Below are positions 1 to 25,949 of a stretch of DNA of 25,949 nucleotides, in pieces. Position numbers and translations under genes: made by a program. Positions within the stretch are counted from its first letter, which is position 1. Each line of letters begins with the position of its first letter. The notes below the pieces were generated by a model. That model ran no database searches and had not been told where the DNA came from. It was given only the letters and a program-made list of their open reading frames with translations. Source of the DNA: a virus; the IMG/VR virus record IMGVR_UViG_3300007539_000178, positions 1 to 25,949 of that record. The stretch is one strand, 5' to 3'.

Positions 1-1
1 C

Positions 2-1519
2 ATAGTTTCTGAGTTAACTAAAAAACTTGCGGAAGACGTAAACAAGTTACTTGATAAAGAGATTGAATTACAAAAAATAAAAGAAAAAAGAAGTAAAACT
101 GTTACTATAGAGGAATTAAAGAATTTAAAGAGTCAGGGTAAGGTATTAGAAGGAACAACAATAAATAAAAGAAAGGCTTTAGCTTTAGATCAAAAAGCTG
201 GTGAAATAACAAAGGAGAAGACAAGGTTAGAATCTAATTTTAATAAAATATTAGAAAGAACATCAAAATTATTAAACTTAAATACTTTAGATTTAAATAG
301 TAATACAAAATCTGTAAACGAAAGAAATAAAGCTACATCAATAAGTTTAAAAACAACAGAAGAACAAGCAGAATCTTATAAAAAGTTATCAGTTAATTTT
401 AAAAAGGTTTTTGCTGGTTTTGGTGATAATTTAGTTAATTTAGCAAAGAAAGATTTAAACGTATTTGATGCAAGAACGGTTCAGAGATATTTAGATGCTT
501 TAAAAAATAAAGAAAGTTTTAAAAGTTTCGGTGATGGTATAGTAGATGTATCTGCAAGATTAGATGATTTTAATAAAAAAGTATCTGATGATTTAATAAA
601 AGTATTAGATAACGAAGCGTTAAGAGGTTCTTTTTCTGATTTATCTAAAACTATAGAGCAATTTACTGGGATAAGTGGTCAAAAATTCGTAAATTTATTC
701 GATGCTTTTAAAGATAATAGTTCTGATTCTTTCCAAAAAATTGCAGATATAGGTAAACAAACGGCTGGTATAATAGGTGACGCATTTTCTTCTATGTATG
801 ACAAGAGAATAGAGGAATTAGACTTGCAAATAGAAAAAAGTAATGAGTTTTACGATAATGAAATAGAAAAGGCAGAAGGTGATAAACAAACACAAGATGA
901 GTTAAGAAGAGATAAGAAAAGAGCTGAGAAAAAGCTTAAAAAAGAGCAAGACAAAGAAAGAAGGAAGAAGTTTGAAGCAGAAAAAGCGTTTGCATTAGCT
1001 GATATAGCTATAAATACCGCTTCAGCAGTTGTAAAAGCATTACCTAATATACCATTATCTGTTGCTGTTGGTAGTTTAGGTTTGATTCAAGCAGGAATTG
1101 TAGCTAGTACACCTATACCAGCATTTGCAGAAGGTGGGACTATGGATCATGACGGTTTAATGCTTATTAATGATCATTCTAGTGGTAGATTAGAATTAGT
1201 AGAAAGAGAAGGTCAATTTTACATGAGTACACAGAAAAATGCTTATGTTCAAGGTAAAAAAGGAGATAAAATACATAAAGACGCAAAAGAAACTTTACGT
1301 AAAAATCCTGAAATAATGGGTAATATATCTAATTTAAACGCTTATAATAGTCAAAAAGCAATATTAGAAGGATTTAAAAGTAGCACAAGAAATACAGCTA
1401 CAACACAAGATATAAATAGGCTTATATCAGCCGTAAAAGGTAAAAGAACTAAGTTTAATGTTAATAATAATTTTGATTTAGGTAGTGAGTTGTCGTATCT
1501 AAGTAGAGGAGATTTTTAA
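2..1519 (+). CDS. Tail tape measure protein, C-terminal part (5' truncated)
   Basis: The frame is open from the window edge to the TAA at 1517, so the start lies upstream; the ATG at 794 is internal. The visible 505 residues are rich in Lys, Glu and Asn with long helical, coiled-coil-like stretches. A charged coiled coil spans about residues 265-325. A hydrophobic Ala/Val/Ile/Gly segment follows (ADIAINTASAVVKALPNI and on), then a PAFAEGG motif and a VEREGQ stretch. This order (coiled coil, hydrophobic patch, FAxGG near the C-terminus) is typical of siphophage tape measure proteins, which set tail length and are ejected with DNA. Two large tail genes follow 3 bases downstream. Assignment rests on architecture and context, not on a database match. 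Confidence 0.82.
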   Translation: MVSELTKKLAEDVNKLLDKEIELQKIKEKRSKTVTIEELKNLKSQGKVLEGTTINKRKALALDQKAGEITKEKTRLESNFNKILERTSKLLNLNTLDLNSNTKSVNERNKATSISLKTTEEQAESYKKLSVNFKKVFAGFGDNLVNLAKKDLNVFDARTVQRYLDALKNKESFKSFGDGIVDVSARLDDFNKKVSDDLIKVLDNEALRGSFSDLSKTIEQFTGISGQKFVNLFDAFKDNSSDSFQKIADIGKQTAGIIGDAFSSMYDKRIEELDLQIEKSNEFYDNEIEKAEGDKQTQDELRRDKKRAEKKLKKEQDKERRKKFEAEKAFALADIAINTASAVVKALPNIPLSVAVGSLGLIQAGIVASTPIPAFAEGGTMDHDGLMLINDHSSGRLELVEREGQFYMSTQKNAYVQGKKGDKIHKDAKETLRKNPEIMGNISNLNAYNSQKAILEGFKSSTRNTATTQDINRLISAVKGKRTKFNVNNNFDLGSELSYLSRGDF

Positions 1520-1522
1520 TAA

Positions 1523-3697
1523 ATGGTAGAAAATAAAAAATATAAATTAGAGAATTTAGACTTAAATACAAGTATAGAGTTATATAATGGGGAGTTTTCG
1601 CTCCCCTTTAACTGGAAAGAGAATGAATTTACATATAAAAGAAGCTTAAAAAACTTTACAGAATCTCGTGTATTTTCTAAAAACATACAATTTGTTGGTA
1701 AAGCTAAAGAATTTATAGATGAAGCTTACAGTTATGCGTTTGTAGAAGCAAACGTAATATTTACAGAATATTCACTTAACAGTAACTTAAAATGGGTTAT
1801 TAAAGTTAAGGGTTTGTTAGACTTTGAAAATTATAGTAGTGATGAGTATAAGGTTACAATACCATTTGAAAGCGGATTATTAAGTAAAAAGATAAAAAGT
1901 AAAGAGAGTGAAAAAATAGAACTAGAAAGAACTACCGATTTAAATGGTAATGATATAGAAAGCATCAAATCTAATAAATTTAATTTAGTTAGTAGACCTT
2001 TAGATTTAAACAGCCGTTTAGAGCAAAATAAAGAAGATGATAATAACAACTATAATGTAAAATATAATGTACCGAATACAGCTAGTGGTAAATGGGATGT
2101 TAAAGCTTCATTGTCAATACCATTAAACATAAAGTATGAAAGTGATGAAAACGTATCTAGCACACTTAAAAGACTAGACACAGGTTTAGAGTTTATACAA
2201 GGTTATAACTCTACATCTTTTTACTCTAATGATGGTATAGATAGATATGTTAGTCTAAAAATAAAAGGCTCATGTGTTTTTAAAAAAATAAATACAGTTT
2301 TTTTTCCTGAAGCTTACTTTATTATAGTTCTTTATTATTATGATAATAATGATTTGAGTAAACCTAAAGGTGTTTATTATGAAAGCGATAGGTATGATGT
2401 TAGAAACAATGATATTTTAAATGCTAATGTAGATATTAACGACATATTTAAAGTTGATAAAGATCACTCTTTATTTTTGGGTATTATATCAGTAGCTAAA
2501 AGGAATAGATTAAATGCTGGTGTATTTGAAGCTGATGTAAATGATATTGATTTTAATATTGATATACAAGAGACTAGTTACGAATCTCTTTACAGTAGAG
2601 AAAGGGATTTTTATTTAAATAAAGATGTAGGGGAAAGATTTATTAATATAATAACTGGTAATAAAGGTATTTATAAATCAAATTTTTTTAATAATAGTGA
2701 ATTTAAAAATACTGGAATTATATCGGGTAAAAATATAAGGGGTTTTGAAAATTATAAAACAACTTGTAGTTTTAAGGATTTTATAAAAAATTCAGCATCT
2801 TTATATAACATGGCTTACAATATAGAGAATTTTGAAGGTAAAGAGTTTTTTAGGCATGAGGACATAGGTTACTTTTTCAGAAATGAAACTATATATACTT
2901 TAAGTGATAAAATAAATTTAAAGTCAAGGAAGCCAGTAAAAGAATTTATTTATAGTTCTATAGAAACAGGGTATAAAAAGCCAGACGGTGATAATTTATA
3001 CGAGGAAGTTAACGGTTTAAATGAATTTAATGTTTTAAATACTTTTAATACAATATTAAATAAAGGTAAAAAGTTTAACAATGTTAGTCCTTGGCGAGCG
3101 GATTCAGAGGGTAAAGAACTTACATTTAGAAAGAATTTTAGTGAATACCCTACACAAGATTATAGAACTGATAAACACATATTTAATTTAGATCTTATCG
3201 ATTTAGGTAATAATAAATTTAGAGAAAGATTATATCAAGATGATTTTGAGGAGTTACCTAAAAACATATATAGTCCAGAAACAGCCACTGGATTAAGGTT
3301 GACACCAGCTAGAAATATGATACGAAGTTTTAACCTTATAAAAAGCTGTTTAACACGTTTTCAGGAATCTGAAGTATCTTATTTAAGTAGTAAGAGTAAT
3401 AGCTCTTTAATTACAAAAAAAAGCGGTGAAAATGAAGTTAAAGAAGATGGTTCTTTCTTAGTTAAAGATATGCAAGGCTCTTATTTTATAAGTGAGTTTA
3501 TAGAATTTGAACATTATGTAGATTCTGATTTTATGGAATTTATAAACGGATATCAAATAATAAATGGGGAAAGAGTGCCGAATACATATTTTAAGTATGA
3601 ATTTATAAATGAAAGAGGGAATTTAGAAAAAGGTTTTCTATTTGAATTAAAAGTTAAAAATAATTTAGGAACATTTAAAGTATTAAAAAGTTTATAA
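1523..3697 (+). CDS. Large tail protein, probably distal tail or baseplate
   Basis: 724 residues, starting 3 bases after the tape measure stop and ending 3 bases before the next gene, so all three are likely one transcript. The N-terminal 130 residues (ELYNGEFSLPFNWKENEFTYKRS and on) look beta-rich. No catalytic motif or membrane segment is visible. By position, directly after the tape measure in a siphophage tail module, it should be a distal tail or baseplate hub protein. I do not recognise a specific family; similar large proteins occupy this place in Bacteroidota phages. The two reverse-strand reading frames inside it are shadows. Confidence 0.68.
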   Translation: MVENKKYKLENLDLNTSIELYNGEFSLPFNWKENEFTYKRSLKNFTESRVFSKNIQFVGKAKEFIDEAYSYAFVEANVIFTEYSLNSNLKWVIKVKGLLDFENYSSDEYKVTIPFESGLLSKKIKSKESEKIELERTTDLNGNDIESIKSNKFNLVSRPLDLNSRLEQNKEDDNNNYNVKYNVPNTASGKWDVKASLSIPLNIKYESDENVSSTLKRLDTGLEFIQGYNSTSFYSNDGIDRYVSLKIKGSCVFKKINTVFFPEAYFIIVLYYYDNNDLSKPKGVYYESDRYDVRNNDILNANVDINDIFKVDKDHSLFLGIISVAKRNRLNAGVFEADVNDIDFNIDIQETSYESLYSRERDFYLNKDVGERFINIITGNKGIYKSNFFNNSEFKNTGIISGKNIRGFENYKTTCSFKDFIKNSASLYNMAYNIENFEGKEFFRHEDIGYFFRNETIYTLSDKINLKSRKPVKEFIYSSIETGYKKPDGDNLYEEVNGLNEFNVLNTFNTILNKGKKFNNVSPWRADSEGKELTFRKNFSEYPTQDYRTDKHIFNLDLIDLGNNKFRERLYQDDFEELPKNIYSPETATGLRLTPARNMIRSFNLIKSCLTRFQESEVSYLSSKSNSSLITKKSGENEVKEDGSFLVKDMQGSYFISEFIEFEHYVDSDFMEFINGYQIINGERVPNTYFKYEFINERGNLEKGFLFELKVKNNLGTFKVLKSL

Positions 3698-3700
3698 TAA

Positions 3701-5689
3701 ATGGCGAAGAGTATTTTAGAATTTAAGTTTAACAATCCAGTTACAGAAGAGGATTCTTTTATAATTAACAGTACAATTCCAGATATGTATATACTGGTTA
3801 ACTGGGGTGTTACTTTACAGCCTACTGGTAGTATAAGTCAAGATTTAATAGCTACTCGTGATTTTTTTGAGAATAATTACGGTAGCTTATATATTACTGA
3901 AATAGATAATGTTAATAACACATTAACTGTTAAAGATCCTTACGACGCTACTACTTTTAGATTTAGTCAGCAAATGACTGATAACAGAGTTGAATTAACA
4001 TTAAAACAAGGCGCAGGTAATTTACCTATAAAAATAGAAGACGTTTCTGTTAGTGGAAATTCTGGTAATTGTGACAAATTTAACATATCTGTAACTACTA
4101 ACTACACTGCTAATAAAATGTACAGCCCTGTAGTTATAGATAACAACACAGATAATCCAATAATAGTAAATGATTTATTACGTGATGATGTAAATAAAAT
4201 TGATGTTAATATAGGTTACATTACTACTGATTATTATACTTTTGATAGTGTTAAGTTATATGTTCCTAACTTAAGAATTAGTAATTTTAATATAAGTGTA
4301 GTACAGACACCTAATAATAATACTGTTAACATTTCACCTATATTTTTAGATACTCCTTCTTTTAGTATTGAGTATAGTTTAGATGATGTTAATTATTATA
4401 AATCTTCTTCTTTTAGTGGATTAGTAAAGGGTACTTATAACATATATATAAGAGATAGTATAGGGTGTAAAATAAGTAGTACATTTGAAGTAAAAGAATT
4501 TAACCCTAATGTATATGATAGAAAGGAAATATTTGAATTTTCTCAAATGAGTAGTTTAATTCATGTATTTAGAGATAATAAAAGAAAGAATTACAAAAAC
4601 ACTTTAGCTTGTGAAGAAAGAAATAGTTTTTTATATAGTAATCCTCAACCATTTCAAAAAGATGATGGTATTTTAACAAATCAATTTAAATCTTCTTACG
4701 AGAATTTTGATTTTAGGCTTTATGATTCACAAGATAACGAAATTAGCACTTTAAACATTGAGAAAGTATCTAACTTAATAAATATACAGGATGAAAGAGA
4801 CGCTTTTTTATCTTCATTTGACTATAAAGGCTCTAAATACTTAGGTTTACAGTATAAAGGAGGTAATATATACAATACAGATGGAACTGTAAAAGAAACG
4901 TATTACAATAATGGTTCTGTCCCAAATTTCATGACAAAAGGGGACAATGTAGGTGTAGATAATAAATGGTTTAAAGTTTTAGATGTATTGGTTTATAATA
5001 ATCAACAAACATTAATACTTGACTTATTAAGTAGTAATAGCCCTTTTGCTTTAGATCAAACATATAAAGTACAAGCTGTTTATAACTATCAAGACTTTGA
5101 CTTTTACGAGTATAAGGTTAATGTTAGTTCATTGGATGGTATTTATTATGTTAAAGGTGTAGCTACTGATAGCTTGTTTAGTGATATAAATTTTGTAACA
5201 GAACGTTTTGAGGTTAAAGATTATCATTATAACACTTACTATTTAGAGTATTATAATACATCAAGTAATTTAAATACTTATTATGGTGCTAATGCAAGGT
5301 TTAAGCTAAGAATACCATACGAAAAACCTTTATATCATTCACCAATAGAGGAGATAGAAACTTTTGATACAGATAAAAACTCTGTAAGTGTAGAGTCTAC
5401 AACTAGAAGTTTATGGACTTTAGATACAATGAATTTATTTACTAATTTTGCTAGAAAGTTGGACGCTGTAACAACTAACGATAGAATATTTTTAGAAGAT
5501 ATTAGTTATATAAAATCACAAGACACAGAACAAAATGTTTTAGGTCAAACTAATTCTTATAGAATGAAAATATATTTAAAAGAAGCTAATTATGTTTATT
5601 CTAACGGTAAAGAGAATTTAATTACAGGAAATGAAGTAGCTGGTACTGGTGTATTTGGTGAAGTTTTAGGTGTAAAAAGTAATAATTAA
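3701..5689 (+). CDS. Tail protein with a SprB-like repeat domain
   Basis: 662 residues, second large gene after the tape measure. Residues about 192-266 read like one SprB-type repeat: a YSLDD segment, then FSGLVKGTYNIYIRDSIGC, matching the pattern 'ysidg...f..l.aGtYtv.v.D..GC' of SprB repeats in Flavobacteriia surface adhesins. The rest is beta-rich, Asn/Tyr/Ser-rich and not recognised. Its place between a baseplate-like gene and fibre genes suggests a tail-tip or adsorption structural protein. The domain could equally be a generic Ig-like fold, which phage tails often carry. Start chosen at the ATG 3 bases after the previous stop (TAATAAATGG context). Confidence 0.68.
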   Translation: MAKSILEFKFNNPVTEEDSFIINSTIPDMYILVNWGVTLQPTGSISQDLIATRDFFENNYGSLYITEIDNVNNTLTVKDPYDATTFRFSQQMTDNRVELTLKQGAGNLPIKIEDVSVSGNSGNCDKFNISVTTNYTANKMYSPVVIDNNTDNPIIVNDLLRDDVNKIDVNIGYITTDYYTFDSVKLYVPNLRISNFNISVVQTPNNNTVNISPIFLDTPSFSIEYSLDDVNYYKSSSFSGLVKGTYNIYIRDSIGCKISSTFEVKEFNPNVYDRKEIFEFSQMSSLIHVFRDNKRKNYKNTLACEERNSFLYSNPQPFQKDDGILTNQFKSSYENFDFRLYDSQDNEISTLNIEKVSNLINIQDERDAFLSSFDYKGSKYLGLQYKGGNIYNTDGTVKETYYNNGSVPNFMTKGDNVGVDNKWFKVLDVLVYNNQQTLILDLLSSNSPFALDQTYKVQAVYNYQDFDFYEYKVNVSSLDGIYYVKGVATDSLFSDINFVTERFEVKDYHYNTYYLEYYNTSSNLNTYYGANARFKLRIPYEKPLYHSPIEEIETFDTDKNSVSVESTTRSLWTLDTMNLFTNFARKLDAVTTNDRIFLEDISYIKSQDTEQNVLGQTNSYRMKIYLKEANYVYSNGKENLITGNEVAGTGVFGEVLGVKSNN

Positions 5690-5703
5690 AATAAATAATA
5701 GTA

Positions 5704-6606
5704 ATGATAAATAAAATAGTAAACCCTTTAGATTTACCAGTAGGTACTGATTATAAAGACGAAGATACTACAATAATTGTAGACAGTGTAACTGGTGAAT
5801 TAAAGCAGGTATTAAATAAGACTATAAAAGATGAAGGCGGAGCATCTAATTTAAATGATGTTTTAAAAGGTGGTAATGTAGCTACAGATACACAAGCAAC
5901 AAACGGTATAAATTTACAAGATAATGGGGAAAATGTAAAAATAAACAATACTAGTTTTTTAATTGAAAGACCATCAAAAGGTTTTGAAACATCAATTAAT
6001 AATTCTAGTTTAAATATAAAAGATCAAACATCAGAAATAAATTTAAATGCTACTGGTTTAAGTGTTACTTACAATGGTGTTCAAGAGTTAAATGTTGAAA
6101 GAAGTACTATAAGAATAAATAATGGAGCAGAAAGCGCTTCCCTTTTACCTACTGGATTTGATTTTTCAGGAACTGGGAACGGTAGTATATTATTTCCTTC
6201 AGTAGAAAGTGGAAATGTTAAAACTTTTGCTTTACAGGAAGATATAATTAAAAAAGGTAGTTGGGCTCCAGTTTTGGGAGGTATAACATCAAGTTCATTA
6301 CAGGAAGCTACATATAATATAAATGGTAAATTATGCAGTTTTTACTTAAGATTTACATCTTTATATGGTTCATTATTTAGTATTTCACTTCCTTTTCCGC
6401 TAGATAATAATTATAAAACTGGTGTGTATCAAATAAAACAAATATCTGGTCAAACATCATCTATAGATTTAAAAGATTTAACTATAAATGAATCATTAAG
6501 CGGTAGTTATTTAATTACTAAGACTTTAGATGGTGGTGATGCTACATTAACATTTAATGGTGTTAACTCTAGTATAAGAATAAGCGGTTGTTATACTATA
6601 GCATAA
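5704..6606 (+). CDS. Fibre-like tail protein
   Basis: 300 residues. The N-terminus (about 1-45, VDSVTGELKQVLNKTI) and the middle (about 55-180) are low-complexity Asn/Ser/Gly/Thr-rich, with short alternating hydrophobic strands such as INLNATGLSVTYNGVQELNV. This is the beta-helix-like pattern common in phage fibres. A compact C-terminal part follows (about 190-300, from KGSWAPVLGG onward), resembling the C-terminal heads of tail-associated proteins. Its place after the tail proteins and before collagen-like and LamG-like genes fits a fibre or receptor-contact protein. No catalytic residues were recognised. Confidence 0.6.
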   Translation: MINKIVNPLDLPVGTDYKDEDTTIIVDSVTGELKQVLNKTIKDEGGASNLNDVLKGGNVATDTQATNGINLQDNGENVKINNTSFLIERPSKGFETSINNSSLNIKDQTSEINLNATGLSVTYNGVQELNVERSTIRINNGAESASLLPTGFDFSGTGNGSILFPSVESGNVKTFALQEDIIKKGSWAPVLGGITSSSLQEATYNINGKLCSFYLRFTSLYGSLFSISLPFPLDNNYKTGVYQIKQISGQTSSIDLKDLTINESLSGSYLITKTLDGGDATLTFNGVNSSIRISGCYTIA

Positions 6607-6642
6607 AATAAAATTAATATTAACATATAAAAATAAATTCTA

Positions 6643-6996
6643 ATGTACAAAGTTTTTGTAAAAGGGTCTAAATTCTACATAAAAGGAAAAGACCAAGATT
6701 TTGAGTATTCAGACTTAGCGAAAAATGTATTAATAACACAAAATTCTCAGACAACTGATGATTTTTACTTTCAAAATGTTAACGGATGGTATCCTACAAA
6801 GAAAGTTAATATTTCAGATTTATTTGATGAAAAAGGTAATGCTTACACAAAAAGTTCGTTTATATCTTTCATAGAGAATAAACTGGGAAAGGGTAACGGC
6901 GGTACTAATGGCGCGAGTATCGCTGACGATATGTATTTTGATACTACAGCCAAAAGAGATGATTTTACTAACGATAATCCTGATAGGATATTTTAG
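6643..6996 (+). CDS. N-terminal part of a tail fibre protein, stopped by an in-frame TAG
   Basis: 117 residues ending at TAG 6994-6996. The same frame stays open to TAA 7288-7290 with similar codon use, so the 117-residue product looks like the first part of a 215-codon gene. The N-terminus is a small beta-rich module (MYKVFVKGSKFYIKGKD). The part before the stop (FDTTAKRDDFTNDNPDRIF) and after it (GVTCAVKNGSNFNYYQYD) read as one continuous domain, with the TAG at a place where CAG (Gln) would fit by one transition. The leader is A-rich with no Shine-Dalgarno. Product could be truncated, made by readthrough, or inactive. Confidence 0.6.
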   Translation: MYKVFVKGSKFYIKGKDQDFEYSDLAKNVLITQNSQTTDDFYFQNVNGWYPTKKVNISDLFDEKGNAYTKSSFISFIENKLGKGNGGTNGASIADDMYFDTTAKRDDFTNDNPDRIF

Positions 6997-7290
6997 GGTG
7001 TTACTTGTGCTGTTAAAAACGGTTCTAATTTTAACTATTATCAATATGATACTAGTTCAAGTTCATGGTTAAAAGCTAATTTAATTTTTCAAGGAGAAAA
7101 AGGTGAAAAAGGAGAAAAAGGAGATGCATATACTTTTAATAAATCATCTGATGCAATAGGCACATTGTTAAGTATAGCTTATGATTCAGCGGTAGAACAA
7201 CAAAATATAACAGATAGTATAGATAAATATATGCTAAACCTCGGTTTATCGACAGGAAACCTATTTGTTAACGAATTAAAAGTAATATAA
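6997..7290 (+). pseudogene. Collagen-like C-terminal remainder of the tail fibre gene at 6643
   Basis: Open, in the same frame as the gene at 6643, directly after its TAG. The translation holds a Tyr/Ser-rich stretch, three collagen-type Gly-x-y triplets (GEKGEKGEKGD at about 7093-7125), a helical segment and a short C-terminal tail ending in VNELKVI. The only ATG inside is at 7231, too late to restart usefully. Collagen-like triplets are common in phage fibres, so this is probably the distal part of a fibre. It is made only if the TAG is read through; otherwise it is a remnant of a nonsense mutation. Confidence 0.6.
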
Positions 7291-7317
7291 ATAAAAATAA
7301 TCTTAAATTTAAAAATA

Positions 7318-8298
7318 ATGAACATTTTAAAGACTTTAGGTGTAAACAATTTATCACTAAGAGGAAAAGGTAACGAATTTAATTCTTTTTCACGTCTATT
7401 TAAAAATAAATCAGAAGCTTTACAATCTGTTGTAGATGGAGACTATAAACCTACAGAAGGTATAACTAATGCAGTTATAATACTAGGAGAAGGTATTATG
7501 ATATACTCTTTTGATTTGCAAGATTTTGTACATATATCTGAATTTATGTCGGCTTCTAACCAAGCTAATAGGTATATAAAACTAGACGGAGTTAATGATT
7601 ACATTGAATTTACAGACCTTAAAAATGATACTAATAATATACTAGATTTTACAAAAGACTGGACCATAGGTATAACCCTTGTTGGTGTTACTGGATATCC
7701 CACAGCTCAAAACATGACTTTATTTAGTCGTGGAGGTACTCATATAACACTTAAAGCGCAAGAAGGTAGCACTAACTGGGGACTTTATGTAACATCTAAA
7801 AATGATTTATATAATACAGATGGAAGAGCGCAAGCAAACACATGGCAAGCCCCCAGCGACTTTAGCAGACTACTTTTTTCTTATAGTAAAGACACTAAGC
7901 GACTTAGGTATATAATAGGTGATCCCAGTACTGGTTCTTATGTTCAAAGAGCTAATTTAGCTATACCTCAATCAATGATTGATAACCAAATTATAGATGA
8001 TTCTTTATGTATAGGTAAATCTTGGAGTGGTGTAGGAGGTTCTAATTTTAGTGGTCACCCTTGGAACGGTGGGTTTAACAATTTAATTATATCAAACATA
8101 CATTTTAATTCTCCTTTTGAAATAGAATTTTTCCAAAATGGAGAAGATTTTGAAAACATGGAATTATACGGTGATGTTGTATCTTATTGTAAATTAGGTG
8201 AAGATATATACCCTGAAGTATCAGACGAAAAAGATAATATGACTGGTGTTTTAGTTAACGGTACTGAATCTGATTTTGTAGATATACCAGATGAATAA
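7318..8298 (+). CDS. LamG/concanavalin-like tail protein, probable receptor-binding
   Basis: 326 residues. The N-terminal 80 look like a fibre attachment segment. From about residue 85 the sequence YIKLDGVNDYIEF, then FTKDWTIGITLVGV and TLFSRGG, matches the jelly-roll pattern of LamG/concanavalin A-like lectin domains: an LDGxxDYIEF opening, then a 'W T I' strand. It ends in VDIPDE. Such domains at the end of a tail module usually bind host surface glycans or serve as adhesins. It is the last gene of the tail module, before the lysis genes. Lectin specificity cannot be read from sequence. Confidence 0.72.
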   Translation: MNILKTLGVNNLSLRGKGNEFNSFSRLFKNKSEALQSVVDGDYKPTEGITNAVIILGEGIMIYSFDLQDFVHISEFMSASNQANRYIKLDGVNDYIEFTDLKNDTNNILDFTKDWTIGITLVGVTGYPTAQNMTLFSRGGTHITLKAQEGSTNWGLYVTSKNDLYNTDGRAQANTWQAPSDFSRLLFSYSKDTKRLRYIIGDPSTGSYVQRANLAIPQSMIDNQIIDDSLCIGKSWSGVGGSNFSGHPWNGGFNNLIISNIHFNSPFEIEFFQNGEDFENMELYGDVVSYCKLGEDIYPEVSDEKDNMTGVLVNGTESDFVDIPDE

Positions 8299-8366
8299 TT
8301 TTATAAAAAAAATCTTGTTTATTTAAATATTTATTCTTATATTAGCGCTCTTAATGTTGTGTGTGG

Positions 8367-8624
8367 ATGAATAGAACGAATTTATTGTTTAGACGTTTGC
8401 TACGTGTGGGTTGTAGTTTAATCTTATTATTATATTTAATTTTTAGAATAACTTTACCTTTAATTCAAAATAAGCCGATTTATTTAGATCATAACGACGG
8501 TTATATTATTGGTTCTTGTTTTGTAGTATTATTGTCTATTAATGCGGTTAAAAACGCTATAGATAAATTCTTTAATAAAGGTATTATCAATTTTTTTATA
8601 GAAAGATACCTTAAAAAAAAGTAA
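8367..8624 (+). CDS. Small membrane protein of the lysis cassette, holin-like
   Basis: 85 residues from ATG 8367; a GTG at 8361 would add two residues. Basic N-terminus (NRTNLLFRRLLR), one membrane segment at about 13-33, a short loop (NKPIYLDHNDGY), a second segment at about 49-64, and a Lys-rich end (RYLKKK). Size and topology fit a small holin or holin-partner, and the position just upstream of other small membrane proteins and the amidase supports it. Not matched to a named holin family. Confidence 0.6.
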   Translation: MNRTNLLFRRLLRVGCSLILLLYLIFRITLPLIQNKPIYLDHNDGYIIGSCFVVLLSINAVKNAIDKFFNKGIINFFIERYLKKK

Positions 8625-8642
8625 TCAATAATTTTATTATAT

Positions 8643-8744
8643 ATGAGTATTTTAGATGTAAAAAACGTTGAAGTTGAAATTAAAGAACAAGAAAGAGTGT
8701 TACAGACTGGAGGGGATACACCAGACACAGACGAAGAGATGTAA
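8643..8744 (+). CDS. Small acidic ORF, 33 residues
   Basis: ATG at 8643, TAA at 8742. Acidic and helical (VEVEIKEQERVLQ), ending in TPDTDEEM. It sits 18 bases after the previous gene. Its length is below usual thresholds and function is unknown. A longer frame starting at TTG 8668 overlaps it fully in another phase; the composition here (hydrophilic, acidic, ordinary codons) looks more like real protein than the overlapping part of that frame. Confidence 0.4.
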   Translation: MSILDVKNVEVEIKEQERVLQTGGDTPDTDEEM

Positions 8745-8772
8745 ATATAAAAATTCTCTATTATTATTATTA

Positions 8773-9093
8773 ATGTTAAGCACTCAGGCTTACAGTATTT
8801 TTACAAATAATAATATAAAAATAACATGGTTAATTAACGGAGTTACTAAGTCTCTTAGTTTCTCCGTTTTCTTGTTTTTTAATTTTACACTAAATATTTT
8901 TCTTTTTTACTCAGCTATAAAGCCTAAAGATATAAGTAAAAAACTACTTGTTTATGGTTTTATAATATCTTATTTAGATTTATTATTTTATTTGTTATGC
9001 TCAAATAGAAACGTATTTTTTATAAAAATGCTTGTATTTCTATTAATTGTATTTATTTTAAATAAAAAATTAGCTTTATGGGTGAAAGAGTGA
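8773..9093 (+). CDS. Polytopic membrane protein of the lysis cassette
   Basis: 106 residues from the first ATG in frame, at 8773. Three hydrophobic segments are visible: SFSVFLFFNFTLNIFLFYS, LLVYGFIISYLDLLFYLLC and MLVFLLIVFILN. Upstream of this ATG the same frame codes SLLLLL, so translation may begin earlier at a non-ATG codon; the frame is open back to TTG 8668. Its last 16 bases overlap the next gene, implying translational coupling. Likely a holin-type or other membrane lysis protein by position; family not recognised. Confidence 0.55.
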   Translation: MLSTQAYSIFTNNNIKITWLINGVTKSLSFSVFLFFNFTLNIFLFYSAIKPKDISKKLLVYGFIISYLDLLFYLLCSNRNVFFIKMLVFLLIVFILNKKLALWVKE

Positions 9094-9434
9094 TAGATTT
9101 TACGTTTTCGGGGGCTAAAATGGTTATTTATTTAATGACTGGTAAAACAATAGCGTTTACCCTTAATTTTTTTAATGGAGATTTAGACAGTTATATACCT
9201 ACAGTTCAGGGTGTAATTTCTGTTTTTGCTTCTTGTACAGTAGCTTGTTTTTGGATTTTAAATATATTCTATAAAATAAAAGATAGAAAAAATGAAAAAA
9301 TAAGGCAAGAAAATATAATTTTAGAAAATGAGAATATAAAAAGAGAGATAGAATACAGAGAAAAGCAAATTAAATACGAACAAATAATAAAAGGTTTAAA
9401 GAATGAAAGTAGGAATAATAATAGGACATTATAA
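9078..9434 (+). CDS. Holin-like membrane protein with coiled-coil tail
   Basis: 118 residues. Two membrane segments (about 15-30 and 42-64, the latter VQGVISVFASCTVACFWILNIFY) are followed by a long charged helix from about 66 to 113, rich in Lys, Glu and Asn and probably cytoplasmic. Two membrane segments with a charged C-terminal helix match many phage holins. It overlaps the gene before it by 16 bases and the amidase after it by 32, the usual tight packing of holin and endolysin genes. Confidence 0.6.
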   Translation: MGERVIDFTFSGAKMVIYLMTGKTIAFTLNFFNGDLDSYIPTVQGVISVFASCTVACFWILNIFYKIKDRKNEKIRQENIILENENIKREIEYREKQIKYEQIIKGLKNESRNNNRTL

Positions 9435-9930
9435 AAAAGGTAAAGGGGCTTATTCTGATTTTTTTGGTAAAAGTGAATTTGATTTTTACAAGGATTTAGA
9501 AAATGATTTATCATTATTAGGTGATGTTTTTTATCACAAAAATGTACCTAGTTATAGTGTTAGACAGAAATTAATGGCTTATAAAACTAAAAATTACGAT
9601 ATAGTTTTTGAAATGCATTTTAATGCTTTAAATGAAAAAGCAAGCGGATGTGAATGTTTATACTACAATAATAACAGTATAGCATGGGAACTTAGCGATT
9701 ATTTTACTGAACAATACACTAAGCTATCTAAAACAGATAAAAGACCTTCAAAAGGCTTAAAAAAAAGCGATAGAGGTTATGGTTTTGTAAGTAATCAAAA
9801 ACCTTTAGCTTTATTAATAGAACCTTTTTTCGGTGATAATGAAGATGATTGCAAAGCATTTAATTCTGATTATTTACTTCATGCAATGAATAGTGTAATA
9901 CAAAAATACAAATTATTATGTTTAAAATAA
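9403..9930 (+). CDS. N-acetylmuramoyl-L-alanine amidase (Amidase_3 type), endolysin
   Basis: 175 residues, a compact single-domain zinc amidase that would cut the bond between muramic acid and the stem peptide. Metal-site pattern of the Amidase_3 fold is visible: IIIGHYKKGKGA with His9, an acidic residue at Glu25, FEMHFNA with His72, and LLIEPFFGDN with the catalytic-type Glu140. There is no signal peptide and no separate cell-wall-binding domain, as expected for an endolysin released by a holin in a Gram-negative host. It overlaps the holin-like gene upstream and the next gene by 13 bases. Confidence 0.88.
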   Translation: MKVGIIIGHYKKGKGAYSDFFGKSEFDFYKDLENDLSLLGDVFYHKNVPSYSVRQKLMAYKTKNYDIVFEMHFNALNEKASGCECLYYNNNSIAWELSDYFTEQYTKLSKTDKRPSKGLKKSDRGYGFVSNQKPLALLIEPFFGDNEDDCKAFNSDYLLHAMNSVIQKYKLLCLK

Positions 9931-10274
9931 ATTGGGCTAACAACTTAGAAAACTTTTTATGTTTAATTATAGGAGGTTTAATAGTTTATTTTTCAATGAC
10001 TATAACTCAAAAGAATACATTAAAAGAGGTAACACCTACTATAAATGAAGCTATAAATAAAAAGACTGTTGAGAATAATATAAATACTTCTTTAGAGGTA
10101 GGTAAAATAAAAAAGAGTGATAGTATAAGAATAGTATTAGACTCTAAAAACGATCAAAAACCTATCACTAATATAGTTGATGAAAATAAAAATCCTAATA
10201 TTGTTGATATATCTAATTTATCTGAAAGAAGAAAAAGAAATATTAAAAAATGGATTGAAAACGCTTCTAATTAA
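9918..10274 (+). CDS. Membrane-anchored protein after the endolysin, spanin-like
   Basis: 118 residues: one N-terminal membrane segment (about 11-30, LENFLCLIIGGLIVYFSM), then a hydrophilic Asn/Lys/Glu-rich tail, ending in a basic helix RRKRNIKKWIENASN. The layout (N-in anchor plus periplasmic helix, right after the amidase) is that of an inner-membrane spanin, which disrupts the outer membrane in Gram-negative hosts. No outer-membrane lipoprotein partner is embedded in it. The spanin role is inferred from position and topology only. It overlaps the amidase gene by 13 bases and is the last gene before a strong terminator. Confidence 0.55.
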   Translation: MFKINWANNLENFLCLIIGGLIVYFSMTITQKNTLKEVTPTINEAINKKTVENNINTSLEVGKIKKSDSIRIVLDSKNDQKPITNIVDENKNPNIVDISNLSERRKRNIKKWIENASN

Positions 10275-10303
10275 TCTTTTCTTATTTATCAAACATTAAC
10301 TTT

Positions 10304-10334
10304 AAAACCTCGCTTTAATTAGTGGGGTTTTTTT
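10304..10334 (+). terminator. Rho-independent terminator of the tail/lysis operon
   Basis: AAAACCTCGC (10304-10313) pairs with GTGGGGTTTT (10322-10331) over 10 positions with two G-T wobbles, around an 8-base loop, followed by T at 10328-10334. It closes the late tail and lysis block; the next promoter starts 13 bases later. Confidence 0.85.
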
Positions 10335-10346
10335 ATACTTTATTAT

Positions 10347-10377
10347 TTGGTAGTAATTAAAAAAAACATTATATTTG
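10347..10377 (+). promoter_or_regulatory. Bacteroidota-type promoter for the first early operon
   Basis: TTG at 10347-10349, 20-base spacer, TATATTTG at 10370-10377, matching TTG-N20-TAnnTTTG. The spacer contains ATTAAAAAAAACAT, the element shared with other promoters in this window. It also starts with GTAGT next to the -33 G, giving the GGTAGT half-site seen in the palindrome of the promoter at 20052. The ATG follows 22 bases after the -7 box. Confidence 0.8.
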
Positions 10378-10399
10378 TGTATGTAAAATCATTAAAACA

Positions 10400-10642
10400 A
10401 TGGATAAAAATAACAACAAAAAGTATTTTATTGATTCTAAAGAAATACTTAAAAAAAGTAAAAAGTTTAAAAGTAATAGAGATTTATTCAAATACTTAGA
10501 AAGTAAAGGGGAGAAAATAAAAGAAGATACATTTAACAAGTTATGTAATAGCAATTGGGGATTACCTAATGTTATAAACATAATAATGGAAATATCAAGA
10601 GAAACTAAAACACCTATTAACAAAATTATAAAACAAAAGTAA
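10400..10642 (+). CDS. Small HTH-type regulator, Cro/CI-like
   Basis: 80 residues, first gene behind the promoter at 10347, directly after the late terminator. Residues about 27-75 (NRDLFKYLESKGEKIKEDTFNKLCNS, then GLPNVINIIMEISRETKTPINKII) follow the five-helix pattern of small phage repressors, with the 'P...I..I.......I..I' tail typical of HTH_3 proteins. Basic overall. Its position as leader of the ERF operon fits an early regulator. The DNA target is unknown; candidate sites are the palindromes at 12323 and 20054. Confidence 0.55.
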   Translation: MDKNNNKKYFIDSKEILKKSKKFKSNRDLFKYLESKGEKIKEDTFNKLCNSNWGLPNVINIIMEISRETKTPINKIIKQK

Positions 10643-10643
10643 T

Positions 10644-11207
10644 ATGTCTATATATAAAAAATTATTATCAGCTAAAAAAGAAATGGAAGCAATAACAAAA
10701 GATAGTAAAAACCCATTTTTTAAAAGTAATTATTTTGATGTTAATAAGCTTCTATTAGAGGTTGAACCAATATTACAAAAAAATGGTTTGTTGTTACTTC
10801 AACCATTAGAAGACGGTTTAGTTAAAAGCATGATTTTTGATTCAGAAGAAGGTAGTTGTGTTTGTAGTTCTTTACAATTACCAGAAATAAAAGACCCTCA
10901 AAAAATAGGATCAGCAATAACTTATTACAGAAGATATACCTTACAAAGCTTGTTAGGTTTACAGGCTGAGGATGATGATGGTAACAATGCCTCTAAACAA
11001 ATTAAAAATCAACAAGTAAAACAAAATGTTAATAAAAGTCAATCATTAAAAGATTCAGATAGATTACCAGCATTAAAAGATTCAGAATTTCAAAAAACAC
11101 TTTCATTAAATAAAAATCAAATAAAAAAAGTATTAGATAATTATAGAATGTCTTCAATTCAAAGAGAAGAACTAACAAAATTATTAAACAATAAAATAAA
11201 TGGATAG
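10644..11207 (+). CDS. erf: ERF-family single-strand annealing protein
   Basis: 187 residues. Residues 1-115 match the ERF superfamily: an N-terminal helix with SKNPFFKSNYFDVNKLLLEVEP, then GLLLLQP, and the hallmark block IGSAITYYRRYTLQSLLGLQ followed by AEDDDGN (about 88-113). ERF proteins anneal complementary single strands in phage recombination and replication. The C-terminal third is a low-complexity linker plus a small helical end (about 145-187). It starts 1 base after the preceding stop. The stop is TAG at 11205-11207 with TAA immediately behind it, and the next gene begins inside this end at 11200. An SSB-like gene and a RusA resolvase are encoded in the same region. Confidence 0.9.
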   Translation: MSIYKKLLSAKKEMEAITKDSKNPFFKSNYFDVNKLLLEVEPILQKNGLLLLQPLEDGLVKSMIFDSEEGSCVCSSLQLPEIKDPQKIGSAITYYRRYTLQSLLGLQAEDDDGNNASKQIKNQQVKQNVNKSQSLKDSDRLPALKDSEFQKTLSLNKNQIKKVLDNYRMSSIQREELTKLLNNKING

Positions 11208-11433
11208 TAAAGAATTAGTAAAAATGAATATCACGGTTGAGATAAGCCGTGGTAGTTCTTTAATATTAGAAAGAGAATTAAAAGAACATAAACATTTAAA
11301 GTTAATTGATTGTAAAGTACTTCCAGATACTGAAGATTTGTACAATAACAGTAGTCATTTTAGAAAAATAATGGCAGAATACAAGAAGATAAAAGAAAAA
11401 AGAGACGAATGTATAAATAATTATCATAAATAA
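11200..11433 (+). CDS. Unknown 77-residue protein
   Basis: Starts inside the end of the ERF gene (8-base overlap), which implies coupled translation. Mixed fold: a strand-rich N-terminus (MNITVEISRGSSLILERELKE), a middle with a lone Cys, and a charged helix at about 52-75. No motif recognised. Operon position between ERF and an HTH gene suggests a helper in recombination or regulation, which is inference. Confidence 0.6.
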   Translation: MDSKELVKMNITVEISRGSSLILERELKEHKHLKLIDCKVLPDTEDLYNNSSHFRKIMAEYKKIKEKRDECINNYHK

Positions 11434-11443
11434 TTAAAAAAGT

Positions 11444-11474
11444 AATTATGTTTAATATTTTTTTTGTATATTTA
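11444..11474 (+). promoter_or_regulatory. Probable promoter upstream of the HTH gene at 11497
   Basis: TATATTTA at 11467-11474 lies 22 bases before the ATG, as at the stronger promoters here. The -33 position 20 bases upstream reads TTA instead of TTG. Just upstream, ATTAAAAAAGTAAT (11431-11444) followed by TATGTTTA (11445-11452) is another copy of the spacer plus -7 arrangement, without a TTG. Either box could be used; strength is probably low. Confidence 0.45.
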
Positions 11475-11496
11475 CGTAAACAAAAACACATAAACA

Positions 11497-11700
11497 ATGG
11501 CAAATTTTATAAGAACATATACAGAAGAAGAACGTATAAAAGTACTTTCCTTATTCTACAGAGGTAAAAGAGAAGGAGAAGTAGTTGTTGATAATAGAGA
11601 TAGCACAATATCTAAAGAATTAGGAATTAAACAACATATAGTTAGCACTATAATATCTAACGATTTAAATAAAAAATTTAAAAATATAAATAACAATTAA
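11497..11700 (+). CDS. Small HTH protein
   Basis: 67 residues, basic. Residues about 36-56 (STISKELGIKQHIVSTIISN) read as a helix-turn-helix: a helix, the turn around LGIK, then the recognition-type helix. The N-terminus (YTEEERIKVLSLFYRG) looks like helix 1. It has its own probable promoter just upstream. The C-terminal KNINNN end and the following TAA lie within a 25-base sequence duplicated at 11828. Probable DNA-binding regulator; target unknown. Confidence 0.55.
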   Translation: MANFIRTYTEEERIKVLSLFYRGKREGEVVVDNRDSTISKELGIKQHIVSTIISNDLNKKFKNINNN

Positions 11701-11852
11701 TAATCTTAAAGTTTTATATATGTGTAAAAATAAAAATATTAAAAAGACAATAATTGACACTATAAATAAAAGAAAAAAATGTAATAACACAAATTGTGTA
11801 AATTTAAATATAAAAAACAGTTTAAATAAAAATATAAATAACAATTAATAAT
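11680..11852 (+). repeat. 25-base direct repeat ending two adjacent ORFs
   Basis: The same 25 bases occur at 11680-11704 and 11828-11852, each covering the last codons (NINNN), the TAA and the first bases after the stop of two neighbouring ORFs. This suggests duplication of a gene end, or of a whole small gene followed by divergence. It is AT-rich, but the identity is too long to expect by chance. Confidence 0.6.
11720..11848 (+). CDS. Small Asn/Lys-rich ORF, 42 residues
   Basis: ATG 11720, TAA 11846. Highly biased in Asn and Lys with three Cys (positions 2, 21 and 26). It sits between an HTH gene and the SSB-like gene, and its last residues share a direct repeat with the HTH gene's end. No motif recognised. 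It may be a decayed paralogue rather than a functional gene. Confidence 0.35.
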   Translation: MCKNKNIKKTIIDTINKRKKCNNTNCVNLNIKNSLNKNINNN

Positions 11853-11857
11853 AAATT

Positions 11858-12208
11858 ATGGAAATTTTAGGAGTAATAAAAGAAATAAAAGAAGTTGAAA
11901 CTATAAAATCAAAAGCTGGTAAAGAATATAAAAAAGTATTATTTATTTTAAGTAATAATGATGGTTATAATGGTGAAGAGAAAATATATGCATTTGAAAT
12001 ATTCGGAGAAGATAAAGTAGATAACTTTGTAAAATATAACAAACAAGGTGATAACGTAGAAGTTTCTTTTAATATAGATACTAACGAATATAACGGTAAA
12101 TATTATATAAAATTGTCAGCTTGGCGAGTATTTAAGAAAATAGAAGGTCAAGAAGAACAAGTTCAAGATGATAGTTTTGATAACAATAATGATGATTTAC
12201 CTTTTTAA
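11858..12208 (+). CDS. DUF3127/SSB-like single-stranded DNA-binding protein
   Basis: 116 residues. The N-terminal 95 fit the DUF3127 OB-fold pattern: MEILGVIKEIKEVETIKSK, then FEIFGEDKVDNFVKYNKQGDNVEVSF and NGKYYIKLSAWRV. The C-terminus is an acidic, Asn-rich tail ending in DDLPF, the interaction tip seen on bacterial SSB proteins. It should coat single-stranded DNA and recruit replication or repair partners. It lies downstream of ERF, a common pairing in phage recombination modules, and is the last gene before a strong terminator. The leader has no Shine-Dalgarno (AATTAATAATAAATTATG). Confidence 0.8.
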   Translation: MEILGVIKEIKEVETIKSKAGKEYKKVLFILSNNDGYNGEEKIYAFEIFGEDKVDNFVKYNKQGDNVEVSFNIDTNEYNGKYYIKLSAWRVFKKIEGQEEQVQDDSFDNNNDDLPF

Positions 12209-12274
12209 AATAAAATATAATTATTAATCCAGTTGCTTTTATGGGCTTATAATTGTATAAATGATGGTTTCTTT

Positions 12275-12308
12275 ACCGCTATTCTGAAAAGTTTAGCGGT
12301 TTTTTTTT
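12275..12308 (+). terminator. Rho-independent terminator after the SSB-like gene
   Basis: ACCGCTA (12275-12281) pairs perfectly with TAGCGGT (12294-12300) around a 12-base loop, followed by T at 12300-12308. It separates the ERF/SSB operon from the replication operon, whose promoter starts 10 bases later. Confidence 0.85.
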
Positions 12309-12317
12309 GCTTATTAT

Positions 12318-12348
12318 TTGTTTGTAGAAAAAATTCTACATATATTTG
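12318..12348 (+). promoter_or_regulatory. Promoter of the replication operon
   Basis: TTG at 12318-12320, 20-base spacer, TATATTTG at 12341-12348; ATG 21 bases later. Unlike most promoters in this window, the spacer lacks the ATTAAAAAAA element and holds a perfect palindrome instead, so it is probably repressed by a dimeric HTH protein. Confidence 0.8.
12323..12340. promoter_or_regulatory. Palindromic operator inside the replication promoter
   Basis: TGTAGAA-AAAA-TTCTACA: two perfect 7-base inverted arms with a 4-base spacer, ending one base before the -7 box and starting two bases after the -33 TTG. A bound dimer would block RNA polymerase. The first gene downstream is a Cro-sized HTH protein, so autoregulation is the simplest reading. 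A hairpin role in RNA is unlikely because the site lies upstream of the expected transcript start. Confidence 0.75.
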
Positions 12349-12369
12349 TTATATCAAAATATATATAAA

Positions 12370-12534
12370 ATGAATAAAAGCATAAAAGACATTATTAAGG
12401 GATATAAGCTATCTTATGTATCAAAGGTTACTATGATACCTTATAAGACATTATGGGCGCAATTAGACGATAAAAACCCTAGAGAATTAACACTAGAGAA
12501 CGAGATTAAAATAAGACAAGCATTTACAAATTAA
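12370..12534 (+). CDS. Cro-sized HTH protein, likely autoregulator
   Basis: 54 residues from ATG 12370; a TTG at 12346 would overlap the -7 box and is rejected. The sequence IKDIIKGYKLSYVSKVTMIPYKTLWAQLD (in two parts, about 5-33) fits helices 1-3 of a HTH_3/Cro fold, with TLENEIKIRQAF as a further helix. It is the first gene behind a promoter with a perfect palindrome, the classic layout of a repressor controlling its own operon and the replication genes behind it. Confidence 0.6.
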   Translation: MNKSIKDIIKGYKLSYVSKVTMIPYKTLWAQLDDKNPRELTLENEIKIRQAFTN

Positions 12535-12545
12535 AACCAAACAAA

Positions 12546-13244
12546 ATGAAAGAAAGAAAAGCATTTAATTTTTTAAGATCATACTACGAAGTTTTTATGG
12601 CTTTAACAGATGATAAAGACAAATTACAGTTTTTACAGGCTATACTTAAAAAGCAATTTGAAGGTGAAGAACCAGAAGATTTAACACCAATGGCTAATGT
12701 ATGTTATATAGGTCAAAAACATTCTTTAGACGCTAGTTTAAATGGTTATTTAACAAAAGTTAAGGGTATAAAAGACAGAAAAAAAGACACCCCTAGTCAA
12801 GACACTTGCCAAGACCCTAGCCAAGCCCCTTATGAAGCCCCTAGCCAAGCCCCTAAGCAAACCCCTTGCCAACAAGAGGAAGAGAAAGAGAAAGAGAAAG
12901 AAGAATATAAAGAAGAAGAAAAATTAAAAAAAGATAAAATAGATTTTAAAATACTTTTAGATTTTATAAATTTAAAAACTGGTAGAGGTTTTAAAGTAAT
13001 TAACAAATCAGTAAGACAGAAATACAATGCTAGGTTAAAAGATGGTTTCACAAAAGAAGATATTAGGAATTCTATCATAAACGCTTGTAATGATAAATTT
13101 GAGCAAAGTTTAAACTACCAAAACTTAACACCAGAATATTTTTCAAGAGAAAAAGTATTAAATAGATTCTCTAATGTTTTAAAAATTAATGTAAATCAAA
13201 AAGTTTCTAACCAAGAATGGAAGTCAAACCCATATAACAATTAA
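12546..13244 (+). CDS. Phage replication protein, DUF6291-like N-terminus and Phg_2220_C-like C-terminus
   Basis: 232 residues. N-terminal about 1-78 (AFNFLRSYYEVFMALTD, then LQFLQAILKKQFEG and SLDASLNGYLTKVKG) matches DUF6291-type proteins of phage replication modules. Residues 82-110 are seven four-residue units of the P-x-Q-A/D type, encoded by a 12-nt tandem repeat. A Lys/Glu-rich coil follows (about 111-131). The C-terminus (about 135-212, FINLKTGRGFKVINKSVRQKYNARLKDGF, in two pieces, then LTPEYFSREKVLNRF) matches the conserved phage C-terminal domain. Such proteins act as replication initiators or helicase loaders; a DnaB-like helicase is two genes downstream. Confidence 0.72.
   Translation: MKERKAFNFLRSYYEVFMALTDDKDKLQFLQAILKKQFEGEEPEDLTPMANVCYIGQKHSLDASLNGYLTKVKGIKDRKKDTPSQDTCQDPSQAPYEAPSQAPKQTPCQQEEEKEKEKEEYKEEEKLKKDKIDFKILLDFINLKTGRGFKVINKSVRQKYNARLKDGFTKEDIRNSIINACNDKFEQSLNYQNLTPEYFSREKVLNRFSNVLKINVNQKVSNQEWKSNPYNN
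12788..12873 (+). repeat. 12-nt tandem repeat encoding P-x-Q-A units
   Basis: About seven imperfect units of the form CCCCTAGCCAAG, in frame, giving PSQD, TCQD, PSQA, PYEA, PSQA, PKQT, PCQQ. It is much more GC-rich than its surroundings and is followed by an AAGAGR-type hexamer run (about 12873-12900). The last unit and what follows share 19 identical bases with the noncoding array at 23490-23600. Confidence 0.8.
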
Positions 13245-13248
13245 AATT

Positions 13249-13716
13249 ATGAATGAAGTAATAGACATAAAAACAACCGTAAATACTTTCTATAAGAAAA
13301 TGCTTGACGCTCAAAAGAGTCCTTACGGATCGTTTAAGGTGCAAAACAGCGATTTTAAGCTATTTAAAGACATAGTTAGGTATATTGAGTTAATGAGGGA
13401 GGAAAAAGTCTCTCAAAACACTTTATTTGCTAAATTATTTATTTATAACTATCAACAAATGATACATACTTATAAAACTGATTGTTTAGAGGATATACCA
13501 CAAAAAGAAGTTAGTAAAATACTAAATACTCCTTTAGACTTGTTTTTTAAAGCTTTTCATAGTAAATTGCATTCAAATTGGAATGACTCAATGTGTGAAA
13601 AACTACTTAAAGGTAAAGATATAAGTAAAGAGTACGTTTCAGAAAAGTATACTTTAGAAAAGGTTACAGAAGTTTTAACAGAAATGATAAACGAAGCCTT
13701 AATCAGATTTGAATAA
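13249..13716 (+). CDS. Unknown replication-module protein, 155 residues
   Basis: All-helical appearance with charged and aromatic residues; no motif recognised. It begins 4 bases after the replication protein and is followed by the helicase, so it probably belongs to the replisome, perhaps as a loader or adaptor. That role is inference from position only. The end of the gene is helical (VTEVLTEMINEALIRF). Ordinary codon use for the window. Confidence 0.62.
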   Translation: MNEVIDIKTTVNTFYKKMLDAQKSPYGSFKVQNSDFKLFKDIVRYIELMREEKVSQNTLFAKLFIYNYQQMIHTYKTDCLEDIPQKEVSKILNTPLDLFFKAFHSKLHSNWNDSMCEKLLKGKDISKEYVSEKYTLEKVTEVLTEMINEALIRFE

Positions 13717-13743
13717 TATTAACAAATAAAAACAATAACAAAA

Positions 13744-14787
13744 ATGCCATTACTAGACTTAGAATACCAAGACGATAAAAAATTTGATTGGAAAAAACAC
13801 ATAATAAATGACTCTGAAATAAAGAAAAGAGCTAAACAATATAGACAAAAACTTATACCTACTGGAAGAAAATGCGGTATAAAAATAATAGACGATATTA
13901 TTGTAATGAAGCCTAATGAAATACACGCTTGTACTGGTAAAAAAGGAAGAGGTAAAACAAGTATACAACAAATATTCTTTTTAATTTGGGCTATGGCTAA
14001 TGACTTACACTGTGTTATGTGTTTACAGGAGAATGATAAGGGATTAACCAGAAATGTTATGTTAGGTCAATTATTAGGTGGTGATCCAGAATATTTTGAG
14101 AAAAACAATAATGAGTTATTTAATAAAGTAGATAATTGGTTTAGCGATCATTTTACTTTTTTAAGAGTAGAAACAGTTAAAGAAGCATTTGAAACGGTAA
14201 AAGGTATGAAAGAAAGCGGTATTAATATTGATTTATTATTTTTAGACCCTATTAACTCATTTGAAAGCGGTTTTAGTGATACTGGTAATTCTCATAAAGA
14301 TGAAAAAATCACAGCTATGAAAATATTACGTTTTACAGAGGAAGTTTGTTCAACATTTATATCACAACACCCTACAATGGCAGGTCAAAGAAGTACAGAA
14401 GATATAAACTCTTATAGTGCTGAAGGTGGTTATATACTTAATAAAGCACATTTCACTTGGGCTATAAATAGAGAAAACGGATCATTTTTTAATAGAGTAA
14501 GCGTAGATAATAACAGGAATGCATATACAGGTGGAAATGTAACTAATCCTGAAAATCCTTTAATTATAGAATGGGGTGCATATAATATAAATGCTAAGAT
14601 TAGTTGCCCTAAAACAAATACTACTATAACTGAATTAGACATAATACAACAAGTTAGAAGAAAATTTAATCCATTTAATGAAGTTAGTACAAATAATAAC
14701 TGGATAGAAGAAAAAGAATTGCCAAGAGTTAGTTTAAATGATGCATTTGGAAAAGAAGAAGAACAAGATAATTTTACACCTTTTTAA
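13744..14787 (+). CDS. DnaB-like replicative helicase (RecA-fold ATPase)
   Basis: 347 residues, a RecA/DnaB-type core without the DnaB N-terminal domain. Walker A is at 65-73 (GKKGRGKTS; Lys71, Thr72). A catalytic-type Glu sits in LQEND (about 94-98). Walker B is IDLLFLDPI (about 162-170; Asp168). SQHP at about 216 resembles the DnaB H4-type polar motif. It would unwind DNA at the phage fork. The C-terminus is acidic and ends in DNFTPF, similar in type to the DDLPF tip of the SSB-like protein. The start has an AAAACAATAACAAAAATG leader, and the next gene begins 2 bases after the stop. Confidence 0.78.
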   Translation: MPLLDLEYQDDKKFDWKKHIINDSEIKKRAKQYRQKLIPTGRKCGIKIIDDIIVMKPNEIHACTGKKGRGKTSIQQIFFLIWAMANDLHCVMCLQENDKGLTRNVMLGQLLGGDPEYFEKNNNELFNKVDNWFSDHFTFLRVETVKEAFETVKGMKESGINIDLLFLDPINSFESGFSDTGNSHKDEKITAMKILRFTEEVCSTFISQHPTMAGQRSTEDINSYSAEGGYILNKAHFTWAINRENGSFFNRVSVDNNRNAYTGGNVTNPENPLIIEWGAYNINAKISCPKTNTTITELDIIQQVRRKFNPFNEVSTNNNWIEEKELPRVSLNDAFGKEEEQDNFTPF

Positions 14788-14789
14788 AC

Positions 14790-15005
14790 ATGGAAATAAT
14801 AAACAATAAACTTGAAATAGTAAACAGATACTTTAGAATAGGTCAAGACCCAAGACACCAATACACTATAATAGGAACTGTTTTACATTCTGAAAAATGG
14901 GACGTTGTAATTAATATAATTAGTGGTAAAAGAAAGAGTTTTAGCAGAGAAGATTTAAAAAGATTTTTAGATAAAAATAATGCAGTAGGATATAAAAGAT
15001 TATGA
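14790..15005 (+). CDS. Unknown 71-residue protein
   Basis: Starts 2 bases after the helicase stop and overlaps the RusA gene by 4 bases (TTATGATT, TGA over ATG), so it is translationally coupled to both. Beta-rich N-terminus (LEIVNRYFRIG, then YTIIGTVLHSEKWDVVINIISG), which could be a small OB- or SH3-like fold, and a basic C-terminal helix. No family recognised. Confidence 0.58.
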   Translation: MEIINNKLEIVNRYFRIGQDPRHQYTIIGTVLHSEKWDVVINIISGKRKSFSREDLKRFLDKNNAVGYKRL

Positions 15006-15616
15006 TTATAAAAATTAAACCTTTAAGCGTTAATGAAGCATGGCAAGGGAAAAAGTATAAAACAAAAAAGTATGATGATTATGAGGAATTACTTATTAAT
15101 AATTTATTACCAAATGACTATTTATTAAATTATAATTCTTTAAATATAGAATTTGGTTTTAGTAGCAGGGCTTCAGATTTAGACAATCCACTTAAACCAT
15201 TAATAGATATTTTACAAAAAAAATATAATTTTAATGATAATAAGATTTATGAATTAGAAGTTAATAAAGAAATAGTTAAAAAAGGTGATGAATACATAAA
15301 AGTAAATGATTTGTTCATACAAACAAAGCCTTTAAGTTATAACGAAATGTATAAGGGTAGAAAAACTAAAACAAAAAAATACAGAAGTTATGCTAAGAAA
15401 TTCAATTTATTATCTTGTAAAGATTTTAAGAAAGACTTTAAATCATTAAATATAGAGTTTGGATTTAGTAGTAAAGCTTCTGATATAGATAACCCTTTAA
15501 AGCCATTATTAGACTTAATGCAAAAAAAATATAATTTTAACGATAATGAAATATATCACTTAAAATTAAAAAAGGAGATAGTAAAAAAAGGCGAAGAGTA
15601 TATAAAAATAATTTAA
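15002..15616 (+). CDS. rusA: Single-chain tandem RusA Holliday junction resolvase
   Basis: 204 residues made of two consecutive RusA-like units (about 1-101 and 103-204). Each has the resolvase pattern: KPLSxNE near its start, then D-x-DNPLKP, ID/LD, and a later Asp. In unit 1 these are Asp59, Asp61, Lys65 and Asp79; in unit 2 Asp161, Asp163, Lys167 and Asp181. The D-x-D, Lys four residues on and Asp about 18 on match the active-site spacing of E. coli RusA (Asp70, Asp72, Lys76, Asp91). RusA acts as a dimer at Holliday junctions, so this looks like a fused dimer. The two halves are also alike at the DNA level, so duplication is fairly recent. It sits in the replication operon, consistent with processing recombination or packaging intermediates. 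Confidence 0.85.
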   Translation: MIIKIKPLSVNEAWQGKKYKTKKYDDYEELLINNLLPNDYLLNYNSLNIEFGFSSRASDLDNPLKPLIDILQKKYNFNDNKIYELEVNKEIVKKGDEYIKVNDLFIQTKPLSYNEMYKGRKTKTKKYRSYAKKFNLLSCKDFKKDFKSLNIEFGFSSKASDIDNPLKPLLDLMQKKYNFNDNEIYHLKLKKEIVKKGEEYIKII

Positions 15617-15623
15617 AATATAT

Positions 15624-15654
15624 TTGTTTATAATTAAAATTATAATTACTTTAG
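15624..15654 (+). promoter_or_regulatory. Probable internal promoter after RusA
   Basis: TTG at 15624-15626, 20-base spacer with ATTAAAA at the usual place, and TACTTTAG at 15647-15654, one mismatch from TAnnTTTG. The ATG follows 31 bases later. Weaker than the other promoters. Confidence 0.5.
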
Positions 15655-15685
15655 CTATATGTTAAACCATTAAAACATTTAAATT

Positions 15686-16024
15686 ATGAAAATTATAAAC
15701 GATGAATTTTACAGAGCGTTAGACTTAATAGTTTTAGACGATGTTATTTTTAAAGAAGATTATATAGTTATAAATTCTTACGGTGATTGTTTGATTGATG
15801 AAAAATATAAATTTAATTTGACTTACAATATTTATACTAATTCTTTGGAATTTTACTCTTTTGAAATTGGAGACTATCAAATAGTTTTAGACTCTAACCA
15901 CTTTATTGAAATATCTATAAAAATAAATGAATTAATTAATGAGTCTTATGAAATAGACTTAGTAATGGATTCAATAGTTAGAGACGTTATTTACAGTATT
16001 AACGAACCTAAACACTTAAATTAA
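15686..16024 (+). CDS. Unknown acidic 112-residue protein
   Basis: Acidic, with alternating strands and a C-terminal helix (ISIKINELINESYEIDLVMDSIV in two pieces). No motif recognised and no membrane segment. First gene behind a weak promoter after the RusA gene. Could belong to a host-takeover set, but nothing in the sequence shows it. Confidence 0.55.
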   Translation: MKIINDEFYRALDLIVLDDVIFKEDYIVINSYGDCLIDEKYKFNLTYNIYTNSLEFYSFEIGDYQIVLDSNHFIEISIKINELINESYEIDLVMDSIVRDVIYSINEPKHLN

Positions 16025-16040
16025 TTAAAAAAAATAAATT

Positions 16041-16295
16041 ATGAGAGATAACGATAACATTCTTGAAGCTTTTTTATTTATACTATTTATATCATTACCA
16101 TGTTCTTTTTTAATTATTTATAATCTTGGATGGATGTTTGGTAGTTTAATATTATCTTTAACTTCAATTATTTCAATTTTAATATTAATAATATTAGAAA
16201 AATTAGAAGGGTATATTTTTAATACGTATATTATTATATCATTGATTTCTTTTTTTCAGGTATTTGCTAATTCTTTTATTGAAATGTATTTTTAA
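16041..16295 (+). CDS. Small membrane protein, three segments
   Basis: 84 residues with an acidic N-terminus (MRDNDNILE) and three hydrophobic segments at about 10-28, 30-51 and 60-80. Size and layout resemble small integral phage proteins. Not homologous in any obvious way to the lysis genes. Function unknown; A-rich leader AAAAAAATAAATTATG. Confidence 0.55.
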   Translation: MRDNDNILEAFLFILFISLPCSFLIIYNLGWMFGSLILSLTSIISILILIILEKLEGYIFNTYIIISLISFFQVFANSFIEMYF

Positions 16296-16335
16296 TTATA
16301 TATAATATAATATAAAAAAATAATTAAAAAAATAC

Positions 16336-16366
16336 TTGCATACAATTAAAAAAAACATTAAATTTG
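16336..16366 (+). promoter_or_regulatory. Bacteroidota-type promoter
   Basis: TTG at 16336-16338 within ACTTGCA, 20-base spacer containing ATTAAAAAAAACAT, and TAAATTTG at 16359-16366. The spacer element is identical to that of the promoter at 10347. ATG 23 bases downstream at 16390. Confidence 0.78.
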
Positions 16367-16389
16367 ATAAACATTAAAAACTTATAACA

Positions 16390-16611
16390 ATGGATAGATT
16401 AAAAAAATATTACAGACCAGTAGAGGAAGCAGACAAAAAAAGTAATGATTATATTGATAATTATTCTTTACTAGAAAACAATGGATATACTGCTAGACAA
16501 ATAGCATCTAAAAGACTAGAAGATATTAAAAGAATGGCTAAAGGTAAAAAACAAGTATCAGAAGTTGTTTATATAAAAGGTAAAAGGACAATAATAACTA
16601 GAAATATTTAA
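16390..16611 (+). CDS. Unknown basic 73-residue protein
   Basis: First gene behind the promoter at 16336. Basic, with a helical N-terminus and a middle (LLENNGYTARQIASKRLEDI, about 27-46) that could be a helix-turn-helix, and a strand-like end (VVYIKGKRTIITRNI). May bind nucleic acid; no family recognised. Confidence 0.55.
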   Translation: MDRLKKYYRPVEEADKKSNDYIDNYSLLENNGYTARQIASKRLEDIKRMAKGKKQVSEVVYIKGKRTIITRNI

Positions 16612-16613
16612 TT

Positions 16614-16733
16614 ATGAAAAGCCAGTTTAATGCATTAGTAAAGATATTAGTAATATTTATAATTATAGCTTATTTATTATTATTAACCGCTGGTTTTGTT
16701 TTTAACTGGCTAGATAAAACAAATTATATATAA
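16614..16733 (+). CDS. Single-span membrane peptide, 39 residues
   Basis: ATG 16614, TAA 16731. A basic start (MKSQFNALVK) followed by one long hydrophobic span (about 9-30) and a polar end (NWLDKTNYI). It begins 2 bases after the preceding stop. Probably a real small membrane protein; function unknown. Confidence 0.45.
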   Translation: MKSQFNALVKILVIFIIIAYLLLLTAGFVFNWLDKTNYI

Positions 16734-16765
16734 AAAAACAATTAATAATTTAAAAACAATCAACA

Positions 16766-17035
16766 ATGAATATTTGTGAATACATTATAGAAAACAACTT
16801 ACCTCATAAAGTCTTAAGTGATGGTAGAATAGAACAGGTTGGAAATTATGAAATAATAGGGGAAGGTATAACATGCTTAAAAAACTTTGTTCAAAATGGA
16901 TATTTAGATTTAAGAGGTAATAAAATAAAATCTTTAAAAGGTCTTATGCAAAATGGAATACTGGATGTAAGTGGTAATGACATAGAGTCATTGGAAGGAT
17001 TTGTTACTAACAAAAACTTTCATTTTTATATATAA
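16766..17035 (+). CDS. Leucine-rich-repeat-like small protein
   Basis: 89 residues. From about residue 35 there are LRR-like units of 20-22 residues: ITCLKNFVQNGYLDLRGN, then KIKSLKGLMQNGILDVSGN, then DIESLEGFVTNKNFHFYI. The LDLRGN/LDVSGN pattern with L.x.x.L spacing is the LRR consensus. The N-terminus (MNICEYIIENNLPHKVL, then GRIEQVGNYEII) acts as cap. LRRs bind protein partners; a host target is plausible but not shown. The leader is TAAAAACAATCAACAATG. Confidence 0.65.
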   Translation: MNICEYIIENNLPHKVLSDGRIEQVGNYEIIGEGITCLKNFVQNGYLDLRGNKIKSLKGLMQNGILDVSGNDIESLEGFVTNKNFHFYI

Positions 17036-17054
17036 CAATTAAAAACAATTAACA

Positions 17055-17453
17055 ATGAAAAAACTTATTTTATTATTACTAATTCATGTATCTTTATCTT
17101 CTTTTTCTCAAATGAAAATATATAATGTAAACATAACAGTTAAAAGTAATATACATATATTTTCAGATGTTTACGGTAAAGGATTAATTAAGATAGATAA
17201 CTCTAAGTTTAACGCTGGTTTAGTTGATTGTGGTATACAATTACTATATAATGACAAAAACAATGTTAAATACATTAAAAAAAGGTCATGTTACGGATAT
17301 AAATACAAGTATTACAATTTAATAGGTCAGTATTTAGGTAAAGGTGAATATGTAAAAGGTAAATTTAGTAAATTTAAAGATAGTTTAAATCATAAATACG
17401 TTATAATCGTTTTTGATAACGGTTACACTAAAAAAATATTTATAAACAATTAA
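17055..17453 (+). CDS. Secreted protein with signal peptide
   Basis: 132 residues with a clear signal peptide: MKK, a hydrophobic core LILLLLIHVSL, then SSFSQ, the usual flavobacterial cleavage context near residue 18-19. The mature part is beta-rich and Lys/Tyr-rich with two Cys (about 59 and 79) that could form a disulfide. No family recognised. Being exported during infection, it may act in the periplasm or outer membrane, for example in superinfection exclusion; that is inference. Confidence 0.6.
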   Translation: MKKLILLLLIHVSLSSFSQMKIYNVNITVKSNIHIFSDVYGKGLIKIDNSKFNAGLVDCGIQLLYNDKNNVKYIKKRSCYGYKYKYYNLIGQYLGKGEYVKGKFSKFKDSLNHKYVIIVFDNGYTKKIFINN

Positions 17454-17465
17454 AAACAATAAACA

Positions 17466-17798
17466 ATGAATAGCGAAGATTTTAAAAAAATAAACGAAGT
17501 ATTTTTCAAACATTGTATAGATACTTTAAATAAAAAACAAAAAGAATATTCTGAGGGTAAATCAGTATTTCATGTATTTGATCAAGGAGCTTATAAAAGA
17601 CGATGTATGAGAGAAGATATAATTGATGCTTTTATGTTTAAACATGAAATATCAATAGATTCAATACAAGAAGATTTTAAAATAAATAAATTTCCAGATA
17701 TTGATACTATAAATGAAAAATTTGGGGATATTATAAACTACCTACTTATTAAAAGAGCAAGTTTCATAGATAGAGTAAATAAAAGAAGAATAGATTAA
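17466..17798 (+). CDS. DUF1599/Nmad1-like protein
   Basis: 110 residues, helical. It matches the DUF1599 (nucleotide-modification-associated domain 1) pattern: KKQKEYSEG with a downstream VFHVFDQGAY, then FMFKHEISI, and the end block EKFGDIINYLLIKRASFIDRV (about 84-104, in two pieces). Proteins of this family occur in phages near nucleotide metabolism genes and are related in style to MazG-like pyrophosphohydrolases; activity is not established. It is the last gene before a strong terminator. Confidence 0.58.
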   Translation: MNSEDFKKINEVFFKHCIDTLNKKQKEYSEGKSVFHVFDQGAYKRRCMREDIIDAFMFKHEISIDSIQEDFKINKFPDIDTINEKFGDIINYLLIKRASFIDRVNKRRID

Positions 17799-17803
17799 AA
17801 ATT

Positions 17804-17835
17804 AAATCCCTGTTAAAATAATGGGGATTTTTTTT
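17804..17835 (+). terminator. Rho-independent terminator of the replication operon
   Basis: AAATCCCT (17804-17811) pairs with GGGGATTT (17823-17830), 8 bp with one wobble, 11-base loop, then T at 17828-17835. The next promoter starts 10 bases later. Confidence 0.85.
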
Positions 17836-17844
17836 GTTTTATAT

Positions 17845-17875
17845 TTGTTTATAATTAAAAAAAGCATTATCTTTG
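17845..17875 (+). promoter_or_regulatory. Bacteroidota-type promoter
   Basis: TTG at 17845-17847, 20-base spacer with ATTAAAAAAAGCAT, TATCTTTG at 17868-17875. ATG 21 bases later at 17897. Drives the small genes and the 541-residue protein. Confidence 0.8.
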
Positions 17876-17896
17876 AGTATATAAAAACAATAAACC

Positions 17897-18049
17897 ATGA
17901 AAATATTAAAATTAGTTAAAAATTGGATGAGAGTTAAAAACATAGATCAAATAGAAGCTTATTTTAACCCATCAGAAGTTTACTATACCCTTAGTGAAAG
18001 TCAAATACTACAATTAATAAAAGACTTTAAAAACACAGATAAACTATAA
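17897..18049 (+). CDS. Small 50-residue protein
   Basis: ATG 17897, TAA 18047, first gene behind the promoter at 17845. Basic N-terminus (MKILKLVKNWMRVKN), then an acidic/aromatic middle (EAYFNPSEVYYTLSE) and a helix (SQILQLIKDF). Unrecognised, but its position at the 5' end of a transcript supports it being real. Confidence 0.55.
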   Translation: MKILKLVKNWMRVKNIDQIEAYFNPSEVYYTLSESQILQLIKDFKNTDKL

Positions 18050-18061
18050 AAAACAATAACA

Positions 18062-18394
18062 ATGACAAATCAAGAATTAATAGAAAGCATTTTAAATCAT
18101 AAACCAGTTTTATACGATTTTCCACCAGTTTATGAACTTAGATTAAATGTTTATACTGAAAACGGAAAATGTTTTATAAGTTCTACTTATGATTTTAACG
18201 ATGATGAATCTGTTTTAAACCATTCAGACGAATGTTTAACAGAAGATCAGCAAGAATATATCTTTAATTTTATGAAGCATCAATTTTTAGAAAATTGCAA
18301 TAATGAATATAGAAGGGACGCATATAATTACTATATAAAAGAAGTTCAAAAATTAGAGGAGGAATTAATTAAATTTGAAGACTTAAACAAATAA
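18062..18394 (+). CDS. Unknown acidic 110-residue protein
   Basis: Acidic; strand-rich first half (YELRLNVYTENGKCFISSTYDF in two pieces) and a helical second half with a coiled-coil-like end (KEVQKLEEELIKFEDLNK). No motif recognised. It lies 12 bases after the small gene before it and 12 before the 541-residue gene, so the three are probably co-transcribed. Leader AAAACAATAACAATG. Confidence 0.58.
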   Translation: MTNQELIESILNHKPVLYDFPPVYELRLNVYTENGKCFISSTYDFNDDESVLNHSDECLTEDQQEYIFNFMKHQFLENCNNEYRRDAYNYYIKEVQKLEEELIKFEDLNK

Positions 18395-18406
18395 AAATAA
18401 AATACA

Positions 18407-20032
18407 ATGCAAAACAAGACATCATACAATAAATTAACAGACGAACAAAAGGAATTTGTAGCAATAACATATGCTAACGAAACATTAAACCATGAAGCTA
18501 AAATAAGTATTATATCAAACAAATTTAATGTTGCTGGTAGGACAGTGCGTAGATGGTGGCAAAAAATGGGATTGACAAGACCTTTAAGTAAATTAACACC
18601 TCAACTACAAAAAGCATCAAAAAAAGAAATAAATAAAAAAACAGATATATTACTTGTTACTTCAGCAATTAATACAACTTCTATAAATTACAATCAATTG
18701 TTATTTATGAAAAAGTTAGTTAAAAAAATAAAAAAAGATCATAATAAAAATGCTGAAATAGTAATAATACCTACAAGATATAGAAACCCTACAAGCCCAA
18801 CAGAATATATATCAAACCATAAAAAACAAAGGGAGTGGTGGGTTGAAGAGATAGAGGATTATTTATTATACAACAAAAGTGTTTTTGGTGATGTTATTAT
18901 AGGTGGTGATATTCCAGTACAAGCAACATCTCAAAACCCTTTAAACGGTATGAATGGATTTGCAGGTGATAAATCTTTAATTCTTGGTTCACCTAGAATA
19001 CATTACAAAACATTGCCTAGAATGTTAAAAGACCCTTTGCGTGTTATGTGTACAAGCGGAACTATAAGCGTTAAAAATTATTCAAGGAGTGTTGCAGGAG
19101 GTAAAGCAGATTTTAATCACTCAAACGGCTTTGTTATAATAGAAAAAAAGAAAGATAACACTTGTTTACCACCTAGAAATGTATTTGTAGAAGAAAACGG
19201 TAATTTTTCAGATATAGCTTATAGTTGTGTTAATGGTAAAATAGAAGAAACTAAAAAAGCCTTAAATTTAACACTAGGAGACACTCATAGATGGGTTTTA
19301 GATATGAAGTTACACTTAGAAACTAAAAATTTATTTAAAGATTATAGTTTTAACGATATAATTGTACATGATTTATTAGATGGATATACATTCAATCCTC
19401 ATGAAAGAAAAGACCCTTTTATAAGTAGATATAAAATAATTAACGGACATTATAAAATAAAGGAAGAAGTAGAACAAGCTTTAAAATATCCTTCTGATTT
19501 ATTAAATGATTTTAACGTTAAAAATATTAATGTTGTAGAAAGTAATCACGACATATTTTTAGATAGACATATTAACGATATGAACTGGAAAAATGATTTA
19601 CATAATTCTGATGCTTATTTAGAATACGCTTTAATACAACAAACAGTTAATTTAAAAGAATACGGTAATATATTTGGTTATTTAATGTATAAAAAGTACG
19701 AAAATCAAAGTAATGTAAAATATATAAAATGCGGAGATTCATTAGTTTTTAAAGGTGTTAAATTTGATCAACACGGAGAAAATGGGGTTAATGGTTCAAG
19801 AGGTAGTGTGCAAGGTTTTAAAAAGCTTAATATAAAGACAACTACTGCACATACACATTCACCTTCAATAAATGACGGTAATTTTTGCGTAGGTAAATCA
19901 TCTGTAAGGGAAGAGTATTACATCAGAAAAGGTTTAACAACACAGGCACAAGGTCACGCATTACAGTTTGAAAGTGGTAAAAGACAATTAATAGTATTTA
20001 ACAACGATTACGAGGTTACAAATTTAATTTAA
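18407..20032 (+). CDS. HTH plus metallophosphoesterase-like protein, T5 A1-like
   Basis: 541 residues, largest early-region gene. Residues about 10-55 (EQKEFVAITYA, then ISNKFNVAGRTVRRWWQKMGL) form a helix-turn-helix. The C-terminal two thirds carry metallophosphoesterase-type metal motifs: GDTH at 291-294, HDLLD near 321-325, SNHD at 379-382 (in place of GNHE), FDQHGENG at 453-460 and AHTHSP at 481-486. The order D-x-H, N-H-D, H, H-x-H is that of calcineurin-like phosphoesterases, including DNA nucleases such as Mre11. Phage proteins of this size are often annotated as 'A1', after the T5 pre-early protein involved in host DNA breakdown; I cannot verify the homology. A DNA-binding domain plus a nuclease-like site suggests action on DNA. 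Confidence 0.65.
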   Translation: MQNKTSYNKLTDEQKEFVAITYANETLNHEAKISIISNKFNVAGRTVRRWWQKMGLTRPLSKLTPQLQKASKKEINKKTDILLVTSAINTTSINYNQLLFMKKLVKKIKKDHNKNAEIVIIPTRYRNPTSPTEYISNHKKQREWWVEEIEDYLLYNKSVFGDVIIGGDIPVQATSQNPLNGMNGFAGDKSLILGSPRIHYKTLPRMLKDPLRVMCTSGTISVKNYSRSVAGGKADFNHSNGFVIIEKKKDNTCLPPRNVFVEENGNFSDIAYSCVNGKIEETKKALNLTLGDTHRWVLDMKLHLETKNLFKDYSFNDIIVHDLLDGYTFNPHERKDPFISRYKIINGHYKIKEEVEQALKYPSDLLNDFNVKNINVVESNHDIFLDRHINDMNWKNDLHNSDAYLEYALIQQTVNLKEYGNIFGYLMYKKYENQSNVKYIKCGDSLVFKGVKFDQHGENGVNGSRGSVQGFKKLNIKTTTAHTHSPSINDGNFCVGKSSVREEYYIRKGLTTQAQGHALQFESGKRQLIVFNNDYEVTNLI

Positions 20033-20051
20033 AAAATAATTAAAAAAAACA

Positions 20052-20082
20052 TTGGTAGTGTAGATATTTTATACTACCTTTG
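20052..20082 (+). promoter_or_regulatory. Promoter with embedded palindromic operator
   Basis: TTG at 20052-20054, 20-base spacer, TACCTTTG at 20075-20082. The inverted repeat GGTAGTGTA (20054-20062) / TATACTACC (20070-20078), with one mismatch and a 7-base centre, spans nearly the whole core promoter and overlaps both boxes. A copy of ATTAAAAAAAACAT lies just upstream (20039-20052) instead of in the spacer. This is the second promoter whose spacer is a palindrome, so it is probably repressed. ATG at 20111. Confidence 0.75.
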
Positions 20083-20110
20083 TTTATATAATTAATTAAA
20101 AACATATAAA

Positions 20111-20374
20111 ATGGAATTAGGTAATAATTTAGAAAAATTAAAAGAATATTTATTAAACAAAGGGTTTGTTATTGATGAGTTTGGAGTTTACAATTATAAA
20201 AATTATACATTTTTTATGTTTTTAGAAAGTAAACATATTGATTTTTATTTATCAAAATTTTCAGAAATAGGAGAAGATAAAAAGGAAGGGGTTAGTTTAA
20301 TTTTTTATGATAAATTCGATTCAAAAGATTTAGCAAAACTAAAAACAATTATATCATTAATAATAAATAACTAA
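20111..20374 (+). CDS. Unknown 87-residue protein under the repressible promoter
   Basis: A helical N-terminus (LEKLKEYLLNKGFVID), a strand-rich middle with several aromatics (GVYNYKNYTFFMFL) and a C-terminal helix (LAKLKTIISLII). Its stop overlaps the next start (TAATG). The overall helix-strands-helix plan resembles the gene at 20576, and they may be distant paralogues. Function unknown. Confidence 0.58.
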   Translation: MELGNNLEKLKEYLLNKGFVIDEFGVYNYKNYTFFMFLESKHIDFYLSKFSEIGEDKKEGVSLIFYDKFDSKDLAKLKTIISLIINN

Positions 20375-20574
20375 TGAATAGAATAATATTATTATCATTA
20401 ATTATAACATCTTGTAGTCCTGTTTATTTAAAAGATTATTCAAGTTTAAGAGCAAGATGTATTTTAATGTACAATAAAGCAATTTACAACGCTTTAATGG
20501 AGGATAACGATTCAGAGGTATTAAGATTAATAGAAAAAAGAGACAAAGAATTATCAACTTTAAAAAACAATTAA
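20374..20574 (+). CDS. Small lipoprotein, 66 residues
   Basis: Type II signal peptide: MNR, hydrophobic core IILLSLII, then lipobox ITSC with the modified Cys at 14, followed by SPVY. The mature part is about 53 residues, helical and charged. It would be anchored in a host membrane by its lipid. Small phage lipoproteins made early often block superinfection; this is a candidate but not shown. Coupled to the gene before by TAATG. Confidence 0.6.
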   Translation: MNRIILLSLIITSCSPVYLKDYSSLRARCILMYNKAIYNALMEDNDSEVLRLIEKRDKELSTLKNN

Positions 20575-20575
20575 A

Positions 20576-20833
20576 ATGAAATTAAAAGAATTTATAAAAG
20601 GAGTTAAAGAATTAGGATTTATAGAACATGATTCTAGTTTAGAGGAAATTAAACTATTTGTATTTAAAAACTTTTCTGTAATTTTAATTTACCCTTCAGG
20701 TGGCAAAAGAGTTAAAATTAAAATTGGTATTTCAACAAATGAAATCGACTTAAATTTAAAAATAAAATCATCAAATAAAAAATTAAAAAAATATCACCTT
20801 GAACAAATAGAGGAAATAATTAAACATTTTTAA
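20576..20833 (+). CDS. Unknown basic 85-residue protein
   Basis: Starts 1 base after the lipoprotein stop. Helical N-terminus (LKEFIKGVKELGFIE), a beta middle (KLFVFKNFSVILIYPSGGKRVKIKIGIS, in two pieces) and a C-terminal helix (YHLEQIEEIIKHF). Lys-rich. Similar general plan to the protein at 20111. No family recognised. Confidence 0.56.
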   Translation: MKLKEFIKGVKELGFIEHDSSLEEIKLFVFKNFSVILIYPSGGKRVKIKIGISTNEIDLNLKIKSSNKKLKKYHLEQIEEIIKHF

Positions 20834-20835
20834 AT

Positions 20836-20866
20836 TTGCATTTAACATAAAAATTAACTATATTTA
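20836..20866 (+). promoter_or_regulatory. Probable promoter of the small terminase gene
   Basis: TTG at 20836-20838, 20-base spacer, TATATTTA at 20859-20866, one mismatch in the last base of TAnnTTTG. ATG 21 bases later at 20888. The spacer lacks the strict ATTAAAAAAA run but is A-rich. Confidence 0.6.
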
Positions 20867-20887
20867 TTGATTAATTTTTAAATTTGA

Positions 20888-21304
20888 ATGATGGCGGCGG
20901 AAAAAGGCAATAAATACGCTCAAAAATATACTTTAGAAGAGTGGATTGATAAATTAAACAAAATATATGAAGACGCTTGTAATGGTAACATCTGGTCAAT
21001 ACAAGAAGCTTGGGTTAAAAATGGTATAAGACCATCAACAGTTAAATGGTGGATTAATAAAGAAAAGGAATTATCTGCTATAAAAGAAGATATAAATGAT
21101 GCTATTATAGCTAATTTAAATAGAAATTGTTTAAATGGAGACATGAATGTTACTGCTGGTATATGGAGAATGAAGATGTTAGGAGAAAAAGAGAAACAAG
21201 AAATAGTTAATACAAATGTAAATTTAAATACCTCACCAATAACTAAGGAGGAAATAGATAACATAAAAAAAGAAATAGAAAATAATAAGGATTTTGATAT
21301 ATAA
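20888..21304 (+). CDS. Terminase small subunit (probable)
   Basis: 138 residues; ATG at 20888 or 20891. The N-terminus (EKGNKYAQKYTLEEWIDKL) and the region about 45-60 (NGIRPSTVKWWINK) form a DNA-binding HTH-like fold, followed by a helical middle (INDAIIANLNRNCLNGDMNVTAGIWRMKMLGEKEK, in parts) and an acidic tail. This is the plan of Bacteroidota phage small terminases, which recognise packaging DNA. The large subunit gene is about 3.8 kb downstream rather than adjacent. A terminator follows. Confidence 0.68.
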   Translation: MMAAEKGNKYAQKYTLEEWIDKLNKIYEDACNGNIWSIQEAWVKNGIRPSTVKWWINKEKELSAIKEDINDAIIANLNRNCLNGDMNVTAGIWRMKMLGEKEKQEIVNTNVNLNTSPITKEEIDNIKKEIENNKDFDI

Positions 21305-21401
21305 AATTATGTAATTTAAAAATAATTTATTATATTTATGTTCTTCATAAAAATAAAATCAGTTTTTTGATTTTTGTATTTGTTTTGGTTAATTGTTTTG
21401 T

Positions 21402-21441
21402 TACGGCTGTCTTGGGTTCTCCATTTCAGCCGTATTTTTTT
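21402..21441 (+). terminator. Rho-independent terminator after the small terminase
   Basis: TACGGCTG (21402-21409) pairs perfectly with CAGCCGTA (21427-21434), 8 bp around a 17-base loop, then T at 21435-21441. It also lies at the 3' end of the minus-strand gene, whose stop overlaps the T-run, so that convergent transcript ends here as well. Confidence 0.82.
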
Positions 21442-21637
21442 AAACAACTTTTTGAAAACAGTAGTTACCATAATCAAAAGAATTAGTACTCTTAAAACGT
21501 CTATAAAACCAATTATATTTCTTACCTATATCAGTCATATATTCTAATTCTTTAACAAATAAAGTTAAATTACTTTCAGCTACTACAACCTTGTTATCTA
21601 AACAACAAGTATACAAAACCTTAACATTATCATTCAT
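21440..21637 (-). CDS. Unknown minus-strand protein, 65 residues
   Basis: The only convincing minus-strand gene. ATG at 21637 (minus), TAA at 21440-21442. Composition is normal for this phage (Asn, Lys, Tyr, Phe, two adjacent Cys at 11-12, one Trp) and no plus-strand gene shadows it. Sequence such as VLYTCCLDNKVVVAE and YNWFYRRFKSTN suggests a small alpha/beta fold. Its upstream region runs toward the promoter of the structured RNA unit, so the two would be divergent. No family recognised. Confidence 0.5.
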   Translation of the reverse strand: MNDNVKVLYTCCLDNKVVVAESNLTLFVKELEYMTDIGKKYNWFYRRFKSTNSFDYGNYCFQKVV

Positions 21638-21678
21638 AATTATAAAATTAAATTACTTACATTATTTTTAAAAAAAAT

Positions 21679-21709
21679 TTGTTTTATTCAATAAATATAC
21701 GTATTATTG
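21679..21709 (+). promoter_or_regulatory. Promoter of the structured RNA unit
   Basis: TTG at 21679-21681, 20-base spacer, TATTATTG at 21702-21709, one mismatch from TAnnTTTG. The spacing matches the other promoters in the window. The transcript should begin at about 21714-21716. No ordinary gene follows; the downstream DNA holds hairpins and then a terminator at 22015. Confidence 0.6.
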
Positions 21710-21720
21710 TTAAGTAATCA

Positions 21721-21789
21721 ATGAGAAAATATATTTATTTTTCTACGAAGGTAGTTTTTATTTGGTTGGTGTTTTGTTTAGAAAACTAA
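21721..21789 (+). CDS. Possible 22-residue hydrophobic peptide at the 5' end of the RNA
   Basis: ATG 21721, TAA 21787: basic start MRKYIYFSTK and a hydrophobic core VVFIWLVFCL, ending in EN. The transcript would carry only about 5-8 bases of leader, and the ATG lies in the predicted helix 21721-21732/21790-21801, so translation could be shut off by structure. The peptide resembles type I toxin peptides in style only. It may be chance in a T-rich stretch. Confidence 0.3.
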   Translation: MRKYIYFSTKVVFIWLVFCLEN

Positions 21790-22014
21790 ATACTTTCTCG
21801 TTGTTTATAATAAGTGTTTAATGTTTAGTTTCCTGTATTTCTCACATTAAATATTTTAATTGTTTTTGGTTTGATAGGTAATAAAAGTCACTTTTGTTGT
21901 TGATTGTTGTTGATGATGTTGTTGATTGTGTTGTGTGTTTGTGACTTTTTACCTTATCAAATATTTTGATTTGGTTGTAGATTAGTTTTTGTTTTTATAT
22001 GTTTGGTTAATTTG

Positions 22015-22046
22015 AAAAGGGTTCTTTTAAAAGTTCCCTTTTTTTT
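22015..22046 (+). terminator. Rho-independent terminator of the RNA unit
   Basis: AAAAGGG (22015-22021) pairs with CCCTTTT (22036-22042). Inside, CTTTTAAAAG (22024-22033) is a further palindrome across a TT/TT internal loop. T runs at 22039-22046. The next promoter begins 10 bases later. Confidence 0.85.
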
Positions 22047-22055
22047 GTGTATTAT

Positions 22056-22086
22056 TTGTTTTTAATTAAAAAAATAATTACCTTTA
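22056..22086 (+). promoter_or_regulatory. Bacteroidota-type promoter
   Basis: TTG at 22056-22058, 20-base spacer with ATTAAAAAAATAAT, TACCTTTA at 22079-22086, one mismatch. ATG 28 bases later at 22115. Confidence 0.65.
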
Positions 22087-22114
22087 CATTGTATTAATAA
22101 TTAAAAATAAACAA

Positions 22115-22399
22115 ATGAAAGAAGTAAAAACATATTGGAATAACGGTAATGTTAAGACAGTTGAAAAGTTTACAGATAGAAATATCTTGCACTCTAAAAA
22201 AACATATTGTATAATATGTATTTACATAGGTGTTATATCTATAGTATTAATAAGCCTTTATTTATCGATTTACTCTATATTAAACACAGTTAAACATTTT
22301 ATGTACTTTGTGTATAGTATTATAAATATGGGTATATTTTGGGTTAGTTTTGGTATCTTTACTAAAGTAACTAAGTATATTAAAAAAATAAAATTATAA
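22115..22399 (+). CDS. MORN-like N-terminus fused to two membrane segments
   Basis: 94 residues. The first 20 (VKTYWNNGNVKTVEKF) match a MORN_2/YwqK-type unit, 'Y..NG..k....', also seen at 22965 and 23290. Two membrane segments follow (about 30-53, CIICIYIGVISIVLISLYL, and about 62-83) with a basic C-terminal end. Tiny for the family, which usually has several repeats. Alone on its transcript. Probably a membrane-attached accessory protein; role unknown. Confidence 0.58.
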   Translation: MKEVKTYWNNGNVKTVEKFTDRNILHSKKTYCIICIYIGVISIVLISLYLSIYSILNTVKHFMYFVYSIINMGIFWVSFGIFTKVTKYIKKIKL

Positions 22400-22406
22400 A
22401 AAACAC

Positions 22407-22437
22407 TTGCAAGTAATTAAAAAAAGAATTATCTTTG
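22407..22437 (+). promoter_or_regulatory. Promoter of the second lipoprotein
   Basis: TTG at 22407-22409 within the palindrome ACTTGCAAGT, 20-base spacer with ATTAAAAAAAGAAT, TATCTTTG at 22430-22437. ATG 24 bases later at 22462. Confidence 0.75.
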
Positions 22438-22461
22438 AGTATAATTAAAAAACATATAACA

Positions 22462-22692
22462 ATGAAAAAATTATTATTATCAATCGCAACATTAGCATTA
22501 TTATCTTGTAACAACGAAGTAGAAGTTGATCAAACAGAATGTTTAGAACGTATAAAGAAAGAGGAAAAGGAATGGATGGTTTTAATACGTAAATACGAGG
22601 GTTTAGGAGACTATCAAACAGTTAGTGAACTGTACAATGATTTAAACAGACAAGTTGCTAAAATAAAGGAAGAATGCGGTATTTTGGATTAA
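22462..22692 (+). CDS. Small lipoprotein, 76 residues
   Basis: Start at ATG 22462; the ATT/ATG-like frame before it overlaps the -7 box and is rejected. Type II signal peptide: MKK, core LLLSIATLAL, lipobox LLSC with Cys16. The residues after it (NNEVEVD) are acidic, as in lipoproteins displayed on the surface of some Bacteroidota. The mature part is a charged helix (about 28-70) with a second and third Cys at about 25 and 73. Its own promoter suggests expression apart from the tail genes; superinfection exclusion or host-surface change is a guess. Confidence 0.62.
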   Translation: MKKLLLSIATLALLSCNNEVEVDQTECLERIKKEEKEWMVLIRKYEGLGDYQTVSELYNDLNRQVAKIKEECGILD

Positions 22693-22785
22693 AAAAATAT
22701 ATTAAATTTGTAGTAATATACGTAATAATATACTTATCAATAATAATTAATAAAATAATAACAAAACTTAAAAACAATAAATAAT

Positions 22786-22968
22786 ATGACGCCAGAAGAA
22801 CACATAGAATACATTGATTATAAAATAGAATTAATTAATAAAAACATTAAGAAACTAGAGTTTTTAGAAAGAAGTGAACATTTAATAAATAACGTAAAAA
22901 AAGAACTAGAACATTATACAGACTGTAAAAATAGATTAGAAAAAGAAATAAAAAATAGGTTGAAATGA
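22786..22968 (+). CDS. Small coiled-coil protein, 60 residues
   Basis: One long charged helix with a heptad-like pattern (YIDYKIELINKNIKKLEFLE, then VKKELEHYTDCKNRLEKEI). Probably dimeric. Its stop overlaps the next start (ATGA over 22965-22968), so the pair is translated together. Function unknown; perhaps a partner of the MORN-like protein. Confidence 0.55.
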   Translation: MTPEEHIEYIDYKIELINKNIKKLEFLERSEHLINNVKKELEHYTDCKNRLEKEIKNRLK

Positions 22969-23312
22969 AAGTAAAAGAAAAATATTACAGTAATGGTAAT
23001 TTAAAAGAAAGAGAATATTTTTTTAAAAACGGTAATTTAAAAGAATTAAATACTTTTTTACCTAATGGAAAGTTAAGCAGTCGCTACTTTTACACTATAA
23101 ATAATATATTAAAATACGTATTGCATTATCATAATGACGGAAAAACTATCAAAACTGATTTTTTATTTGATGATAAAGGTTTTTTAAAATCTAATTTTAA
23201 TTATAATAAAAGAAACATTTTAAAAAGTAGGATTTTTTTTAAAAAAGGAGTTCCAGATATAATAGAATATTACAACCAAAAAGGAGAATATGAAAGACAA
23301 GAAATATTATAA
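22965..23312 (+). CDS. MORN_2/YwqK-like repeat protein
   Basis: 115 residues of repeating units of about 20 residues: YYSNGNLKEREYFFKNGNLKE, split across two units, then FLPNGKLSS, YHNDGKTIKTDF, FDDKGFLKSN and YYNQKGEYERQEIL. The 'y..nG.l......' pattern is the MORN_2 repeat seen in the YwqK family, some members of which have been named antitoxins. Such proteins are beta-meander folds that bind partners. It overlaps the coiled-coil gene by 4 bases and the next ORF by 23. Confidence 0.66.
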   Translation: MKVKEKYYSNGNLKEREYFFKNGNLKELNTFLPNGKLSSRYFYTINNILKYVLHYHNDGKTIKTDFLFDDKGFLKSNFNYNKRNILKSRIFFKKGVPDIIEYYNQKGEYERQEIL

Positions 23313-23397
23313 AAACGGTTTATTAAAGTTTAAATACAATCATTTAAAAGATAAAAATTTATATAATATATATATATATATATATGCCTTGTGGTAA
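23290..23397 (+). pseudogene. MORN-like ORF interrupted at an (AT)10 repeat
   Basis: ATG at 23290 inside the end of the preceding gene, 35 codons, ending at TAA 23395. The first 22 residues (MKDKKYYKNGLLKFKYNHLK) match a MORN_2 unit. The frame then enters an (AT)10 tract and terminates soon after it. Another frame continues with MPCGKLLSIETYSKKEI (23384-23461), which reads like the rest of the same repeat. One added AT unit, or two lost, would join the two into one 57-residue protein. Confidence 0.4.
23366..23385. repeat. (AT)10 dinucleotide repeat
   Basis: Ten AT units inside a MORN-like ORF, at the exact point where the two halves lose frame. Dinucleotide tracts slip during replication and can turn a gene on and off. 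It could also be a sequencing or assembly error in a hard-to-read tract. Confidence 0.8.
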
Positions 23398-23461
23398 GTT
23401 ACTTTCTATAGAAACATATTCTAAAAAAGAAATATTATTATCTGTTAAATACAATGTTTAA
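23384..23461 (+). pseudogene. Downstream half of the frameshifted MORN-like ORF
   Basis: 25 codons from ATG 23384 to TAA 23459 (MPCGKLLSIETYSKKEILLSV and on). CGKLLSIETYSKKEI fits the MORN_2 spacing that continues the unit at 23290. The tract before it, not a gap, separates the two. Not counted as an independent gene. Confidence 0.35.
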
Positions 23462-23489
23462 AGTACTGTAAATCAATAAGTTAAACATA

Positions 23490-23600
23490 CCCTTAGCAAG
23501 CCCCTTGCATACCCCCTTAGGTAGGGGCTTGGGTAACCCCTTAGCAAGGGTCTTAGTAAGGGGCTTAGGTAACCCCTTGGGTAACCCCTTGCCAACAAGA
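23490..23600 (+). repeat. GC-rich 12-nt tandem array in noncoding DNA
   Basis: About nine imperfect 12-base units (CCCTTAGCAAGC, CCCTTGCATACC, CCCTTAGGTAGG, GGCTTGGGTAAC and so on), markedly GC-rich against an AT-rich background. Units of opposite polarity occur, so short hairpins such as CCCTTAGCAAGGG can form. It ends in 19 bases identical to the end of the array in the replication protein (12860-12878 = 23583-23601), and the AAGAGT run after it (to about 23626) parallels the AAGAGR run there. The frame from TTG 23505 reads through it as LGNP-type units into the gene at 23655. Confidence 0.78.
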
Positions 23601-23654
23601 GTAAGAGTAAGTATAAGAGTAAGTATAATATTAAATAAAAAAATATATAAAAAA

Positions 23655-23852
23655 ATGACAATTTTAATACGAGATAACGATTCAGAATATATTTTAAATA
23701 AAAAGTTTAATAACGGTAACATAGTATTAATAAGATACTCAAAAGAAGTTTTTAAAACAGATATTTACGTAAATGGAATATTGAGAAAAAGAAAATTTAA
23801 AAAGTATAAAAAGAAAGTGATTAGAATATGTTATGAATATAACAGTAAATAA
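23655..23852 (+). CDS. Unknown basic 65-residue protein
   Basis: Start at ATG 23655; a frame open upstream to TTG 23505 would add 50 residues from the repeat array, which is less likely. Strand-rich and Lys-rich (MTILIRDNDSEYILNKKFNNGN, split in two, and DIYVNGILRKRKFKKYKKK). FNNGN and YVNG recall the MORN-type neighbours, but the repeat pattern is weak. Function unknown. Confidence 0.5.
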   Translation: MTILIRDNDSEYILNKKFNNGNIVLIRYSKEVFKTDIYVNGILRKRKFKKYKKKVIRICYEYNSK

Positions 23853-23870
23853 ACTAAAAAACTTAAAATA

Positions 23871-24038
23871 ATGAAAAAAGCAATAAAGGAATCCATAGTT
23901 TACGCATTAATATATTTTTTATTAATTTACATTTTAGGTAATTTAAAAAAAAATGTTTTAGATATAGTATTCATAATTTCAACTATACATGTAGTCGTAC
24001 GCATTTCTAATAAAATTTCAAAATGGTTAATTAAATAA
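23871..24038 (+). CDS. Small membrane protein, 55 residues
   Basis: ATG 23871, TAA 24036. Basic start (MKKAIKES), one long hydrophobic segment (about 9-23, IVYALIYFLLIYILG), a second at about 29-43 (VLDIVFIISTIHVVV), and a basic end (NKISKWLIK). Probably integral to the inner membrane. It begins 18 bases after the previous stop. Function unknown. Confidence 0.48.
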   Translation: MKKAIKESIVYALIYFLLIYILGNLKKNVLDIVFIISTIHVVVRISNKISKWLIK

Positions 24039-24046
24039 CTAAAATA

Positions 24047-24089
24047 TTAAATTAAGAGTCTTATTAATCTTTTTTATACTCTAATTTAA
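24047..24089. other. AT-rich inverted repeat in an intergenic stretch
   Basis: TTAAATTAAGAGT (24047-24059) pairs with ACTCTAATTTAA (24078-24089), 12 bp with one bulge, 18-base loop. No T-run follows, so it is a poor terminator. The 226-base gap (24039-24264) otherwise holds only a promoter at 24216. Could be a weak stop signal or a protein-binding site. Confidence 0.4.
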
Positions 24090-24215
24090 AATATAAGCTA
24101 TAAAACATTAATTTTAAGAGACTTTTATATATTTTTGATACATTGATATACATTAGGTAATTTAAATGTCTTAAATAGGCTTATTTTAAATTAATGATTA
24201 TTAAGTTATTAATTT

Positions 24216-24244
24216 TTGATATAATTAAAAAAACACTATATTTG
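24216..24244 (+). promoter_or_regulatory. Bacteroidota-type promoter, short spacer
   Basis: TTG at 24216-24218, spacer of 18 rather than 20 bases with ATTAAAAAAACAC, TATATTTG at 24237-24244. ATG 20 bases later at 24265. Drives the small genes before the terminase. Confidence 0.68.
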
Positions 24245-24264
24245 TGTAAGTAAAAACAATTAAA

Positions 24265-24375
24265 ATGAGTAAAAAAGCATTAACATTTATTGATGATATT
24301 TTAAATGAGAAATATTTACTTAAAAATATTTTATTAAAAATAGAATCATGTATTTTAGAATACGAAAAACAATAA
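24265..24375 (+). CDS. Small helical protein, 36 residues
   Basis: ATG 24265, TAA 24373, first gene behind the promoter at 24216. One amphipathic helix (LTFIDDILNEKYLLKNILLK) and a charged end. Its 5'-proximal position on a transcript argues it is real. No family recognised. Confidence 0.48.
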   Translation: MSKKALTFIDDILNEKYLLKNILLKIESCILEYEKQ

Positions 24376-24407
24376 AGTATTAACCTTTTTTAAAAAACAA
24401 TTAACTT

Positions 24408-24668
24408 ATGGAAATAATAACAATTATATTAGCAATATCAATAGTATTTATATATATACAGAACTACAAGATTAAAAAAGATGTTAAAGGTTTAAAAACA
24501 TTGGTTAAAGTTCTTTACAAAGAAAACTATAAATTTGATGATGAAATTAAACGTCCTAAATTTCCTGAAAGGAGTGATATGAAACCGCCTCCTTCTCCTG
24601 AAAAAATAGAATGCAGTAATGAATGTATACATATAACAGAAGATATTAAAAAATATATAAAAAAATGA
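24408..24668 (+). CDS. Membrane-anchored protein with proline-rich tail, 86 residues
   Basis: N-terminal membrane segment (about 3-19, IITIILAISIVFIYIQ), then a basic helix (KIKKDVKGLKTLVKVLYKEN), then a proline-rich stretch (MKPPPSPEK) and two Cys in the C-terminus (CSNEC). The anchor plus helix plus proline-rich layout recalls Rz-type proteins, but the gene is far from the lysis cassette. Its stop overlaps the next start by 4 bases (AAAAATGAAA). Confidence 0.5.
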   Translation: MEIITIILAISIVFIYIQNYKIKKDVKGLKTLVKVLYKENYKFDDEIKRPKFPERSDMKPPPSPEKIECSNECIHITEDIKKYIKK

Positions 24669-24793
24669 AACAAGTAAAAAAAGATTGGGTTAAAAAAGTA
24701 AGTACAGTTCTAGCTTATGAATTTGGTTTTTTAAAAGTAGTTGAAAAAAATAAACACATTGGATTTTGGGAATCTTGTTCAAAAATAAAATAA
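24665..24793 (+). CDS. Small basic protein, 42 residues
   Basis: ATG 24665, TAA 24791, overlapping the preceding gene's TGA. Basic, with two Trp and several aromatics (DWVKKVSTVLAYEFGFLK, then HIGFWESCSK). No family recognised. The overlap supports translation. Confidence 0.45.
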   Translation: MKQVKKDWVKKVSTVLAYEFGFLKVVEKNKHIGFWESCSKIK

Positions 24794-24803
24794 ATACAAT
24801 AAT

Positions 24804-25019
24804 ATGAAATTTTACAAAAACACAGAGTTTCCGAAAAAGACAAAAAAAGATGAGTCTGAGTCAGTTAAAGTCATTATGTCAGATAAGTATGGTAATTTAT
24901 ATATAGGCTTTTACTGTTTTGTAGATAAAGAATGGAATTTCATTTATTCTTATGATTTTTTTGATAAAGACAATTTTATATGGTGGTATCCTCCAACAGA
25001 AAGAACTGAACAATTTTAA
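24804..25019 (+). CDS. Possible DUF551-like protein, 71 residues
   Basis: Strand-rich with a Trp-rich second half (EWNFIYSYDFFDKDNFIWWYPPTE). The pattern 'P......V.V......g....g.Y......W.........v..W.P' resembles DUF551, a small domain common in phage genomes, but the Trp and Pro spacing is only approximate. Unknown function. Last gene before the terminator hairpin and the large terminase. Confidence 0.42.
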   Translation: MKFYKNTEFPKKTKKDESESVKVIMSDKYGNLYIGFYCFVDKEWNFIYSYDFFDKDNFIWWYPPTERTEQF

Positions 25020-25041
25020 AATAAATAAAAATAAAACAAAG

Positions 25042-25071
25042 ACCGCGTTTATATTAAATAGCGGTTTTTTT
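25042..25071 (+). terminator. Terminator-like hairpin just before the large terminase
   Basis: ACCGC (25042-25046) pairs with GCGGT (25061-25065), with a further TTTA/TAAA pairing inside, followed by T at 25065-25071. The terminase ATG is only 12 bases further and no promoter fits in between, so transcription of the terminase must pass this hairpin or start within it. Confidence 0.65.
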
Positions 25072-25083
25072 ACGTTATAAAAT

Positions 25084-25949
25084 ATGGATTTATATATAGA
25101 CCCTAGATTTGATACAGGGAATAAAGAACAAGACTTTAGAAGGCAAAAAGCATGGTTAATAGGTGAAAGAATAAAGTGTGATAACGATTTACTATACTTT
25201 ACACGTTTCTTCTTTAAAGCTATAACAGGTAATAAATTTATAATAGGTGATCATCACAGTGTTATTGCTAATGAATTAAAGAAGGTTGATAATTACGAAA
25301 GGGAATTATTAAGTATTAATATACCACCTCGTTTTAGTAAGACTGAGTTAGCGGCTGTTAATTATATTGCTAGAGGAATTGGAATAAACCCATCAGCAAA
25401 CTACTTGTACATAACAGCTTCAGACGATTTAAGGGCGCAAACATCAATAGCAATACGTGATATAGTTACACACCCGTTATATAATTTAATGTACCCAGAA
25501 TTAACCCTTAAAAAAGATCAAAGCGCTAAGAATTTATGGAGAACAACACAAAGAGGTGGTTTAAAAACTTGTACAATTTTTGGTCAAATTACTGGTTTTG
25601 GTGCTGGTATAATGAAGGAAACTATAGAAGAAATAAGAAGTTTTGAAGGGTGTATAGTTTTAGACGATATAAACAAAGTAGATGATTCGCAAAGTGCAAA
25701 TGCAATAAGTGAGAAAGTTACAAGAGTTGTTTTTAATACTGTTTTATCTCGTAAAAACTCTAAAGACACCCCTATTATAAATATACAGCAAAGAGTAGCA
25801 GAAGAGGATATAACAGGTGTTTTTATGAAACATTTTGAGTATGATGAAAACACTGGTAATTGTAAAAGTAGTAAACATAAGTTTTTAGTACTACCAGTTG
25901 TAGATAAAAATAATATTCCATTATGGGAGTGGAAGCATGACTTAGAAGA
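25084..25949 (+). CDS. terL: Terminase large subunit, N-terminal part (3' truncated)
   Basis: Frame open from ATG 25084 to the window edge (288 codons seen). The N-terminal ATPase domain of the packaging motor: the Walker A position is a variant, PPRFSKTEL (81-89), with Ser where Gly is usual before the Lys; LYITAS at about 108-113 fits the next strand; Walker B is GCIVLDDINKVDD (about 189-201) with the Asp pair at 194-195. FGQITGFGAG precedes it. The nuclease domain lies beyond the window. The small subunit gene is about 3.8 kb upstream with accessory genes between. Confidence 0.85.
   Translation, partial: MDLYIDPRFDTGNKEQDFRRQKAWLIGERIKCDNDLLYFTRFFFKAITGNKFIIGDHHSVIANELKKVDNYERELLSINIPPRFSKTELAAVNYIARGIGINPSANYLYITASDDLRAQTSIAIRDIVTHPLYNLMYPELTLKKDQSAKNLWRTTQRGGLKTCTIFGQITGFGAGIMKETIEEIRSFEGCIVLDDINKVDDSQSANAISEKVTRVVFNTVLSRKNSKDTPIINIQQRVAEEDITGVFMKHFEYDENTGNCKSSKHKFLVLPVVDKNNIPLWEWKHDLE

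Follow-up and report, generated by a model that had tools for sequence, protein, structure and literature searches.

A structured, gene-free unit between the terminase genes of a flavobacterial phage, most likely a small-RNA gene

What is the role of a strongly folding stretch of phage DNA that lies between two terminase genes and holds no ordinary gene? The locus, positions 21679-22046, was analyzed within a window comprising an entire IMG/VR virus record of 25,949 bp, which is probably a fragment of a genome. The source is a tailed phage of flavobacteria, and the window carries genes for tail proteins, a T5 A1-like DNA transfer protein (18407-20032; phrog_1745, E 5e-111), the terminase small subunit, TerS, and the start of TerL, which runs from 25084 to the window end. 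Among isolated phages, Tenacibaculum phage JQ is the closest, with 46% identity in TerL and 35-39% in tail proteins. The best IMG/VR contigs reached 60-65% identity in TerL. Scans with single proteins yielded no close relatives of terL, the A1 gene, or a 65-aa gene that neighbors the unit.

The position between the terminase genes, as originally predicted, was borne out: terS (20888-21304, plus strand; phrog_606, E 3e-4) lies to the left of the unit and terL to its right. The TerS protein is 30-41% identical to the ORF immediately upstream of terL in four related contigs (L011, L028, L032, and L036). In related contigs in which TerS was recognized, terS abuts terL with no RNA between them, versus approximately 3.8 kb of small genes plus the unit in this phage. 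Relative to those contigs, the small-gene block at 21305-25083 separates terS from terL in this phage only. One gene of the block, at 22462-22692, encodes a lipoprotein that weakly resembles the Cor superinfection-exclusion protein (phrog_1119, E 0.009).

This arrangement bears on a proposed role in packaging, which is unlikely: terS abuts terL in relatives without the RNA, and no convincing homologue of the unit was found in 20 related records. A general packaging role is disfavored because the unit is missing from the searched relatives that have a terminase pair of the same kind. The pRNA of phi29 is likewise a structured phage RNA, and the site of the unit between terminase genes invites the comparison. 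In phi29-type phages, pRNA works with another ATPase. A pRNA would be expected to accompany a motor lacking TerS and to be conserved with that motor, whereas this phage has both TerS and TerL, and the RNA was absent from the searched relatives that share its terminase. Moreover, the unit matched none of the Rfam pRNA families, either at the gathering score or with the threshold relaxed to E 10.

The unit lies in a well-delimited gap. On its left, a terminator after terS (21403-21441, plus strand; stem ACGGCTG/CAGCCGT followed by T7) ends the upstream operon; the stretch containing it, 21390-21445, folds at z -5.1, a value that no part of the unit matches. The 65-aa gene (21440-21637, minus strand) is divergent from the unit. 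The Freya and Danklef phages carry a homologue with 31% identity, which likewise lies on the minus strand amid plus-strand genes. A two-sequence alignment scan for this gene found no close relatives. The predicted structure of the 65-aa protein is a low-confidence model of four helices (pLDDT 66). To the right of this gene, 21638-22114 is the longest gap in the window that is free of ORFs of at least 45 aa. Indeed, no ORF of at least 30 aa with a start codon occurs in 21640-22090, in agreement with the claim that the unit contains no ordinary gene.

A shorter ORF of 22 codons, at 21721-21789 (MRKYIYFSTKVVFIWLVFCLEN), raises the alternative that the unit is a type I toxin mRNA encoding a small membrane peptide, with its start hidden in the first hairpin. 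The peptide has a positively charged start followed by a hydrophobic stretch, and its start codon falls within the basal stem of that hairpin. However, an ATG ORF at least as long occurs in 53% of dinucleotide-shuffled units, such that the ORF does not exceed chance; the start is approximately 11 nt past the -7 element, a distance that is 22-29 nt at most of the clear phage promoters; and no antisense partner was seen. A toxin mRNA is thus very improbable.

The structure of the unit exceeds chance. The stretch 21715-22050 folds at z -3.64 (0 of 100 shuffles). With the terminator left out, 21711-22010 folds at z -3.33, which is stronger than all 86 of 86 tiled 300-nt windows (best, -3.19). The signal resolves into three main plus-strand hairpins. 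Hairpin 1 (21715-21807) is long and imperfect (z -3.0, 2/150 shuffles). Hairpin 2 (21812-21856) is significant on the plus strand only: the stretch 21808-21862 has z values of -3.2 on the plus and -1.0 on the minus strand, a bias that arises from its dependence on G-U pairs and that agrees with the plus-strand terminator. Hairpin 3 (21869-21962) is the strongest (z -4.15, 0/150 shuffles). As predicted, it has a stem of about 20 bp around a C-free, TTG-rich loop: the stem, 21870-21891 with 21941-21961, comprises three runs of Watson-Crick pairs (7+5+8, 20 in all) interrupted by small bulges, and the loop, 21892-21940, is exactly 49 nt and contains no C. In a sliding 120-nt fold scan, the plus-strand signal appeared poorly because the windows cut across the hairpins.

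These data need to be weighed against the view that the unit has no RNA function and is an AT-rich spacer beside a terminator, whose repeats act in DNA, as an operator or a replication or packaging site, or are incidental. Each long hairpin, taken as a lone Watson-Crick inverted repeat (score 34), was matched about once per shuffled 26-kb window. Thus, the unusual feature is the cluster of hairpins within the longest ORF-free gap rather than any single long hairpin. The stems are mostly Watson-Crick, and the fold of the minus strand is likewise unusual (z -5.5); the weak promoter and the failure to find conservation point the same way. By contrast, several independent hairpins with z of -3 or below in one ORF-free gap, and a second hairpin that works on the plus strand only, are harder to reconcile with a spacer. 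Phages rarely keep some 330 nt without genes, which also weighs against this view. On balance, we consider an element without RNA function somewhat unlikely.

The 3' boundary of the unit is distinct. The strong terminator that had been claimed is an intrinsic terminator at 22014-22046 on the plus strand, with z -3.4 (0/150 shuffles) and a T8 tail. The 5' boundary is less so. The phage has a clear promoter class, TTG-N20-TANNTTTG, for which the plus strand has 8 perfect matches versus 1.65 in shuffles and the minus strand has none. The element TANNTTTG is the sigma-A -7 box in Flavobacterium (PMC9723704). Most of these sites also have AATTAAAAAAA in the spacer. In full, the class reads TTG-N5-AATTAAAAAAA-N4-TANNTTTG, with an exact 20-nt spacer and on the plus strand only; its members occur at 10347, 16336, 17845, 22056, 22407, and elsewhere, mostly 22-29 nt upstream of start codons. 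The probable promoter of the unit, TTG-N20-TATTATTG at 21679-21709 on the plus strand, consists of TTG at 21679-21681, the 20-nt spacer that is right for this phage, and TATTATTG at 21702-21709, with one mismatch and without AATTAAAAAAA. Using a matrix built from nine promoters of the phage, which themselves score 17.7-32.6 bits (8.9-29.1 in leave-one-out), this site scores 7.8 bits and ranks 25th, which is chance level for the whole window. Thus, the predicted sequence and spacing are present, but the score does not set the site apart. A transcription start near 21715 is no more than plausible.

Two further promoter-like sites were noted. A second match, TTG-N20-TATGTTTG, lies inside the unit at 21975-22005 on the plus strand; its hexamer match is perfect and its matrix score is -4.3, and it is probably due to chance. 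On the minus strand, a site at 21721-21692 overlaps the promoter of the unit. Shared control of the unit and the 65-aa gene through these overlapping sites is only a possibility, as the minus-strand site scores -10 bits on the phage matrix.

Overall, the folding statistics, the terminator, and the lack of ORFs give good support to a discrete structured-RNA unit read from the plus strand. Of the features that mark a small regulatory RNA as a discrete unit, the terminator and the lack of ORFs are present, while the promoter scores at chance level.

The order of promoter, structured RNA, and terminator recalls the 6S RNA, or late leader, of lambda, in which the same elements stand ahead of a block holding the terminase genes. 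By analogy, constant transcription could halt at 22046 until antitermination allowed expression of the small genes, terL, and the late genes; the location of the unit ahead of the terL block fits this scheme. However, the next gene, at 22115, has a strong promoter of its own at 22056-22086 (plus strand; matrix score 28.0, 23.7 in leave-one-out), separate from the unit, and the unit is therefore not simply its leader. Together with the strong promoter at 22407, that promoter makes read-through unnecessary, though not impossible. Unlike in lambda, the downstream genes have their own promoters, no antiterminator was recognized among the scanned proteins, and the two RNAs have no sequence relation. 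A terminated leader of this type is accordingly improbable.

A switch between two mutually exclusive hairpins had also been proposed. Both hairpins can be drawn: the alternative, ATCAAA/TTTGAT at 21956-21970, overlaps the base of hairpin 3. Enforcing it nevertheless costs 5.2 kcal/mol (-24.5 to -19.3), whereas an RNA switch calls for exclusive folds of similar energy, and the proposal is thus not supported. Hairpin 3 would also form before the alternative during transcription.

The search for homologues was consistent with the claim that the RNA is undescribed: Rfam gave no relevant match at the gathering score or up to E 10. A blastn search of the unit against 50,697 phage records found nothing at E 1e-5. 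Relaxing the cutoff to E 1 added only short matches, the best of them inside genes of Cellulophaga phages. Single-sequence covariance models of hairpins 1 and 2 together and of hairpin 3 matched the window alone in 632 kb of relatives (58 loci), and the hairpin-3 model found nothing in 395 Bacteroidota genomes. In IMG/VR, the loop pattern had 0 matches. Exact-pattern scans and single-sequence models have low sensitivity, and many of the relatives are fragmentary, so that this absence holds only for the sampled close relatives.

Several candidates were rejected. Among related contigs, the best short match (G004, E 1e-6) fell within a coding gene. The IMG/VR pattern matches for hairpin 3 (four) and hairpin 1 (nine) were all GC-richer, with the likeness limited to the pattern. 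A non-coding structured stretch (z -4.4) that follows the A1 gene in phage PTm1 resembles remnants of genes.

In phage JQ (L005, MT002873.2), an unannotated, ORF-free stretch at 34706-35095 ends in a terminator, folds at z -2.7, and contains three tandem repeats (TGCACTTTAAAARAAACAG) spaced 46-47 nt; it is itself a candidate non-coding RNA. It resembles the present unit in being an ORF-free promoter-to-terminator stretch of similar size. It differs in its tandem repeats and its place in the genome, and neither DNA search nor covariance models matched the two. Its presence in JQ hints that this phage group repeatedly carries ORF-free units that share no sequence.

GOLLD and ROOL are structured non-coding phage RNAs of unknown function that are often found near tRNA islands (PMC12286853). 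The unit shares their structured, non-coding nature, but GOLLD and ROOL are much larger, the unit has no Rfam match, and no tRNA occurs in the window.

To evaluate the proposed regulatory role, we examined the antisense potential of the unit. The plus-strand loop at 21892-21940, which is UUG-rich in the RNA, is a candidate antisense region. Its 10 best 30-nt duplex sites over the whole window were scored for overlap with start regions, in a test devised only once the sequence had been seen. Four of the 10 sites lie over start regions (genes 16766, 18407, 17055, and 20374), although such regions make up 6% of the DNA. Shuffled loops had a mean of about one start-region site, and a count of four was reached by none of 40 shuffles in one set and by 2 of 131 in another (2/171 together). 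The reversed loop placed 0 of its 10 best sites at start regions and, against phage JQ, the loop placed 1 of 10. The complementarity is thus specific to orientation and to this phage, and we take it as a lead rather than proof. In sequence, the loop amounts to a short tandem array of the TTG type, and an ideal TTGTTGTTGA repeat does equally well in the start-region test. The best duplexes have unremarkable energies, and in the minimum-energy fold part of the loop is paired with itself. A 12-mer antisense count for the whole unit was not significant (20 versus 13.9 ± 5.8). The same duplex test revealed no start-region preference of the 3' tail; within the tail, 21975-22003 is complementary to the start region of gene 6643 (6611-6650) over 29 nt at 86%, and the promoter-like match at 21975-22005 overlaps this stretch. 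The regulatory role originally suggested is plausible, and the antisense potential of the loop lends it weak new support.

Based on the abovementioned analyses, the unit is an above-chance structured element and most likely a phage small-RNA gene without known relatives, with any mechanism provisional. As to that mechanism, we tentatively favor a trans-acting small RNA that turns down genes of the phage itself at translation initiation, a reading that rests on the fold (z -3.64, and -3.33 without the terminator), the terminator, the absence of ORFs, the strand bias of hairpin 2, and the loop test. Against it stand the failure of the searches to find a homologue and the chance-level score of the promoter. 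Transcription would begin near 21715 and end at about 22046, yielding an RNA of approximately 330 nt with three main hairpins and the terminator. Within hairpin 3, the large UUG-rich loop, which lacks C, would remain open. It would base-pair with some phage mRNAs at their start codons and leaders, which are rich in A and C and poor in G, the best target sites being in genes 16766, 18407 (the A1-like DNA transfer gene), 17055, and 20374. Such pairing would hinder ribosome entry and thereby turn the target genes down. That the RNA is made, that its loop is open, and that the targets are repressed is in each case inferred.

Base-pairing small RNAs of phages include sar of P22, OOP and PreS of lambda, and VpdS of VP882 (PMC12197685). 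The putative RNA would resemble sar and the others in being a stand-alone phage transcript; sar, moreover, acts by pairing to block the start of translation of a phage gene, the mode of action proposed here. The unit differs in having no sequence relation to these RNAs, a length of about 330 nt, a very large hairpin loop, and several candidate targets. Moreover, it comes from a phage of flavobacteria, and its transcript and pairing are putative, unlike those of sar, OOP, PreS, and VpdS.

Alternatively, a structured phage RNA could act on the host, pairing with host mRNAs or occupying a host RNA-binding protein through its UUG-rich loop. The structural evidence would serve this possibility equally, and the unit heads a small-gene block with a Cor-like lipoprotein, as would be expected of host-directed accessory genes. 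As the start-region preference of the loop is for its own phage and not for JQ, a host-directed RNA is unlikely. Bolder and more doubtful still is the idea that the unit is an orphan RNA of a new family whose UUG-repeat loop serves as a broad antisense to start regions of the phage, so that one loop would turn down a set of genes, the A1-like gene included. Start regions in this phylum lack Shine-Dalgarno sequences. Provided that the small RNA is made and that its loop does pair with start regions, the phage would illustrate how several genes can be controlled together in bacteria that make no use of Shine-Dalgarno sequences. The searches made found no described regulatory RNA of a flavobacterial phage, and the present finding supplies a precise transcript, loop, and target list for testing.

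Three additional features of these genomes were observed. A perfect promoter at 20052-20082 has a spacer that is itself an inverted repeat (GGTAGTGTA...TATACTACC) and is possibly an operator. In related contig L013, a sequence resembling the 3' portion of a tRNA (GGTTCGAATCCCCCTACCTTC) occurs upstream of terL, at approximately 4280-4310. Finally, this very AT-rich phage contains a family of GC-rich 12-nt repeats (about CCCCTWGCYAAG) at 12790-12872 and 23490-23600, with five copies in the gene at 12546-13244 and several, in both orientations, in the spacer and small-gene area at 23490-23600.
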